Assembly (NCBI RefSeq): GCF_030268085.1
Contig: NZ_BSDE01000004.1
Coordinates: 248,001-312,000 of the forward strand
Length of the DNA: 64,000 bases
Reading direction: 5' to 3'
From: Geothrix limicola
Lineage (GTDB): Bacteria; Acidobacteriota; Holophagae; Holophagales; Holophagaceae
In this document: one piece after another, positions 1-64,000 of the stretch
Layout: each line of letters opens with the position of its first letter
Numbering within the stretch: the stretch's first letter is position 1
Made by a program: the position numbers and the translations under genes
The notes under the pieces: model-generated
What the model was told of the DNA's origin: nothing
Database searches by the model: none
Seen by the model: the letters and a program-made list of their open reading frames with translations, nothing else

Positions 1-261
1 CGCATCCTCGTGCCCGGGGTCAAGGCTGAGGGACTGAGGATCTCGCGCAGCGCCCTCGTGACGCGGGGCGAACTGACCGGCGTCTTCGTGGCCAAGGACG
101 GCCACGCCGAACTGCGCTGGATCTCCCTGGGCGAGGGCGCGGGCGACAGCCTGCCCGTGCGCGCGGGCCTGAAGCCAGAGGATCGCGTCATCGATCGGCC
201 CGGCAGCCTCCAGGACGGCCAGCCCATCGACATTTCCGGCGGGGTGAATCATGGAAAGTAA
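1..261 (+). CDS. RND efflux membrane-fusion (adaptor) protein, C-terminal end only
   Basis: Only the last 86 codons are present; the gene begins left of the window. The residues read as the C-terminal beta-rich, membrane-proximal part of a periplasmic adaptor of an RND tripartite pump (pattern ...SALVTRGELTGVFVA..., then ...GLKPEDRVI...). Such adaptors link the inner-membrane pump to an outer-membrane channel. The reading frame overlaps the start of the pump gene by 11 bases, so the two are almost certainly co-transcribed and translationally coupled. The substrate cannot be told from this fragment. Confidence 0.8.
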   Translation, partial: RILVPGVKAEGLRISRSALVTRGELTGVFVAKDGHAELRWISLGEGAGDSLPVRAGLKPEDRVIDRPGSLQDGQPIDISGGVNHGK

Positions 262-3200
262 CCCCCGTCTCGGGCTGGCCGGAAGGCTCGCCAAGGGCTT
301 CCTCCGCAGCAAGCTGACACCGCTGCTGGTGCTCGCCTCGCTGATGCTGGGCCTGCTCGCCGTGTGGCTCACGCCGCGCGAGGAGGAACCCCAGATCGTC
401 GTGCCCATGGTGGATCTCTACGTGCCGTTCCCCGGCGCGAGCCCCAAGGAGGTGGAAAGCCAGGTCACGACGCCGCTGGAGAAGCGCCTCTGGGGCATTC
501 CCGGCGTGGAGTACCTCTACAGCGTGAGCCGGCCGGGCATGGCGCTCCTCACCGTGCGCTTCAAGGTGAACGAACCCCAGGAGCCCAGCCTCGTGAAGCT
601 CCACCAGGAGCTGGCCGCCCATCCTGAGCTGCTGCCGCCCGGGGCCATGAAGCCCATCGTCAAGCTGCAGACCATCGACGACGTGCCCTTCCTCGTGCTC
701 ACCCTGCATGGGCAGGACCAGACGCCGGGCCAGCTGCGCAAGGTGGCCGAGGTGCTTGGACAGGAACTGTCCACCGTGCCCAACACCGCGCAGGTGAAGG
801 TAGTGGGCGGGGCCCGCCGCATGGTGCGCGTGGAGCCCGATCCGGACCGCATGCGCTCGCTGGGCTTCTCCATGGCGGAGCTGCAGCCCGCCCTGCAGTC
901 CGCCGAGGCCCAGCTGCCCGTGGGCGCGCTGGTGAATCAGGGCCGCCGCACGGAGGTGGAGGCCACGGGCTTCGTCATGCAGGCCGCCGAACTCAAGCGG
1001 CTGGTGGTGGGCGTGCGCAACCAGCGGCCCATCTACCTGGGGGACGTGGCGAGCATCGTGGACGCGCCCGAGCCCGAACCCGCCGTCGTGCTCTTCGGCG
1101 GGGCAGGGGCCGCGACGGGAAGTGGGGGCTTCGAAACGGCCGTGAGCCTCACGCTCTCCAAGCGCGCGGGAACCAACGCCACGGCCCTCGCCGACCAGGT
1201 GTTGGCCAAGGTGGAGGCTCTGCGCGGCAACCTCATCCCGCGCGATCTCAAGGTCACGGTGACGCGCAACTACGGCGAGACCGCCGGCGACAAATCCAAC
1301 GAGCTGATCGAGCACCTGATGATCGCCACCCTCAGCGTCATCGCGCTCATCCTCCTGGCCATGGGCTGGCGCAGCGCCGTCGTGGTGGGCGTTGCCGTGC
1401 CCGTGACCTTGGCGCTCACCCTGCTCATCACCTACCTGCTGGGCTACACGCTGAACCGCGTGACGCTCTTCGCGCTCATCTTCTCCATCGGCATCCTGGT
1501 GGACGACGCCATCGTGGTGGTGGAGAACATCCACCGGCACATGCACCTGCCGGGTCAGCGCAAGAGCTTTGCGCGCATGGTGGTGGAGGCCGTCGACGAG
1601 GTGGGCAATCCCACCATCCTCGCCACCTTCGCCGTCATCGCCGCCATCCTGCCCATGGCCTTCGTGCGCGGACTCATGGGCCCCTACATGCGGCCCATCC
1701 CCGTCGGCGCCAGCCTGGCCATGCTGTTCAGCCTCATCATCGCCTTCGTCATCAGCCCCTGGGCCAGCCTCATCGTGTTCAAGAAGGAGGCCCACCTGCC
1801 CGAGGTGGACGAGAGCGGCCTGCATCCGGCCACGCCCGAAACCGTGCCGCCGGAGCCCGAGCACGACTGGCCCCACAAGAACCCCGAGGTGGCCCCCGAC
1901 AGCCGCATGACGATGCTCTACCGCAAGGTGATGCACGCCCTGCTCACCCGGCCGCCCGTGCGCTGGGGCTTCTTCGCCGGCGTGGTGGCCCTGCTGCTGG
2001 GCGCCATGTCCCTGGTGGGCTTCGGTGTGGTGAAGGTGAAGATGCTGCCCTTCGACAACAAGTCGGAGTTCATGGTGCAGCTCGACCTGCCCGCGGGCAC
2101 GCCCAGGGAGGATGCCCTCGCCGTGGGCCAGGACATCGCCCGCCGCCTGCTGAAGGAACCCACCGTCAAGAACGTGCAGGTCTACGCCGGCGAGGCCGCG
2201 CCCTTCACCTTCGTGGGCATGGTGCGCCACAGCTTCCTCCGTCAGGACGCGGAGATGGTCGATATCCAGGTGAACCTGGTGCCCAAGGAGGACCGCAAGG
2301 AGCAGAGCCACGCCATCGTCGTGCGGCTGCGCCCCGAGCTGGAGAAGCTTTCGAAACCCGCCGGGGCGCGCATGAAGCTGGTGGAGATCCCGCCTGGACC
2401 GCCGGTCATGGACACCATCGTGGCCGAGGTCTACGGACCCACGGAAGCTGAACGCGTCCGCCTGTCCACCGAGGTTCTCGGGGCCTTCCGTAGCGTGGAT
2501 GGCATCGTCGACGTGGATTCCACGCTGAACGCCACCAGCCCCAAGATCAGCCTGGTGCTGGACCGCGAGAAAGCCGCGCTGCACGGTGTCGCGCCCGCCC
2601 ACGTCATTCAGACCCTGGCCATGGCGGGCTATGGTCAGCAGGCCGGCGCCTTCCACGTGCTGCGCGGCTCCAGCCAGGTGCCCGTGGTGGTGCAGCTGGC
2701 TTCCGCCAAGCGCCAGCACCTGGACCAGCTTCTGCAGCTCACGGTGCCTGGGGCCCGCGGCCTCGTCCCCGTGCGGGAGCTGGTGACCGTCAAGGAGGGC
2801 ATCGAGGAAGCCGTCATCCATCACAAGAACCTGATGCCCGTGACCTATGTGTTCTCGGATCTGGCGGGCAGCATCGAAAGCCCGGTCTACGCCCTGGCGG
2901 CCCTCAACAAGAAGATCGACGCCATGAAGGGCACGGCGGGGGCTTCCGTGCCGCGCCTGGGCCTCGCCCATCCCGAGAACACCGAATCGCTGTCGCTCAA
3001 GTGGGACGGCGAGTGGCACATCACCCTCGAAGTCTTCCGCGATCTGGGCATGGCCTTCGCCGCCGTGCTGGTACTGATCTTCGTGCTGGTGGTGGGCTGG
3101 TTCGAAAGCTTCGAGATCCCCTGGGTGATCCTGGTGCCGATTCCGCTCTCGCTCATCGGCATCATCCCGGCCCACGGCCTCATGGGCGCCTTCTTCACGG

Positions 3201-3559
3201 CGACGAGCATGATCGGCTTCATCGCGGGCGCCGGCATCATCGTGCGCAACAGCATCATCCTGGTGGATTTCATCGAGCTGAAGCTGAAGGAGGGCATGAG
3301 CCTGGAATCCGCCGTGGAGGAGGCCGGCGTCGTGCGCTTCCGCCCCATGCTGCTGACCGCCGCCGCCGTGCTCGTGGGCAGCGCCGTCATGCTGGCCGAT
3401 CCCATCTTCCAGGGCCTGGCCATCAGCCTCATGGCGGGCGAGGTCGCCGCCACGCTGCTCTCCCGCATCGCCGTGCCCGTCCTCTACTACCTCGTGGCCC
3501 GCCGGGGCCACGCCGCCGAACTTCAGCGGCAGGCTTCCACCCTCACCGAACAGGAGTAA
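251..3559 (+). CDS. RND-family efflux pump, inner-membrane permease subunit
   Basis: This 1102-residue protein has the normal length and double-repeat layout of AcrB-type RND permeases: one transmembrane helix near residues 20-40, a large periplasmic loop, a helix block around 350-530, a second loop, and a second helix block to about 1090. The fourth-helix motif GILVDDAIVVVENIHR carries the paired aspartates used for proton relay. It has the VDDAIVVVEN form of drug/hydrophobe pumps rather than the metal-type DGAVVMVEN of CzcA, so I do not call it a metal pump despite the sulfur-related genes downstream. It is driven by proton import and extrudes an unknown substrate through the adaptor encoded just upstream. 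Confidence 0.9.
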   Translation: MESNPRLGLAGRLAKGFLRSKLTPLLVLASLMLGLLAVWLTPREEEPQIVVPMVDLYVPFPGASPKEVESQVTTPLEKRLWGIPGVEYLYSVSRPGMALLTVRFKVNEPQEPSLVKLHQELAAHPELLPPGAMKPIVKLQTIDDVPFLVLTLHGQDQTPGQLRKVAEVLGQELSTVPNTAQVKVVGGARRMVRVEPDPDRMRSLGFSMAELQPALQSAEAQLPVGALVNQGRRTEVEATGFVMQAAELKRLVVGVRNQRPIYLGDVASIVDAPEPEPAVVLFGGAGAATGSGGFETAVSLTLSKRAGTNATALADQVLAKVEALRGNLIPRDLKVTVTRNYGETAGDKSNELIEHLMIATLSVIALILLAMGWRSAVVVGVAVPVTLALTLLITYLLGYTLNRVTLFALIFSIGILVDDAIVVVENIHRHMHLPGQRKSFARMVVEAVDEVGNPTILATFAVIAAILPMAFVRGLMGPYMRPIPVGASLAMLFSLIIAFVISPWASLIVFKKEAHLPEVDESGLHPATPETVPPEPEHDWPHKNPEVAPDSRMTMLYRKVMHALLTRPPVRWGFFAGVVALLLGAMSLVGFGVVKVKMLPFDNKSEFMVQLDLPAGTPREDALAVGQDIARRLLKEPTVKNVQVYAGEAAPFTFVGMVRHSFLRQDAEMVDIQVNLVPKEDRKEQSHAIVVRLRPELEKLSKPAGARMKLVEIPPGPPVMDTIVAEVYGPTEAERVRLSTEVLGAFRSVDGIVDVDSTLNATSPKISLVLDREKAALHGVAPAHVIQTLAMAGYGQQAGAFHVLRGSSQVPVVVQLASAKRQHLDQLLQLTVPGARGLVPVRELVTVKEGIEEAVIHHKNLMPVTYVFSDLAGSIESPVYALAALNKKIDAMKGTAGASVPRLGLAHPENTESLSLKWDGEWHITLEVFRDLGMAFAAVLVLIFVLVVGWFESFEIPWVILVPIPLSLIGIIPAHGLMGAFFTATSMIGFIAGAGIIVRNSIILVDFIELKLKEGMSLESAVEEAGVVRFRPMLLTAAAVLVGSAVMLADPIFQGLAISLMAGEVAATLLSRIAVPVLYYLVARRGHAAELQRQASTLTEQE

Positions 3560-3562
3560 CCC

Positions 3563-3775
3563 ATGAACGTCGATCGCATCGTCCACACCGTCGCGGGATC
3601 CTTCATCCTGCTGAGCCTCGCCCTGGCGAAGTTCCACAACCCGAACTGGATCTGGTTCACGGTCTTCGTGGGCGCGAACCTGCTGCAGAGCGGGCTCACG
3701 AACTGGTGCCTGATGTCTTCCATCCTGCGCAAGCTGGGCGTGCCCGAGGGTGCGGGGGTGGGATGCTCGCGGTGA
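3563..3775 (+). CDS. DUF2892 (YgaP-type transmembrane) small membrane protein
   Basis: This 70-residue protein starts MNVDRIVHTVAG and has two hydrophobic stretches (about residues 8-24 and 29-48), matching the DUF2892 membrane domain that forms the C-terminal half of YgaP rhodanese proteins. It follows the RND gene by three bases, so it sits in the same operon, and two rhodanese genes follow. In the family this domain anchors or partners a sulfurtransferase; that role here is inference from context. The last residues include a cysteine (GVGCSR). Confidence 0.75.
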   Translation: MNVDRIVHTVAGSFILLSLALAKFHNPNWIWFTVFVGANLLQSGLTNWCLMSSILRKLGVPEGAGVGCSR

Positions 3776-3945
3776 AGGGCACGGCCCTTCGCCTGGCCCT
3801 GGGCCTCGTCATCGGCGGGGCCCTGGGCTACGGCTGGCATCGCCTCGTGGGCTGCAGCACGGGCGCCTGCCCGCTGACGGCCACGCCCCTGCGCGGCATC
3901 ACGTACGGCGCGGTGCTGGGCCTCATCTGGGCCCTGGCGAGGTAG
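3763..3945 (+). CDS. DUF6132-type small membrane protein
   Basis: A 60-residue protein starting MLAVKGTALR overlaps the end of the preceding gene by 13 bases in another frame. It has two predicted membrane helices (about 7-25 and 40-58) joined by a short loop with two cysteines (GCSTGACPLT). This matches the DUF6132 pattern I remember, in which the C-x4-C loop is conserved. The function is unknown; its recurrent setting next to rhodanese and DUF2892 genes suggests a thiol or sulfur role. The start is the only ATG that keeps both helices. Confidence 0.65.
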   Translation: MLAVKGTALRLALGLVIGGALGYGWHRLVGCSTGACPLTATPLRGITYGAVLGLIWALAR

Positions 3946-3948
3946 GGG

Positions 3949-4239
3949 ATGGGGCGCTGCGATTCCCCTGAGGCAGTCCGGGCGCTGCTGGACCGGGGCG
4001 GCCTGGTGGTGGACGTGCGCTCCACCTTGGAGTTCGCGGCGGGCGGTCTCCCCGGAAGTCTGAACCTGCCCCTGCACCTGCTGCCGGTCCTCGCCCAGGA
4101 ACGCCTTCCCTCGGACCGCCCCCTGCTGGTCTGCTGCGCCAGTGGGGCCCGCAGCGCCCAGGCCGTGCAGTACCTCATGCGGCGGGGCTACGAGGCCCAC
4201 GACCTCGGGCCCTGGACCCTTCTTTCCAATCTGCGTTGA
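3949..4239 (+). CDS. Rhodanese-like domain protein (single domain)
   Basis: A 96-residue single rhodanese domain. The catalytic loop is CCASGARS, giving an active-site cysteine followed by a six-residue loop as in thiosulfate sulfurtransferases. The N-terminal VVDVRSTLEF motif is also typical. There is no signal peptide, so it is probably cytoplasmic. It begins three bases after the DUF6132 gene and belongs to the RND-DUF2892-DUF6132 operon. The likely role is moving persulfide sulfur; the acceptor is unknown. Confidence 0.85.
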   Translation: MGRCDSPEAVRALLDRGGLVVDVRSTLEFAAGGLPGSLNLPLHLLPVLAQERLPSDRPLLVCCASGARSAQAVQYLMRRGYEAHDLGPWTLLSNLR

Positions 4240-4309
4240 GTTTCCCTGGAGTGCACATGTCGCAAGTCATCCCACACAAGGCATTCGCCCCGAAGCAGGG
4301 GAGTCGCTG

Positions 4310-4660
4310 ATGCAGGAATACTGGATCTACCTGATCCCCATCGCGGCGGTGGGCTTCTTCCTGTGGACCCGCCGTTCGGCTTCCGCGGCCGACGTGAAGG
4401 GCCTGCTGGCGCGCGGCGCGCAGATCGTCGACGTGCGCACCCAAGCGGAGTTCAAGGCAGGATCCCACCCCAGAGCCATCAACATCCCCCTGGATCAGCT
4501 GGAGGCGAGGATGGGGGAGCTGGACCGCGGCCGGCCGGTGTTGATGTGCTGTGAAAGCGGGGCCCGCAGTGGTTCGGGAGTGGCTCTCCTGAAGACTGCG
4601 GGGTTCAAGGAGGTGGCCAATCTCGGGTCCTGGCGCCGCATCCAGAGCCTGGTGCCCTGA
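4310..4660 (+). CDS. Membrane-anchored rhodanese-like protein
   Basis: This 116-residue protein starts MQEYWIYLIPIAAVGFFLW, a single N-terminal membrane anchor, followed by a rhodanese domain with IVDVRTQAEF and the catalytic loop CCESGARSG. The ATG at 4310 has a purine-rich site (gcagggga) about 8 bases upstream and places the anchor at the very N terminus. It is a second rhodanese paralogue 70 bases after the first; the pair may work on either side of, or at, the membrane. A single-helix anchor does not settle which side the domain faces. Confidence 0.85.
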   Translation: MQEYWIYLIPIAAVGFFLWTRRSASAADVKGLLARGAQIVDVRTQAEFKAGSHPRAINIPLDQLEARMGELDRGRPVLMCCESGARSGSGVALLKTAGFKEVANLGSWRRIQSLVP

Positions 4661-4850
4661 GCCGGACCTCGCCTTCGGATCCAAGGCGCCGGTGATCCAA
4701 GGAAGGCCAGGCTGTTGACAACCTGTGAATGCGTCTCGCGAACATCAGGCCGAGGTGCGGATGACATGAAGGACCGGCGCCCTTCTGCGGCCCTGGTCAT
4801 GTGAGAATGGGGCGCCTCGCCGCTTCGGGCCGGCGGGATCGGGAGGGACC

Positions 4851-6179
4851 ATGGGTGATCCGCTTTTCTGGCACCGGCTTCAATTCGGGTTCACGGCCAC
4901 GTACCACTACCTGTTTCCGCAGCTGACGATGGGCCTCGCCTTCATCATCGTCGTGCTGAAGGCACTGGCGCTGAAGACCGGCGAAGCCCGCTACAACGAC
5001 GCGGCGCGCTTCTGGATCCGCATCTTCGGGATCAACTTCGCCGTGGGCGTGGTCACGGGCATCCCCCTCGAGTTCCAGTTCGGCACCAACTGGGCCCGGT
5101 TCTCGCGCATTTCCGGCGGCATCATTGGCCAGACGCTCGGCATGGAAGGCATGTTCGCCTTCTTCCTGGAAAGCAGCTTCCTGGGCCTGCTGATCTGGGG
5201 CGAGAAGAAGCTGTCGCCCAAGGGGCACTTCGGCGCGGCGCTGGCGCTGTGGATCGGCAGCTGGCTGTCGGGCTACTTCATCGTGGCCACCAACGCCTTC
5301 ATGCAGCATCCCGTGGGCCACGTCGTCATGCCCGACGGCACGCTGCAGCTCCAGAGCTTCTGGGCCTTCCTGCTCAATCCCTGGGCCCACGGCCAGTACG
5401 CCCACAACATGATGGCCGCGGTGGTGACGGGCTCCTTCGCCGTGGCGGCGGTGGGCGCGTTCTGGATGCTCAAGGGCATCCACACGGAACAGGCCAAACT
5501 CAACTTGAGAGTCGGCACCATCCTCGGCCTGCTCTTCAGCGTGCTGGTGGCCTTCCCCACGGGCGACCTGCAGGGCAAGCTCGTGGCGAAGCACCAGCCC
5601 GTCACGCTCGCCGCCATGGAAGGCCGCTTCGAAAGCGGCCCGCGCGCCAGCCTCACGCTCATCGGCCAGCCCAATGTGGCCCAGCGCCGGATCGAAAACC
5701 CCGTGCAGGTGCCGGCGGTGCTCAGCTTCATCGCCTACGGCACCTTCTCGAGCAACGTGAAGGGCCTGCTGGAATTCCCCGAGGACCAGTGGCCGCAGAA
5801 CATCGAACTGCTCTACTACAGCTTCCACATCATGGCGGGGCTGGGCACGATCATGATCGCTGTGATGGCCCTGGCCGTGCTGCTGCTATGGAAGGGACGC
5901 CTGGACACGAATCGACCCCTGCTCTGGGTGCTGATGCTCGCCTTCCCCTTCCCCTACATCGCCACCACCGCCGGCTGGGCCGTGGCCGAATTCGGCCGCC
6001 AGCCCTGGCTCATCTACGGCGTGTTCCGCACCGTGCACGGCGGTTCGCCCACGGTGCACGCGGGCCACACGGCCTTCACCACGCTGGGCTTCGCGGGCAT
6101 CTTCGTCGTGCTGAGCGTCCTCTTCCTCTACCTGATCGGCCGCGAGATCTCCCACGGCCCCGCTTCCCACCACGCCTAG
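4851..6179 (+). CDS. cydA: Cytochrome bd quinol oxidase subunit I
   Basis: This 442-residue membrane protein is subunit I of a bd-type terminal oxidase, which oxidises quinol and reduces oxygen to water with high affinity. His19 (TATYHYLFPQL) is the high-spin haem b595 ligand. The His in QYAHNMMAA and the Met in FHIMAGLG match the two haem b558 ligands. The GWAVAEFGRQPW signature is intact. At 442 residues it is shorter than the E. coli form (about 520), because the periplasmic Q loop is short, as in the S-type/CIO branch. A good site (ggaggg) lies 4-9 bases before the ATG. cydB follows after 9 bases; no cydCD or cydX is seen. Confidence 0.96.
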   Translation: MGDPLFWHRLQFGFTATYHYLFPQLTMGLAFIIVVLKALALKTGEARYNDAARFWIRIFGINFAVGVVTGIPLEFQFGTNWARFSRISGGIIGQTLGMEGMFAFFLESSFLGLLIWGEKKLSPKGHFGAALALWIGSWLSGYFIVATNAFMQHPVGHVVMPDGTLQLQSFWAFLLNPWAHGQYAHNMMAAVVTGSFAVAAVGAFWMLKGIHTEQAKLNLRVGTILGLLFSVLVAFPTGDLQGKLVAKHQPVTLAAMEGRFESGPRASLTLIGQPNVAQRRIENPVQVPAVLSFIAYGTFSSNVKGLLEFPEDQWPQNIELLYYSFHIMAGLGTIMIAVMALAVLLLWKGRLDTNRPLLWVLMLAFPFPYIATTAGWAVAEFGRQPWLIYGVFRTVHGGSPTVHAGHTAFTTLGFAGIFVVLSVLFLYLIGREISHGPASHHA

Positions 6180-6188
6180 GAGACCGCC

Positions 6189-7235
6189 ATGGAAATGCTC
6201 TGGTTCTGGCTTGTCTCGGTGATGGTCGCCATCTATGTCGTGATGGACGGCTTTGATTTCGGCGCGGGCATCCTGCACCTGTTCGTCGCGAAGACGAACG
6301 AGGAGCGCCGCGAAGTGCTCGGCGCCATCGGCCCCTTCTGGGATGGCAACGAGGTCTGGCTGCTGGCGGGCGGAGGCTCGCTGTTCCTCGCCTTCCCCAA
6401 GGTGCTGGCCTCGGGCTTCTCGGGCTTCTACCTGGCCATGTGGCTGGTGGTCTGGTGCCTGATGCTGCGCGGCATCTCCATCGAATTCCGCTCCCATGTG
6501 CAGGACGGCCTCTGGCGTCATTTCTGGGACGCGGCCTTCGCGGCCTCCAGCCTCGTGTTGCCCGTGCTCTTCGGCGCGGCCCTGGGCAACGTGCTGCGGG
6601 GCGTGCCCGTGGATGCCAGCGGCTACTTCGGCATGGCCCTCTGGACCGATTTCCGCCTGGGCTCCCACCCCGGCATCCTGGATTGGTACACGGTGCTCAT
6701 CGGTGTCTTCGCGCTGGTGACCATGGCGGCTCACGGCGCGGTCTACCTCGGTTGGAAGACGGGCGGCCCCGTGCAGGCGCGCGCCCTGGGCCTAGCCCGG
6801 CCCCTGTGGAACCTTGTGATCGTGCTTTGGCTGGCCTCCAGCCTGGCCACCTATGTGGCGAATCCCTCCATCTACCAGAACCTGGCCAAGGCGCCCCTGG
6901 CCTGGCTGGGAACCCTGATCTTCCTGGGTGGCCTCGGCACCGTGTTCGTGGGCCTGCAGCGGGAGCGTCACCTGATGGCCTTCCTGGGATCGGGCGCCTT
7001 CATCCTCGGCATCCTCGCGGCCACCGCGGCCAACGTCTTCCCGGTGATGCTGAAGTCGAGCCTGGATCCGGCCTTCGACCTCACGGCCTACAACGCCAGC
7101 GTGGGCCAGCACGGCCTGCGCACGGGGCTCGTGTGGTGGTGCATCGGTTTCCCGATCGCGATCGGGTACCTCGTGTTCCTCTTCCGTTTCCACCGCGGCA
7201 AGGTGGAGGCCGCCGCCGAAGGCGAAGGTTACTGA
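6189..7235 (+). CDS. cydB: Cytochrome bd quinol oxidase subunit II
   Basis: A 348-residue protein with eight or nine membrane helices, starting MEMLWFWLVSVMVAIYVVMDGFD, the conserved N terminus of CydB. The FWDGNEVWLL motif near residue 55 is characteristic. Subunit II pairs with CydA to form the oxidase core but binds no haem of its own in most members. It is separated from cydA by 9 bases with aggaga as ribosome site, so the two form an operon. A weak 6-bp hairpin (7241-7255) follows the stop. Confidence 0.95.
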   Translation: MEMLWFWLVSVMVAIYVVMDGFDFGAGILHLFVAKTNEERREVLGAIGPFWDGNEVWLLAGGGSLFLAFPKVLASGFSGFYLAMWLVVWCLMLRGISIEFRSHVQDGLWRHFWDAAFAASSLVLPVLFGAALGNVLRGVPVDASGYFGMALWTDFRLGSHPGILDWYTVLIGVFALVTMAAHGAVYLGWKTGGPVQARALGLARPLWNLVIVLWLASSLATYVANPSIYQNLAKAPLAWLGTLIFLGGLGTVFVGLQRERHLMAFLGSGAFILGILAATAANVFPVMLKSSLDPAFDLTAYNASVGQHGLRTGLVWWCIGFPIAIGYLVFLFRFHRGKVEAAAEGEGY

Positions 7236-7441
7236 CCGAACCTGCACCATGCAGGGTCGTCGGGGACCCAGGCCTGAACCTTCGTTCGAGGTGGACGCGG
7301 AGAATGTCGCCGCTCCCCTCCATCGAAGGATCTAGCCCACTGGAAAAGATCCCAGCAAGTTCATCCATCCGCCCCTTCCGGGTGGCGGGCCCGATGCGAG
7401 TCCTTACACTTTGAGCCTCAACGCCTCCCCTGGGGTGGATC

Positions 7442-9646
7442 ATGGCCAAGTTGCTGCTCGTATCGAACCGTGTGCCCTGGACCGTCGCCTGCGCAGGAGG
7501 CAAGGGGGTGCTGAAACCCTCTTCCGGAGGCCTGGCGACGGCCCTGGCGGGCACCCACGCGCGGGGCGAGACGCTCTGGGTGGGCTGGCCCGGGGATCTG
7601 GGAGGCCTCGACGCGGAGGCGCGCCAGGCCATCCTCGATGAGCTTCAGGCCCAGCGTGTGATTCCCGTGGAGTTGTCCGCCGAGGAGGTGGAGCGCTACT
7701 ACGAGGGCTTTTCCAACGGCGTGTTGTGGCCCCTGTTCCACTACCTGCTGGACAAGGTCCGCCTGGACACGGACCAGGACTGGGACGCCTATGCCTCCGT
7801 GAACCAGCGCTTCGCGGAGGCGGCGGCCGAGCGCGCCGAACCCGGGGATTCCGTGTGGATCCACGACTATCAGCTCATGTTGGTGCCGCGATACCTTCGG
7901 GAGCTGCGGCCAGACCTCCGGATCGGGTTCTTTCTCCACATCCCCTTTCCCGCCTACGAAGTGTTCCGCATCCTGCCCTGGCGGGAACTCCTGCTCCAGG
8001 GCGTGCTCGCCTCGGATCTCGTGGGCTTCCACACGCCCGGCTACCAGGCCCACTTCGTCAACGCCTCCCGCCGCATCCTGGGGGCCGAATCCCGGGAGGA
8101 TGGCCTCGACTACGACGGCCACCACGTCGCCCTCGGCGACTACGCCATCGGCATCGACGCCGAGGCCTTTTCGACCACGGCGGCCTCGCCTTCCGTCATG
8201 GCGCGGGTGCAGGAGATCCGCCAGGATCTGGGGGGACGCACCCTGATCCTGGGCGTGGACCGACTCGATTACACCAAGGGCATCCCTCAGCGCCTTCTCG
8301 CGGTGGAGCGGTACCTGGAGCTGCATCCGGAGATGCGGGACAGCGTCCTCTTCCTCCAGGCCTCGGTGCCGTCGCGGGAGCGCGTGGAAGCCTACGCCCA
8401 GTACCGCAAGCAGGTGGACGAAGTGACGGGGCGGATCAACGGCCTGTATGGAAGCCCTTCGCGGGTGCCCGTCCACGTGCTGCACCGGAACATCCCCTTC
8501 GAGGAGCTCGTGGCCCTCTACCGGGCCGCGGACGTGATGCTGGTGACGCCGCTGCGGGATGGCATGAACCTGGTGGCCAAGGAGTTCTGTGCCACGCGCG
8601 GCGATGATTCGGGGATCCTCATCCTCAGCGAATTCGCGGGCGCCTCGGCGGATCTGCGCGAAGCGATTCTCGTGAACCCCTACGACACCGGCGCCATGGC
8701 CGAGGCGCTGGATACGGCCCTGCGCATGCCTCCGGGCCAGGCCAGGGCCCGCATGCGCGCCCTGAGGAAGCGGGTCATCACCCACGATGTGCACCGGTGG
8801 GCCGAGGCTTTCCTGCGCGATCTGCACGCCCAGGGCCCGTCGCCGCATCCGATGGCAGCCCACGAGGCCTTCCTGCCCTCGCTGCTGGAGGATGCTTCTG
8901 ATACGGAACGGATCGCCCTGCTGCTGGACTACGACGGCACGCTGGTGCCCTTCACCGAACGGCCGGAGGAGGCGGTGCCGGATCCGGACCTGCTCGCACT
9001 GCTGGAGCGCCTGGCACGCATCGAAGGGAACGAACTGCACCTGGTCAGCGGCCGGGGCAAGGATGTGCTGGATGCCTGGTTCGGCGGAGGTCCCTTCATC
9101 CTGCACGCCGAGCATGGCCTGTGGCGGAAGGCCGGGCCGGGCAGTCCCTGGACGGCGCGGATGGACCACAGTCCTGGGTGGAAGCTCGAAGCCAAGACCG
9201 TGCTCGAAGGGTGGGCGCGCAACTTCGAGGGGGCGCTGCTGGAGGAGAAGGATCATTCCATCGCCTGGCACTACCGCCAGGTGCGGAGGGGCGTGTCCAG
9301 CCAGACCCTCCAGGCCATTCGGGATTCCCTGCGACCCCTCGCGGAGCGCGAGGGACTGGAGGTGCTGGAAGGCTCGAAGGTGCTGGAGCTGCGGCTGCGG
9401 GGCGCCCACAAGGGGCTGGCGGTCGACGAGGCCCTCACGACCCAGGGCACCCTTGTCGTGGCCCTCGGCGATGACCGGACCGACGAGGACCTGTTCCGGG
9501 CCCTTCCGCCTTCGGCGCTTTCGATCCGCGTCGGGCAGGGCCCCAGCCGCGCGTTGACGCGCCTGCCGGACCCGCGTGCGGTGCGACGGTTCCTCGAGGA
9601 CCTGGCCGCGGGGCTGGAACGTATCCCACGCAAGGCGCTTGTTTGA
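7442..9646 (+). CDS. Bifunctional trehalose-6-phosphate synthase/phosphatase (OtsA-OtsB fusion)
   Basis: This 734-residue protein joins two enzymes of trehalose synthesis. Residues about 1-470 are a GT20 glycosyltransferase (N-terminal LLVSNRVPW, and [14 protein letters not shown] holding the Arg and Lys that bind the UDP-glucose phosphates), making trehalose-6-phosphate from UDP-glucose and glucose-6-phosphate. Residues about 490-730 are a HAD phosphatase with nucleophile motif DYDGTLVPF (Asp496, Asp498) and [10 protein letters not shown] near the end, which removes the phosphate. Both active sites look complete. Fusion is common in eukaryotes and known in some bacteria. A GH15 gene follows after 15 bases, so the pair is probably an operon for compatible-solute metabolism. 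Confidence 0.93.
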
Positions 9647-9661
9647 TTCCTCCGTGATGCC

Positions 9662-11458
9662 ATGCCCGAGATCCCCCTCCTGAACCACGGCCTCATCGGC
9701 AACGGCAGTCTGCTCGCGCTGGTGAGTCCCACCAGCGCCATCGAATGGCTCTGCCTGCCGCGCTTCGATGGGCCTTCGGTGTTCGCGCGGCTGCTGGACG
9801 CCGAATCCGGCGGCGTCTTCCGCATCTTGTCGGCGGGCGCAGAGACGACCGGGGAGATGGCCTACGAGCCCAACACGAACGTGCTGTGCACGCGGTTCAC
9901 GCAGGAGGAGGGCAGCTGGGAGCTGATCGATTTCGCGCCTCGCCTGCCCAAGGGCTGGGGCGAGGAGACCCCCATCCGCCTCACGCGGCTGCTGCGGCCC
10001 CTGGGCGGGCGCGTCCGGCTGTCCATCGACTTCGATCCCCGCCTCGACTACGGACGCGGTCCCACGCGGATCCTGGCCCTGCACGATTGCCTCGAGGTGC
10101 AGGGCACGGGCGGTCCTCTCTACCTGCAGACGAACCTGCCCATCAGCTACGTGATGGGGAAGCGGGAATTCGCCCTGGACGGCCCGATCTTCCTGAGCCT
10201 GTCCTACGGCCAGGCGCCGTCCATGACGCTTTCGCAGGCCCAGCACGAACTCGAACTCACGACGGATGGGTGGCACCGCTGGTCCAAGACCTGCGGGCTG
10301 CCGCTCTTCAAGCCCGGCATGGTGCTGCGCTCGGCCCTCTGCCTGAAGCTCCACGCCTACGAGGACACGGGCGCCATCATCGCCGCAGCCACCACCAGCA
10401 TCCCCGAGGCCATGGGCACGGAGCGGACCTGGGACTACCGCTACTGCTGGCTGCGCGACGCCGCCTTCGTCGTGGAAGCGCTGCGGCGCCTGGGCCATCT
10501 GCGCGAGGGCGAGCGCTTCCTGCGCTACCTGCGCAACGTGGCCGAGGCGGGCCCGCTGCAGCCGCTCTACGGCATCGACGGCAACCCTTCCGCGCCCGAG
10601 CAGATCCTCACGAACCTGTCGGGCTTCGGCGGCCAGGGCCCCGTGCGCATCGGGAACGCCGCCGTGGACCAGCGCCAGCACGACCTGATGGGGGAGCTGG
10701 TGCTCTGCCTCGAGACGCTGCTGCGGGATCCGCGGCTCGTCCACGGCGAGGAGGACCTGCGCTTCTTTCCCCTCGTGCGCCGCCTGGTGGAGGAGGCCAT
10801 CGTCCTCGCGCCCCAGGCCGACACCTCCATCTGGGAATTCCGCAGCCTCCTGCGGAACTACACGTTCTCCCGGGCCATGTGCTGGGTGGCGATCCACCGG
10901 GGGGCGGCCCTCGCGGGACGCTTCCAGGAGGCTTCGCTGGCCAGCGCCTGGGAGAACATCGCCGCGCGGGAACAGGAGGTGCTCCTCGAGCGCGGATTCA
11001 ATGCAGGCGCAGGCTTCTTCACCCAGACGCTGGACGGCGCCTTCCCGGATGCCTCCCTGCTACTGCTGCCGACTCTGGGCCTGCTCGATCCGAAGGACCC
11101 GCGCTTCCTCTCCACCCTCGATCAGTACGGTGAACGCCTCACCGAAGGCGGCCTGATGATGCGGTACCGCAACGAGGATGATTTCGGCGCCCCCTCCAGC
11201 ACCTTCACCATCTGCTCCTTCTGGTGGGCCGAGGCCCTGGCGCTGGCGGGCCGGCTGGACGAAGCCGTCGAGGTCTTCGAGCGGATCTGCGGATTCGCCA
11301 ATCCCGTGGGCCTCTTCTCCGAAGACATCGATCCTGCCACGGGCCGCCTCTTGGGCAACTTCCCCCAGGCCTACACCCACGTGGGCCTGATCAACGCCGC
11401 CATCACCATTTCCGAGCTGCTGGAGGCGCGGGATGGCAAGGTCCGCGCCTGGTCCTGA
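9662..11458 (+). CDS. Glycoside hydrolase family 15 protein (glucoamylase- or trehalase-like)
   Basis: A 598-residue GH15 protein. The N-terminal beta-sandwich begins LLNHGLIGNGSLLALVSP, followed by the (alpha/alpha)6 barrel with TWDYRYCWLRDAAF, the GPVRIGNAAVDQ motif around residue 330, and CSFWWAEAL around residue 520. No signal peptide is visible, so it is cytoplasmic. GH15 enzymes hydrolyse alpha-glucosidic bonds; several bacterial members are trehalases. Its position directly behind the trehalose synthase/phosphatase favours trehalose or a related alpha-glucan as substrate, but that is inference. The ATG at 9662 matches the family N terminus. It converges on cmk, 5 bases apart. Confidence 0.85.
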   Translation: MPEIPLLNHGLIGNGSLLALVSPTSAIEWLCLPRFDGPSVFARLLDAESGGVFRILSAGAETTGEMAYEPNTNVLCTRFTQEEGSWELIDFAPRLPKGWGEETPIRLTRLLRPLGGRVRLSIDFDPRLDYGRGPTRILALHDCLEVQGTGGPLYLQTNLPISYVMGKREFALDGPIFLSLSYGQAPSMTLSQAQHELELTTDGWHRWSKTCGLPLFKPGMVLRSALCLKLHAYEDTGAIIAAATTSIPEAMGTERTWDYRYCWLRDAAFVVEALRRLGHLREGERFLRYLRNVAEAGPLQPLYGIDGNPSAPEQILTNLSGFGGQGPVRIGNAAVDQRQHDLMGELVLCLETLLRDPRLVHGEEDLRFFPLVRRLVEEAIVLAPQADTSIWEFRSLLRNYTFSRAMCWVAIHRGAALAGRFQEASLASAWENIAAREQEVLLERGFNAGAGFFTQTLDGAFPDASLLLLPTLGLLDPKDPRFLSTLDQYGERLTEGGLMMRYRNEDDFGAPSSTFTICSFWWAEALALAGRLDEAVEVFERICGFANPVGLFSEDIDPATGRLLGNFPQAYTHVGLINAAITISELLEARDGKVRAWS

Positions 11459-11463
11459 CTGCC

Positions 11464-12129
11464 TCAGGCATGGGCCTGATGTTTGGCCACGATCCAGTCC
11501 ACCACCTGATCCAGGCTCATGTTGCTGGAGTCGAGGGCCGTGGCGTCTTCGGCTTGGCGCAGGGGGGCGACGGCACGGCTGCTGTCGGCGGCATCGCGGT
11601 GCTGCTGATCCTGCAATACCTCGTCGAAGACCGGCGAGCCGCCCTTGGCTTCGAGTTCCAGGAAGCGCCGGCGGGCGCGGGCCTCGGGACTGGCCGTGAG
11701 GAAGACCTTGCAGCAGGCTCCGGTGAAGACCACGGTGCCGATGTCGCGGCCATCCACCACCCAGCCGCCGCTGGCGCCGATGCGGCGCTGCTGCTCCACC
11801 AGCACCTCGCGCACGCGGGGCAGGGCGCTCACGGGAGAGACCAGCCGCGTGACCTCCTGGCTGCGGATGGCCTCGCTCACATCTTCTCCCGCGAGGAACA
11901 CCCGCTCGCCACGCTGGGCGAGGTCGAGGCCCGCCAACAGACCTTCCAGGGCGGCGGCGTCCGCGAGGGAGATCCCGGCACGCAGCACCGCGAGGGCGAC
12001 GGCGCGGTACATGGCGCCGGTGTCGAGGTACTGCCAGCCCAGACGTGCGGCGACCCGTCTGGCGGTGGTGGATTTCCCCACTCCAGACGGGCCGTCGATG
12101 GCAATCAGGGAAAGCACAGAAGCAGTCAT
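11464..12129 (-). CDS. cmk: Cytidylate kinase
   Basis: A 221-residue nucleoside-monophosphate kinase that phosphorylates CMP/dCMP. It has the P-loop GPSGVGKST near the N terminus, LDTGAMYRA (nucleotide monophosphate binding) and VVDGRDIGTVVF, all diagnostic for Cmk. I chose the ATG at 12129 (MTASVLSLIAIDG), which fits the family; an upstream in-frame GTG at 12165 would add 12 residues and start 7 bases after the stop of the cytochrome gene. Either way it is probably co-transcribed behind that gene. Confidence 0.93.
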   Translation of the reverse strand: MTASVLSLIAIDGPSGVGKSTTARRVAARLGWQYLDTGAMYRAVALAVLRAGISLADAAALEGLLAGLDLAQRGERVFLAGEDVSEAIRSQEVTRLVSPVSALPRVREVLVEQQRRIGASGGWVVDGRDIGTVVFTGACCKVFLTASPEARARRRFLELEAKGGSPVFDEVLQDQQHRDAADSSRAVAPLRQAEDATALDSSNMSLDQVVDWIVAKHQAHA

Positions 12130-12172
12130 TCCTACATTCTGGAGTGCCGCGTCCCGCCGATCCACTGGGTCT

Positions 12173-13627
12173 CTATTGCTTGATTCCGAATTCCTTCAGG
12201 ATCTTGGGATCCTTCTCGTCCTGGGCGAGGAGCGTGTGGCAGGTGTCGCAGTCGCCCTTGATGGTGCGGCCGTCGGCGGAGGTGTGGCCGCCATCGTGGC
12301 AACGGAAGCAGCCGACGGCTTCTTCGTGGCCGATGTTGTTGGGGTGCGTGCCCCAGGTGATCTTCATTTCGGGGAAGACGTTGCGCATGTAGATGGCCTT
12401 GACCACCTCGCCAGCGGTGTCCACCTGGGCGCGCTTGTGCTTGTAGATCTCGGGGTAGCTGGTGCGATAGAACTCGGCGAGGGCCACGGGGATCTTGGCG
12501 GCGGCAGTCTTCTGATCGGGGTAGTCCACCTTCAGGAGCTCGAGGGCCTTCTTCTTGAGGAAGGGCAGCTCGGTGTCCATCCGCTTTTCCATCATGGCCT
12601 TGTCGAGGGCGCGGTCGGGCAGCTGGAAGGCGTGGGTGGGGCGGTTGTGGCAGTCGATGCAGTCCATATTGCGGATGCTGGCCTTCTCCAGCTTCTCCTT
12701 GGGCATCGTCTTGAAGTCATCGGTCACGTACTCAGTCAGCGTGCCGTTCTCCTCGCGGTAGGTGACCTTGGGGATCTCCTGGCGGCGGGGATCCGTCGAC
12801 AAGTAGCTGATGCGCTCCATGGCATCGAGGTGGCGGCCGTGGATGCCGGTGGTGCCGTTGGGCGTGTGGCCGCCGATCTTCAGCAGGAGGATGGTCGTGG
12901 AGGCCGTGTTGGCTTCATCCTCGGCGAACTTGGTGCGGATGATGAGCTTGTCGTCCGTGAACTTCTGAGGCCAGTGGCACTGTTCGCAGGTTTCGCGGGC
13001 CGGGCGCAGGTGTTCGACCGGGCTGGGGATGGGCCGGGAGAAGGTGCCGAAGGCCACCGCGAAGAGCTGACGCGAACCGGAGATCTTGGCCCGCACCAGG
13101 GCGGGTGCGCCATGGCCGATGTGGCACTGGGCGCAGCCCACGCGGGAGTGGGGCGAATTGAGGAAGGCCGTGTATTCGGGGCTCATCACCGTGTGGCAGG
13201 TGAGGCCGCAGAAGCGGTTGGAGTCCATGTACTCCACGCCCTTGATGCCGGCCGTGCCGAGGATGGACACGTTGATGAAGGTGAGCACGCCGACGATGGT
13301 GAGCAGGCGACGCACGCTGGGCTGGTTGAAATCCACGGCCTGCAGGGGCAGGACGGGCTCGCCGGCGGCCTTGCGCTGCTTGCGCACGCGGAGGATGCCG
13401 ACGGGGATCAGCGCCAGGCCCAGCAGGAAGAGCGCGGGGAAGATGAGGAAGAACATGATGCCGGCGTAGGGGTGGACCTGACGCGGGCTCGTGAGTTCCA
13501 TGAACCAGAACCAGACCAACACGAAGGCCGAGCTGGTGGTGAGGGCCGTGCCCGCCAGGCTGATCCAGTTGTTGCCCAACTGGAACGCCATCCGGAACAT
13601 GTCTCTGATCCGGGCTCCGATGCTCAT
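12173..13627 (-). CDS. Membrane multihaem c-type cytochrome (NapC/NrfH-like), six haem motifs
   Basis: This 484-residue protein has three hydrophobic segments near the N terminus followed by a large domain with six haem-binding motifs: CGLTCH (a CX3CH spacing) and then CAQCH, CEQCH, CIDCH, CFRCH and CDTCH. The block from the first motif through the second (HTVMSPEYTAF, SPHSRVGCAQCHIG) is typical of NapC/NirT/NrfH-type quinol-oxidising cytochromes, extended here by further haems. It probably takes electrons from quinol and passes them to a periplasmic acceptor. The ATG at 13627 is supported by ggagg 6 bases upstream; an upstream ATG at 13666 lacks this. No reductase partner gene is adjacent. 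Confidence 0.85.
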   Translation of the reverse strand: MSIGARIRDMFRMAFQLGNNWISLAGTALTTSSAFVLVWFWFMELTSPRQVHPYAGIMFFLIFPALFLLGLALIPVGILRVRKQRKAAGEPVLPLQAVDFNQPSVRRLLTIVGVLTFINVSILGTAGIKGVEYMDSNRFCGLTCHTVMSPEYTAFLNSPHSRVGCAQCHIGHGAPALVRAKISGSRQLFAVAFGTFSRPIPSPVEHLRPARETCEQCHWPQKFTDDKLIIRTKFAEDEANTASTTILLLKIGGHTPNGTTGIHGRHLDAMERISYLSTDPRRQEIPKVTYREENGTLTEYVTDDFKTMPKEKLEKASIRNMDCIDCHNRPTHAFQLPDRALDKAMMEKRMDTELPFLKKKALELLKVDYPDQKTAAAKIPVALAEFYRTSYPEIYKHKRAQVDTAGEVVKAIYMRNVFPEMKITWGTHPNNIGHEEAVGCFRCHDGGHTSADGRTIKGDCDTCHTLLAQDEKDPKILKEFGIKQ

Positions 13628-13807
13628 GAACAACCTCCATCGCTTAAGTGGCAAGACAGGTGACATCCGAGTAGGAAATGCCTTTGCTTACCCTAATTTC
13701 TTCTAAGGGCCCCCGCAAGGTTGTGTCACGGCCCTTCTGAGGGCAACTCCAGCGATATCAATCTGGGGTATTCCGGGTTGTGACAGATGTCCAGCCGGCG
13801 AGTGATC

Positions 13808-15496
<1,689 letters not shown>

Positions 15497-16624
15497 CTAG
15501 CAGCCGCCGTCGAGCAGGGGGCCGGCGGCGGCCCAGAATGCCTGCATCTCCTCGGGTTTTCCGAAGGAGACGCGGATGTGGTTGGGCAGACCGTAGCCCT
15601 GCATGGGACGCACGATCACGCCGCGCTGAAGCAGTTCCTTGAACAGCTCGGCGGCGGGGAAGGCGCTTTCCAGCAGGATGAAGTTGCCGCTCGTGCCCGA
15701 GATCTGGCAGCGGTGCTTGGCGGCTTCGGTGCGGAAGGCGGCGCGGGCCTCGGTGTTCTTCTGGCGGGAGAACGTTTCGAAGGCCAGATCCTGCACGGCG
15801 ACTTCCGCGGCGGCCTGGGCCAGGTGGTTGGTGTTGAAGGGGCTGCGCACCCGATCGAGGTAGGTCATCAGCTCCTTCGATCCCAGTCCGTACCCGATGC
15901 GCAGGGCCGCCAGGGCGTGGATCTTGGAGAAGGTGTGGAGCACCAGCAGATTCGGCCGCTCGTCGAGGTAGGCGGCGGCGTCGGGGTACTCGGCGGGATC
16001 CTCGTATTCGGCGTAGGCCTGATCCACCACCAGCACGATGTCCTCGCGCAGCTCGCGTACCAGGCGCTCCAGGGCGGCGCGCTCGAGGCGGATGCCCGTG
16101 GGGTTGTTCGGGTGGCCCAGGTAGACGAGGCGGGTGTCCTCCGCGACGGAGCGCAGGATGTCATCCACATCGAGATCCGTGGCCGAGGCGCGGGATTCGA
16201 TGACGCGCCCGCCGGCGGTCTGGGTGGCGATGCCGTAGATGGCGAAGCTGTGCTTGGGGATGACGGCGCTGCCGCCGTCCAGGAAGGCCGCCTTGGCCAC
16301 CATCTCCAGGATCTCGCTGCTGCCGTTGCCGAGCACCACGCGATCGGCCGTCAGGCCCTTCCGCTCGGCGATGCGCTGGCGGAGGTAGAACCCGTCACTG
16401 ACCGGGTAGAGGCCCAGGCCCTCGAACTCGGAACCGGCGATGACCGAGGCCACGCGGGCCTTCACGGCCTCGGTGGGGCCCCAGGGATTTTCGTTGGAGG
16501 CCAGCTTGACGATGCGGGTGAGGCCCAGCTCGCGCTGCACCTCCTGGATGGGTTTGCCCGGCACGTAGAGCGGAATGCGGGAGAGACGGTCGAAGCCGGG
16601 AACGGTGGAAAGGCTTGCGTTCAT
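15497..16624 (-). CDS. hisC: Histidinol-phosphate aminotransferase (class I/II PLP aminotransferase)
   Basis: A 375-residue fold-type I aminotransferase. It has LASNENPWGP near residue 40, GNGSSE, HPNNPTG, VVDQAYAEY and the PLP-lysine segment TFSKIHALAALRIGYG, the HisC pattern. It would convert imidazole-acetol phosphate and glutamate to histidinol phosphate, though members of this group also take aromatic amino acids. Its ATG overlaps the clpP stop by one base (TGATG), giving tight coupling. No other his gene is near, so the assignment rests on motifs. Confidence 0.85.
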   Translation of the reverse strand: MNASLSTVPGFDRLSRIPLYVPGKPIQEVQRELGLTRIVKLASNENPWGPTEAVKARVASVIAGSEFEGLGLYPVSDGFYLRQRIAERKGLTADRVVLGNGSSEILEMVAKAAFLDGGSAVIPKHSFAIYGIATQTAGGRVIESRASATDLDVDDILRSVAEDTRLVYLGHPNNPTGIRLERAALERLVRELREDIVLVVDQAYAEYEDPAEYPDAAAYLDERPNLLVLHTFSKIHALAALRIGYGLGSKELMTYLDRVRSPFNTNHLAQAAAEVAVQDLAFETFSRQKNTEARAAFRTEAAKHRCQISGTSGNFILLESAFPAAELFKELLQRGVIVRPMQGYGLPNHIRVSFGKPEEMQAFWAAAGPLLDGGC

Positions 16625-17220
16625 CAGGCTGGCCGTTCGGAGAGGACCTTGTCGACGATGCCGTACTCCAGAGCTTCCTCGGCGCTCATGAAGAAGTCGC
16701 GGTCCATATCCTTCACGACCTTCTTCAGGGGCTGGCCCGTGTGCTTGGCGAAGGTGGCCGCGAGGTTGTCCTTCAGGCGCTGGATCTCCTTGAAGGTGAT
16801 CTCGATTTCCGTGGCCTGGCCCTGGGCGCCACCGCTGGGCTGGTGGATCATGATGCGCGCGTTGGGCAGGGCGAAGCGCTTGCCCTTGGTGCCTGCGGAC
16901 AGCAGGTGGGCGCCCATGGAGGCGCACTGTCCGATGCAGTAAGTGACGATGTCGTTCTTCACGAACTGCATCGTGTCGTAGATGGCCAGGCCCGCCGTGA
17001 CGCTGCCGCCGGGGCTGTTGATGTAGATCTGGATGTCCTTGTCCGGGTCTTCGCTTTCGAGGAACAGCATCTGGGCGACGATGGCGTTGGCCACGTTGTC
17101 GTCGATGGCGGTACCCAGGAAGATGATGTTGTCCTTCAGCAGGCGCGAGTAGATGTCGTAGCTGCGCTCGCCGCGAGGGGTCTGTTCGATGACGATGGGG
17201 GGATAGTAGCTGCTGGGCAT
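16624..17220 (-). CDS. clpP: ATP-dependent Clp protease proteolytic subunit
   Basis: A 198-residue ClpP serine protease. The catalytic triad is Ser101 (GQCASMGAH), His126 (IMIHQPSGG) and Asp175 ([11 protein letters not shown]). ClpP forms two stacked heptamers and degrades substrates unfolded by ClpX or ClpA. I chose ATG 17220 ([10 protein letters not shown]), which has ggaggg 3-8 bases upstream. It lies downstream of tig as in many bacteria, but the next gene is hisC, not clpX. A hairpin in the 73-base gap after tig may partly insulate it. Confidence 0.96.
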
Positions 17221-17252
17221 GGGCCCTCCGGCTGAGTGAACCAGGATAGCAA

Positions 17253-17274
17253 GAAGGCGCCTCGCGGCGCCTTC
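17253..17274 (-). terminator. Hairpin between tig and clpP, possible attenuator or terminator
   Basis: A perfect 9-bp stem (gaaggcgcc / ggcgccttc) with a 4-base loop lies just after the tig stop codon. On the minus strand it is followed by a short, poor T run (ttgct), so it may end only part of the transcription into clpP. Confidence 0.5.
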
Positions 17275-17293
17275 TCCGTCGAACAGACGCAGA

Positions 17294-18916
17294 CTACTTC
17301 TTCGCGGTGGCACTCTTCTTGGCCTTGGGCTTCTCTTCGGCCTCGGGTTCGGCCTTCGCTTCAGCCTTGGCGGCCTTCTTGGGCTTTTCTTCCTTGGGCT
17401 TTTCCTCGGTGTCCTCGGCCTTCTTCACGGCCTTCTTCTTGGCCTTGGGCTCTTCGGCCGCGTGGTCATGATCGTGGTCACAGTCGGGGCCGTGGACGTG
17501 GCCCACGGGCGCCACGGCGGCGGGCTCACCGCCCTCCTGGCCCTCCAGGTCGCCGCCCTCCAGGCCACCGGCGTCGAAGCGGTTCACGGGAAGCCCGGCC
17601 TCGCGCTTGCGCTCCAGCTCGACCAGGGCCTCGAAGGCGGCCTTGTCCAGCAGCTCTTCGGTGACCTTGGCGGTGGTGAGCAGGTGCTCGAAGATGCGGT
17701 CGGTGCGCAGGCGGCCCTTGATCTCGGTGGTGTTGCCGCGCTTCTCCAACTCGGCCTTGAAGGCTTCGAAGGGCTGCTGAACCTGGTTCTCGGCCATGAA
17801 GTTGCGGATCTCGGTGTCGATGTCGGCATCGGGGACTTCGATGGACTCGACATTGCCGATGGCCTGCAGCAGGTAGCCGCTGCGCACGGCGCGCTCGGCG
17901 TCGTTCAGGCGGTACTGGCGGTAGGCCTGCCAGTTCACCTTCTTGGGATCCATGCCCTGGCGGGCCACCTGCTGGGCGAACTCCTGGCAGTAGTCGTCGA
18001 GCTGCAGGCCCACCATGGAGCGGGGCACCTCGAAGGGCGCCGCATCCAGGAGAGTGTCGAGCATGTTGGCGTGCAGGCGGGCCACGGCGTCGCGCTCGGA
18101 GGCCTCTTCGAGGTCCTTCGCCACGGCAGCCTTCAGGGCCTCCAGGTTCTCGTAGGCGCCCATGTCCTTGGCGAACTCGTCGCCCAGGGCGGGGACTTCC
18201 TTCTGGCGCAGATCCTTGATCTGGACCTCGTAGGAGAGGGTCTTGCCGGCGAGGACCTTGTTGGCCTCATCCTCGGGATGGGTGAGGGTGAAGCTCTTCT
18301 TCTCGTCGACCTTCATGCCCACGAGCTGGGCGTCGAAGGGGCGGGTGGCGTCGATTTCGAGCACCTGGTCCTGGTAGCTCTGAGCCTTGAGGCCCTGGGG
18401 CTTCACGCGGATGTCGCAGGTGGCGATGAGGCCCGTGGCCACGGCGCCGTCCTCGACGGGCAGGTACCTGGTAGCGCGCTGGCGCAGGCCTTCGAGGTTC
18501 TCGAGGACGGTCGCCTCATCGATGGCGCGCTTCTTCTTGGTCAGGACCATGGCCTTGTAGTCGGGCAGGACGACTTCGGGGGCCACGTCGAACTGGGCGC
18601 GGAAGACCGCATCGGCGCCTTCCTTCAGATCCAGCTTCTCGATGGAGGGGTGGGAGATGGGCTGGGCGCCGGTCTCCTGCGCCGCCTTCCAGAAGTGCTT
18701 CTCCACCAGCTGCTGGGCCACGTCCGACTGGATCTCCCGGGCGTACTTCTGCATGAGCACGGGGCGGGGAGCCTTGCCGGGACGGAAGCCGGGGATGCGG
18801 ACCTTCGGGGCGATCTTCGCCACCACGTCGTTGAAGGTGGCGCTCACCTCGGCGGCGGGCACCGTCACTTCGACGGCCTTGCGGGTGGGGGAATTGTGAT
18901 GGAGGGTGGCGGACAT
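17294..18916 (-). CDS. tig: Trigger factor with long His- and Lys/Ala/Glu-rich C-terminal tail
   Basis: A 540-residue ribosome-associated chaperone and peptidyl-prolyl isomerase. The N-terminal ribosome-binding domain carries [10 protein letters not shown] (the FRxGxxP signature), followed by the FKBP-like domain and the helical C-terminal domain. E. coli Tig is about 432 residues; the extra length is a tail with a histidine cluster ([13 protein letters not shown]) and then a repetitive Lys/Ala/Glu/Pro stretch. The tail may bind metal ions or RNA; this is inference. ATG 18916 has cggag upstream. The gene heads the tig-clpP-hisC-recQ series and follows two tRNA genes on the same strand. Confidence 0.95.
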
Positions 18917-19035
18917 GGAAGCTCCGTGAAGCAAGGGAAAGTTCTAAGAATCATTCGGCTTTCGTGGTGACTCGGGCACATCCTGTGCCCTCGCCCTTCG
19001 GGCGGCAATGGCCGCTGGCGCGTCCATTCCGTCCT

Positions 19036-19055
19036 ATTTCGCAATCCTGCGAAAT
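19036..19055 (-). terminator. Hairpin directly after tRNA-Leu
   Basis: A perfect 8-bp stem (atttcgca / tgcgaaat) with loop atcc touches the CCA end of tRNA-Leu. It could serve 3' processing or partial termination. It lacks a clear T run. Confidence 0.4.
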
Positions 19056-19139
19056 GGTGCGAACGGTCGGACTCGAACCGACACGGTGTGAACCGCTGGA
19101 ACCTAAATCCAGTGCGTCTACCAGTTCCGCCACGCTCGC
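19055..19139 (-). tRNA. tRNA-Leu (anticodon UAG)
   Basis: An 85-base class II tRNA on the minus strand. The acceptor stem GCGAGCG pairs with CGTTCGC, discriminator A and encoded CCA follow. The anticodon loop TTTAGGT between CTGGA and TCCAG gives anticodon TAG. The T arm reads GGTTCGAGTCC. The long variable arm fits leucine. Confidence 0.95.
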
Positions 19140-19164
19140 AAAAGCCGAATTGTCAAAAACCGGT

Positions 19165-19240
19165 GGTGCGCCCAGAGCGACTCGAACGCCCGACCCTCAG
19201 GTTCGAAGCCTGATGCTCTATCCAGCTGAGCTATGGGCGC
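19165..19240 (-). tRNA. tRNA-Arg (anticodon UCG)
   Basis: A 76-base tRNA on the minus strand. Acceptor GCGCCCA pairs with TGGGCGC, with discriminator A and encoded CCA. The anticodon loop CTTCGAA between TCAGG and CCTGA gives TCG, reading CGA and related arginine codons. It lies 25 bases upstream of tRNA-Leu, so both are probably made from one transcript leading to tig. Confidence 0.95.
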
Positions 19241-19324
19241 GCACCGAATCCCCTAGTCTACCTGGAACGCCCGGGCGCTTCGACCCCAAGGTTGACCGGG
19301 CAGGATGCCCGCCTGGAAGCCCCG

Positions 19325-20302
19325 TCAGGGCTGCAGGCACCAGGCATCCTCGGCCCCGTGCCACCGAAGGGTGGCCAGGGCCGCCTCATCCAAGCCCAGG
19401 GCTTGGGCGGCCTGGGCCTCGGAGGTCAAGTCGCAGGGGATGACGCCGGGGTCGTCGGTACCCAGGGCGCAGCGCACGCCGGCCTCAAGCATCCGCGGGA
19501 GTGGATGGGGGGCCACGTCGGCGGCGAGGGCGCGGTTGGAGCTGGGGCAGACATCGACGGGGATGCCCCGTTCGGCCAGCAGGTCGAGGGTGGCCGCGTC
19601 GGCCCGGATGCCATGGACGATGCGCTCGACACCGCCTTCGAGGATCGCCTCGCGAACGTTCGAACCTGGGCCGTTCTCGCCCGCGTGGGCGGCGATGCGC
19701 AGGCCCGCGGACCGGGCCCGGTCGAAGACGGGGGCCCAATCCCGGAAGAGGCAGCCTTCCAATCCGCCGGTGGAGAACCCTTTCACGAAGGCGGGCAGGC
19801 CGGGCAGGACCAGGTTGAGGACGTCGTGGCCGTGCTTGGGGCCGAAGTGGTTGACGGCATCGATCACGACGCAGGCGCGAAGGCCCATGGCGCGCGCCTC
19901 CGAGAGTCCCTCCTCCACGCCGAGCCAGAAATCTTCCAGAGAGATCTGCTGGCGGTGCACGACGAGGAAATGGGGCGAGGCCCAGAGGTCGAAACCCGTG
20001 CCGCCGGCGCGCTGGGTGCGTCGCGCCACAGACAGGGTCGCCTCGCGCACGGCCTCGCGGCTGTCCAGCAGGGCCGCGCCGAAGAGGAAGGCCTCGATGA
20101 AGCCGCTGAAAGGCACGGCCTCGCCGGACCAGAGGGTCTCCAGGCTGGCGGGAAGGTTCAGGCCCCGGCGTTCAGAGGCCGCACGCACCCAGGCCGGATC
20201 GAGGGATCCCTCGAGATGGGTGTGGCGGTCGATGAGGGGAATGAGGGTGGCTGGGCTCACCCGCACATTATGCTCACGGCTCGCCGGATCCTCGCTGATC
20301 AC
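19325..20302 (-). CDS. Adenosine deaminase family protein
   Basis: A roughly 325-residue TIM-barrel amidohydrolase of the adenosine/adenine deaminase family. Zinc and catalytic motifs are present in order: HTHLEGS (HxH), AAHAGENG (His and catalytic Glu), HGIRAD, CPSSN and GTDDPG. It would deaminate adenosine, adenine or a related purine; the exact substrate cannot be fixed by eye. The start is uncertain: ATG 20302 has no clear ribosome site, and in-frame GTG codons at 20266 and 20260 would bring the start nearer the usual distance from HTHLEGS. Confidence 0.85.
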   Translation of the reverse strand: MISEDPASREHNVRVSPATLIPLIDRHTHLEGSLDPAWVRAASERRGLNLPASLETLWSGEAVPFSGFIEAFLFGAALLDSREAVREATLSVARRTQRAGGTGFDLWASPHFLVVHRQQISLEDFWLGVEEGLSEARAMGLRACVVIDAVNHFGPKHGHDVLNLVLPGLPAFVKGFSTGGLEGCLFRDWAPVFDRARSAGLRIAAHAGENGPGSNVREAILEGGVERIVHGIRADAATLDLLAERGIPVDVCPSSNRALAADVAPHPLPRMLEAGVRCALGTDDPGVIPCDLTSEAQAAQALGLDEAALATLRWHGAEDAWCLQP

Positions 20303-20341
20303 GCTGCGCAGCAGCCGGTCTCGCGATTCAGCGGGGGTCGT

Positions 20342-20635
20342 CTACTCGTCGTAGTCGTCCATGCGGAGGTCGCCGGGATCGAAGCCTTCGCCGCGGCCGC
20401 GCTCGATGGCCACGCCGCTTTCGCTGAAGGTCTCTTCCAGGTTCTCGGCTTCGGGCTCGGCGGCGAAATCATCCTCGATGACGTGGACGCTCTTTTCCTT
20501 CTTCACGGCCTTGGGCTTGGCGGGTGCGGCCTTTTGGTTGGCGCCGCATTTGGGGCAGATGGCCTCCGGCTTTCCGAAGTCATAGAACTTCGCCGCGCAC
20601 TGGAAACATGTGAATTTCTTGCCAAGATCTGCCAT
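20342..20635 (-). CDS. Small FYDLN-type zinc-ribbon protein (TIGR02300-like)
   Basis: A 97-residue protein starting MADLGKKFTCFQC. It has a two-CxxC zinc ribbon (CFQC...CPKC) with the FYDFGK motif between them, matching the FYDLN-acid family, then a Lys-rich linker and a very acidic tail ending DDYDE. The function of the family is unknown; the layout suggests a nucleic-acid or protein-binding factor. It lies about 40 bases upstream of the deaminase gene on the same strand. Confidence 0.75.
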   Translation of the reverse strand: MADLGKKFTCFQCAAKFYDFGKPEAICPKCGANQKAAPAKPKAVKKEKSVHVIEDDFAAEPEAENLEETFSESGVAIERGRGEGFDPGDLRMDDYDE

Positions 20636-20713
20636 TGCCCGTCCTCGTCCGTACCCAAAGGAACAAGGTTCTACCAGAATCAGGCCCGGTTGTCATCCTT
20701 GCCGGCAAGGCTT

Positions 20714-21820
20714 TCAGGCCCAGGGAGCGGCTCCCAATTTGGAAACGTCGCCATCGCATAGCAATTGGATGATGGTGTTGGTAAAAATGCGGTGACGATT
20801 TTCGACGGGCTCTCCGAACCGTTCCACAAAGGTGGCCCGGCTTCGCTCGAGCTCATCCCGCAGTTGCTGGTAGAGATTTCCGTTCGTTCGGGCCTGGGCG
20901 ACCTTGGCCGGGAAGTAGAGTTCCACGTCTCCCACGAGCACTCTGGCCAGGCGCTCGGCGGCGGCGCGGGTCCGGGGGTCCAGGTCGCCCGTGGGGGCGG
21001 GGTCGATGGTTTCAGGCACGACCTGGGTGGGTGCGCTGGGATGGGGTTCGGGTTCCGGCTCCGGAGCGGGATGGTGCCGCGGCTCCTCCTCCTTGCCCGC
21101 CGCCAGGGAGGCAAGCATGGCCGCGGCGACGAGCACGAGGGCACGGGCCTGCTCGGGGTGGTCGAGGGTCTGGCGCAGGCCGCTGTCCACGAGCACCAGG
21201 GCCACGACGCGCCGCTTGTGCAGGAGGGGAAAGATCGCCACCTCTGCGGCTTCGAAGGCGCTGATGGGAGCGAGGAGCGCGGTGTAGGCGGCCCCTCTGC
21301 TGCGAATGGTCCGCGTCGAACCCTGGATCAGGGCTTCGAGGTCCGGAGGCGGCACGATGGCGCCGGGCTTGACGGGCGCCTGGGCTTCGAAGCCCCGGAG
21401 GGCATAGAGCGAGGCCAAACCCTGCTTGAGGATGAAGAGGGCGCTGCGCTCCACGAGGGGAGAAAGGGCGTCCAGCAGACGCTTGAGCAGGTCGCTTTGG
21501 CTGGTGGCGCCTTCCAGCAGGTCCAGGGCGGCCGCCAGGTCCTGGTCTCCGGCGCCCGCGGGCCTGAGGGGCACCTCGTCGGCATCCGACAGCTCCTCCA
21601 GGCTCAGGGGCGCCGCGGGTTCTACGGCGGACACCGGGACGGGCACGGCCTCGCGCAGGTCGGCGAGCAGGGCATCATCGGGCTGGAAACGGGCCAGCAC
21701 GCTCTGCCAAGTGGCCATGACCTCTTCGAGGAGGGCCTGGTTGTGCTGATTGACCCAGGTCTCCAACCGGGTCCGGAGCGCTTCGTTCTGGGGCTGGTCC
21801 GCGGGGCGGGGGTCGCTCAT
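20714..21820 (-). CDS. Unrecognised protein with a GAF-like central region
   Basis: A 368-residue cytoplasmic protein I cannot name. The N-terminal 60 residues look helical. Residues about 95-245 have GAF-like features (an ...ALFILKQG... strand-like region, then ...AIFPLLHKRRVVALVLVD...). A Pro/Glu/His-rich linker of about 45 residues follows, then a conserved-looking C-terminal helical block (ERLARVLVGDVELYFPAKV, then ...IIQLLCDGDV...). It is divergent to the STAS-kinase-phosphatase genes, 114 bases away, so it may feed a signal into that switch; this is inference from position. Confidence 0.5.
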   Translation of the reverse strand: MSDPRPADQPQNEALRTRLETWVNQHNQALLEEVMATWQSVLARFQPDDALLADLREAVPVPVSAVEPAAPLSLEELSDADEVPLRPAGAGDQDLAAALDLLEGATSQSDLLKRLLDALSPLVERSALFILKQGLASLYALRGFEAQAPVKPGAIVPPPDLEALIQGSTRTIRSRGAAYTALLAPISAFEAAEVAIFPLLHKRRVVALVLVDSGLRQTLDHPEQARALVLVAAAMLASLAAGKEEEPRHHPAPEPEPEPHPSAPTQVVPETIDPAPTGDLDPRTRAAAERLARVLVGDVELYFPAKVAQARTNGNLYQQLRDELERSRATFVERFGEPVENRHRIFTNTIIQLLCDGDVSKLGAAPWA

Positions 21821-21934
21821 CAGGGGCTCACCGAAAGGTTGAACTCAAGGGTATCCCATTCCCCGCGGAATGCCCTTGGCTGGTAATTACCCTGGGGAAC
21901 CGATAGGATGGCCCAGGTTCCTTGGAGTCGTCTG

Positions 21935-22291
21935 ATGGCGGATCTTTCCATTGCGGTAAGGCAAGTCGGAGATGTGGCGGTGCTCTTGCCCGCTGGCTTC
22001 ATCAATGCCCACACCGTTCGGGATTTCGAGGAAGGCCTGGAAGACCTCGTGGAGAAGGGCCGCTACACCATCCTGATCAATTGCAAGGACCTCAGCTACA
22101 TCAGCTCCGCTGGCCTGGGCGCCATCATGGGGCTGATCGAGACGGTCCGGGAGCACGGCGGCGACATCTTGCTGTCGAACCTCCAGGACAACGTCTTCGC
22201 CATCTTCGACACGCTCGGCTTCACCCAGCTCTACCGGGTCTTCACCGATGAGGACCAGGCCCTGGCGGCAGCCTCCGAGCGAAAGGATTGA
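21935..22291 (+). CDS. STAS-domain anti-sigma factor antagonist
   Basis: A 118-residue single STAS domain of the SpoIIAA/RsbV class. The region DLSYISSAGLGAIMG contains the conserved serine that the partner kinase phosphorylates. In such switches the unphosphorylated antagonist binds the anti-sigma kinase and frees the sigma factor or another target. I chose ATG 21935, with ggag 8 bases upstream, over ATG 21908. Its stop overlaps the start region of the kinase gene, showing operon structure. Confidence 0.88.
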   Translation: MADLSIAVRQVGDVAVLLPAGFINAHTVRDFEEGLEDLVEKGRYTILINCKDLSYISSAGLGAIMGLIETVREHGGDILLSNLQDNVFAIFDTLGFTQLYRVFTDEDQALAAASERKD

Positions 22292-22293
22292 GG

Positions 22294-22731
22294 GTGGCCG
22301 CCAAAATGGACCAATCCCAATTCAGGCTCGTGATCCCGAGTCAGACGCGCTATCTGAACCTCGTGACCGGGCTCGCCAAACGCGCCTCCCTGGTGGCCGG
22401 GCTCGACGACGCCACCGCCGCGAAGGTGAGCATCGCCGTGGACGAGGCCGTGACCAACGTGATCATCCACGCCTACGGCGGCGAGGGCGAGCACAGCGTG
22501 GAACTGGAACTGCGTTTCACTGCTGAGGCCCTGGAGATCCACATTTGGCATTCGGGCCGGGGCATCCGCGGCGACCAGATGGTGCTGCCCGATCCCAAGG
22601 AATACATCAAGCATCCGCGGAAGGGCGGCCTGGGGCTGCTGCTCATGAGCCGGTTCATGGATGAAGTCCAGTTCAAGGCGGACGAGGTGTCCGGCCGCAA
22701 CGAGTGCTGCCTGATCAAGAAGATCAGCTGA
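22294..22731 (+). CDS. Anti-sigma regulatory factor, RsbW-like serine kinase (HATPase)
   Basis: A roughly 145-residue GHKL ATPase. It has VDEAVTNVIIHAYGG (N box) and GGLGLLLMSRFMDEV (G2-type lid), as in RsbW/SpoIIAB. It would phosphorylate the STAS protein and hold a sigma factor or another partner. Start candidates are GTG 22294 (aaagga 6 bases before it) and ATG 22306; I prefer the first but this is open. No sigma factor gene is adjacent, so the final target is unknown. Confidence 0.85.
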   Translation: MAAKMDQSQFRLVIPSQTRYLNLVTGLAKRASLVAGLDDATAAKVSIAVDEAVTNVIIHAYGGEGEHSVELELRFTAEALEIHIWHSGRGIRGDQMVLPDPKEYIKHPRKGGLGLLLMSRFMDEVQFKADEVSGRNECCLIKKIS

Positions 22732-22744
22732 ACCGCCAGGTTCA

Positions 22745-24319
22745 ATGATCATGCCGAACAATCCCTTCGACCGCCTCCGCCAGCTGGCCCTGAAGATCCC
22801 CGAAGGGGCCCAGGAGCTGCTGCCCCTCATCGACTTCCTGGAGACCTTCCCGGAACAGGGGAGCGACGAGGACCTCGTCCACCTGGTGGGCATCACGGCC
22901 ATGGGCATCGCCAAGGCGCGCCAGGGTGGGATCTGGGACGGGGGGAAGTGGCTCTTCCTGCGGGGCGCCGCCCCGGCCTTTCCGACCCATCCCGGCGAGG
23001 GCTGGCAGGTGCGGCCCTGGCAGTACGCGGATGAGATGTACGGGCACCTGGTCCTGCGGGCCGAGCCCCTTCCGGATTCCGTGCCGCTCCTGCTCTCCAT
23101 CAGCGCCCCGCTCCTGGCCTGGCGCCGGGCCGAAGCGGTGCGGAGCAGCCAGAACCAGTCCCTGGCCCTGCAGCTGTCCCGACTCAATACGGTCTTCGAG
23201 CTGACCCGGAACCTGGGTGAAGTGGAGACGCGGCGGGATCTGGTGCGCCTCATGGCCAACACGCTCATGGGCGAATTCCGTATCATGCGGCTATTGGTGG
23301 TGGATCCCCAGGGCCAGGTGCTGCACGCCAAGGGCCTGGGCACGCTGCCTGAAATCCTGGAGGGCGAGGCCCTTCACGACGTGGTGCAGTCGCGGGGGCT
23401 CGTCCACGCCATCGAACTGGTGGACCAGACCCACAGCCACGGCTTCGCCTATGCCGCCGATCCGGCGGTGGGGAAGCTGTCGGACGACGATGAAGTCTTC
23501 CTGCACACGCTGCTGAACCTCACCTCGTCCCAGCTCTCCAGCCTCGAACTGCGGGAGGCCCGCATCCAGGGCGAGCGCATGGAAAAGGATCTGGATCTGG
23601 CCCGCAACATCCAGCGCAGCCTGCTGCCCCAGACCCTGCCCGAGCCCGAGGGCTGGCAGTGCGCGGCGGCCAACCTGCCCTATCAGGCCGTCGGCGGCGA
23701 CCTCTACGACCTGTGGATGACCCATGAGGAAGGCCGCAGCGATCGCCTGCACCTGGCCGTGGGCGACATCTCCGGCAAGGGCCTTCCGGCCTCGCTGATG
23801 ATGACCCAGCTTTCCGCGCTGCTGCGGGCCATGGCGGACCGGCGCGTGGAGGACTGGGGCCACCTGGCGGGCCGTGTGAACCGCCGCATGAACAACGTCC
23901 GGGACGGAAACCGCTACACCACCCTGTTCGCGGGCAGCCTGAACCCACTGAACGGTGACCTCCGCTACGTGAACGGCGGCCACAATCCCCCGCTGATCGT
24001 GAGGGCCAACCGCGAGGTGGTGCGGCTGGCGCCCACGGGGCCCATGGTGGGCCTGCTGCCCGGCGTCACCTTCGCTCAGGGGCGGGTGCACATGGATCCG
24101 GGCGATGTGCTCGTGATCTTCACCGATGGCCTCGTCGAGGCGGAAAACGCCGCGGGCATGGAGCTGGGCGACGGGCCGCTGGCGGACGTGGTGTTGCGGC
24201 GACCGGATGCCGGGGCCGACGAGCTCTTCGAGGCGCTGCTGGTGGAGGCCTTCCAGCACCTGGAGGACGGCAAATTCCGGGATGACGTGACCCTCGTGGT
24301 CATCAAACGGATGGGTTGA
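22745..24319 (+). CDS. SpoIIE/RsbU-type PP2C phosphatase with GAF-like sensor region
   Basis: A 524-residue cytoplasmic phosphatase. The N-terminal 150 residues are of unknown type, residues about 155-275 look like a GAF domain, a short coiled coil (LREARIQGERMEKDLDLARNI, split here as a helix) follows, and residues about 300-523 form a SpoIIE domain with VGGDLYDLW, GDISGKGLPASL and IFTDGLVEAEN metal sites. It should dephosphorylate the STAS protein and so switch the module on. It begins 13 bases after the kinase. Two ATGs (22745, 22751) are possible starts. Confidence 0.88.
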   Translation: MIMPNNPFDRLRQLALKIPEGAQELLPLIDFLETFPEQGSDEDLVHLVGITAMGIAKARQGGIWDGGKWLFLRGAAPAFPTHPGEGWQVRPWQYADEMYGHLVLRAEPLPDSVPLLLSISAPLLAWRRAEAVRSSQNQSLALQLSRLNTVFELTRNLGEVETRRDLVRLMANTLMGEFRIMRLLVVDPQGQVLHAKGLGTLPEILEGEALHDVVQSRGLVHAIELVDQTHSHGFAYAADPAVGKLSDDDEVFLHTLLNLTSSQLSSLELREARIQGERMEKDLDLARNIQRSLLPQTLPEPEGWQCAAANLPYQAVGGDLYDLWMTHEEGRSDRLHLAVGDISGKGLPASLMMTQLSALLRAMADRRVEDWGHLAGRVNRRMNNVRDGNRYTTLFAGSLNPLNGDLRYVNGGHNPPLIVRANREVVRLAPTGPMVGLLPGVTFAQGRVHMDPGDVLVIFTDGLVEAENAAGMELGDGPLADVVLRRPDAGADELFEALLVEAFQHLEDGKFRDDVTLVVIKRMG

Positions 24320-24378
24320 ACCGGATGGGCTGAACCTTCACTGCAGCCTTTCGTATCCTGGTAGCTGGAGATCGGCGC

Positions 24379-25218
24379 ATGAATCAGACGAAAACCCTTC
24401 TCATCATCGTGGCCATGACCGGCCTGCTGGTGTGGATCGGCGGGATGCTCGGGGGCCAGTCCGGCATGGTGCTGGCGATCCTCCTCGGGCTGCTCCTGAA
24501 CGGCGTGAGCTACTTCTTTTCCGACAAGATCGTGCTGGCCAGCTACGGCGCCCAGCCCGTCTCCCAGGCCCAGGCGCCGGAACTGCACGCCATCGTGGCC
24601 AACCTGGCCCAGCGGGCGGGCCTGCCCATGCCGCGCATCGCCATCATTCCCGACGACACACCCAACGCCTTCGCCACCGGACGCAACCCCGAACACGCGG
24701 TGGTGGCGGTGACGGAAGGCATCATGCGGGTGCTCAGCCGCCCCGAACTGGAAGCGGTGATCGGCCACGAGCTGGGCCACGTCAAGCATCGCGACATCCT
24801 CATCGGCAGCCTGGCGGCGGTGCTCGCCCAGGCCATCATGTTCCTGTCGCGCTTCGCCGGCTTCTTCGGCGCGCGGGACGAAGAGGGCCGCTCCAACCCC
24901 ATCGCCAGCATCGCCATCATGATCCTGGGGCCCCTGGCCGCCATCATGCTGCAGATGGCCGTGAGCCGCTCCCGCGAATACATGGCCGACGAGTACAGCG
25001 CCCATCTGACGGGCCGGCCGGACATGCTGGCCTCGGCCCTGGAACGGCTGGAGGGCTACAACCGGCAGCTGCCCATGCACGATGCCCAGCCCGCCACCGC
25101 CCACATGATGATCGTGAACCCCCTCAGCGGCGGCGGCCTCATGAGCCTCTTCTCCACCCATCCCCCCATGGCCGTGCGCATCGAGCGCCTGCGGCGCATG
25201 CCCATCGAGGCGCGCTGA
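24379..25218 (+). CDS. htpX: Membrane zinc metalloprotease HtpX
   Basis: A 279-residue M48 protease of the inner membrane. Two helices lie at about residues 5-50, the zinc motif HELGHVKHRD near residue 132, two more helices around 150-200, and the third ligand in REYMADEYSA. HtpX works in quality control of membrane proteins, often under heat or envelope stress. It sits 59 bases after the phosphatase gene. The ATG has ctggag upstream. Confidence 0.93.
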   Translation: MNQTKTLLIIVAMTGLLVWIGGMLGGQSGMVLAILLGLLLNGVSYFFSDKIVLASYGAQPVSQAQAPELHAIVANLAQRAGLPMPRIAIIPDDTPNAFATGRNPEHAVVAVTEGIMRVLSRPELEAVIGHELGHVKHRDILIGSLAAVLAQAIMFLSRFAGFFGARDEEGRSNPIASIAIMILGPLAAIMLQMAVSRSREYMADEYSAHLTGRPDMLASALERLEGYNRQLPMHDAQPATAHMMIVNPLSGGGLMSLFSTHPPMAVRIERLRRMPIEAR

Positions 25219-25221
25219 AGG

Positions 25222-25330
25222 ATTCACCACGGAGGCACGGAGCACACGGAGGAAAACACGGAGAAAAGCAGTCCATTCTTTCTCGGTATTCTTGACTCAG
25301 TGCCCTCCGTGTCTCCGTGGTGGATCTTTA
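25222..25330. repeat. Inverted repeat of the ACCACGGAGGCACGGAG type
   Basis: The left arm (about 25222-25252, caccacggaggcacggag) is matched by the reverse complement of the right arm (about 25296-25327). Several shorter cacggag units lie inside. The arms are about 28 bases with a few mismatches and could form a large hairpin between htpX and the kinase gene. It resembles dispersed intergenic repeats of this type seen in other bacterial genomes. Confidence 0.75.
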
Positions 25331-25381
25331 GGCTGGCCCCTGAAATTGAACGACTCCGCCATAGGTGCCGATAGGGCGTTT

Positions 25382-27532
25382 ATGCGGGAACGGCTCGGCA
25401 AATTCGAGGTGGTGCGCCTTCTGGGCAAGGGCGCCATGGGCGAGGTCTACCTAGGCCGCGATCCGAAACTGGGCCGCGAGGTGGCCCTCAAGGTCATCAC
25501 CGCGGGATCGGCCTTCGGAGACGAGGCCCAGGCCCGGTTCGAGCGCGAGGCCCGCGCCGCGGCCCTCCTGAACCACCCCCACATCGTCACGGTCTTCGAG
25601 TTCGGCGAAGACGAGGGCCTCTACTACCTGGCCATGGAATACGTGCGGGGGGAGGAACTCGAAGCGATCATCCGGGGCGGGAAGGCGTCCAAGGCCGAGC
25701 TGCTGGAAGTGCTGGCCCAGGTGTGCGAAGGGTTGGCCTACGCCCACGAGCATGAGGTCATCCATCGCGACATCAAGCCCGCCAACATCCTCGTCAGCCG
25801 CCAGGGCAAGCGCCTCCGCGCGAAGCTCATGGATTTCGGCGTGGCTCAGATGGGGCCCTCGGGCCTCACCCAGGCCGGCACCTGGATGGGCACCGTGAGC
25901 TACATGGCCCCCGAGTATCTCGACACCGGCAAGGCCTCGCCCAGTTCCGACCTCTTCGCGATGGGCGTGATCCTCTATGAGATCGTCACTGGCGGAAGGA
26001 AGCCCTTCCACGGCGATACCACCACCGGCGTGCTGAACCGGATCCTCCTGCATCCGCACGAACCCCTTCGGTCGGAGGACTTCCAGGATGTGCCCAAGCG
26101 GTTGAAGGCCGTGGTGGAGCGCGCCCTGGCGAAGCGACCCGAGGACCGCTACCCCGACGCCGAGGCCCTGGGGGCCGCGATCCGCGAGGCCATGAGCGCG
26201 CCCGTCGAAGCCCCTCCTCTGGCCCAGGCCGTCGCCTCCATGGCGCCGGAAAAGGAAGTCACCGCGCCGCGGCTCCGGGTGGGCAAGGGCGGGCAGGGCC
26301 AGTGTCTGAGCCTGAAGGTGGCCCTGCGACAGGCCCGCCCGGGCACCGAAATCATCCTGCTCCCGGGGACCTACCGGGAATCCGTGGTGGTGGACAAGGA
26401 CGTGGCTATTCTCAGCCTGGGCGAGCCGGGCGAGGTGGTGCTCGAAGGCGTGGGCGGCCCGGCCCTGCTGATCCAGACGCCGGGGGCCAGCCTGCGCGGC
26501 CTCACCCTCCAGGCGGCGGAGCAACCCGCGCTGAAGATCCTCAGCGGGGCGCCCCAGATCCAAGGTTGCCTGATGAAGTCCGAGGGGCTGGCTGCGGACC
26601 TGACAGGGGCGGGAACCTCGGCGGTGTTTCGCGACTGCGTCTTCCAGGGGGTCATGGGCCTTCGGGTGGGCACGGGCGCCAAGGTCCGGATCGAGGGCGG
26701 CGGCCTCCAGCTTTTCCGCGAGGCTGGTGTCTGCGTGGAACCGGAGGCACAGGCGTCCATGCAGGGAGTGATGCTCGGCCCGGGCGAAGGCCTGGCGCTC
26801 AAAGTGCGTGCCCGCGGTCAGGCCACCCTGGACGGGTGCTCCCTTTCGGGAGACGCCGGATCCGTGGAAGTGGAAGGCGAGGGCGGCGTGCAGCTCAGCC
26901 ATTGCCGGTTGATGGACAGCCGCTTCGCGGGCCTGCTCGCCCTGGAGAAAAGCCAGGCGATGCTGGAATCCTGCGACCTCGGGAATCACGCCTGCTCGGG
27001 GGTGCACGTGCTGTCCGGAGCCAATGTCGTGATGCGCCAATGCCGGGTGGCGGGGAACGCGGGTTTTGGCGTTTCCGTGATGGACCGGGGTCTGGCCACG
27101 CTGGAAGGCTGCGTGGTGCAGTCCAACGGTGGGGCAGGTCTGCTGATCCATCACGGCGCCACGGTGCAGGGCCGGAATAGTTCCTTCTCCGAGGGGCGGT
27201 CGCTCGGTGTGAACTGCTCCGAAGGAGGCCAGGGTGTGCTGGATGCCTGCGAGATCTCGGGCAATGCCGGGGCCGGTGTGCAGGTGGAGCCGGGGGGCAG
27301 CCTCCTACTGGCGCGGTGCACCCTGAAGGAGGGCCGGGACACGGGCCTGCTCCTGCTGGAGGATTCCCAGGTCACGCTGGAGGAGTGTGTGGTGCACCGG
27401 AACGCCCGGGGCGGCATCCTCCTCGCCAAGGACGCGGCGGATCCCGTGTTGCGTGGCGGGAACCGCATCGAGGATGGCTTCCACCGGGTCGACGGTGGCG
27501 GCAACCTGGTGCGGGTCGCGCCGGTGTCCTAG
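25382..27532 (+). CDS. Serine/threonine protein kinase fused to a right-handed beta-helix domain
   Basis: This 716-residue protein starts MRERLGKFEVVRLLG. The kinase domain covers about residues 8-270: glycine loop GKGAMGEVY, Lys37, catalytic HRDIKPANIL with Asp130, DFG at 151-153 and MAPEYL. After a linker, residues about 300-705 are right-handed beta-helix (pectate-lyase-like) repeats, seen as recurring units such as LEGCVVQSNGGAGLLI and LDACEISGNAGAGV. No membrane helix is visible, so it is probably cytoplasmic. In related kinases the C-terminal part senses ligands or binds partners; a beta-helix here may bind a carbohydrate or protein. ATG 25382 is used because the kinase starts at once. 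Confidence 0.9.
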   Translation: MRERLGKFEVVRLLGKGAMGEVYLGRDPKLGREVALKVITAGSAFGDEAQARFEREARAAALLNHPHIVTVFEFGEDEGLYYLAMEYVRGEELEAIIRGGKASKAELLEVLAQVCEGLAYAHEHEVIHRDIKPANILVSRQGKRLRAKLMDFGVAQMGPSGLTQAGTWMGTVSYMAPEYLDTGKASPSSDLFAMGVILYEIVTGGRKPFHGDTTTGVLNRILLHPHEPLRSEDFQDVPKRLKAVVERALAKRPEDRYPDAEALGAAIREAMSAPVEAPPLAQAVASMAPEKEVTAPRLRVGKGGQGQCLSLKVALRQARPGTEIILLPGTYRESVVVDKDVAILSLGEPGEVVLEGVGGPALLIQTPGASLRGLTLQAAEQPALKILSGAPQIQGCLMKSEGLAADLTGAGTSAVFRDCVFQGVMGLRVGTGAKVRIEGGGLQLFREAGVCVEPEAQASMQGVMLGPGEGLALKVRARGQATLDGCSLSGDAGSVEVEGEGGVQLSHCRLMDSRFAGLLALEKSQAMLESCDLGNHACSGVHVLSGANVVMRQCRVAGNAGFGVSVMDRGLATLEGCVVQSNGGAGLLIHHGATVQGRNSSFSEGRSLGVNCSEGGQGVLDACEISGNAGAGVQVEPGGSLLLARCTLKEGRDTGLLLLEDSQVTLEECVVHRNARGGILLAKDAADPVLRGGNRIEDGFHRVDGGGNLVRVAPVS

Positions 27533-27536
27533 GTTC

Positions 27537-28793
27537 TTAGTCGACCAGCCCCGCCAGTTCATCCAGCAGGGGCAGCCAGTTCGGGGTTTCGGCCGAAGGC
27601 CAGGGCATGGGGCGGATGAGCGGATCCTCGGTGGCCGGGACCTCGCCTTCGCGAACGATGAGCGCCACGGGCAGCTCGCGGGCCTGGCCGAGACCTTCCA
27701 GAAGGGCCTGGATGTCCGCACGCGTGGGGCCTTCCTGAGGGCGGGCCTCCAGCATCAACAGGGGGCAGGCCGAGTGCTTGTCGGCCTGGAACTCGGCCAG
27801 GGCCTGGGCGGGTGTGTCCACGGCCTCGGTGCGGAGGAAGCCCGCGGCGCAGAGGGTCTGGCGCAGTGCTTCGCGGTCGGGCCCGGGCGGCATGGCCAGG
27901 AGGAGGCGGGTGCACCGGCGCCCCAGCCGCCGCAGGGCGTCGGGGGTCTCCAGGCCGGCGGGCGAGAGGCGGGCGGCGGGCCCCTTGTTCTCGACGGCGC
28001 TGCTGCGGGGGCCCGTGTCCTTCGGACTGTCGCCGAGGGTGACCGAGGAGGCGCGCTGCATGAGGTCGCGGATCGTGAGGACGGCCTGGATTTCCTGGAG
28101 CTCGGAGTCCTTGAGCTCGCCGAACTGGACCCCGATGATGAACTCGCCATCCCGTTCGCAGGCATTGGCCAGCACGCCGCGGGCGTCGAAGACCGGCAGG
28201 TTGGGGAGGTCGCGGATCTTCAGCAGGGGGAAGGATTTCCCCCGTTCGAAGAAGCCCAGGCCCGGCGTCACGCGCATGTGGTCGTCCAGGCGCATGACCC
28301 GGTCCACCCGGAAGGCGAGCCCTCCAAGTGAAAGGTTGACGAGGGGCCCCGAAAGCCCGTGGCCGGGAATGCCACCGTCCTGGGCGATCACGTAGGCCTT
28401 TTCCCGCGGGCGGAAGGGGTAGCGCTTGTGGCGGCGGCGGTCCGAAGGCGCCATGCGGGCCGGAATGGTGAAGCGGTAGAGCAGGTAGCTTTCGCGGCCG
28501 TGGAAGATGGTCGGGGCCTCGAAGCGCTGGTCGCCCAGGGAGAAGATCATCTCGAACACCGCGCCGGGGGCCAGTTCGTGGGGCAGGGGCCGGATAAGCT
28601 TCAGGTGCAGCATGGCCTTCGGCACGTCGATGTGCTGGACGCGGGCCGTGTAGGGAAGGGTGTGGGTGCCCTCCACCTTGATGGGGAATTCGATCTCCTG
28701 CTGGAAGAGGTCCTGCATGGCCTGGCGGATTTGCGCAGGATCCTCCACCGGCGTGCCACGCCCGGACCATCCGCCTGGTTTGATCTGATTCAT
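27537..28793 (-). CDS. PilZ-domain protein with degenerate receiver-like C-terminal domain
   Basis: A 418-residue protein. Residues about 20-115 resemble a YcgR-type N-terminal barrel. Residues about 118-235 are a PilZ domain with RRRHKR at 119-124 and NLSLGGLAF, the RxxxR and (D/N)xSxxG motifs that bind cyclic-di-GMP. Residues about 290-415 have a receiver-like pattern, but the expected phospho-accepting aspartate is missing (LLMLEARP). It probably reads cyclic-di-GMP to control motility or surface behaviour. It converges on the kinase gene, 4 bases apart. Confidence 0.8.
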   Translation of the reverse strand: MNQIKPGGWSGRGTPVEDPAQIRQAMQDLFQQEIEFPIKVEGTHTLPYTARVQHIDVPKAMLHLKLIRPLPHELAPGAVFEMIFSLGDQRFEAPTIFHGRESYLLYRFTIPARMAPSDRRRHKRYPFRPREKAYVIAQDGGIPGHGLSGPLVNLSLGGLAFRVDRVMRLDDHMRVTPGLGFFERGKSFPLLKIRDLPNLPVFDARGVLANACERDGEFIIGVQFGELKDSELQEIQAVLTIRDLMQRASSVTLGDSPKDTGPRSSAVENKGPAARLSPAGLETPDALRRLGRRCTRLLLAMPPGPDREALRQTLCAAGFLRTEAVDTPAQALAEFQADKHSACPLLMLEARPQEGPTRADIQALLEGLGQARELPVALIVREGEVPATEDPLIRPMPWPSAETPNWLPLLDELAGLVD

Positions 28794-28856
28794 CGACCCG
28801 CCTTGCTCAAGGCATCGGGCAGTGAGCCATCCAGAATGAGTCCTAGACCGGGGAGG

Positions 28857-29957
28857 TCATACGTTGAAGAGGAAGTTCATCAGATCGCCGTCCTTGACGA
28901 CGTATTCCTTCCCTTCGGTTCGCATTTTTCCGGCATCCTTGGCGCCCTGCTCGCCCTTGCACTGGATGAAGTCCTCATAGGCGATGACCTGGGCGCGGAT
29001 GAAGCCCTTTTCGAAGTCCGTGTGGATGACGCCCGCGGCCTGGGGCGCCGTGTCGCCCTTGTGGATCGTCCAGGCACGGACTTCCTTCACCCCGGCGGTG
29101 AAGTAGGTCTGGAGGCCCAGCAGGTCGTAGCTGGCGTGGATGAGGACGTTCAGACCGGGCTCGGCGAGGCCCGCCTCCTCCAGGAAGAGCGGGCGGTCCT
29201 CCTCGGGCAGATCCTGAATCTCAGCTTCCAGCTTGGAGCAGATGGGGATGCAGGGGGCCTCCCGCTCGGCGGCCAGGGCCTGCAGCTTCACGTAGTGGGC
29301 GTTGCCTTGGGGGTTTCGGATGTCCTCTTCCCCGATGTTGCCGACGAAGAGGGTGGGCTTCAGCGTGAGCAGACCATAGGACTTCACCAGCACCTTGTCG
29401 TCGGCGGAAAGGCCGGCGGTGCGGGCCCACTTGCCGTCGTTGAGCACGGCGTGGAGCCGCTCCAGCACGGCCACCATGGCGATGGATTCTTTGTTGCCAG
29501 TCTTGGCGACTTTGCGGTGGCGCTCCAGGCCCTTCTCGATGGCGTCCAGATCCTTGATGACCAGCTCGGTCTCGATGATGCTGAGGTCGCGCTCGGGGTT
29601 CACGCCGCCCTCCACGTGGGTGACGTTGGTGTCCTCGAAGCAGCGCACCACCTGCACGATGGCGTCGGTCTCCCGGATGTGTCCCAGGAAGGCGTTGCCC
29701 AGGCCCTCGCCCTTGCTGGCGCCGCGGACCAGGCCCGCGATGTCGACGAATTCCTGCGCCGCGGGCAGGATGCGCTGGGGCTTCACGATCTCGGCAAGGG
29801 CCGCCAGCCGCGGATCTGGCACATCCACCACGCCCGTGTTGGGCTCGATGGTGCAGAAGGGATAGTTGGCCGAAGCCGCGCCCGCGCGGGTGAGGGCGTT
29901 GAAAAGGGTGGATTTCCCCACATTGGGCAGACCCACGATGCCACAAGCGACAGCCAT
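28857..29957 (-). CDS. ychF: Redox-regulated ribosome-binding ATPase YchF
   Basis: A 366-residue Obg-family P-loop protein. It has GLPNVGKST at the N terminus, [34 protein letters not shown] (G3) and the C-terminal TGS-like domain with [19 protein letters not shown] (partly quoted). YchF binds ribosomes and hydrolyses ATP rather than GTP. ATG 29957 has ggagg 5 bases upstream. Confidence 0.95.
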
Positions 29958-30087
29958 TCCATCCTCCAAGCCTTTCAGTATCTCAGAGTGAGGATGTGAC
30001 GAAAAGAACTGCTTCCGGGGCTTGCGCAAGGGCGCATCGCGCCATACTCTCCCCGCCAAGGTCGGGGAACGGCGAGTGGGAGGCAAC

Positions 30088-30324
30088 ATGATTGTGCGGG
30101 CGGAATGGCCGGGTTATGTGGTGGACGTCCTTGTCCGCCCCGGCCAGGAAGTGGAAGAGGACGAGCCCCTGATGATCCTCGAGGGCACCGACTCCTCCCG
30201 CACCTCCTTCTACATCAACGCGCCGGAAGGCGGAAAGGTCCGGGAGATCCTGCTCGAGGAGGGCGATTTCGCCTACGAGGATGACGACCTCGTGGTGATC
30301 GGGGATTCCGACCGGGATGATTAG
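30088..30324 (+). CDS. Biotinyl/lipoyl-like domain protein lacking the modified lysine
   Basis: A 78-residue single domain with the biotin-carboxyl-carrier fold pattern: [20 protein letters not shown], then [11 protein letters not shown], and later [12 protein letters not shown] with a final DDDLVVIG. In true carriers the turn reads EAMKM; here it is EGTDSSRTS, so there is no lysine to carry biotin or lipoate. It may be a structural or regulatory relative. ATG 30088 has gggagg 5 bases upstream. Confidence 0.65.
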
Positions 30325-30468
30325 CTCGCTACACTGGGCCATCGTCCGCACGAGGTGACAGATGGCTTTGGTGTATGCCGGGATGGCAGGGGATGCCGCG
30401 GGGACCTGCGTTTCGGCAGGTGACGCGGTGGGCCAGGATGAGGCCTCAGCCATCGCCGAGCTGGCCTG

Positions 30469-31254
30469 ATGGAACTCCGTCTCGAACGCCTTGAGGGAGA
30501 TGATTCAGGCATCGCGCTGCTGGGCCTGGACCGGCCCGAAGCCAAGAACGCCCTGGGACGGCGGCTCATGGAGGAATTTCGCCGGGCGCTGGCCGAGCTT
30601 CGTTCTGATTCGGCCGTGCGCGTGGTGGTGCTGCACAGCCGCGTTCCGGGCGTGTTCTGCGCCGGTGCCGACCTCAAGGAACGCGCGGCCATGTCGCCCG
30701 CGGAGACCACGGCCTTCGTCCATGGCTTGAGAAGTGCCTTCACCGAAGTGGAAGATCTGCCCATGCCAGTCATCGCCGTGCTCGAGGGGGCGGCCTTCGG
30801 CGGCGGGTTGGAACTGGCCCTGGCCGCGGATCTGCGCGTCGCCGGGGCCGAGGCGAAGCTGGGCCTGGTGGAAACCTCACTGGCCATCATCCCCGGCGCC
30901 GGGGGCACACAGCGGCTACCGCGGCTGATCGGCGCGGCTCGCGCCAAGGAGCTGATCTTCACGGCGCGGCGCATCGGCGCCGAGGAAGCCGAGCGCATTG
31001 GGCTGGTGGATCGGGTGGCTCCCGCTGGGGGAGCCCTGGATGCGGCCCTGGCCCTGGCCCGGGAGATCCTTCCCAACGGACCCGTGGCCGTGCGCATGGC
31101 CAAACAGGCCGTGAACAAGGGGCTGGAGGTGGATCGGGATTCGGGCCTGGCCATTGAGCAGGCTTGTTATGCCCAGGTGATCCCCACCCAGGATCGGCTG
31201 GAGGGGCTCGCCGCCTTCCGCGAAAAGCGCAAACCCCAGTACCGAGGCGAGTGA
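30469..31254 (+). CDS. Enoyl-CoA hydratase/isomerase family protein (methylglutaconyl-CoA hydratase-like)
   Basis: A 261-residue crotonase. It has RPEAKNALGRR, the oxyanion-hole segments GVFCAGADLKERA and FGGGLELALAADLRV, and GLVETSLAIIPGAGGTQRLPR, close to the AUH/methylglutaconyl-CoA hydratase pattern used in leucine breakdown. The exact acyl-CoA substrate is not proven. Its stop overlaps the next start by one base (TGATG). Upstream is the lysine-less biotinyl-like gene, 144 bases away. Confidence 0.85.
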   Translation: MELRLERLEGDDSGIALLGLDRPEAKNALGRRLMEEFRRALAELRSDSAVRVVVLHSRVPGVFCAGADLKERAAMSPAETTAFVHGLRSAFTEVEDLPMPVIAVLEGAAFGGGLELALAADLRVAGAEAKLGLVETSLAIIPGAGGTQRLPRLIGAARAKELIFTARRIGAEEAERIGLVDRVAPAGGALDAALALAREILPNGPVAVRMAKQAVNKGLEVDRDSGLAIEQACYAQVIPTQDRLEGLAAFREKRKPQYRGE

Positions 31255-32216
31255 TGAGCCATTCCCACGGTTCGATCCCCGGGGGCCAGGGCCCCAGCGC
31301 GACGGGGCGCCTGGCCCTCAGCTCCCTGATCTTCGGCTTGAACTTCCTGGTTCAGGGCCTCGGCGGCCTCTGGACCGGATCCCTGGGCCTGGTGTCCGAT
31401 AGCCTCGAAAACCTGAACGACGCGGCGGTGAACCTGCTCGCCCTGGGCAGCATCCGTTTGGCCAATCGCCGCGAGCCCTGTGATCGCTGGACCTACGGCT
31501 GGCATCGCATCGAGATCTTCAACACGCTGCTGGGCGTCTTCCTGCTGGTGGTGCTGGCCGGGGCCGTGCTGTTCGAAGCCTGGGACCGCGTCCGGCATCC
31601 GCACGCCATCAAGCTCGGATGGGCCATCGGGTTCTCCCTGCTCGGGCTCGCCCTGAACCTGGCGGCGACCTTCGTGCTCGTACCGACGGAAGGCACGGGG
31701 CAGGAACGGGATCTCAATCTGCGCAGCGCCTACCTCCACGCCCTCGGCGACAGCCTGGCGAACGTGGCGGTGGTGGCGGGCATGGTGGTGATCCATTTCA
31801 CCGGCTGGCGCTGGGTGGACCCCCTGCTGGCCGCGGGCATCTCGATGGTGATCCTCCGCGGTGCGTATCTGCTGCTGAGGGACGCGGTCGGCATCCTCAT
31901 GCACCGCGCGGCCTTCGATCAGGAGGCGGCCAAGACCGATCTGCTGAAGCTCCCCGGCATCCTCGGCGTGGAGGATCTGCGCTCCTGGCGGGTCTGCAGC
32001 CACCTGACGGTCTGCACGGCCCACATCATCGTGGAGGTCGAGCGGCTGGTGGATACGGAAGCCCATCAGCAGCGCGTCGAGCACCTGCTCTGCGACCACT
32101 ACGGCGTGCGCCACCTCACCCTGCACTTCGAGACCGCGGCCATGGCCGAGCGGCACCTGCACCGCTTCGTCCACGAGCACGAGGCCGAAGGTCACCATCA
32201 TCACGATCACGATTGA
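31254..32216 (+). CDS. Cation diffusion facilitator (CDF) family metal transporter
   Basis: A 320-residue protein with six membrane helices followed by a cytoplasmic domain and a His-rich end (HHHHDHD), plus a short His motif at the start (MSHSHG). Helix 5 has the metal site HALGDSLAN (HxxxD). In helix 2 the usual HxxxD appears as DSLENLNDA, where Glu replaces His. CDF proteins export zinc or other divalent metals in exchange for protons. The Glu change may alter metal choice. It is coupled to the preceding gene by a 1-base overlap and followed by a strong terminator. Confidence 0.9.
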   Translation: MSHSHGSIPGGQGPSATGRLALSSLIFGLNFLVQGLGGLWTGSLGLVSDSLENLNDAAVNLLALGSIRLANRREPCDRWTYGWHRIEIFNTLLGVFLLVVLAGAVLFEAWDRVRHPHAIKLGWAIGFSLLGLALNLAATFVLVPTEGTGQERDLNLRSAYLHALGDSLANVAVVAGMVVIHFTGWRWVDPLLAAGISMVILRGAYLLLRDAVGILMHRAAFDQEAAKTDLLKLPGILGVEDLRSWRVCSHLTVCTAHIIVEVERLVDTEAHQQRVEHLLCDHYGVRHLTLHFETAAMAERHLHRFVHEHEAEGHHHHDHD

Positions 32217-32254
32217 CCCCGTTCAGGCCTGCGAGCCCCGCTCGCGCAATGAAA

Positions 32255-32284
32255 AACGTGCGGCCATTGGGCCGCACGTTTTTT
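32255..32284. terminator. Bidirectional rho-independent terminator
   Basis: A perfect 11-bp GC-rich stem (aacgtgcggcc / ggccgcacgtt) with loop attg is flanked by an A run on the left and a T run on the right. It lies between the convergent CDF and SPFH genes and can end both. Confidence 0.92.
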
Positions 32285-32306
32285 CACTGAAAGCTGATGA
32301 CGACCG

Positions 32307-33347
32307 TCACCCCATGCCGTGCTTCTTCATGATGGCGCCGCGCTGGGTGTCGTATTCGGCCTGGTTGATGAGCTGGCTGTCGAAAAGGTCCTTCAGCTCG
32401 GTCAGTTCTTCTTTCAGCGACTTCGCGGGTGCGGCGGGGGCGGGCGCGCTGCCGGCAGGGAAGCCCTGCTGGCCCATCATCTGCTGCGATCCGGCCATCT
32501 GCTGGCCCATCATGTTGCCCATGCCGAAACCGAGGCCCACGCCCATGCCCATGCCCGCGACACCGCCGGGGTTCTGGGCGGCCAGGGGGATGCTGTCGGC
32601 CACCTGCATCTGCGTGTAGGCGCCCATGACCGGGGCCATCATGCCCACGCCGGTGCGCTTGTCCATCATCGCTTCCACTTCCTCGGGAAGGCTGATGTTT
32701 TCCACGAAGAACTTGGACAGTTCCAGGCCCATGGTCTTGAATTCTTCGGCGAGCTTCTGACGGACGAGATCCGACAGCTCGTCGTATTTCGAAGCCAGGT
32801 CCAGGGCCGGCACCTTGGCCTCGCCCAGCACGTCCGTGAAGCGGCTCATGATGGTCTTGCGCAGCTGCTCGGAAATGTCGGGCACGGTGTAGACGCCGTT
32901 GGTGCCCACGAGCTGGCGCAGGAAGGTGGCGCTGTCGACGACCTTGATGGAGTAGATGCCGAAGGCCCGGATGCGCAGCATGCCGAAGTCGGCATCGCGC
33001 ATCATGATCGGATTCGAGGTACCCCACTTCAGGTCGTTGTAGAGCTTGGTGGAGATGAAGTAGACATCGCTCTTGAAGGGGCTTTCGAAGCCGTACTTCC
33101 AGCCTTTCAGCGTGGCGAGGATGGGCAGGTTCTGGGTGGTCAGCCGGTGGGTGCCGGGCTTGAACACATCCGCCATCTGGCCTTCGTTGACGAAGACCGC
33201 CTCCTGGCTTTCGCGCACCACCAGCTGGCCGCCGTTCTGGATTTCCTGACCCCGCATGGGGAAGCGCCAGGCCAGGGTGTCGTTGGAATCATCCAGCCAT
33301 TCGAGAATGTCGAGGAATTGGGCTTTGCCCCAGTCCATCAGACCCAT
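32307..33347 (-). CDS. SPFH-domain protein with C-terminal SHOCT-like motif
   Basis: A 346-residue protein starting MGLMDWGKAQFLDILEW, the N terminus of the YdjI/virion-core-like SPFH group. Residues about 30-240 form the SPFH fold (QLVVRESQEAVFVNEGQ). A Met/Gly/Gln-rich linker follows (MGQQMAGSQQMMG), then a SHOCT-like helix pair (LKDLFDSQLINQAEYD). No membrane helix is obvious. The family is linked to membrane stress, but the function is unproven. ATG 33347 has gaggag about 8 bases upstream. Confidence 0.85.
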   Translation of the reverse strand: MGLMDWGKAQFLDILEWLDDSNDTLAWRFPMRGQEIQNGGQLVVRESQEAVFVNEGQMADVFKPGTHRLTTQNLPILATLKGWKYGFESPFKSDVYFISTKLYNDLKWGTSNPIMMRDADFGMLRIRAFGIYSIKVVDSATFLRQLVGTNGVYTVPDISEQLRKTIMSRFTDVLGEAKVPALDLASKYDELSDLVRQKLAEEFKTMGLELSKFFVENISLPEEVEAMMDKRTGVGMMAPVMGAYTQMQVADSIPLAAQNPGGVAGMGMGVGLGFGMGNMMGQQMAGSQQMMGQQGFPAGSAPAPAAPAKSLKEELTELKDLFDSQLINQAEYDTQRGAIMKKHGMG

Positions 33348-33473
33348 GTCTTGTTCTCCTCGTGGCATCGGCCACAGGTACGATTCTAGGCGCCTTGGCA
33401 AATGGGGCGTGGCTTTCGGAGGGAAAAACCGGCGAATCCACGACGGCCACCGGGCAGTCCCCGGAGCGGGCCG

Positions 33474-33821
33474 TCAGCGGGTCCCCTTCACCATGCGCAG
33501 GGGACCTTCGGCCCTGCCCTTGGCCCCGGGCTGGTCGATGCGGGTCTTGCTGTGGATCAGGTGGGTGTCCGAATCGATGACGCAGCGCCATCCCTGGCTT
33601 TCATTCGGCACACGGAGATCCACCTCCCAGCCCCCGGAGGCGCCGTTCAGGGGAATGCGGCGGGCCGAGACGGCCTTGCCGCCGGTTTCCTGTTCGGCGA
33701 TGGCCTTGGCCTCCTTGGCGGATTTGACGGGCCCCGAGGTGTGCCTGCGGGATTTGGTCGTGCCCGCAGCGAACACCAAGGCTGGGACGAGAAGGGCCAG
33801 GGCCAAAGGGCGCGCACGCAT
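33474..33821 (-). CDS. Small secreted PepSY-like protein
   Basis: A 115-residue protein with an N-terminal signal peptide (MRARPLALALLVPALVFAAG) and a region like a PepSY domain (AKAIAEQETGGKAVSARRI, then GGWEVDLRV and CVIDSDTHLI). PepSY domains often inhibit proteases or bind in the periplasm. ATG 33821 has aaggag 6 bases upstream. It looks monocistronic. Confidence 0.65.
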   Translation of the reverse strand: MRARPLALALLVPALVFAAGTTKSRRHTSGPVKSAKEAKAIAEQETGGKAVSARRIPLNGASGGWEVDLRVPNESQGWRCVIDSDTHLIHSKTRIDQPGAKGRAEGPLRMVKGTR

Positions 33822-33875
33822 GGGATCTCCTTGGGGATTTCCGAGGATTCTAGCCAGCTGCCTGCGAGTCGGCAA

Positions 33876-34241
33876 TCAGGCCCGGTAGAGCGCGGCACCC
33901 CAGTGCAGGCCCGAATCCAGGGCGGTGAACCTCAGGTTCATGCCCGGGCGGACCAGCACGAGGTCGAGGGCTTCCACGGCCAGGCCTGAGACAGCGCAGA
34001 CTTCGCGCACGGCCTGGGGCATCAACGTCACGGCGGATTGAGCCGTCGCGGCCCTCGATGATGGCGGGGCCCAGATCTCGGTTGATCCCTGGCCCAAATC
34101 GGCGTAACGCCGCTCCTGGATACCGCTGCGCACGCGGATCTACTCATCGGAGGTGTCCATGAGCCGGGACAGCGCCTCGTTGGTGACCACGTAGGGAGGG
34201 ACGCCAATGCCGGTGCCGGTGCCGGTGATGGCGCGGCGCAT
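33876..34241 (-). pseudogene. Remnant of a 3-oxoacyl-ACP synthase III (fabH-like) gene
   Basis: From ATG 34241 the frame reads the FabH N terminus (ITGTGTGIGVPP, VVTNEALSRLMDTSDE) and meets an in-frame TAG at 34142-34140, where the family has Trp (DEW). After the stop it continues as IRVRSGIQERRYADLGQGS, then loses similarity and resumes with a C-terminal FabH-like stretch (AVREVCAVSGLAVEALDLV) that should lead to HQAN but reads VRPGMNLR. The whole is about 120 codons against the usual 320-330, so the catalytic middle is deleted. The nonsense codon plus deletion mark a dead gene. Confidence 0.8.
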
Positions 34242-34307
34242 GCACGCTCCCGGTGGTTTTGAGTGCCGCTCAGGCTAGCGGGAAGCCGGTGGGTTCGATC
34301 CGTGGTT

Positions 34308-35231
34308 TCAGCGGGCCTCTTCCAGCCCAAGCTCCCGCAGGAGATCCGCCTGATCACTGGGGCGTTCGATCCGCAGGCCCCGGGCTTTGAGCGTGTGGAG
34401 CCGCAGGGCTCCGTCGGAAAAACCCAGCAGCACGCCTTCCCGCGTCGCGCGGAAGCGGCCAGGCGGGCAGGGCTCGGCGCTCGGCAGGGCCCAGGCCACT
34501 TTCACGGTTCCGGCAGGGGTCTCCAGGAAGGCGTTGGGCCAGGGATCGGCCACGGCGCGGATCTGGTTGAAGGCCTCCTGGACGCCCATTGAAAGGTCCA
34601 GTCGGGAATCCGCCGGCTTGCGGCCACCGAAGTAGGTGGAGGGGCCGAGGGTCTTCTGATCGATGTGCTGGGCGGATCCGTCCACCAGTCCGGGGATGGC
34701 TCCGCGCACCAGGTCCCGCCCTGCGGCGGCGGCCTTGTCCGTGAGGCTGAGGGCCGTTTCGTCCCAGGCGATGGGCAGCCGGGCCTGGGCGACGATATGG
34801 CCGTCGTCGGGCTTCGGCGTCATGGCGTGGAGGGTGATGCCGGTTTCGGTTTCCCCTTTTACCAGCACCCAGTTGAGGGGCGCGCGGCCCCGGTACTTCG
34901 GAAGCAGGCTGCCGTGCAGGTTGTAGGCGCCGAGGCGCGGAATCTCGAGGAACCGGGCCTGGATCATCTCCCGGAAATAGAAGCTGAAGAGGAAATCCGG
35001 CTGGTGCGCGCGGATGGCCTCGTAGACCGCATCATCATTGAAGGCCGGGGCCATGTGCACCGGAATGCCCTGGGCCTGGGCCACCGCGGCCGGCGGGGTG
35101 AACCACTGCTCATCGGCACCCTGCGCGTAGGTGTAGAGGGCGGCCACGTCGACTCCGGCCTCCAGCAGCCCCTCCAGGGCCGCGGTTCCCACGCTGGAAT
35201 AGGCACAGACAACGGCTTTCGGTTTGGTCAT
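34308..35231 (-). CDS. ArnA-like formyltransferase
   Basis: A 307-residue formyltransferase. It begins MTKPKAVVCAYSSVGTAAL and has FSFYFREMI, NLHGSLLPKYRGRAPLNW, and ETETGITLH, which match the formyltransferase half of ArnA (UDP-amino-arabinose formylation) more closely than methionyl-tRNA formyltransferase. It uses 10-formyl-tetrahydrofolate; Asn-His-Asp catalytic residues are present (N and H in NLHGS, D in KPDDGHIV). The dehydrogenase half of ArnA is absent and no arn genes are near, so the acceptor sugar or amine is unknown. ATG 35231 has gaggc upstream. Confidence 0.8.
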   Translation of the reverse strand: MTKPKAVVCAYSSVGTAALEGLLEAGVDVAALYTYAQGADEQWFTPPAAVAQAQGIPVHMAPAFNDDAVYEAIRAHQPDFLFSFYFREMIQARFLEIPRLGAYNLHGSLLPKYRGRAPLNWVLVKGETETGITLHAMTPKPDDGHIVAQARLPIAWDETALSLTDKAAAAGRDLVRGAIPGLVDGSAQHIDQKTLGPSTYFGGRKPADSRLDLSMGVQEAFNQIRAVADPWPNAFLETPAGTVKVAWALPSAEPCPPGRFRATREGVLLGFSDGALRLHTLKARGLRIERPSDQADLLRELGLEEAR

Positions 35232-35308
35232 GGGAGCCTCGACCTCCAAGGATCGCATAATCCATTGATTCCCCTGTCCGTAGACCTATGTTGAGTTGGA
35301 GGTTTCCG

Positions 35309-36367
35309 GTGCGCTTGAGAATCCTGCCCTTCCTGCTCAGCGCGGCCCTCCTGGCCGCAGGGGAGGATCCCTTCGAGGCGCCGCCCGAATTGAAGGCCTT
35401 CGCGTGGAAACACACCAACACTCAGATGGGGGTCAGCAACAAGGTTCAGGCGCTCGTCCGAGCTTTCTTCGCCTCACCGGAGGAAGGCGGCCTGGGCATC
35501 ACGTACGACAACACCTATACACGTACGCCAGCCGAGGCCATGCGGGATCGCAAAGCCAACTGCCTCACGCTGACGGCCTTGAACGTGGCCGCCTGCCAGT
35601 CCGTCGATATCGAGGCGAATTACGGCGAATCCATGAGGATCAGCCGCTGGCGTCGCGTGGGATCGGTAGTGCGCTACGAACGTCACATCGTCGCGATGGT
35701 GCCGGCCGGCCTCATCAACGCGCCATTGATCGTGGATTTCCTGCCGGATGTGCGCCGGGACCTCCACCTCGTCAAGAAGTTGGAACCCAAGCGGGTGAAG
35801 GCCCTCTTCTTCAGCAACCGTGCGGTCGAATTAATGGAAGACAACCGGATCGAGGAGGCCTTGGCCTCGGCCAAGCAGTCCATCGAAGTTGATCCCAGCT
35901 CGGGCATCGGGTGGAACATCCTGGGTGTGGTCCAGCAGCGCCAGGGGCTCGAAGCCGAGGCTGAGAAATCCTTCCTCAAGTCCATTGCCACCGATCCGAA
36001 GGACGGCGCGCCTTGCGGCAACCTGGAGGGGCTGTTGAGGGCCCAGGGGCGCGTGGCCGAAGCCCAGGCCTACCGGGACCGGGGCATGGAGATCCGGAAG
36101 GATGACCCCTTCTTCAATGCCTTCCTCGCCGAAGAGGCCTACCGGGACAATCAGTGGGAGGAAGCCGGAAAGCGCATCAAGCAGGCCATCCGTCTTCTCC
36201 CGCGGGAATCCGACTTCTATCTGATCCAGGCGCGCATCAGCCTTGCGCAGGGCCAGCGGAAGGATGCCATCAAGGCGTTGGAGAAGGCGCGCAAGTGGGC
36301 CCTGCCGGAGATGCAGGCCCGCTACGACAGCAAGCTGGCGTTGCTGAGGGGCGATAAGCCGACCTGA
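35309..36367 (+). CDS. Secreted transglutaminase-like and TPR protein
   Basis: A 352-residue protein with an N-terminal signal sequence (RILPFLLSAALLAAG). Residues about 60-145 resemble a transglutaminase-like fold with a possible nucleophile cysteine in RDRKANCLTLTALN. Residues about 170-350 are tetratricopeptide repeats (ALASAKQSIEVDPSSGIGWN and others). Start: GTG 35309 is preceded by ggagg with 6-base spacing, better than ATG 35288, which has none. The role is unknown, probably protein-protein contacts in the periplasm. Confidence 0.7.
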   Translation: MRLRILPFLLSAALLAAGEDPFEAPPELKAFAWKHTNTQMGVSNKVQALVRAFFASPEEGGLGITYDNTYTRTPAEAMRDRKANCLTLTALNVAACQSVDIEANYGESMRISRWRRVGSVVRYERHIVAMVPAGLINAPLIVDFLPDVRRDLHLVKKLEPKRVKALFFSNRAVELMEDNRIEEALASAKQSIEVDPSSGIGWNILGVVQQRQGLEAEAEKSFLKSIATDPKDGAPCGNLEGLLRAQGRVAEAQAYRDRGMEIRKDDPFFNAFLAEEAYRDNQWEEAGKRIKQAIRLLPRESDFYLIQARISLAQGQRKDAIKALEKARKWALPEMQARYDSKLALLRGDKPT

Positions 36368-36368
36368 T

Positions 36369-38075
36369 TCAGTTCGCCTCAAGCTCCGCGAGCCGGGTCT
36401 GGGCATCCTGGCTGTCCGGGTGATGGAGGAGGCATTCCCGCAGGTAACGGCGGGCGCCGTCCAGGTCCTGCAGTTCCTTCCGGGCCTCGGCGAGGTGGAT
36501 GAGGGCTTCTTCGGCCTGGGGATCCACGTGCAGGGCCTGCCGCCAGTGGCTTTCCGCCCGGTCCCAATCCCCGAGCTCGGCGCAGGCATGGCCGGCATCC
36601 AGGAGGTATCTCAGCCCATGGGGATCCATGCGCACGGCCCTTTCCAGATCCAGGCGGGCGGGAAGCGGATCCCCCAGGTGGGCGCGCGCCAGCCCCAGCA
36701 GGTGCCAGTAGGTAGGCCGTTCGCGGCAGGCTTCTCCGAGTCCCTCGAGATAGGGCAGGAGGGCTTCCCACGCGTCCATGCCCGCCAGGCAGTCGGCTTG
36801 AAGCAACAGCAGGTCGACATCCTGGGGTTGTTCTTTGAGGAGGGCCAGAACCTCCGCATAGGCCGCTTCGTAATCGCCTTCGGCCACCTGGACCTGGAGC
36901 CGCAGGGGCGGATGGTGATCCCCTTGCCGCTCCAGGGGAACCTGGGCCAGCAGCTCCCTGGCGAAGGTGGGACGATCTTCCCACCAGAAGGCGAATTCAG
37001 CCCGCCGCAGGTGCCACTCCTGACGGAGCGATTCGCTGTCCTCGCCCTCGGGTAGGGCCAGCCAGGCCCGTTCCAGCGTTTCCAGGGCCTCCTGGTCTCG
37101 GTGCAATTCCAGGGCGATCTGGTAGCGTTCCATCCAGAGGCGGAAAGCGTGGGGCAGCTGGGTGATGGCGGTCCCGATCACCCGCCAAGCGCCTTCGCGA
37201 TCCCCCAGCTGGCGACGGGCCACGGTTTCGGCCAGCCAATGGAGGGGGTGCGTGCGCCGTTCGGGTGGCATGCCCTGGACGAGGGCCAGGGCCTCGGCAT
37301 GACGCCCGTTCCGAAGCAGGTACATGCCTGCTGCGCCCCGATCCCAGGGAAGGCGCGGGTCGCCATGCCGGGATTCGAGCACGCGGAGCGCCTGTTCGGC
37401 CACATCCTCCTTGCCGTGCTGAAGGCCCGCCAACAGGAGGTCTTCGAGCACGAGGGGGTCGTCCCAGGAGAGGGGCAGGGCGGCTTCGAAATGGCGCCAG
37501 GCCTGGTGCAGGGACTCCGGATCCGTCGCGCGGAGCAGCAGGATGCCTTGCAGATGCTGCAGACGACCCATCTGAGGGGCCCAGGCGAGCAACCGTTTCC
37601 CCCAGGCCAACCGCCGGGCGCTCGGGGTTCCCGGCACCTTCTGGAAGGCCTGGGCCACGAGCAGGCTCTTCCAAAGGGGGAGTCTGGCCAGCTGGGCCTC
37701 CAGGGCCTCCACCCAAGCCTGGTCGCGGTGTTCCAGAGACAGGTGAAGGGTGCTTTTCAGCAGGAAGAATCGGTAGCCGAGTTCTCCGCGCATCCAGGGG
37801 GGATTGCCCAGGGTCTGGAGCACATCGTAGGGATGGTCACCTTCGGCCCAGCGCTGCTCGGCCCGGAGAAAACGGGGCCGGTCGATCCAGTGGACTCGGG
37901 CCCGGATGCCGAGCCAGCCGCCCAGGCCCATGGCCCCGACGGACAGGGTCAGGGCGGAAAGCGGTGAGAGGCCTCCCCCGGGCGAAGTCAGGAGGCCCAT
38001 GGCGACGACCGCGGCCGAAGCCAGCAGCAGGAGCAGGAGGGCCCGGAGGACCCAGGGTCGTCGAAATACCATCAT
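36369..38075 (-). CDS. Membrane-anchored TPR-repeat protein
   Basis: A 568-residue protein with two N-terminal membrane helices (about residues 8-25 and 36-52) followed by many tetratricopeptide-like helical repeats through the rest, for example WRQALHVDPQAEEALIHLAE and RRYLRECLLHHPDSQDA. It converges on the preceding TPR gene, with a 1-base gap. The function is not recognised; such proteins scaffold complexes at the membrane. Two adjacent ATGs (38075, 38072) are possible starts; neither has a strong ribosome site. Confidence 0.7.
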   Translation of the reverse strand: MMVFRRPWVLRALLLLLLASAAVVAMGLLTSPGGGLSPLSALTLSVGAMGLGGWLGIRARVHWIDRPRFLRAEQRWAEGDHPYDVLQTLGNPPWMRGELGYRFFLLKSTLHLSLEHRDQAWVEALEAQLARLPLWKSLLVAQAFQKVPGTPSARRLAWGKRLLAWAPQMGRLQHLQGILLLRATDPESLHQAWRHFEAALPLSWDDPLVLEDLLLAGLQHGKEDVAEQALRVLESRHGDPRLPWDRGAAGMYLLRNGRHAEALALVQGMPPERRTHPLHWLAETVARRQLGDREGAWRVIGTAITQLPHAFRLWMERYQIALELHRDQEALETLERAWLALPEGEDSESLRQEWHLRRAEFAFWWEDRPTFARELLAQVPLERQGDHHPPLRLQVQVAEGDYEAAYAEVLALLKEQPQDVDLLLLQADCLAGMDAWEALLPYLEGLGEACRERPTYWHLLGLARAHLGDPLPARLDLERAVRMDPHGLRYLLDAGHACAELGDWDRAESHWRQALHVDPQAEEALIHLAEARKELQDLDGARRYLRECLLHHPDSQDAQTRLAELEAN

Positions 38076-38177
38076 GGGTCGAGTATGAGCCCGGCGCAGG
38101 GTCGCTGGATATCGCCCTCGGGGGGCTTGCATGCAGCGAGCCCCGGGCGGGGCTCGCTTCCAGGAAGAGAAGGGGGA

Positions 38178-38381
38178 TTAGACCTTGTTGACGTTCGCGG
38201 CCTGGGGGCCCTTGGGACCCTGCACCACCTCGAAGCTGACGCGCTGCTTCTCTTCGAGGGTGCGGAAGCCCTTGGTCTGCACGGCGGAGTAGTGGACGAA
38301 GATGTCAGCGCCCCCCTCATCGGGCGTGATGAAGCCGAAACCCTTTTCGGCGTTGAACCATTTGACGGTGCCTTCGGACAT
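38178..38381 (-). CDS. Cold-shock domain protein (CspA family)
   Basis: A 67-residue cold-shock domain with both RNA-binding motifs, KGFGFI (RNP1) and DIFVHYSAV (RNP2). It starts [14 protein letters not shown]. It binds single-stranded nucleic acid and may act as an RNA chaperone. No strong ribosome site precedes the ATG, and a gene-free stretch lies upstream, consistent with a long 5' leader as in many csp mRNAs. Confidence 0.95.
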
Positions 38382-38648
38382 AACGGTTTTCCCGGGGACC
38401 CGGCCCCATGCGCCTGGAGGTTGATCGCGCGACACGCACCAGGCATGCGGGTCGCGGGGGCTTGCGCTCCGGAGAAATGCAGGGATCCCCGGCGGGAGTC
38501 CCTCCCCCTCTTCACGGCTCTATGGCTGATAAAGATGGTTGGTTGAAAGGGATTCTAGGGTTGGGCGTGGGGGGCTTCAAGACCCAAAATCTGAGGGAGG
38601 TATCGGGTTTTGATGGGAGGCGGCGGGGCGCTCCTTCTGTCGGTGAAC
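38382..38648 (-). promoter_or_regulatory. Gene-free leader region upstream of the cold-shock gene
   Basis: About 270 bases between the csp start codon and the next terminator hold no convincing reading frame. The region is the likely promoter and long 5' untranslated leader of the csp mRNA. I could not fix -35 and -10 boxes or a fold by eye. Confidence 0.4.
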
Positions 38649-38680
38649 GCAAAGAAGCGGCCGGTGGGCCGCTTCTTTGC
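38649..38680 (-). terminator. Long perfect hairpin downstream of the acyl-CoA dehydrogenase gene
   Basis: A 14-bp perfect stem (gcaaagaagcggcc / ggccgcttctttgc) with loop ggtg. On the minus strand the second arm contains CTTCTTTG, giving a partial T tract. It lies about 100 bases after the stop of the acyl-CoA dehydrogenase gene and separates it from csp. Confidence 0.8.
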
Positions 38681-38780
38681 GACTTTCAAGAGGCTGACAG
38701 CTCGGTTGCCTGTTGGATTTCAGACAAAAGTGGTGGCCAACCTATGTGTTTGAACGAACCAGCGGTTCACTCCCTGACGA

Positions 38781-39926
38781 TCAATTTCCCTGTTGGATCT
38801 CTTTCGCGATCACCAGACGCTGAATCTGGTTGGTTCCCTCATAGATCTGCAGGAGCTTGGCGTCGCGCATGCACTTTTCCACGAGGTAGTCGCGGCTGTA
38901 GCCGTTGCCGCCGAGGATCTGGACGGCATCGGTGCTGACTTCCATGGCGGTGTCGGTGGCGAAGGTCTTGGCGATGGCGCTTTGCTTGGAGTTCTTGATG
39001 CCGTTGTCGGTCATCCAGGCGGCCTGCCAGGTGAGCAGGCGGCTGGCCTCGATCTTCTTGGCCATGTCCGCGAGCATGAAGCTGATGGCCTGGTTGGCGA
39101 AGATGGGCTGGCCGAACTGGATGCGGGTCTTGGCGTAGTCGAGGGCGATCTCATAGGCGGCCCGGGCCACGCCCACACCGCCGGCGGCCACGGCGGCACG
39201 GGTCTGATCGAGGGTCTTCATGGCGATGACGAAGCCCATGCCCTCCTTGCCGAGCAGGTTCTCGACGGGCACCTCGGCGTCGTTGAAGTAGAGCTCCACC
39301 TGGTTGCTGGCGCGCTGACCCATCTTGTCCATGGCCTTGCCCACCACCAGGCCCGGCGTGTCGCGGGGGACGACGATGCAGCTGGTGCCGCGAGCGCCCT
39401 TGGTCGGGTCGGTGCTGCAGAACAGGGCGTACCAGTCGGCGTAGCCGCCATTGGTGCAGTAGCACTTGGTGCCGTTGATGATGTATTTATCGCCCTTCTT
39501 CTCGGCGCGGCAGCTCATGCCGCCGGCGTCGGATCCGGCATTGGGTTCGGAAAGGGAGAAGGCCGCGAACTTGGGTTCTTCGGCCAGCATGCCCAGCCAC
39601 TTCTTCTTCTGCTCGGGGCTGGCGGCGATGAGCAGGGGCGTCATGGCCAGGCCGTTGGCCATGATGGAGGTGTAGAGGCCGCCGCAACCCCAGGACAGTT
39701 CCTCGCAGACGATGGCTTCCTCCATCTGGCTGGCACCGGGTCCGCCGCAATCCTCGGGCACGAGGGCCTGCAGGTAGCCGTAATCGAAGGCCGTCTTGTA
39801 GACGTCTACGGCCCATTCGCCGGTTTCGTCGTACTTGCGGGCCACGGGACGCATGACCTTCTCGGCGAAGGTATGGGCGCGTTCTTTTTCGGCCAGCTGC
39901 TCGGGGGAAAGGGTGAAACCAATCAT
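38781..39926 (-). CDS. Acyl-CoA dehydrogenase
   Basis: A 381-residue flavoprotein of the acyl-CoA dehydrogenase family, close in pattern to short-chain/butyryl-CoA dehydrogenases. FAD and substrate motifs are FSLSEPNAGSDAGG, QILGGNGYSRDY and the catalytic base Glu in LLQIYEGTNQIQR. It oxidises an acyl-CoA at the alpha-beta position and passes electrons to ETF. No etf or thiolase gene is adjacent. ATG 39926 has aagagg upstream. It is divergent from the aminotransferase gene. Confidence 0.93.
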   Translation of the reverse strand: MIGFTLSPEQLAEKERAHTFAEKVMRPVARKYDETGEWAVDVYKTAFDYGYLQALVPEDCGGPGASQMEEAIVCEELSWGCGGLYTSIMANGLAMTPLLIAASPEQKKKWLGMLAEEPKFAAFSLSEPNAGSDAGGMSCRAEKKGDKYIINGTKCYCTNGGYADWYALFCSTDPTKGARGTSCIVVPRDTPGLVVGKAMDKMGQRASNQVELYFNDAEVPVENLLGKEGMGFVIAMKTLDQTRAAVAAGGVGVARAAYEIALDYAKTRIQFGQPIFANQAISFMLADMAKKIEASRLLTWQAAWMTDNGIKNSKQSAIAKTFATDTAMEVSTDAVQILGGNGYSRDYLVEKCMRDAKLLQIYEGTNQIQRLVIAKEIQQGN

Positions 39927-40092
39927 GCATGCCTCTTGGAGAAAAAGGAGGGGAGGGGGCTGGGCTTTGGGGGAACCGAACCTCCAGTCTATCGCCGCCG
40001 CGGCCTCCGCCAAGAGTCGGGCCTCCTGACGCGGAGTAGGATGACGCCAGTCACACGGGGATCCCGCGTTAAACTCAAGGGTTGGAGCGCTC

Positions 40093-41448
40093 ATGACCAT
40101 TCAATTGACAGATCTTGGAAAAGCCGTGCTCGAAACCGAATACGCGGTGCGCGGTCCCATCGTGGCGCGGGCGGCCGAGCTGGAGAAGCAGGGACGCGAG
40201 ATCATCTACTGCAACATCGGTAACCCGCAGTCCCTGGGGCAGAAGGCCCTCACTTGGAACCGGCAGATCCTCGCCCTCTGCGAGTATCCCGAGCTCATGA
40301 CTCAGGCGCCCGGGGCCTTTCCGGCGGATGTGGTCGAAACGGCCAAGGCGATCCTGGGCGGCACCAGGCATGGCCTGGGGGCCTACAGCGAAAGCCGCGG
40401 GGTGCGCTTCATCCGCGAAGCCGTGGCCGAGTTCATCCTCGAACGCGACCACATCGGCGTGGATCCCGACGCCATCTTCCTCACGGATGGCGCCAGCAAG
40501 GGCGTGCAGACCATCCTACGCCTGCTCATCTCGGGACCCCAGGACGGCATCATGGTGCCCATCCCGCAGTACCCGCTCTATTCGGCCACCATCACGCTCT
40601 ATGACGGACGCATGGTGCCCTACTACCTCGACGAGGCCAACGGCTGGAAGCTGAGCCACACCATGCTGGAAACCTCCCTGGCCCAGGCGAAGGCCCAGGG
40701 CACCCATGTGAAGGCCATCTGCGTGATCAACCCCGGCAACCCCACGGGGGCCGTGCTGGACGAAGCCAACATCGAGATGATCATCGCGTTCGCGAAGGAG
40801 CACGGGCTCTCGATCCTGGCCGACGAGGTCTATCAGGAGAACATCTACCTGGCGGGTGATGAGTTCACCTCGTTCGCCAAGGTGCTCCACCAGATGGACG
40901 TGAAGGATGTCTCCCTCTTCAGCTTCCACTCCTGCTCCAAGGGTTTCCTCGGCGAATGCGGCGTGCGCGGCGGCTACTTCGAGTACCGGAACGTGCCCGA
41001 CGACGTGGCCGCGCAGATCCTCAAGCTGCAGAGCGTGAGCCTCTGCGCCAACCTCGCGGGCCAGACCGCCACCTACGCGATGGTGCGTCCCCCCAAGCCC
41101 GGCATGCCCTCGTACGCCCAGTACGCCGCGGAGAAGGGTGGCATCCTCGATACGCTCAAGCAGCGCGCCATCCTGCTGGCCGAGGGCCTGAATCGCGTGG
41201 AAGGCATCAGCTGCAACGTCATCGCGGGGGCCATGTACGCCTTCCCCAGCATTACCCTGCCAGCCGGGCGCTCGGATTTCGACTACGCCATGGCCTTGCT
41301 GGAACAGACGGGCATCTGCGTGGTGCCGGGATCGGGTTTCGGCCAAGCCGAAGGTACCGCCCACTTCCGCACCACCATCCTGCCCCCCACCGAGAAGATC
41401 AAGAAGGTCGTGCAGGCGCTCGGTGATTTCCATCGCACCTACAAGTGA
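40093..41448 (+). CDS. Alanine-type aminotransferase (class I/II, eukaryotic ALT-like)
   Basis: A 451-residue PLP aminotransferase. It starts MTIQLTDLGKAVLETEYAVRGPI and has CNIGNPQSLGQK, the long N-terminal form of eukaryote-like alanine aminotransferases. Other motifs are TDGASKGVQT, INPGNPTGAV, LADEVYQEN and the PLP lysine in SCSKGFLGECGVRGG. It probably interconverts alanine plus 2-oxoglutarate with pyruvate plus glutamate. An SDR gene follows after 17 bases. Confidence 0.88.
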   Translation: MTIQLTDLGKAVLETEYAVRGPIVARAAELEKQGREIIYCNIGNPQSLGQKALTWNRQILALCEYPELMTQAPGAFPADVVETAKAILGGTRHGLGAYSESRGVRFIREAVAEFILERDHIGVDPDAIFLTDGASKGVQTILRLLISGPQDGIMVPIPQYPLYSATITLYDGRMVPYYLDEANGWKLSHTMLETSLAQAKAQGTHVKAICVINPGNPTGAVLDEANIEMIIAFAKEHGLSILADEVYQENIYLAGDEFTSFAKVLHQMDVKDVSLFSFHSCSKGFLGECGVRGGYFEYRNVPDDVAAQILKLQSVSLCANLAGQTATYAMVRPPKPGMPSYAQYAAEKGGILDTLKQRAILLAEGLNRVEGISCNVIAGAMYAFPSITLPAGRSDFDYAMALLEQTGICVVPGSGFGQAEGTAHFRTTILPPTEKIKKVVQALGDFHRTYK

Positions 41449-41465
41449 TTCACCAGGGAGTCCCC

Positions 41466-42233
41466 ATGCGCCCCGAGCATCCCATCGTCCTGATCACCGG
41501 CGCCTCCAGCGGGTTTGGCGAAGCCATGGCCCGGCTGCTGGCCTCCCAGGGCTGCCATCTCGCGCTGGGCGCCCGTCGCGTGGAGCGCGTGAAGGCCCTG
41601 GCCGAGGAACTCCAGAAGGCCTACGGCATCCGGACCTTCGCGGGCTCTGTGGACACGCGCCACACCGCCAGCGTGGATACCTTCGTGGCCGAGGCCGTCG
41701 AGGCGCTGGGTGGCCTGCACGTAATCGTCGCCAATGCGGGCCTGGCCAGCGGCACCTTCAAGATGTGGGAGACGCCGGACGAGGATCTCGAGGCGATGAT
41801 GCGCACCAACGTCGAAGGTGTGGTGAAGACCATTCGCGCCGGGCTTCCGCACGTGCGCAAGGCGGGCTGGGGCCACGTGTTCTTCATTGGATCCACCGCA
41901 GGGCACCAGGCCTACGAGGGCGGTAGCGTCTACTGCGCGTCGAAGTTCGGCGTGAAGGCCATGGCGCGCAGCCTGCGCCTGGAAGTGAACGGCGAGCAGA
42001 TCCGTGTGACCTCCGTGGATCCGGGCATGGCCGAGACCGAGTTCTCCAACGTGCGCCTGAAGGACGACGCCAAGGCCGCCGCCGTCTACCAGGGCGTGAA
42101 GCCCCTCACGGCCTACGACGTGGCCGAATGCGTGCGCTGGTGCCTCATGCTGCCTGATCATGTGAACATCGACGAAATCCAGGTGAAATGCACTGACCAG
42201 GCCGCCGTCCACAAGCTGCACCGCCGATCCTAG
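41466..42233 (+). CDS. SDR-family NAD(P)-dependent oxidoreductase (YdfG-like)
   Basis: A 255-residue short-chain dehydrogenase. The nucleotide site is TGASSGFGEAMA, the NAG motif is present (VANAGLA), and the catalytic Ser-Tyr-Lys is seen in IGSTAGHQ and VYCASKFG. It most resembles YdfG, a 3-hydroxy acid (serine/threonine-type) dehydrogenase. ATG 41466 has aggga upstream. It is co-directional with the aminotransferase and may share its transcript. Confidence 0.85.
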   Translation: MRPEHPIVLITGASSGFGEAMARLLASQGCHLALGARRVERVKALAEELQKAYGIRTFAGSVDTRHTASVDTFVAEAVEALGGLHVIVANAGLASGTFKMWETPDEDLEAMMRTNVEGVVKTIRAGLPHVRKAGWGHVFFIGSTAGHQAYEGGSVYCASKFGVKAMARSLRLEVNGEQIRVTSVDPGMAETEFSNVRLKDDAKAAAVYQGVKPLTAYDVAECVRWCLMLPDHVNIDEIQVKCTDQAAVHKLHRRS

Positions 42234-42339
42234 GGCTGTGGCCTGCTTTGACGGGGTATTGATTCCCTCCGGACGTTTTTGAAGGTCATTTTTTAAAAGA
42301 ATTGCCCGATCTGTTTTAGGAAATAAGAAGCAAAAAAGA

Positions 42340-42406
42340 GTATTGTCGAGTCCATTTCTGATATATTAAGGATCAGATCCGAAAGTCCCAGACCCGGGAG
42401 GTGTCC
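42340..42406 (+). promoter_or_regulatory. Candidate promoter and operator for the peptidase-hydroxyproline gene cluster
   Basis: This AT-rich stretch stands out from GC-rich surroundings. It contains the palindrome CTGAT-N9-ATCAG (42358-42376), which overlaps a -10-like TATATT (42362-42367). The arrangement would suit repression by the GntR protein encoded downstream. A -35 box at standard spacing is not clear. gggagg lies at 42395-42400. Confidence 0.4.
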
Positions 42407-43789
42407 TTGTCCTCAACCCAGTGCCACACGGAAAGGCGGGTCCGCCTGCAGAAGCAGATGGAGGGCGGTCTGCTGCTTTTGCTGGGGAATGACGAGAGTC
42501 CCATGAACTACCGGGACAACGCCTATCCGTTCCGCCAGGACAGCACCTTCCTCTACTTCTCGGGCATCAACCGCCCCGGCTGCGCCATCGTGATCGATCT
42601 GGACGAGGGGCGGACGACGCTCTTCGCCGATGATGCGACGGTGGACGACCTGGTCTGGACCGGGCCGCTTCCCAGGGTCCAGGAGTTCGCCAGCTCGGCT
42701 GGCATTGCGGATTCGGCACGGTTCCATGCCCTGGGCGACGTGCTCCGCAAGGCCCAGTCCGCGGGCCGTCCCATCCACTTCCTGCCCCCCTACCGCGCCG
42801 AGCACCGGATCCTGCTGCACGATCTGCTGGGGCTTTCGCTCAAAGGGCAGAGCGCGGCCGTCTCCGTGCCCTTCATCCGCGCGGTATCCGAGCTCCGCAT
42901 CCGCAAGAGCGCCGAGGAAGTGGCGGAAATCGAGCGGGCCGTGAACACCTCGGTGGACATGCACTTCGAGGCCATGGCCATGGCCCGGCCGGGCATGAAG
43001 GAATCGGACATCGCGGGGCGGATGACGGAGATGGCCATCGCCGCGGGCGGGGGCCTGTCCTACCCCGTCATCGCGACGGTGCATGGCGAGGTGCTTCACA
43101 ACCATGACTACACGCACACGCTGAAGCCCGGCCAGCTCTTCCTGCTCGACGCGGGCGCGGAAACCGCGAGCGGTTACGCGGGGGACCTGACCACCACCTT
43201 CCCCATCGCCCCGACCTTCACGAGCCGCCAGCGGGACATCCACAACCTCGTCCTCAAGGCCTTCCTGGATGCGGTGGATGCGCTCAAGCCCGGCGTGCCC
43301 TACCGCGAGATCCACCTGATGGCCTGCCGCACGCTGGCCGGAGGGCTGAAGGACCTGGGCCTGATGAAGGGCAACGTGGGAGATGCGGTGGACCTGGGCG
43401 CCCACGCGCTCTTCTTCCCCTGCGGCCTGGGACATCTGATGGGCCTCGACGTGCACGACATGGAGAACCTGGGCGAGGTGTGGGTGGGCTACCAGGGCCG
43501 CCCCAAGAGCACCTTGTTCGGGCTGAAATCCCTGCGCCTGGCCCGGGAGCTGGAAGAATGCTTCGTCCTCACGGTCGAACCCGGGATCTACTTCATGCCC
43601 GGCGTGATTGATCGTTGGAAAGGCGAGGGGCGCTTCCTCGATTACATCAATTACGAAGCGCTCGATGCCTACCGGGATTTCGGCGGGCTGCGCATCGAAG
43701 AGGATTTCCTCATCACCGCAAACGGGCGTCGGCTCCTGGGCCGGCCCAAGCCGCGCACGGTGGAGGAATTGGAAGCGCACCGATCCTGA
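42407..43789 (+). CDS. Xaa-Pro aminopeptidase (aminopeptidase P, M24B)
   Basis: A roughly 460-residue metallopeptidase with an aminopeptidase-P N-terminal domain (MNYRDNAYPFRQDSTFLYF) and a pita-bread catalytic domain. The metal ligands are visible as LLDAGAE, AGDLTTTFPI, CGLGHLMGLDVHD, TVEPGIYF and RIEEDFLIT. It removes the N-terminal residue from peptides with proline (or hydroxyproline) in second place. The preferred start is TTG 42407, with gggagg 6 bases upstream; GTG 42401 is in the same frame but too close to that site. It heads the cluster with GntR, a peptide transporter and the glycyl-radical pair. Confidence 0.88.
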   Translation: MSSTQCHTERRVRLQKQMEGGLLLLLGNDESPMNYRDNAYPFRQDSTFLYFSGINRPGCAIVIDLDEGRTTLFADDATVDDLVWTGPLPRVQEFASSAGIADSARFHALGDVLRKAQSAGRPIHFLPPYRAEHRILLHDLLGLSLKGQSAAVSVPFIRAVSELRIRKSAEEVAEIERAVNTSVDMHFEAMAMARPGMKESDIAGRMTEMAIAAGGGLSYPVIATVHGEVLHNHDYTHTLKPGQLFLLDAGAETASGYAGDLTTTFPIAPTFTSRQRDIHNLVLKAFLDAVDALKPGVPYREIHLMACRTLAGGLKDLGLMKGNVGDAVDLGAHALFFPCGLGHLMGLDVHDMENLGEVWVGYQGRPKSTLFGLKSLRLARELEECFVLTVEPGIYFMPGVIDRWKGEGRFLDYINYEALDAYRDFGGLRIEEDFLITANGRRLLGRPKPRTVEELEAHRS

Positions 43790-43825
43790 AGGACCTAGGC
43801 TGGACGATCGAGGGAGGTTCCAGGC

Positions 43826-44506
43826 ATGACCCAAGGCAACCCGATCATCGTGAAGTCGCTGCGCGAGCAGGTCTACGAGTACCTGAGGGCCGAACTGAAA
43901 CGCGGAAGCCTGGATACGGGCGCCTTCCTGGATTTGAACCGGCTCGCCGCTGACCTCGGCATCAGCCGGACGCCCCTGCGGGACGCCCTGATCCAGCTGG
44001 AGGTGGAGGAATTCGTCACCATCTCGCCCCGGCGCGGTGTGGCGGTGAGAAGCCTCGACCTGCGGGACATCCAGGAGATCTACCAGCTGGTGGGGGCCCT
44101 GGAATCCGCCGCTGTCCTGGCCGTCGGGCCCACCATGACGCCCTCGGATTTCGTTCATCTGAAGAATCTGGCCTACCGGACCAGGCGCGCCATCGACGAG
44201 GGCGACCACGAGGGCTACTACGAATCCAACTACGCCTTCCATGACTTCTTCCTCGACCGCCTGGGCAATGGGCGGATCAGCGCCCTCGTCCACTCGAAGA
44301 AGCAGCAGCTCTACGACTGGAACCGCAAGTTCGAGCGGCTCCACGTCAACTGGGAGCACAGCGGCATGAACGAGCACGAGGAGGTCATCCGCCTGCTTGA
44401 GACGGGGGCCTTCCAGGAGGCCGCGGCCTACCTGAGGGATGTGCACTGGGGCTTCAACGTGCAGGAATCCTTCGTCCACCAGGTCTATTTCCAGGAGCAG
44501 GGATGA
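43826..44506 (+). CDS. GntR-family transcriptional regulator (FCD/FadR subfamily)
   Basis: A 226-residue regulator. Residues about 8-75 form the winged helix (LAADLGISRTPLRDALIQLE), and residues about 82-215 a helical FCD ligand domain with metal-site histidines (NYAFHDFFLDRLG, NEHEEVI). It most likely senses an amino acid or organic acid and controls the surrounding genes. It follows the peptidase gene after 36 bases, with gggagg upstream, and overlaps the transporter start by 4 bases. Confidence 0.9.
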   Translation: MTQGNPIIVKSLREQVYEYLRAELKRGSLDTGAFLDLNRLAADLGISRTPLRDALIQLEVEEFVTISPRRGVAVRSLDLRDIQEIYQLVGALESAAVLAVGPTMTPSDFVHLKNLAYRTRRAIDEGDHEGYYESNYAFHDFFLDRLGNGRISALVHSKKQQLYDWNRKFERLHVNWEHSGMNEHEEVIRLLETGAFQEAAAYLRDVHWGFNVQESFVHQVYFQEQG

Positions 44507-45786
44507 GCACAACCGAACGGCATCCCGCGGGGCTCCGCACCCTGTTCCTCACCGAGATGTGGGAGCGCCTCGGCTTCTACATCCTCATGGCCATCCTGAC
44601 CCTCTACATGGACCAGGAGATGGGGTGGAACGACGCCACCAAGGGCACCATCTACGGCGCCTTCCTGGGGCTCAGCTACTTCTTCCCCGTGGTGGGCGGC
44701 TGGCTGGGCGACCGGGTGCTGGGGCGCACGGGCACGGTGCGCACGGGGGCCGTGCTCATGACCCTGGGCTACGCGAGCCTGGGCTGCTCCTCGCGAGTTG
44801 CGGTCACGCCCTTCTTCGCGGGCCTGCTGCTGGTGGGCATCGGCGCGGGCATCCTCAAGGCCAACCTGTCCGTGCTGGTGGGCAGTTTGTATGAAGACCG
44901 GCCGCAGCTCAGGGACGCGGGCTACAACCTCTACTACATGGGCATCAACATCGGCGCCGCAGTCGCCCCGCTGGTGGCGACGGCCATGAGCATCTGGTTC
45001 GGCAGCTACCGGGTGTCCTTCTGGATCGCCGCCGTCGGGATGGTTTTCGCCCAGGTCTTCTTCCTGCGAGGCCTTCGGCATTTCCCCGCGACCAGCGCCG
45101 CAGCGGCGGAGCAGCAGCGTCTGGAGGATTCCGCGGCGCCGGAGGAATTCATGCCGCGCCTGCTCGCCCTGGGCGGGCTCTTCCTCGTGGCCATCTTCTT
45201 CTGGACGGCCTTCTACCAGAACGGCTTCGCCATGACGCTCTTCGCGCAGCGCTCCACGAAGGCCTACAACCTGCTGCGCCCCGAGACCTACCAGTTCTTC
45301 CAGCCCTTCTTCATCCTCGTCGTCACGCCGCCCATGCTGGCCCTGTTCGCGCGGATGAAACGGAAGAACTGCGAGCCCTCCACGCCCGGCAAGATCCTCG
45401 CCGGCATGCTCATCATGGGCGGCTCCATGCTCGTCATGGCCTTGGCCAGCCGTTTGGGCGGCAACCTGGACCGGCCCCTCATGTCGCCGGGCTGGCTCAT
45501 CGGCGCCTACGGCTTCATCACGCTGGCGGAAGTGCTCATCTCGCCCATGGGGCTCTCCTACGTCTCCAAGGTGGCGCCGCCCAAGATCCGCGGCCTGATG
45601 ATGGGCTGCTGGTTCGCAGCCACCGCCACGGGATCATACGGCTCCGGCTTCCTCGGGCGCAGCTACGGGCGCTTCCCCCACGACCACTACTACCTGCTAC
45701 TGGCGGCCCTGCTGGGCTTCTCCGCCTGCCTGACCCTGCTCCTCTTCCGGCGCCTCAAGACCTTCGATACCCAGGTCGTCCCGTGA
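44503..45786 (+). CDS. POT/PTR-family proton-coupled peptide transporter
   Basis: A 427-residue protein with about 12 membrane helices. The N-terminal LFLTEMWERLGFY matches the ExxER helix 1 signature of proton-dependent oligopeptide transporters, and GWLGDRVLGRTG follows in the loop after helix 2. It imports di- and tripeptides. It overlaps the regulator gene and the activase gene by 4 bases each. The context suggests proline/hydroxyproline-containing peptides as cargo. It is somewhat shorter than typical bacterial members (about 490-500). Confidence 0.87.
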   Translation: MSTTERHPAGLRTLFLTEMWERLGFYILMAILTLYMDQEMGWNDATKGTIYGAFLGLSYFFPVVGGWLGDRVLGRTGTVRTGAVLMTLGYASLGCSSRVAVTPFFAGLLLVGIGAGILKANLSVLVGSLYEDRPQLRDAGYNLYYMGINIGAAVAPLVATAMSIWFGSYRVSFWIAAVGMVFAQVFFLRGLRHFPATSAAAAEQQRLEDSAAPEEFMPRLLALGGLFLVAIFFWTAFYQNGFAMTLFAQRSTKAYNLLRPETYQFFQPFFILVVTPPMLALFARMKRKNCEPSTPGKILAGMLIMGGSMLVMALASRLGGNLDRPLMSPGWLIGAYGFITLAEVLISPMGLSYVSKVAPPKIRGLMMGCWFAATATGSYGSGFLGRSYGRFPHDHYYLLLAALLGFSACLTLLLFRRLKTFDTQVVP

Positions 45787-46685
45787 ACACGGGCTTGGGT
45801 TCGGTCCCTGCGGGAAAAGGCCGGATCTTCAACATCCAACGCTACTCCCTCCAGGATGGGCCCGGCCTGCGCACCACCGTGTTCCTGAAGGGCTGTCCGC
45901 TGGATTGCGCTTGGTGCCACAACCCCGAAAGCCAGTCCCTGGCCAGGGAGCTGATCACCCAGGAGAACCGCTGCATCGCCTGTGGCAGCTGCTTCAGCCT
46001 CTGCGGACCGGGAGAGGATCCGAGCTCGCGACCCGAGGCCTGTGTGGAGATCTGCCCCACGGGCGCGCGGCAACTGCTGGGCCGCGACGTGGACGTGGAC
46101 GAGCTGATGGATGAGGTGTTGCGGGATCAGCCCTTTTTCGATGAGTCCGGCGGCGGCGTCACCCTCTCCGGCGGAGAACCGCTGCTGCAGCCGGTCTTCG
46201 TGAAGGACATGCTCGCGGCCCTCCGGCGTCGCAGTGTGCACACGGCGCTCGATACCTGCGGCCTCGGGCGCTTGGAGGATCTGCTGGAGGCCGCGGCCCT
46301 GGCGGATCTGGTGCTCTTCGACCTGAAGCACATGGATGACGTCAAACACCGCGAATGGACCGGCGCGGGCAATGCCGCGATCCTCGCGAACCTGGAGTCC
46401 CTGGGCCAGGTGCATGGCCAGATCTGGATCCGCGTGCCCGTCATCCCAGGTGTCAACGACGACGTGGAGAACCTCGAGGCCACGGCCCGCTTCGTGGCCG
46501 GGATCCCCGGCGTGCGGCGCCTGGACCTGCTGCCCTATCACAGCACCGGCGCGGCCAAGTTCCGCCGCATCGGAAGGCAGTATCTCCTGGACCACGTCCA
46601 GCCGCCCACCGCCGAGCGCATGGTGGGCCTGGCGGATCTGTTCCGGGCCCACGGCATCCCCGCCACCATTGGAGGCAACCTATGA
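45783..46685 (+). CDS. Glycyl-radical enzyme activating protein (radical SAM)
   Basis: A 300-residue activase. The radical SAM cluster motif is CPLDCAWCHNP (CxxxCxxC). Extra ferredoxin-like cysteines follow (CIACGSC, then CVEICPTGA), as in activases of HypD, CutD and glycerol dehydratase type. GGVTLSGGEPLLQP binds S-adenosylmethionine. It cleaves S-adenosylmethionine to set the glycyl radical on the partner enzyme. It starts at GTG 45783 within the transporter stop and overlaps the next gene by 4 bases, a strong sign of partnership. Confidence 0.95.
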   Translation: MNTGLGSVPAGKGRIFNIQRYSLQDGPGLRTTVFLKGCPLDCAWCHNPESQSLARELITQENRCIACGSCFSLCGPGEDPSSRPEACVEICPTGARQLLGRDVDVDELMDEVLRDQPFFDESGGGVTLSGGEPLLQPVFVKDMLAALRRRSVHTALDTCGLGRLEDLLEAAALADLVLFDLKHMDDVKHREWTGAGNAAILANLESLGQVHGQIWIRVPVIPGVNDDVENLEATARFVAGIPGVRRLDLLPYHSTGAAKFRRIGRQYLLDHVQPPTAERMVGLADLFRAHGIPATIGGNL

Positions 46686-49048
46686 ACGAGCGTACCGCCC
46701 GCCTGCGCCAGGAAAGCCTGGACGCGATCCCCTCCCTCAGCCCCGAGCGGGCGGAGCTGATCACGGCCTTCTATCGGGAACACCTGGGCAAGCACGCCAT
46801 TCCCGTGATGCGCGCCCTCGCCTTCAAGTACATCTGCCAGCACAAGACCATCTGGATCGGCGAGGGCGAGTTGATCGTCGGCGAGCGGGGGCCGCGCCCC
46901 AAGGCCGTACCCACCTATCCCGAACTCACCTGCCATTCGGCGGAGGATCTGCGCATCCTCGACACCCGGCCCAAGACCCGCTACCAGGTGGACGAGGCCA
47001 TGATCCGTGTCTATGAGCGGGAGATCATCCCCTTCTGGCAGGGCCGCAGCCTGCGGGACCAGCTCTTCCAGACGCTGCCCCAGGCCTGGCACGACGCCTA
47101 CGAGGCGGGCGTCTTCACCGAATTCATGGAGCAGCGCGCGCCGGGCCACACCGTGCTGGACGACAAGATCTACCGGAAGGGCCTGCGGGATTTCCAGGCG
47201 GACATCGCCTGCTCCAAGGCGCTGCTGGATGTCGAAAAGGATCCCGAGGCCGAGGACAAGCGCGCCCAGCTGGAGGCCATGGACATCGCCTGCGAGGCGC
47301 TGATCCTGCTGGCGGAACGTCACGCCGCCGAAGCGGAGCGGCTCGCGGCCCAGACCACGAACGCCACCCGCGCCGCGGAGCTGCGGCGCATCGCCGAGGT
47401 ATGCCGCCGGGTGCCTGCCCAGGCGCCGCGGGATTTCCATGAGGCGCTCCAGTACTACTGGTTCTGCCACCAGGGCGTCATCACCGAACTCAACGGCTGG
47501 GACGCCTTCAGCCCGGGCCACCTGGACCAGCACCTCTGGCCCTTCTACCAGCGCGGTCTGAAGGAAGGCAGCCTCACGCGTGAAGGGGCCCGCGAACTGC
47601 TGGAATGCTTCTTCGTGAAGTTCAACAACCACACCTCGCCTTCGAAGGTGGGCGTCACGGCGGCGGAAAGCGGCACCTACACAGACTTCGCCAACCTCAA
47701 CCTGGCGGGGCTTCTGCCGGATGGCAGCGACGGCAGCAACGAGCTGACGGACCTGCTGCTGGACATCATCGACGAGATGCACCTGCTCCAGCCCAGCAGC
47801 AACGTGCAGGTTTCGCGCAAGACGCCGGACGCCACCCTCAAGCACGCGCTGAAGGTGATCCGCAACGGTTACGGCTTCCCCTCGCTCTTCAACGCCGACG
47901 CCGTGGTGGAAGAACAGCTGCGCCAGGGCAAGTCGCTAGAGGATGCGCGCGCCGGCGGGTGTTCGGGCTGTGTGGAGGTCGGCGCCTTCGGCAAGGAGGC
48001 CTACATCCTCACGGGCTACTTCAACCTCTCCAAGATGCTGGAGCTGGCCCTGCACGACGGCCTGGATCCGCGCACAGGGCGCCAGCTGGGACCGCACACG
48101 GGCGCGCCTGAATCCTTCCGGAATGTCGACGACCTCCTCCAGGCCTTCGAGGCTCAGACCCATCACTTCCTCGACATCAAGATCCGCGGCAACCAGGTCA
48201 TCGAGCGCCTCTACGCCACGCGCATGCCCGCGCCCTTCCTGTCCGTGCTCACGGACGACTGCATCCGGAAGGGCAAGGACTACAACGCCGGCGGCGCCCG
48301 TTACAACAACACCTTCATTCAGGCCGTGGGCATCGGCAGCCTCACGGACAGCCTGTCGGCCATTCAGCAGCTCGTCTTCGAGCGGGGCGACCTGGCGCTG
48401 CCGGAGCTGGTCTCGGCCCTGGACGTCGATTTCGAAGGTCAGGAGGTCCTGCGCCAGCGCCTGCTGAACAAGACACCCAAGTACGGCAACGATGACGCGG
48501 CGGCGGACGACCTCATGGTCCGCGTCTTCCGTTTCCTCTTCCACGCCATCGATGGCCGGCCCAACACCAAGGGCGGCGCCTACCGGCTGGAGATGCTGCC
48601 CACGACCTGCCACGTCTACTTCGGCCAGGTCTGCCAGGCTTCGGCCGATGGCCGCAAGGCCGGAGAACCGCTTTCCGAGGGCATTTCGCCCGTGCAGGGC
48701 GCGGACCGCTCGGGCCCCACGGCCGTGCTGCGCTCCGCCGGGAAGATGGATCACGTGAAGACCGGCGGCACCCTGCTCAACATGAAGTTCACGCCGGGAC
48801 TGCTGGAAGGCGAAGGCGGCATCGACCGGCTGCACCACCTCGTGCGGACCTACTTCAAGATGGACGGTCACCACATCCAGTTCAACGTCGTCACCGCCGC
48901 CAAGCTGCGGGAGGCCCAGGAGAAGCCCGAGAGCCACCGCGACCTCATCGTGCGCGTGGCGGGCTATTCCGACTACTTCTGCGACCTCTCCCTCGAGCTG
49001 CAGGACGAGATCATCCGCCGCACCGAGCACGACACGTTCGCGCAGTGA
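46682..49048 (+). CDS. hypD: Glycyl-radical enzyme, probable trans-4-hydroxy-L-proline dehydratase
   Basis: This 788-residue glycyl-radical enzyme has catalytic Cys430 and Glu432 in SGCVEVGAFGKEAY and the glycyl radical at Gly761 in RVAGYSDYF. Those positions are four residues before the ones I recall for Clostridioides difficile HypD (Cys434, Glu436, Gly765; about 789 residues), and blocks such as NKTPKYGNDD, GRPNTKGG and EGISPVQGADR resemble it. HypD removes water from trans-4-hydroxy-L-proline to give pyrroline-5-carboxylate, which ProC reduces to proline. The enzyme is oxygen-sensitive. Alternatives such as choline lyase or diol dehydratase are less likely. proC is not in this window. Confidence 0.82.
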   Translation: MNERTARLRQESLDAIPSLSPERAELITAFYREHLGKHAIPVMRALAFKYICQHKTIWIGEGELIVGERGPRPKAVPTYPELTCHSAEDLRILDTRPKTRYQVDEAMIRVYEREIIPFWQGRSLRDQLFQTLPQAWHDAYEAGVFTEFMEQRAPGHTVLDDKIYRKGLRDFQADIACSKALLDVEKDPEAEDKRAQLEAMDIACEALILLAERHAAEAERLAAQTTNATRAAELRRIAEVCRRVPAQAPRDFHEALQYYWFCHQGVITELNGWDAFSPGHLDQHLWPFYQRGLKEGSLTREGARELLECFFVKFNNHTSPSKVGVTAAESGTYTDFANLNLAGLLPDGSDGSNELTDLLLDIIDEMHLLQPSSNVQVSRKTPDATLKHALKVIRNGYGFPSLFNADAVVEEQLRQGKSLEDARAGGCSGCVEVGAFGKEAYILTGYFNLSKMLELALHDGLDPRTGRQLGPHTGAPESFRNVDDLLQAFEAQTHHFLDIKIRGNQVIERLYATRMPAPFLSVLTDDCIRKGKDYNAGGARYNNTFIQAVGIGSLTDSLSAIQQLVFERGDLALPELVSALDVDFEGQEVLRQRLLNKTPKYGNDDAAADDLMVRVFRFLFHAIDGRPNTKGGAYRLEMLPTTCHVYFGQVCQASADGRKAGEPLSEGISPVQGADRSGPTAVLRSAGKMDHVKTGGTLLNMKFTPGLLEGEGGIDRLHHLVRTYFKMDGHHIQFNVVTAAKLREAQEKPESHRDLIVRVAGYSDYFCDLSLELQDEIIRRTEHDTFAQ

Positions 49049-49056
49049 AGGGCTTC

Positions 49057-49164
49057 TAATCGCGAATGAACGCGAATGAAGTGAGATGAGTATCTGGGGA
49101 TCCCAGCCGGTCACCCCAGTTTTTCATTCGCGCGCCCGAAGGGCGATTCGCGCCATTCGCGGTT
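49057..49164. repeat. Inverted and direct repeats of the CGCGAATGAA type
   Basis: Two direct copies of cgcgaatgaa (49061-49080) are matched on the right by reverse-complement copies (ttcattcgcg at 49123-49132, and ttcgcgccattcgcgg further on), with an inner cgcccgaagggcg hairpin. The block fills the gap between the convergent hypD-like and MFS genes and can form a large hairpin, perhaps acting as a terminator. Confidence 0.75.
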
Positions 49165-49178
49165 CGCTTTTGAATCGT

Positions 49179-50324
49179 TCAGTCCCGGCCAAGCTTCAGG
49201 GCCACAGGCAGGGCGGCGAGCATGGCGAGGGCGCCGAGCGCCCAGCCCATGCGGTAGCCGTGGTGGCCGATGACCCAGCCGAGGGTGAAGCTGCCGAGGC
49301 CGATGCCGGAATCGAAGGCGAAGAGCAGGGCGCCGAAGGCGGATCCCCTTCGCTGGGGGTCGACGGATTCCAGCAGCTTCGCGTTGAGCAGGGTGTGGAG
49401 CATGCTGTAGCCCGCGCCGTAGAGCAGGGCTGAGGCCATGTGTCGCGCCATGCCGCCGGGCAGGGCCGCCAACAGGGCCATGCCGGCGAAGGCGCCGATC
49501 AGCATGCCCGGCAACTTGCGAATGGGACGCTTGCCGAAGCCCCGCTTCACCATGGCGATCCGCATGAGGACCATGCCTACGGCCATGAAGGAGAGGAAGG
49601 CTGAGGGCAGGGGCATGCCCAGGGCCAGGCCCTCCTGGGCCGTGTAGCTGCCGAGGGCGCCGTAGCCCAGGGCCACGCAGAACAGCACCATGCAAGGCGC
49701 CAGCACCACCGCATCGGGCCATTTGAAACCTTCGGCGCGGCCGTGGGGATGGTCCTTGGGCAGGATGCTGCCGAGGGCGCCCAGCAGGAGGAAGAGCAGG
49801 GCCAGGTACCACCCGATGGGCGCGAAGCCCCAATGCTGGAAGATCCACATGCCCAGCAGGGGTCCGAAGATGACGCCCCCCGGGCTGGCCAGGCCGTAGA
49901 GGCTCATGCCGTCGGCGCGGCGATCCTCGGGCAGCACGTGGGCCAGCGAGGCCAGCGTGGCCGTCAGCAGCCCCGACCAGACGACACCGTGGGGAAAGGC
50001 CAGGAGGTAGAAGCCCCACCGGACGGGCATCAGGGCATAGGCCGCGAGGAAGCCCGCATAGAGCAAGGCGCAGGTGACGACGAGGCGGCGGTGGCCCACC
50101 CGGTCGCCCAGGGGCCCTGTGAACAGCGCGCCGAGGGCGCTGCCCGCCGTGAAGAGGCTCATGAAGCGTCCGCTCTCCGCCAGGCTGGCGCCCAGTTCCC
50201 GCAGGCGCAGGGGCACCGTGGGGAAGAGCTGGAAGGCCGCGAAGAAGGTGACGAAGGTGAGGGCCCAAACCAGGGCGAACTGGCGGGTCAAGAGCCGGGG
50301 CTTGGATACTGACAGATCCGTCAT
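49179..50324 (-). CDS. MFS transporter, copy 2 of a tandem pair
   Basis: A 381-residue major facilitator protein with 12 membrane helices. After helix 2 the motif GPLGDRVGHRR matches the MFS signature (GxxxDRxGRR). It shares several blocks with the next MFS gene, including [16 protein letters not shown] and LLYGAGYSMLHTLL, so the two are tandem duplicates. The substrate is unknown. ATG 50324 has ggaggt 5 bases upstream. The 127 bases between the two genes hold GC-rich inverted stretches and no reading frame. Confidence 0.88.
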   Translation of the reverse strand: MTDLSVSKPRLLTRQFALVWALTFVTFFAAFQLFPTVPLRLRELGASLAESGRFMSLFTAGSALGALFTGPLGDRVGHRRLVVTCALLYAGFLAAYALMPVRWGFYLLAFPHGVVWSGLLTATLASLAHVLPEDRRADGMSLYGLASPGGVIFGPLLGMWIFQHWGFAPIGWYLALLFLLLGALGSILPKDHPHGRAEGFKWPDAVVLAPCMVLFCVALGYGALGSYTAQEGLALGMPLPSAFLSFMAVGMVLMRIAMVKRGFGKRPIRKLPGMLIGAFAGMALLAALPGGMARHMASALLYGAGYSMLHTLLNAKLLESVDPQRRGSAFGALLFAFDSGIGLGSFTLGWVIGHHGYRMGWALGALAMLAALPVALKLGRD

Positions 50325-50451
50325 GCGGCACCTCCGCCTAACGCACGCGGTGCGTGCTCCGGCGCGCTCCGCTTGCCGAGGCGGAGCCTCCCTGTGCCGC
50401 ACCCTTCGGGCTTCGGCTTTGCCAAAGTGGCACTTCGCTCCTGCTGCGTGC

Positions 50452-51648
50452 TCATCCTTCCAGGATGCCAGATGGATCAGGCTCGGTTGTCATGGCCGCA
50501 CTCCGCCGGACGATGCGGCGGGCCACGGGGATGGAGAGGGCCATGAGGACGGCGCCGATGGCCCAGCCGTGGCGGAAGCCCGAGTGCTCCATCACCCAAC
50601 CCAGGCCCAGGGCACCGAAAGCGGTGGCCGCGTCGAAGGCGAAGAAGAGGGCTCCCACGGCGGCCCCGGTGCGTTCGTGGGGCGTGGTGGCGAAGATGTC
50701 CATGAGCAGCAGCGTATGCACCATGCCGTAGCCGGCCCCGTAGATGAGCCCCGCGAGCAGGTGGCGGATCATGCCGCCGGGCAGGAAGGCCAGCAGGGCG
50801 TACCCCGCGGAGGCCAGGGCGATCATGTAGGGCAGCAGGCTCACGGGGCGGCGGCCCATGCCCGTGAGGGCCAGCAGGCCGCGGATGGCCATCATGCCCA
50901 GGGCGAAGCAGGTGAGGAAGGTGGCGGGCAGGGCCATGCCCAGGGCCTTGGCCTCCTGGGCGCTGTAGGGCGGCATGGGGCCGAAGCCGAGTCCCACCAG
51001 CGTCATCACGGCCACCGTGCCCCAGACCGCGCGGTCCGGCCACTGGAAGGCCGCGGACTGGATCTCCCGGCTGCTTTCGCGGGGCAGGGATCCGATGAGC
51101 AGGTGCAGCAGGACGAAGACTCCCGCCAGTAGGACGAGCATCCAGGCGAAACCCAGGTGCGGCATGAGCCAGAGTCCCACCAGGGGCCCCACGGCGACGC
51201 CGCCGGGCCCCGTGAGGCCGAAGAGGGACAGGCCCTGGGCCCGGTGCTCGTGGGAGAGGATGACGCCCACCTTGGCCACGGAGGCGGTGCGCAGCGCAGA
51301 CCACAGGAGGCCGTGTAGGGGCGCCAGCAGGTAGAAGACCCAGCGCACCCGCAGCAGCGCGTAGACGAGCAGGATGGCCACCACGGCGAAAGAGGCCACC
51401 CGCAGCACCCGGCGGGGCCCGAGGCGGTCTCCCATGGGCCCCGTGAACAGCGATCCGAAGCCCGAGCCCAGCATGAAGGCGGTCTGGAAGCGCCCGCTTT
51501 CGGCAAGGCTCGCGCCCAGTTCGCGCAAACGCAGGGGCACGACGGGAAACAGCTGATAACCCGCCGCGAAGACGAGGAAATAGAAGCAGCAGAGGACCAG
51601 GAACGGGGCCGTCAGGAGGCGGTTTTTGGGGGCGTCGGTTCGCGCCAT
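50452..51648 (-). CDS. MFS transporter, copy 1 of a tandem pair
   Basis: A 398-residue major facilitator protein with 12 membrane helices and [11 protein letters not shown] after helix 2. It aligns by eye along its length with the downstream gene ([31 protein letters not shown]). The substrate is unknown; drug or metabolite export is possible. ATG 51648 (MARTDAPKN) has ctggag just upstream with short spacing. It is divergent from the chemoreceptor gene. Confidence 0.87.
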
Positions 51649-51780
51649 GACTCCAGGATGACAGGCCGTGCGGCGGCCCGTTTTCCCGCGATTTCTCAAG
51701 AACCTCGAAAAAGGAACCGATTCGTCGTGAATCCGTCCACATGGTCTGTCATTTCACAGTTCGATCTCGGGGGTCTTCCC

Positions 51781-53376
51781 ATGTTGAGCGCCCTGCTCCG
51801 AGGCTTGAAATTCCGAGGCAAGATCCTGCTTCTTTCAGGAGGCATCCTCCTGTTGTTCGGCGTCGAGCAGGTGGTCTTCGTGCTGCCGAACTTCCACGCC
51901 CAGCTGCAGGAGCATCGGCAGGAATCCGCCCGGTTCATGGTCGAGGCGGCCTGGGGCGTGCTCGGCGCCTTCCAGGCCCGCGAAACCGCGGGCGAACTGA
52001 GCCATGACCGGGCCATGGAAGAAGCCTTCAAGGCCATCAGGGCCCTGCGTTTCGAGCATGGAAACTACGTCTGGATCCAGGATTTCGACGCCAACATACG
52101 GATGCATCCCGCGCGGGCGGATCTGGTGGGCCAGTCCATGGCCGCCACCAAGGATGCGGAGGGGCGCACCATCTACCGAGAATTTTCAGATCTTGCGAAG
52201 GCCCAGCAGGAGGGCTTCGTCTCCTATTCATTCACGAAACCCGGCGTCCAGGGCGTGGTGCCCAAGGTCTCCTTCGTGAAGGCTTTCCAACCCTGGGGCC
52301 TGGTGCTGGGCAGCGGCATGTACCTGGATGATCTGGCGGCCGCTCAGCACCGCATGTGGTGGATCGTGACGGGAGGCATGGGCCTGGCGGTGCTGCTGAC
52401 CCTTTATGGAACGCACCTCACCATCCACACGATCCGGGGAACCCTCGGCCGCTTCCAGAAGATCATGTCCGCCGCGACCACGGGGAACCTCACCTCCCAG
52501 GTCGAAATCAAGGGCTCGGATGAACTGGCCGACCTGGGCCGCGAAATGAACGACATGACCCTTTCCCTCCGCAAGGATGTGAAGGTCATCCTCGTCGCCT
52601 CCGAGCAGGTGGCTTCGGGCGCCCTGCAGCTTTCCAGCACAGGCGAGGCCCAGAAAACCGCCGCCGAAGACGTGGCGCGGGGTTCCGAATCCCTTCGCGT
52701 GTCGCATGCACGGACGACGGAGGCCCTGACCCGCCTCATGGAATCCATCGCCCTCGTCGACCGCACCGTGGGCGAGGCGCGCACCCAGGCCGAGACGTCG
52801 GTGCGGATCGCCGAAGAGGGCCGCGCCGCGGGGCAGGCCACCATCCAGGCCATGGCCGATATCCAGGTGGTGACGACCAAGATCGTGCAGGCGGTCCAGC
52901 TCATCCAGGACATCGCCCGCCAGACCAACCTGCTCAGCCTCAACGCGGCCATCGAGGCCGCCAAGGCCGGCGCCCAGGGCAAGGGGTTCGCCGTGGTCGC
53001 GGAAGAAGTGCGCAAGCTTGCCGAACGGTCCGCCACGGCGGCCCGCGAAATCGCCGGACTCACGGATCAGACGCATCAAGCGGTGACGCAGGGGCAGGAG
53101 ACGGTCGCCACCAGCGAACAGGCCCTGGCCCGCCTCAGCGAGGGCATCTCGAGCCTCTCTGGCATGGTGGCCCAGATCGGCACCAGCACGACCCAGGAAT
53201 CCGCCGCCGTCCGCGAGGTGGACGGACTGGCCCGGCTGGGTTCCGACGAAGCCATGCGCAATGCGGCCGCCTCCGAGCAGCTTTCCGCCAGCATCATCCA
53301 GGTGGCGCAGACCTCCCACGAACTGGCCCGCGTCGCCGATGGCCTGGCCCAAACCGTGAATCGGTTCCAAGTCTGA
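51781..53376 (+). CDS. Methyl-accepting chemotaxis protein with single-Cache sensor
   Basis: A 531-residue chemoreceptor. Helix 1 lies near residues 15-35, a periplasmic sCache_2-like sensor follows ([19 protein letters not shown]), helix 2 lies around 195-215, then a HAMP domain and the coiled-coil signalling domain with tip [20 protein letters not shown] (the kinase-contact hairpin). Small-molecule binding, often of short organic acids, is typical of this sensor. It has no C-terminal CheR pentapeptide or CZB domain. ATG 51781 has ggggg about 7 bases upstream. A stand-alone CZB protein is encoded 84 bases downstream. Confidence 0.9.
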
Positions 53377-53460
53377 ACCAAGCAAAAATCGGCGTTGCCG
53401 ATCCGAACCGTAATCATGCCGGACCAGCGCCCGGCCGATGTCTGGATGCAGAGGTGACCC

Positions 53461-53817
53461 ATGGATCTTCATCATGCCGTGCTCGTCCATCAGCAGTGGA
53501 AATCCCGCCTCAACCAGATCCTGGGTGGCACTTCCCAGGAGAAGTTGGATCCGGCCATCGTGAGCAGGGACGACCAGTGCGAACTGGGCCGCTGGATCCA
53601 CGGTGAAGGCCGCAGGCAGTTCCACGACCTGCCCGAATTCCAGGAGCTCCAGCGCTGCCACGCGCATTTCCACGTCAAGGCCGGCCAGGTGGTGCGCATG
53701 GCGTTGAACGGCAACGTCAAGGCCGCCCAGGACATCTTCGATCGCGAATTCCCCGAGGATTCGAAGGAGATCGCCGTCGCCGTCCAGCGCCTCAAGCGCC
53801 TGGTCCCGGCCCACTAG
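53461..53817 (+). CDS. Stand-alone CZB (chemoreceptor zinc-binding) domain protein
   Basis: A 118-residue protein that is all CZB domain. The 3His/1Cys zinc residues are visible in order: His in AVLVHQQWK, Cys in QCELGRWIHG, and His residues in CHAHFHVKAG. CZB domains sense zinc or hypochlorous acid and usually sit at the C terminus of chemoreceptors or on diguanylate cyclases. Here the domain is a separate protein directly behind a chemoreceptor that lacks it, so it may act in trans. A small hairpin (53388-53402) lies between the genes. Confidence 0.85.
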   Translation: MDLHHAVLVHQQWKSRLNQILGGTSQEKLDPAIVSRDDQCELGRWIHGEGRRQFHDLPEFQELQRCHAHFHVKAGQVVRMALNGNVKAAQDIFDREFPEDSKEIAVAVQRLKRLVPAH

Positions 53818-54178
53818 CAGGGACGGATCAGCGGTAGCCGCTGCCGCCCGTGTCGGGGCGCCGCCGAGAACGAGTAGACCTGGTGGCGGACGTCGTCCTT
53901 GTTGGGGAAGTAGACCTCCGACCCCACGGGCACCACCTTCACGTAGGGCGTGAATTCCAGGTTCACCTGGTCCACTTCCTGGCGAGGTTGCGGCCGTAGG
54001 TCTCCCCGGAATCCAGCCGGGTGAGGTGGCGCTCGCAGGCGAGGTTCAACGGGACCGTCCTGGTGAGGGTGATGGCCAGCGCGGCCCGCGCCCCGCGGGA
54101 GGTTCCGGGCATGCGGTAGGCGAAGAAGCCGGGGCCCACGCCCGGTCCCGGTCGGCCACCCCTGCGCATTTGGGAGTA
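53814..54178 (-). pseudogene. Remnant of a cupredoxin-like (methylamine-utilisation-type) gene
   Basis: On the minus strand a stretch reads VNLEFTPYVKVVPVGSEVYF and then NKDDVRHQVYSFS, the start of a blue-copper-like domain whose copper His is in RHQVYSF. After that the frame runs into PRHGRQRLPLIRPC and stops, so the rest of the domain, including the second half of the copper site, is missing. The upstream part is in a different frame and has no clear start or signal peptide. This points to a truncated, frameshifted gene. It fills most of the 390 bases between the CZB and DinB genes. Confidence 0.6.
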
Positions 54179-54207
54179 TGCTTCCCGGACGCTTCAGGAG
54201 GACCCGC

Positions 54208-54729
54208 ATGTTCCGTCGCGTGGACGACTTCAAGACCATCTGGCAGCAGGAGGCGGACAAGACCCTGGCCGTCTTCGGGGCCATTCCCGACGCGGCTGCC
54301 CATCAGGCTGTGGACCCCCAGCACCGTGACCTGCGACGCATCGCCTGGCACCTGGTGGAAACGGTGCTCGAACTGCCCCAGAACCTGGGCCTCCGGGTGA
54401 AGGGCACCGTGGGTCTCGGGCCGGACGGGTTCATCGCCGCGCCGCCTCCGCCCACCATGGCCGAGATCTCCGAAGCCTTCAAAGCCGCCAGCGAGTCCCT
54501 GCTCGATCACATCGGCAGCTGGAGCAACACGGAGCTGGGCCGCAATTTCAGCCTCTATGGCGAGACCTGGACGGGCGCCTTCGCCCTCTACGTCCTCGTG
54601 AGCCACCAGACCCACCACCGCGGCCAGATGACCGTGCTCATGAGGCAGGCGGGCCTGCACGTGCCCAGCACGTACGGCCCCACAAAAGAGGGCTGGGCGG
54701 AATTCGGGTTGGAGGCACCGAAGGTCTGA
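54208..54729 (+). CDS. DinB-family protein
   Basis: A 173-residue four-helix-bundle protein of the DinB/YfiT type. The metal-binding histidines are seen in RIAWHLVETV near residue 45 and SHQTHHRGQM near residue 140. Members act as thiol-dependent transferases or are of unknown function. ATG 54208 has aggagg 6 bases upstream, making it far better than the ATG at 54178. It is co-directional with the DUF3667 gene. Confidence 0.85.
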   Translation: MFRRVDDFKTIWQQEADKTLAVFGAIPDAAAHQAVDPQHRDLRRIAWHLVETVLELPQNLGLRVKGTVGLGPDGFIAAPPPPTMAEISEAFKAASESLLDHIGSWSNTELGRNFSLYGETWTGAFALYVLVSHQTHHRGQMTVLMRQAGLHVPSTYGPTKEGWAEFGLEAPKV

Positions 54730-54822
54730 GGACGTCGAAGGCCTGAGAGAGCCGGGGGCTTCCGGCGCTTTCGCCGTGGCATCATGAAGCGCGGCGGCCC
54801 GGGGGGTGCGCCAGGAGCCTAG

Positions 54823-55728
54823 ATGTCTGATGCGACGCCTTCCCAGCGCCTGTGCCTGAACTGCGAAGCGGAACTGCAGGGGACCTTCTGCCACCGCTGC
54901 GGGCAGAAGGCCCAGAACCGCCGCCTGCCGCTCAAGAGTCTGCTGCACGACGTCATGCACGACCTCTGGCACCTGGACCACAAGGTGCTGGAGTCGCTGT
55001 GGCTGCTGATCCGCCATCCGGGCTTTCTCGCCGAGGAATACCTGAACGGCCGCCGGGTGCGCCACCTGCCGCCTTTCCGGCTCTACGTCCTCAGCAGTTT
55101 CGCGCTCTTCCTCGCCTTTTCCTTCGTGCCCGTGGGCTCCAAGGGCGAGGGGGGCAAGCCCGGCCACGGGATCCAGCTCAAGACCTCCGGAACCGTTGGA
55201 GGGGAGGGAGCCGCCGAGGTCCTCACAGAGGCCGGGGTCGAGCCCGCCGCCGAGGCCCACCCCAAAAGGAAGGCGAACCCCCCCTGGGTCGACGCTCTCG
55301 TGGCCCGCGCCAAGCGTGCCAAGGAGGATCCGGACCGCTTCTACCACACCTTCCTGTCGAACCTTTCGAAGAGCCTCTTCGTGCTCATGCCCCTCTTCGC
55401 GGGGATTCTCATGCTGCTGCACCTGCGTTCGAAGACGCTGTTCGTCGATCACATGGTGATCTCCCTCCATCACCACGTCGTGTCCTTCCTCGTCATCCTC
55501 CTGCTGATGGGATTGGCGGCCCTGCCGGGAAGCGGCTGGGGCTGCCTGCCGGGATTCCTGCTCTTCTTTGCGCCCCCCGTCCACCTGGCGGTCTCGCTGC
55601 AGCGTCTTTTCAAGCGGGGCTGGGTGCGCAGCTTCATCAAGGCCGGCCTGGTGTCCGTGGCCTATGGCCTGATCCTCAGCGTCGCCCTGCTGGGCCTGAC
55701 GATCCTCTCCCTGCCCAAGGCAGGCTGA
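54823..55728 (+). CDS. DUF3667 zinc-ribbon membrane protein
   Basis: A 301-residue protein. The N-terminal zinc ribbon is CLNCEAEL and FCHRCGQK, followed by RLPLKSLLHDVMHDLWHLD and PGFLAEEYLNGRRVRHLPPF, the DUF3667 pattern. About five membrane helices follow, with a soluble Lys/Ala/Glu-rich insert around residues 105-180. The function is unknown. The gap to the next gene (248 bases) holds a possible promoter. Confidence 0.8.
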   Translation: MSDATPSQRLCLNCEAELQGTFCHRCGQKAQNRRLPLKSLLHDVMHDLWHLDHKVLESLWLLIRHPGFLAEEYLNGRRVRHLPPFRLYVLSSFALFLAFSFVPVGSKGEGGKPGHGIQLKTSGTVGGEGAAEVLTEAGVEPAAEAHPKRKANPPWVDALVARAKRAKEDPDRFYHTFLSNLSKSLFVLMPLFAGILMLLHLRSKTLFVDHMVISLHHHVVSFLVILLLMGLAALPGSGWGCLPGFLLFFAPPVHLAVSLQRLFKRGWVRSFIKAGLVSVAYGLILSVALLGLTILSLPKAG

Positions 55729-55825
55729 GTCGAAACCTCGACAAGGCGGAGTTGGGACGCTGAGCGCGACGGCGGCGGTACGCCTGTTCGCTCCGGGCCC
55801 GGCCTGTGGACACGTGATTCCCGGC

Positions 55826-55860
55826 TTGACACAAAAGAGGGTGGGCATCAAAACTATGCC
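55826..55860 (+). promoter_or_regulatory. Possible promoter upstream of the secreted-protein cluster
   Basis: A perfect TTGACA (55826-55831) occurs in an otherwise GC-rich gap, with an A/T-richer stretch (atcaaaactatg) 16-27 bases further on. A good -10 box at standard spacing is not evident, so this is tentative. It would serve the three genes from 55977 to 60675. Confidence 0.35.
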
Positions 55861-55976
55861 ATCTTTTACCTAGTTCATTCCATGTACTGCACCCCAATGG
55901 CGGCGCCCATTGACGACCAGGTCGTATCCATGGGGAGTGGCTGTCTTCTTCCTCGACCAGTTTTTAAGGAGTTCCC

Positions 55977-57455
55977 ATGCTGAGCCCTTCCTTGAACCGG
56001 AATCGAGTCCGCGCCCTCGTGGCCACGGCTGCAATGGCCTTCATGGCCGTGGCCGTGCCCCTGCGCGCCTGCTGTGACGATTTCTGGAGCTGCGTGGGCG
56101 CCGTGGCCACGGGCGGACTGTCCTGCGTGGTGGAGGACCTCATCAATTCCGTGAAGGCCATGGTCCAGAACGTGGAACACCTGGTGAGCACCCTCGCCCA
56201 GCAGGCCGCCGATGTCGTGAACCTGGCCAAGAGCGAGCTGAACGGGGCCGCGAACGACCTGCGCAACCTCGCCGCCCAGGCCGAGAGCGACTTCAACCAT
56301 GCGGCCTCCATGGCCCAGTCCCTGGTGGATCACGAGCGCATGCCGGGGGCGATGGTGGCCAAGAACCTTCCGGGTGGCCTCGGTATGGCGACCCCGGCTC
56401 CCGGAGCCGCCGCCCGTCCGGGCATGGCCGTGGCGCCGGGGAAGGGGGGTGCTACCAAGGCTCCGGGCACGCCCATGACGCCGCAGGGCATGGCCATGGC
56501 GACGACCGTGGGGGAGATGCCGGTGGATCCGAAGGATGTGCTCGCCGCGCTCAACCGCGCCAAGGCGGCCATCGACGGGCTTCGTCCCGATGTGGCGGGA
56601 CCTCTCAATTCGGTGCGCCAGTTCGCCACCACCGCCGAGCAGCAGGCCCTGGCGGCCGCTTCCTCCGCGGGCAACATCGCCCAGTCCGTCCTGCTTTCGC
56701 CGCTGCGCACCCTCGGCGGGATGCTGACGGATCTCATCAACCATCCGCAGAACATCTTCGATCCGTCCAGGATCGTCGACGACGCCATCACGTCGGTGAC
56801 GAACCAGGTGATCGACACCATGAACCAGGTGCATGACGCGGTGATGACCCAGGCCAAGGGCACGCTGGACATGGCCCGCCAGCCCATGCAGGACCTGCTG
56901 GACCGCTCCGCCGCCGCCAAGAAGATGGCCGACGCCATGGACAAGCTGCAGAAGCGACGGAACAAGGCGGCCCTCGATGCGCTCGACGGCCTCATCCCCC
57001 GCGCGCCCCTGCCCGCCAGCCAGCTCGCGGTGCACGTGGCGGGCTACACGCACCCCTCCGGCATCACGGCCCTTGATCGAACCATGCTCCAGAAGGGCAT
57101 GCTCGCGCCCTACAACCGCTTGGCTGCCTCCAAGCTGACGGCCCGGACCATGGGCACCCAGCTGGGTGCGCGCATCAAGAAGCCCTGGCAGGATTTCAAG
57201 CGCATGCAGGCTTCCACCGGCAAGCCCGTGCCCGAAGCCAAGCCCAAGGTGGATGCCGAAATCGAGCGCCGCTTCGCGGGCAGGACGCCCCAGCAGGCCG
57301 AGGCCGAGAAGCGCGCCATGCTGGCCGAGGCCCGCACCCGCTTCGGCAACGATCCCAAGACGCTGCAGAAGGTGGTGGAGCTCATCGAAGGCCACCCGCG
57401 GATCCGCGCCTTCGTCGGAGGTCCTGGACCCATGCCCGCCCGCGTGAACCAGTGA
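55977..57455 (+). CDS. Unrecognised secreted helical protein with N-terminal cysteine cluster
   Basis: A 492-residue protein I do not recognise. It has a signal peptide (about residues 1-31, ending AVPLRA), then a cysteine group (CCDDFWSCVG, and one in GGLSCVVED), a long amphipathic helical region (residues about 50-115), a Gly/Pro/Ala/Met-rich linker (about 120-175), further helical repeats rich in Ala, Asn and Gln, and a Lys/Arg-rich end. It looks like a periplasmic or surface structural protein. aaggag lies upstream of the ATG. It leads a likely operon with the next two genes. Confidence 0.65.
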   Translation: MLSPSLNRNRVRALVATAAMAFMAVAVPLRACCDDFWSCVGAVATGGLSCVVEDLINSVKAMVQNVEHLVSTLAQQAADVVNLAKSELNGAANDLRNLAAQAESDFNHAASMAQSLVDHERMPGAMVAKNLPGGLGMATPAPGAAARPGMAVAPGKGGATKAPGTPMTPQGMAMATTVGEMPVDPKDVLAALNRAKAAIDGLRPDVAGPLNSVRQFATTAEQQALAAASSAGNIAQSVLLSPLRTLGGMLTDLINHPQNIFDPSRIVDDAITSVTNQVIDTMNQVHDAVMTQAKGTLDMARQPMQDLLDRSAAAKKMADAMDKLQKRRNKAALDALDGLIPRAPLPASQLAVHVAGYTHPSGITALDRTMLQKGMLAPYNRLAASKLTARTMGTQLGARIKKPWQDFKRMQASTGKPVPEAKPKVDAEIERRFAGRTPQQAEAEKRAMLAEARTRFGNDPKTLQKVVELIEGHPRIRAFVGGPGPMPARVNQ

Positions 57456-57503
57456 CCCTTCCCGGCCCGCAGGGCCCCGGCTCTCCGACCTGAGAGGAGT
57501 TCC

Positions 57504-59717
57504 ATGCGCCCCGTCGCCCTGCGGTCAGCCCTCGTCTTCCTGCTCGTCGCCTCGGCGGGCCGGGCCGAGGGCGCGGACGGACTGACTTTCAAGGCGCCCG
57601 AAAAAGCGGGTGACCCCTTCAAAGGAAAAGTGTCCGCGCCCAAGGACACGGAATGGGTGGTGATCTTCTACCGCTTGGCGGGCGAGGAGGATTTCAACAG
57701 CTTCAACCTCGACGCCCTGCCCGAGGGCGGCTTCGCGGGCGAGCAGGAGATCGCCGCGGCGCCCGGCGTCAAGATCGAGTACTACGCGGCCCTGCGCACG
57801 CCGGGTGGCATCACCTACCTGCCCAAGGATGCGCCCGGGAAGTTCGCCGTGCTGCAGATGCCCGGCGGCGCCGCACCCGCGACGCCTGCGACCCCCGCCA
57901 AACCCGGTGCCACGACGCCCTGGCCGGGCACACCCGCGGCGCCTGGAACGCCCGGCGCACCGGCCCTCCCGGGCGCCCCCGGAGCGAAAACCGGCGCGGC
58001 TTTTCCGGGTGCGCCGGGAAGCACACCAGGTCTGCCCGGAGCCCCCGGAACGCCGGGAACGCCGGGAACGCCCGGTGCGAAGGGTCCTGGCGCCCCTGGC
58101 CAGCCTTCCGGAACGCCCCCCCAGCCCTCGCTTCCGCTCAGTGGACCCATCTCCGGGGACCTGGCCGTGGAGCACCTGGTCCATCACATGCAGGAGGTTC
58201 CGGGAGAACCGAAGACCCAGGCCGCGGGCCAGGTTCGGCTGTACCACAAGGAGGACTGGTCCGACGGCAGCTTCCTCGTGGATGCCCGCGTGGTCTACAC
58301 CAACCAGCCCATCCCCCAGGCCAACCCCCAACCCGGCGGCGATCAGCCCCGCTGGGGCCTCGGCGACTTCTCGGCGGTGCTCACCTCCGGCCACCAGAAG
58401 CTGCAGGTGGGCGACATGATGGTGCAGGAATCCGAGTTCACGCTCGGCGGCGCGGGCCGACGTGGCTTCGATTACGCCTATGCGGGCATGCCTTCCAACG
58501 CCCACCTCTTCGCGCTGAACACCCAGGCTCCGATCAACACGCGGGGCATCCTGTGGCCCGAGGCCGCCAGCGGCGTCTATGGCGGGTCCGTCGGCTACGG
58601 TTGGTTCAACGATGCGTTCAAAGCCAAGCTGATCTTCCTCTCGGGCAAGGATGATCCCGCCACGGCCGCCAACGCGGGCTATGCCTTTCCCACCACCATC
58701 CGCCAGGGATCCACGGGGGCGCTGACCCTCGATGGCCGCCTCCTGGAGAACCGCCTCAACCTCTCGGGCGAATACGCCCGCAGCCTCTACACCTCCGATA
58801 CGCTGTCGCCCCTGCCCAAGGACACGGACCAGGCCTGGCGCGTCTCGGGCCTCTGGAACGACGGCGCCTTCAGCGCGCACCTGGGCTACCACGACATCGG
58901 CCGCGAGTTCGGTACCGTGGGCGTGGCCTACTTCGTGGGTGATCGCCGCCTGCTGGATGGCACCCTGGCCTGGACCAAGCCCGGCTGGAGCCTCAGTGCC
59001 CTGGTTTCGGACGAGCGCACCAATCCCACGGGCCAGCCCACGGCCTCGCCCGCCGGCGCGACGGGCCTCGACCAGGCCTGGAACCGCACCCTGGGCCTGG
59101 ATGCGCGGGTGGTTCTCAATCCCCAGCTCGCCTGGCGCCTGGGCCTCCGGCAGGCCCGGCAGGAGGCCGTCACGACGCTGGATCCGCTGATCCCCTTCAG
59201 CAACAGCACGCGCTCGGGCGTGGTGACGGGGCTGGACTGGATGCTGCCGCCCCTCACGACGCTCTCCTTCAACGCCCAGTACGACCGCCTCGCCTCCCTG
59301 GGCGGCTCCGACGTGTCGGGCAACAGCCTCACGCTTTCCTTCGGAGGCGCGGTGGGCCTGGGCCGCTGGGGCCGCCTTTCGCCCAACCTGAGCTGGTCCC
59401 GCACCCTCAGCGATCCGGGCGATCAGAAGACCACCGTGGCCAACGCCTTCCTCAACGCCGAGCTGCTGCTGGTGCCCAACACCCTCACCTTCGTGCTGAC
59501 AGGCGGCGAGTCCCATTCGGTGCTGCCCACCGGCGATACGCTCAACACCACCAACGTCGAAGGCACCCTGCGCTACCTGCTGGATGCCTGGCTGAAGGGC
59601 CGGGCCAAGGCTAGCGTCGGTCTCAAGGGCGGCTACACCCACTTCCCCTCCCTGGGCGGGGCCACGACGCCGGCCAACGACAACCGCGTCCTCCTCGTCC
59701 TCAACGTCTCGTTCTGA
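57504..59717 (+). CDS. Outer-membrane beta-barrel protein with Gly/Pro-rich linker
   Basis: A 737-residue protein. A signal peptide (about 1-23) is followed by an immunoglobulin-like domain (about 25-115), then a low-complexity Gly/Pro/Ala/Thr segment (about 120-210) with six consecutive G-x-y triplets at residues 176-193, and a large beta-barrel region (about 225-737) ending in Phe (LNVSF), the usual signal for barrel insertion. Alternating polar/aromatic strands are evident (SVGYGWFNDAFKAKLIFL). No close family is recognised. aggag precedes the ATG. It lies 48 bases after the helical secreted protein and 10 bases before the PKD protein. Confidence 0.75.
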   Translation: MRPVALRSALVFLLVASAGRAEGADGLTFKAPEKAGDPFKGKVSAPKDTEWVVIFYRLAGEEDFNSFNLDALPEGGFAGEQEIAAAPGVKIEYYAALRTPGGITYLPKDAPGKFAVLQMPGGAAPATPATPAKPGATTPWPGTPAAPGTPGAPALPGAPGAKTGAAFPGAPGSTPGLPGAPGTPGTPGTPGAKGPGAPGQPSGTPPQPSLPLSGPISGDLAVEHLVHHMQEVPGEPKTQAAGQVRLYHKEDWSDGSFLVDARVVYTNQPIPQANPQPGGDQPRWGLGDFSAVLTSGHQKLQVGDMMVQESEFTLGGAGRRGFDYAYAGMPSNAHLFALNTQAPINTRGILWPEAASGVYGGSVGYGWFNDAFKAKLIFLSGKDDPATAANAGYAFPTTIRQGSTGALTLDGRLLENRLNLSGEYARSLYTSDTLSPLPKDTDQAWRVSGLWNDGAFSAHLGYHDIGREFGTVGVAYFVGDRRLLDGTLAWTKPGWSLSALVSDERTNPTGQPTASPAGATGLDQAWNRTLGLDARVVLNPQLAWRLGLRQARQEAVTTLDPLIPFSNSTRSGVVTGLDWMLPPLTTLSFNAQYDRLASLGGSDVSGNSLTLSFGGAVGLGRWGRLSPNLSWSRTLSDPGDQKTTVANAFLNAELLLVPNTLTFVLTGGESHSVLPTGDTLNTTNVEGTLRYLLDAWLKGRAKASVGLKGGYTHFPSLGGATTPANDNRVLLVLNVSF

Positions 59718-59727
59718 AGGAAGGAAC

Positions 59728-60675
59728 ATGCGAAGCATCCTGTGCGCCTTCCTCCTCCCCTTCGTCGTCGCCGCGTCCCTGGCGGCCCAGACCGCAGGGA
59801 GCATCTTCGCCACGCCGTCCGTGCCCATGCGGGGGGCGCCCGTGACCCTCATGCTGAGCGCCACCTCGCTGCCCGCCGGGGGCGTGAGGTGGGATTTCGG
59901 CGACGGGCAGGTGCAGTCCGGCGGGACGGTGACGAACCATGTCTACGCCGCCGCCGGGTTCTACGCCGTGCGGGCCACCTACGTGCCCTTCAGCGCCCAG
60001 CTCCCGGTGACCGCCCTGCTTCAACTGCACGTGTCCCAGCCGACGGGGCCCGCGGCCCCCTTCCTGCTCAGCGCCCTGCGCCTGCGCTGGGAAGACGGCC
60101 GCACGGACCAGTCCGTCGACCGCGGCTTCACGCCCCTCGTCGCCTACGTGGATCTCAAGTTCGAGGGCACAGGACTGCTGCAGGCGCAGTGGACCGTGGA
60201 CGGCGTGCCTCTCGGCACCTTCGCCGTGCAGCTGGCCTTCGCGAATACGGCCCGGCTCGACACCCGCAACATGCTTCCCCTGCCCACCACGGAGCCTGGT
60301 GAGCACCTCGTCAGCCTGCGGATCCTGTCGCCCCAGGTCACCTTCACGGTGCCGACCATCCGCTACTTCGTGCGCCAGTCGGCCCAGGAACCGCCCCGCG
60401 TGGACGCGGTGCTGCCGGCGGTCCTCGCGCGCGGCCAGGATGTCGAAGTGCAGCTCCGCGGTTCCGGCCTCGTCAAAGGCGTAAAGGTGTCCTTCGGCCG
60501 GGGCGTGGCGCTGGTGGCCCCGCTGCGGTTCACGGGGCCCGGCCAGGCCACGGCGCGGATCTTCGTGTCGCCCACGGCCCGTGAGGGCCAGCGGAAGGTC
60601 CACGTCGTCGGGCCTTCAGGACGCTCCGAAGGCCCGGCCACCCTGCAGATCGTGCGCGTCGTGCCGGAAACCTAG
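59728..60675 (+). CDS. Secreted PKD-domain protein with IPT/TIG-like end
   Basis: A 315-residue exported protein with a signal peptide ending SLAAQ. Residues about 45-100 are a PKD domain (VRWDFGDGQ, then NHVYAAAGFYAVRATY). The middle is beta-rich and unassigned, and the last 90 residues resemble an IPT/TIG immunoglobulin-like fold (VDAVLPAVLARGQDVEVQL). Such proteins act in adhesion or in surface complexes. It ends the three-gene secreted-protein cluster; its stop codon lies inside a short tandem repeat. Confidence 0.7.
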   Translation: MRSILCAFLLPFVVAASLAAQTAGSIFATPSVPMRGAPVTLMLSATSLPAGGVRWDFGDGQVQSGGTVTNHVYAAAGFYAVRATYVPFSAQLPVTALLQLHVSQPTGPAAPFLLSALRLRWEDGRTDQSVDRGFTPLVAYVDLKFEGTGLLQAQWTVDGVPLGTFAVQLAFANTARLDTRNMLPLPTTEPGEHLVSLRILSPQVTFTVPTIRYFVRQSAQEPPRVDAVLPAVLARGQDVEVQLRGSGLVKGVKVSFGRGVALVAPLRFTGPGQATARIFVSPTAREGQRKVHVVGPSGRSEGPATLQIVRVVPET

Positions 60676-60740
60676 AACGACCTTGCCCAATATCCAGAAC
60701 CGCTTTGCCTGATGATCTAGAACCGCCTTCCCAGGCCCAG
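60673..60740. repeat. Three degenerate tandem copies of a 22-23-base unit
   Basis: Units start at 60673, 60695 and 60718, each beginning (t/c)agaac(c)g and continuing with c-ttgcc-like bases. The third unit is the end of the outer-membrane protein gene on the minus strand (coding the final GRRF and stop), and the first overlaps the PKD gene stop. It looks like local duplication of that gene end. Confidence 0.55.
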
Positions 60741-61484
60741 CCAGACGTTGGGCCCGGTGGAATCCGTGTCCGCCCGCACCGTGGGCGGCACCAGGGATCC
60801 GTGGGCGGGCACGTCGTGCTTGAGGCGCGCCCAGGTGTAGCTCGCACCCGCCTCGACGTACCAGGCGCGGCGCTCCGTGAGGTAGACGTCCACACCCACT
60901 CCGGCCGTGAGCATGGGGAACCAGCCGTGGTTGTCCACCTGCACGAGGGTGTCGTTCAGGGGGGCGAAGTTGCTCTGCATGGTGAGCGTGGTGTGGTCCT
61001 CTTCGTAGGCGACGCCCAGGCCCAGGAGGAGGAAGGGCGTCCAGCGGTGCTGCGTCCCCAGGGGCCGGTACTGGGCCACCGCCAGAAGGTCGGTGTAGAG
61101 GGTGTATTTCTGCTCGAAGGCGTAGGTCACCGGATCCTGGGGCGCGATGGTGACGAAGGTGGTGGTGCTCGTTCCGTGGATGCGGCCCTTCGAGACATCC
61201 CATTCCAGGCCCACCTTCCAGTGGGGATCCAGGTCGCGGAAGACCTGCAGGCCGAGGTTGAGGTTGGCCACGTCGTCCCAGGTCTTGAAGCTCGAACCCA
61301 GGGCCGCGTTGATGTCCTTGATCTGGCGGTTCGTTTCCGTCTGCTTGGGCCAGCTCTGCTGGAGGTAGATGGTGGCGGACCAGGGTCCCGGGGCCTCCTG
61401 GGCCGTGAGCGGGGCTCCCAGGAAAAGGCCCGCGGCAAGCAGGCCGGAGGCGGGCAGGGGGAGACGTACGGAGCGCGTCGTCAT
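60717..61484 (-). CDS. Outer-membrane beta-barrel protein
   Basis: A 255-residue exported protein. It has a signal peptide (about 1-28, ending PLTAQ), then alternating beta strands and a C-terminal Phe (LGLGRRF), the hallmark of an eight-to-ten-strand outer-membrane barrel similar in size to OmpW or OmpA-barrel proteins. FLLLGLGVAYEE and AGVGVDVYLTE are typical strand-turn segments. Its role is unknown. It converges on the PKD gene and shares the short repeat at its end. Confidence 0.75.
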   Translation of the reverse strand: MTTRSVRLPLPASGLLAAGLFLGAPLTAQEAPGPWSATIYLQQSWPKQTETNRQIKDINAALGSSFKTWDDVANLNLGLQVFRDLDPHWKVGLEWDVSKGRIHGTSTTTFVTIAPQDPVTYAFEQKYTLYTDLLAVAQYRPLGTQHRWTPFLLLGLGVAYEEDHTTLTMQSNFAPLNDTLVQVDNHGWFPMLTAGVGVDVYLTERRAWYVEAGASYTWARLKHDVPAHGSLVPPTVRADTDSTGPNVWLGLGRRF

Positions 61485-61595
61485 GGCATCACCGAAAGGT
61501 TGACCCAGGGATAGCCCTCGACGCATCCGGTGTCAACGTAAAGATGAGGTCGAGGTGGTCTTGACAGGGCGGGGCCAGGAGGCCAACCCTGATCC

Positions 61596-62474
61596 ATGCC
61601 CCTCTTCAAGCGCCCTGACGGTGACCTGGTCCGCGACGAGGATCCGGTGCGCGGCATCATGCCCTACCTCATGCGGGGGCGGAACGAGAGCTGCGTCTAC
61701 CACGAGACTGTCTACCGCATCGCCGCCACGCGGGTCTGGCTCAAGGCCTACAACCGCGCGCACCGCCCGCGTGCCACGCTCTTCCACCTCGTGGCCTACG
61801 CCTGCGCGGTGGCCCTGGAGACGCGCCCGCGCCTGAACCGCTTCGTGTCGGGGGGACGGCTCTACCAGCGGCGGGGCGTGTCGCTCTCCTTCGTCGCCAA
61901 GACCACCTTCACCGAGGAGGGCGCCGATGCCACGGTGAAGCTGGCGGCCCCTGCGGGCGAAGCCTTCCCCGCCTTCTCCGCGCGGATCTCGGCGCAGGTG
62001 GACGAGGCGCGCAGCACCGAGCGGGACGTGGACAAAGAAGTCGCCCTCGTCATGCGCCTGCCGGGGCCGATGGTCCGGCTGTTCGTGGGCCTGGCCCGCT
62101 GCCTCGATCACTGGAACCTCTTCCCGGGCTTCATGATCCGCGACGATCCCATGTTCGCGAGCCTCTTCCTCGCCAACCTCGGCTCCGTGGGCGTGTCCGA
62201 TGCCTACCACCACCTCTACGAGTACGGCAACGTCTCCATCTTCGGCGCCGTCTCCGCGCCGCGCCGCGCGGCCTTCGCCACCCGCCATGGCGTGGAATCG
62301 GAGGAGGCGCTTTCGGTGCGCTGGACCTTCGACGAGCGCATCGACGATGCGTTTTCCTGCGCACGCTCCCTGGCCCTCGTGCAGAAGATCCTCGAGGATC
62401 CGGGCCGCTGGCTGGGCCCGCCGGAGGGCACGCCGACCTGGCTGGGCAGCGAGGCCGACGCGCGGATCCCATGA
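61596..62474 (+). CDS. 2-oxoacid dehydrogenase E2-like acyltransferase domain protein, no lipoyl domain
   Basis: A 292-residue protein with the fold pattern of the chloramphenicol acetyltransferase/E2 catalytic domain (ATLFHLVAYACAVAL, LFLANLGSVG, NVSIFGAVSAPRR). It has no lipoyl or peripheral-subunit-binding domain. At the catalytic motif, where E2 enzymes read DHRxxDG, it reads FDERIDDAF, so the usual His is replaced by Glu. It may be an acyltransferase using another mechanism or a non-catalytic relative. It overlaps the PAP2 gene by 4 bases. Confidence 0.7.
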   Translation: MPLFKRPDGDLVRDEDPVRGIMPYLMRGRNESCVYHETVYRIAATRVWLKAYNRAHRPRATLFHLVAYACAVALETRPRLNRFVSGGRLYQRRGVSLSFVAKTTFTEEGADATVKLAAPAGEAFPAFSARISAQVDEARSTERDVDKEVALVMRLPGPMVRLFVGLARCLDHWNLFPGFMIRDDPMFASLFLANLGSVGVSDAYHHLYEYGNVSIFGAVSAPRRAAFATRHGVESEEALSVRWTFDERIDDAFSCARSLALVQKILEDPGRWLGPPEGTPTWLGSEADARIP

Positions 62475-63343
62475 GCGGAGGGGCCCGACTGCGGCCTTCG
62501 GAGCGCCTCACGGTACTCGTGCTGGTGGGGCTGATCGGGGCCAGCCTGATCCTGCATCCCGCGGGCTGGGGTCTGCGTGCGGCCTTGTTCACCGGGTTGC
62601 TCCTGATGGTGCTGGGCCTCGGATACCTGCGGGAAGGGCCCGGGATGGCCCTCGTGCGCGACCTGGCGCCGGTGGCCGTGGTGCTGCTCGTGTTCCTGCT
62701 GCTGCAGCCCCTGGTGGGGGCGAATCCCGTGCGCTGGGACGGGGCCCTCGCGGCCTTCGACGCCCGGTGGTTCGGCCAGCTCGGCTCCGCCTGGCGCGGT
62801 GCCTTCGGGCGGCCCGCGGCCTTCACGGATCTCGTCTACCTGGCCTATGCCAGCTTCTACCTGCTGCCCCTGTCCGTGCCCCTGTTGACGCGGCTGCGCC
62901 TCGGTCCGGAGCGCTTCGAGGCGGTGGCCTTCCGCATCCTCCTCGGCTTCTACCTGTCCTTTCTCGGCTACTTCCTCTGGCCCGCGGAGGGGCCTCGCGT
63001 ACCCAACGCCATGGCCGCGGCAGAGCTGGGTGGCGGCGCCGTCTCTCAGGTTCTTCGCGCCTTCCTGCGCGGCGCGGAGGCCACCACGCTGGACGCCTTC
63101 CCCAGCGGCCACACGGCCCTTTCCGTGCTGCCCGCCCTCCTGGCCACCCGGCGCTTTCCGCGGCTGGCGCCGCTGTTCTGGGCCTGGGCTGCAGCCATCG
63201 TCTTCGCCACGGTTTACATCCGCGTCCACTACGTGGCCGACGTGGCGGCGGGCCTGCTGCTGGCGGGCCTCACGCTGATCCTGGCACCCCCGCTGTCGTG
63301 GGCGCTGGGCGATCGGAGGCCGCCGCTCAGCGCTCCAGAATGA
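62471..63343 (+). CDS. PAP2-superfamily membrane phosphatase
   Basis: A 290-residue protein with about six or seven membrane helices. The PAP2 phosphatase motifs are FPSGHTALSV (C2) and RVHYVADVAAG (C3), each with its catalytic histidine. The overall pattern resembles the inositol-phosphorylceramide-synthase-like PAP2_3 group, so it could act on lipid phosphates or transfer a head group. The ATG at 62471 overlaps the upstream stop. It converges on dtd, with the 3' ends overlapping by 17 bases. Confidence 0.85.
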   Translation: MSGGARLRPSERLTVLVLVGLIGASLILHPAGWGLRAALFTGLLLMVLGLGYLREGPGMALVRDLAPVAVVLLVFLLLQPLVGANPVRWDGALAAFDARWFGQLGSAWRGAFGRPAAFTDLVYLAYASFYLLPLSVPLLTRLRLGPERFEAVAFRILLGFYLSFLGYFLWPAEGPRVPNAMAAAELGGGAVSQVLRAFLRGAEATTLDAFPSGHTALSVLPALLATRRFPRLAPLFWAWAAAIVFATVYIRVHYVADVAAGLLLAGLTLILAPPLSWALGDRRPPLSAPE

Positions 63344-63761
63344 AGGTGACGGGCCCGTCGTTGAGGAGTTCGACTTCCATGTGCTCCTGGAAGAAGCCCG
63401 ACGTCACGCGCGGGTGCTGGGCCTTCAGCTGATCGAGGAAGGTGCAGAACAGCGCGCGGGCGGCCTCGGGGGCCATGGCCGTGTCGAAGGAAGGGCGGCG
63501 GCCCCGCGCGATGCTGCCGGCGAGGGTGAACTGGCTGATGGCGAGGATCTCGCCGCCGACCTCCTGCAGGCCAAGGTTCATCTTGCCGTCTCCGTCCTCG
63601 AAGATGCGCAGCCCCGCGATCTTCGCGGCGGCCCAGGTGCAGGTTTCCGCCGTGTCCTCCCGCTCGAGGCCCGCCAGCACCAGCAGGCCCGGGCCGATGC
63701 TGGCCGTCTGGTCTCCGCTGCGGACGGTGGCGCGCTTCACGCGCTGGATGACGGCTTTCAT
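63327..63761 (-). CDS. dtd: D-aminoacyl-tRNA deacylase
   Basis: A 144-residue DTD protein that removes D-amino acids (and glycine) wrongly attached to tRNA. It begins MKAVIQRVKRATV, as in the family. The two key motifs are SQFTLAGSI (SQFTL) and NDGPVTFILE (NxGPVT) for chiral proofreading. ATG 63761 has ggaggg 7 bases upstream. Confidence 0.95.
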   Translation of the reverse strand: MKAVIQRVKRATVRSGDQTASIGPGLLVLAGLEREDTAETCTWAAAKIAGLRIFEDGDGKMNLGLQEVGGEILAISQFTLAGSIARGRRPSFDTAMAPEAARALFCTFLDQLKAQHPRVTSGFFQEHMEVELLNDGPVTFILER

Positions 63762-63959
63762 GGGGGAACCCTCCGGCTTTGACTTTGCCATGGCGGGACG
63801 TCAGGCGAGATCCGGGTCCGCAGAGAAGGTCCCCACCGCCGACCCGGCCAAACCCGCCGTCCAACCCCCCGGGCGGGCCCATCCGAGGGACTTTCTCAAC
63901 CGTCGGGCCGCTGGGGCGTAACCTGTTTTTCCAATCCCCCCTCAACAGGAGTCCTGCTC

Positions 63960-64000
63960 ATGGCCCCCCATACCCTTTTGCCAAGTCTGTTGCGCTCGGC
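63960..64000 (+). CDS. Start of an unidentified gene cut by the window edge
   Basis: An ATG at 63960 has aggag 8 bases upstream. Thirteen codons follow (MAPHTLLPSLLRS) before the window ends. Nothing can be said of the product. The 198 bases before it, after the dtd start, hold a T run near 63925 and no other reading frame I trust. Confidence 0.5.
   Translation, partial: MAPHTLLPSLLRS

Follow-up and report, generated by a model that had tools for sequence, protein, structure and literature searches.

Collagen and plant walls contain hydroxyproline, a modified amino acid, and the locus described here raises the question of whether Geothrix limicola carries an operon for anaerobic use of this compound when it arrives as small peptides. 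We examined this in the 64-kb stretch of DNA that we refer to as the window, together with related loci in other genomes, and consider such a role to be probable for the five genes at 42407-49048.

Gene order and boundaries

All five open reading frames of the operon are on the + strand. They encode an M24 metallopeptidase of a HypD-associated, prolidase-like clade (42407..43789), a GntR/FCD transcriptional regulator (43826..44506), a POT-family (PTR2) di/tripeptide:H+ symporter (44503..45786), a radical-SAM glycyl-radical-enzyme activase (45783..46685) and HypD, a trans-4-hydroxy-L-proline dehydratase of 788 residues (46682..49048). The preliminary description had reported five co-directional genes with 4-base overlaps joining the last four, and we found the three overlaps at 44503-44506, 45783-45786 and 46682-46685, with a gap of 36 bp between the peptidase gene and gntR. 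The peptidase gene starts at a TTG (42407) preceded by GGGAGG, and an alternative GTG at 42401 is also open. The five genes are presumably carried on a single transcript; a promoter scan found no sigma-70-like promoter upstream of the operon, and a terminator-like stem is present at 49148-49162. The same five-gene set, with the same upstream flanks, recurs in G018 and G033, two further genomes of the genus, so the arrangement is unlikely to have arisen by chance. The downstream flank is common to our locus and G033, while the G018 contig stops before it.

The glycyl-radical enzyme is HypD

Comparisons at the sequence level assign the glycyl-radical enzyme as a true HypD. In profile searches it scored 1204.3 bits against the HypD equivalog NF043068 (cut-off 1100), with the next family at 634, and 414 of 781 aligned residues (53%) are identical to HypD of C. 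difficile. All 14 of the active-site residues named in the HypD structure paper (PMC7077986) are kept in the alignment with the C. difficile enzyme, among them the CXE motif, the radical glycine and the equivalents of Asp278, Ser334, Asp339, Phe340, Tyr450 and Thr645. The parallel drawn earlier between Cys430, Glu432 and Gly761 and the HypD residues is borne out, as these align with C. difficile Cys434, Glu436 and Gly765, the thiyl-radical cysteine codon being at 47969..47971 (+ strand) and that of the radical glycine at 48962..48964 (+ strand). In the enzyme tree, which drew on 21 of the best 80 HypD loci, had long branches among the outsiders and left out CutC, classical PFL and the loci L102, L105 and L110 with other glycyl-radical enzymes, the protein groups with C. 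difficile HypD in a 23-row clade (support 100/100), apart from glycerol dehydratase, PflD and three other glycyl-radical enzymes of the family. Both the phylogeny and the active-site comparison proposed in the preliminary description therefore came out for HypD.

The adjacent activase scored 330 bits against the glycyl-radical-enzyme activating protein subfamily (cut-off 174). Its best equivalog is the HypD activase NF043069 (317.7 bits), whose cut-off of 425 it missed, and we therefore file it as a glycyl-radical activase only.

The M24 peptidase, the carrier and the regulator

The first gene was originally taken for an aminopeptidase P; judged from its sequence, prolidase-like is the more apt description of the product, which belongs to an M24 clade of its own. 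A Pfam scan identified Peptidase_M24 and AMP_N domains, and the best solved relative is human prolidase, PEPD, an M24B enzyme (188-189 bits, with aminopeptidase P at no more than 157). The five metal ligands and the equivalents of PEPD His255, His377 and Arg398 are kept; in the Arg398 column, PepQ of the same genome has Arg and PepP has Gly. Because its scores are under the NCBIfam cut-offs (170.3 of 465 for PepP, 155.1 of 339 for PepQ) and the prolidase arginine is present, the protein cannot be filed as an aminopeptidase P, and we discarded that name. Human prolidase accepts X-Pro and X-Hyp dipeptides and frees Pro or Hyp from them (PMC8438212). Unlike PEPD, the operon protein is a predicted peptidase under the curated cut-offs, and in the M24 tree its clade (support 96/99) is separate from PEPD, PepP and PepQ. 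The other three M24 proteins of the genome also fall outside this clade.

The POT protein scored 168.6 bits against Pfam PTR2 (cut-off 27) and 243.8 bits against the oligopeptide:H+ symporter subfamily (cut-off 130.2), the solved chains closest to it belong to bacterial di/tripeptide:H+ symporters, and its ExxER motif reads EMWER. The POT clade is represented in 16 of 247 Acidobacteriota genomes, of which 12 have HypD. It is known beside HypD only in G000, G018 and G033, three genomes of one genus. In a POT tree from which one long row and G199 were left out, it has a sister in the same genome, POT2, whose gene has those of an M24 peptidase and a DPP-IV-type peptidase after it. The regulator scored above cut-off for both Pfam domains (GntR 55.7 bits, FCD 55.4 bits).

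A candidate operator

Approximately 30 bp ahead of the operon is a palindrome of the form TCTGATAT-N5-ATATCAGA, present as the imperfect palindrome TCTGATATATTAAGGATCAGA at 42357..42377 (no strand). A search with TCTGATATNNNNNATATCAGA at up to three mismatches gave one match in the window, with two mismatches, where 0.01 is expected in shuffles. The site scored 22.8 with a matrix built from ten sites, of which it is not one. Sites of this type were found in nine of 12 GntR-bearing HypD loci, six of these nine having supplied sites to the matrix, compared with two of 68 GntR-less HypD loci. Since the sites mark HypD loci that bear a GntR gene and only rarely those that do not, the palindrome is likely the operator to which the GntR protein would bind. 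There are two exceptions to a simple placement: in G065 the operator is ahead of peptidase-gntR and absent ahead of activase-hypD, and in G154 it is ahead of activase-hypD and absent ahead of gntR-peptidase. No site scoring at least 11 was found in the POT2-type stretches L137, L150, L151 and L164-L166, and L167 has one weak match (15.0). The span 42407-49048 fits the operon, with the candidate operator (42357-42377) just outside it.

Distribution of the peptidase clade and its linkage with HypD

Among 247 Acidobacteriota genomes, the peptidase clade occurs in 31 of the 39 with HypD (absent from eight) and in 22 of the 208 without it, and it extends to 15 of 21 HypD families; Fisher values for this co-occurrence overstate its significance because the counted genomes are related. 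At the family level, a whole peptidase gene is present in 12 genomes, all 12 with HypD, and 10 of 22 HypD genomes are without it. G060 has a 116-residue piece 64% identical to the peptidase, and no HypD was found in that genome. Within the genus, three of nine HypD genomes have both the peptidase and the POT gene and six have neither.

The linkage takes several forms. Three genomes of another genus, g9 (G066, G067 and G070), have peptidase-gntR-activase-hypD, with POT missing; the order is gntR-activase-hypD-peptidase in G169, G241, G206 and G095, from other families, and activase-hypD-peptidase in G096, from another family. In one single-contig genome the peptidase clade and HypD are both present, 2.4 Mb apart. 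The peptidase gene adjoins a DPP-IV-type gene in G065 and G073, and 3-hydroxyproline-type genes are present in the HypD neighbourhood in G154 and L074. Among the 50 scanned of 102 neighbour proteins selected from the best 80 HypD loci of all phyla, only GntR/FCD was notably recurrent (six), and M24 occurred in two.

Across all phyla we found 239 HypD relatives, from Acidobacteria, Geomonas, Planctomycetes, Verrucomicrobia and others. In the best 80 of these 239 loci, a window-type peptidase (at least 450 bits) is present in four and a close POT in one, and many have activase-hypD without peptidase, gntR or POT. A peptide-import version of the HypD pathway outside gut Firmicutes had been singled out as notable; as HypD is widespread there, its presence is not notable by itself, and we discarded novelty on that ground. 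The proposed peptide link gained support from the comparison of genomes, through both co-occurrence and linkage in different layouts. Taken across relatives, these patterns suggest that the peptidase gene and the conserved palindrome belong to the HypD pathway. Co-occurrence could also partly mirror a common anaerobic, protein-eating lifestyle.

Proposed pathway and alternative explanations

In the pathway that we propose, the POT carrier would import X-Hyp (and X-Pro) di- and tripeptides together with protons, and the prolidase-like M24 enzyme would cut the imide bond to give free Hyp; the direction of transport, the imported substrate and the specificity of the peptidase are all predictions. 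The activase would place a radical on Gly761 of HypD, from which it would move to Cys430, and HypD would dehydrate Hyp to pyrroline-5-carboxylate. This product could then be converted to proline by ProC or to glutamate by P5C dehydrogenase, enzymes encoded elsewhere. The GntR/FCD protein would bind the palindrome and control the operon, and the signal is probably Hyp or a Hyp-derived compound.

A different substrate for the glycyl-radical enzyme, whether glycerol, another diol or hydroxyproline undergoing the C-N cleavage carried out by HplG, appears extremely improbable. The enzymes share a superfamily and solved HplG is among the relatives; however, the bit score against HypD is 977, compared with 489 for glycerol dehydratase and 414 for HplG, and the equivalents of Asp278, Ser334, Asp339, Phe340, Thr645 and Tyr450 are all present. 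A more serious possibility, albeit one that we still regard as unlikely, is a general proline-peptide operon in which the peptidase and POT serve X-Pro and HypD, sharing their transcript or regulator, uses the accompanying Hyp. Human prolidase handles both kinds of dipeptide (PMC8438212), POT2 accompanies M24 and DPP-IV-type peptidases with no HypD within the examined stretch, and the peptidase clade does occur in 22 of 208 HypD-less genomes. Set against this, the clade tracks HypD strongly (31 of 39 genomes), the operon peptidase stands apart in the tree from the other three M24 proteins of its genome, and the 3-hydroxyproline-type genes near HypD in G154 and L074 would be needless for proline alone.

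It is also conceivable, if rather improbable, that the functional unit is HypD and its activase, with the peptidase, gntR and POT genes being accidental neighbours kept by recent descent in three related genomes. Activase-hypD does stand alone in many loci, including the same genomic site in G030, where the other three genes are absent, and the POT linkage is confined to G000, G018 and G033. Recent descent does not, however, account well for a peptidase gene that adjoins HypD in varied orders in several families and co-occurs with it at a distance too, or for an operator that accompanies GntR-bearing HypD operons. For POT taken alone, this explanation is harder to dismiss.

Beyond the role in hydroxyproline-peptide use that we favor for the operon itself, we tentatively suggest, while judging it slightly more likely to be wrong than right, that a hitherto undescribed GntR/FCD regulon with the operator TCTGATAT-N5-ATATCAGA governs anaerobic hydroxyproline-peptide use in Acidobacteriota and neighbours. 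The HypD-associated M24 clade would cut X-Hyp dipeptides after their import and HypD would handle 4-Hyp, with some lineages adding 3-Hyp dehydratases, DPP-IV-type peptidases and carriers to the neighbourhood and perhaps to the regulon, which would point to collagen-like protein as the food.

Relationship to known systems

The operon is a variant of the known HypD pathway, joined to a peptidase, a regulator and a POT carrier. In a limited literature search covering HypD, prolidase, GntR and transporters we found no description of this combination, in which Acidobacteriota link the radical chemistry of HypD with the import and cleavage of peptides and with a regulator. Hydroxyproline regulons can be sought directly by sequence with the help of the conserved operator and of the peptidase clade associated with HypD, which also help in asking what becomes of collagen and cell-wall protein under anoxia. 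Aerobic bacterial hydroxyproline operons follow an epimerase/oxidase route, some with GntR-type regulators. They resemble our operon in placing hydroxyproline use under GntR-type control; unlike them, it combines the oxygen-sensitive HypD route with peptide import and has no 4-Hyp epimerase. The M24 prolidase CD3442 of C. difficile, which is increased in toxin-positive infection, has been discussed in connection with collagen use (PMC7815924). It is likewise an M24 Xaa-Pro peptidase considered alongside collagen and hydroxyproline use in a HypD organism, although the available text of that source describes no placement in a hypD operon and no POT or GntR partner.

The closest parallel is the HypD pathway of C. 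difficile and gut Clostridia, which has the same 14 residues in HypD, an adjacent activase and the same expected product, pyrroline-5-carboxylate. HypD is described chiefly from gut bacteria, in which Clostridiales encode it near P5C reductase and send proline into Stickland fermentation (PMC7077986). Our cluster, in contrast, is without proC and has the peptidase, GntR regulator and POT instead. The D-proline reductase PrdA gave no match in the G. limicola genome, nor did it in control genomes, so the missing match is no evidence of absence. A search for proC elsewhere in the genome had been recommended, and the gene was found on another contig; a P5C dehydrogenase is likewise encoded elsewhere, and the genome also has a protein with a proline dehydrogenase domain.

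HypD and Its Gene Cluster

The five genes reported in the preliminary description are present on the forward strand in the arrangement it gave: an M24 peptidase (42407-43789), a GntR/FCD regulator (43826-44506), a POT carrier (44503-45786), a radical-SAM activase (45783-46685) and a glycyl-radical enzyme (46682-49048). Its interpretation, a cluster for the use of hydroxyproline (Hyp) peptides, is largely upheld, with corrections to the name of the peptidase and to the novelty of HypD outside Firmicutes, and with a probable regulator site as an addition. Upstream, an aminotransferase (40093-41448) and a short-chain dehydrogenase (41445-42233) form a pair whose end is 173 bp from the peptidase; downstream, the first gene is an MFS carrier on the reverse strand (49179-50402), convergent with the cluster. 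The genome (G000; 4.23 Mb, 20 contigs) is 97% complete, and its closest relatives with a name below the phylum level belong to Holophagaceae (Acidobacteriota).

We identify the glycyl-radical enzyme as HypD with high confidence from sequence comparison. It scored 1204 bits against the NCBIfam HypD model (cut-off 1100; next family 634), and its best solved relative is the HypD of C. difficile (977 bits, 414/781 aligned residues identical; glycerol dehydratase 489, HplG 414). In a tree of 28 rows that included 21 of our 80 loci and left out CutC and classical PFL, it grouped with C. difficile HypD in a clade of 23 rows (support 100/100); outside this clade were glycerol dehydratase, PflD and three further glycyl-radical enzymes from the family, with long branches flagged among them. 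All 14 active-site residues named in the relevant passages of PMC7077986 are kept in the alignment (the window number being the C. difficile number minus 4), so both the phylogeny and the Hyp site bear out the proposed likeness to HypD. The enzyme and its mechanism are already known from the same passages, and the cluster is a variant of the known HypD pathway, not a new kind of system.

The occurrence of HypD outside gut Firmicutes is common, and so not notable by itself: a scan of the genome collection returned 239 relatives, and the best 80 of these came from Acidobacteria, Geomonas, Planctomycetes, Verrucomicrobia and others. At these best 80 loci, many of them short, a peptidase of the window's type (at least 450 bits) was found at four (L002, L003, L064, and L074) and a close POT at L002 only. 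Among neighbor proteins of HypD (50 scanned of 102 selected), GntR/FCD occurred in 6, M24 in 2 and most families once. Within the family, 26/77 genomes gave some match, comprising 18 HypDs over the cut-off, another four counted as HypD despite being partial or split (G062, G063, G064, and G071) and four matches classed as other enzymes (G023, G025, G031, and G051). HypD was present in 9/47 genomes of the genus.

The same five genes with the same upstream flanks are found in G018 and G033; the downstream MFS pair is present in G033, and the G018 contig ends before that point. That site holds gntR-activase-hypD in G044 and activase-hypD alone in G030. The order in genus g9 (G066, G067, and G070) is peptidase-gntR-activase-hypD, without POT, and in other families it is gntR-activase-hypD-peptidase (G169, G241, G206, and G095) or activase-hypD-peptidase (G096). 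The peptidase is thus found with HypD in two or more arrangements. Two adjacent MFS carriers on the reverse strand (49179-51699) also lie beside the HypD site in G033, G044, and G030. In genus g7, a C69-family peptidase gene on the opposite strand (L147:3054-4745, by domain scan; L149:2640-4286, by similarity) separates gntR from the activase or peptidase genes.

A Prolidase-Like Peptidase Associated With HypD

The peptidase, which has AMP_N and M24 domains, had been labeled aminopeptidase P. Among solved chains it scored higher against human prolidase (188-189 bits) than against aminopeptidase P (157 at best), and its NCBIfam scores for PepP (170) and PepQ (155) were each far under the cut-off. 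In an alignment with human prolidase, all five metal ligands are kept, together with His255, His377, and Arg398; according to passages of PMC8438212, these residues serve in metal binding or in holding the dipeptide in the human enzyme. At the Arg398 column the PepQ of the same genome has Arg and its PepP has Gly; in the printed rows compared, the aminopeptidase P 5wze is shorter than prolidase around this stretch. A tree of 27 rows placed the HypD-associated peptidases in one clade (20 rows, support 96/99), outside which were PEPD and the genome's own PepP, PepQ and third M24 protein, several on long branches. Based on the scores, the kept residues and the separate clade, we describe the peptidase, with good confidence, as prolidase-like and do not file it as PepP or PepQ. 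Second copies in G072 (L144:4155-5543) and G071 (L146:4121-5503) differ at two of the metal-ligand positions (276 and 452, PEPD numbering) and are possibly non-catalytic paralogs.

Peptidase orthologs (at least 550 bits) were found in 12/77 family genomes, and HypD, partial or split genes counted, in 12/12 of these. A 116-residue piece that is 64% identical to the peptidase was found in G060, in which no HypD was found, so that strictly 12/13 family genomes with the peptidase also have HypD. In G065, which is a single contig, 2.4 Mb separate the two genes; in the drafts G071, G072, G073, and G074 they are on separate contigs, which does not in itself prove distance. Of the 22 family genomes with HypD, 10 were without the peptidase, including 6/9 in the genus; some are drafts 84-86% complete.

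We extended the survey to 247 genomes of the phylum, each at least 85% complete, using thresholds of E 1e-90 for the peptidase (set after the family search and before the phylum search) and E 1e-150 for HypD. The peptidase was found in 53/247 genomes and HypD-search matches in 43/247, of which 39 were counted as HypD, including three fragments (G192, G220, and G240). The peptidase was present in 31/39 HypD genomes versus 22/208 others (Fisher 5e-18, kinship ignored) and, by family, in 15/21 families with HypD versus 3 other families, kinship again ignored (68 families in all, assumed from handle numbers). Four full-length matches of 511-543 bits (G110, G171, G236, and G279) were set aside as other glycyl-radical enzymes; all four genomes have the peptidase, and counting these as well the overlap is 35/43. 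Of the 31 genomes with both, 7 have the peptidase inside or next to the HypD operon and G154 has it 13 kb off; in the remaining 23 the two genes are on different contigs or separated by about 1 Mb or more.

The POT Carrier and the Fate of the Product

The carrier belongs to PTR2 and has the ExxER motif; the solved proteins closest to it are bacterial di/tripeptide symporters, and we predict a peptide substrate with moderate confidence. A HypD-linked POT is known only in G000, G018, and G033, each of which has a sister copy, POT2 (tree support 100/99; 62-65% identical to the window's POT), standing ahead of genes for an M24 and a DPP-IV-type peptidase. The HypD-linked POT thus looks like a duplicate recruited into the cluster. 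In the window's genome POT2 and the two peptidases are overlapping genes of a second peptide operon on contig 1 (L137:4452-9213), a stretch with neither HypD nor operator. The POT clade (E 1e-90) was found in 16/247 phylum genomes, 12/16 with HypD and 14/16 with the peptidase clade; 8/16 belong to one family (f41), and by family 6/7 have HypD. Homologs of the POT2-linked M24 (548-585 bits) neighbor POT in 4/7 further fetched loci (G138, G270, G199, and G096), with no such neighbor at those of G154, G288, and G181; this type of carrier therefore often goes with M24 peptidases. The HypD-associated peptidase adjoins a DPP-IV-type gene in G065 and G073, in the latter with a POT2-type M24 too.

A search elsewhere in the genome recovered ProC (271 bits, cut-off 197), P5C dehydrogenase (TIGR01236, 773 bits, cut-off 614) and a protein with a proline dehydrogenase domain (83 bits, cut-off 27), all on contigs other than the cluster's. 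With these predicted enzymes the HypD product can be converted to either proline or glutamate. Passages of PMC9044972 place proC near hypD in some species of gut Clostridia, those of PMC7815924 report a raised M24 prolidase transcript in C. difficile and discuss collagen and hydroxyproline, and those of PMC11245096, an Acidobacteriota genome survey, describe hydroxyproline degradation as enriched in one lineage group. Our literature searches turned up nothing that describes this operon, this clade of peptidases or the operator.

A Candidate Operator and 3-Hyp Genes

Comparison of 18 upstream stretches yielded the palindrome TCTGATAT-N5-ATATCAGA. Allowing at most three mismatches, the window has a single match (0.01 expected), at 42357-42377 and about 30 bp upstream of the start of the peptidase gene. 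A matrix of ten sites, excluding the window's and with one base mistyped, gave 14 matches scoring at least 20 in 11 loci plus the window (80 loci plus the window, 1.17 Mb), and one match in three replicates of simulated sequence together. All 14 sites are at the start of a peptidase, gntR or activase gene of a HypD cluster. Sites were found at 9/12 GntR-bearing versus 2/68 GntR-less loci; six of the nine gave sites to the matrix, to which L002, L047, L062, L068, L072, and the window did not contribute. Of the GntR-bearing misses, L043 is cut by a contig end, L077 has a site of 16.7 and L076 none at 14.

Eight loci outside the matrix (L127, L128, L132, L133, L148, L158, L159, and L161), some close kin of training loci, scored 31 to 38.5, and G063 has a site of 21.3 before the activase. 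No match of at least 14 was seen at ten GntR-less family loci, six of which (L119, L120, L123, L124, L129, and L130) included the upstream stretch, or in the fetched stretch of G062, which excludes the region upstream of gntR. Two exceptions count against the operator reading: in G065 the site precedes the distant peptidase-gntR genes and none precedes activase-hypD, and in G154 it precedes activase-hypD and none precedes gntR-peptidase. We assign the palindrome to the GntR/FCD regulator, itself called with good confidence, as its probable site.

A further G154 site (L161:11023, score 28.9) falls in a divergent intergenic region. An aldose-1-epimerase-type gene starts 65 bp from it on one side and a sodium-dependent carrier gene about 240 bp from it on the other, so its target is unsure. 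The carrier's co-directional neighbors are of sulfatase, pyrroline-2-carboxylate-reductase and trans-3-hydroxyproline-dehydratase types, the last at 400.8 bits, under its cut-off of 540; this group of genes (L161:5544-12271) is near HypD. At L074, an Aminicenantes locus, the operator and the gntR-activase-hypD genes directly follow a gene for a cis-3-hydroxy-L-proline dehydratase (524 bits, cut-off 500). A GntR/FCD-operator regulon for anaerobic Hyp-peptide use, joined in some lineages by 3-Hyp genes, is a tentative proposal to which we give slightly less than an even chance, the weight being lowered because the G154 site is not clearly that of the 3-Hyp genes. 3-Hyp is typical of collagen, and these genes near HypD hint at collagen-like food in the lineages concerned; the window's own cluster has no 3-Hyp-type gene.

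In planctomycete L049 (10403-13087), HypD is followed by an AcnX-type cis-3-hydroxyproline dehydratase (422 bits, under its cut-off of 700) and an ornithine-cyclodeaminase-family reductase. A DPP-IV-type gene in G154 is divergent from activase-hypD, with sites of 38.0 and 19.6 between them (L161:15650-15911). A cis-3-hydroxy-L-proline dehydratase is joined to GntR, activase and HypD in two Aminicenantes loci (L074:3770-11964, called over the cut-off, and L075:3437-8669, by similarity), and the L074 cluster has two M24 peptidases.
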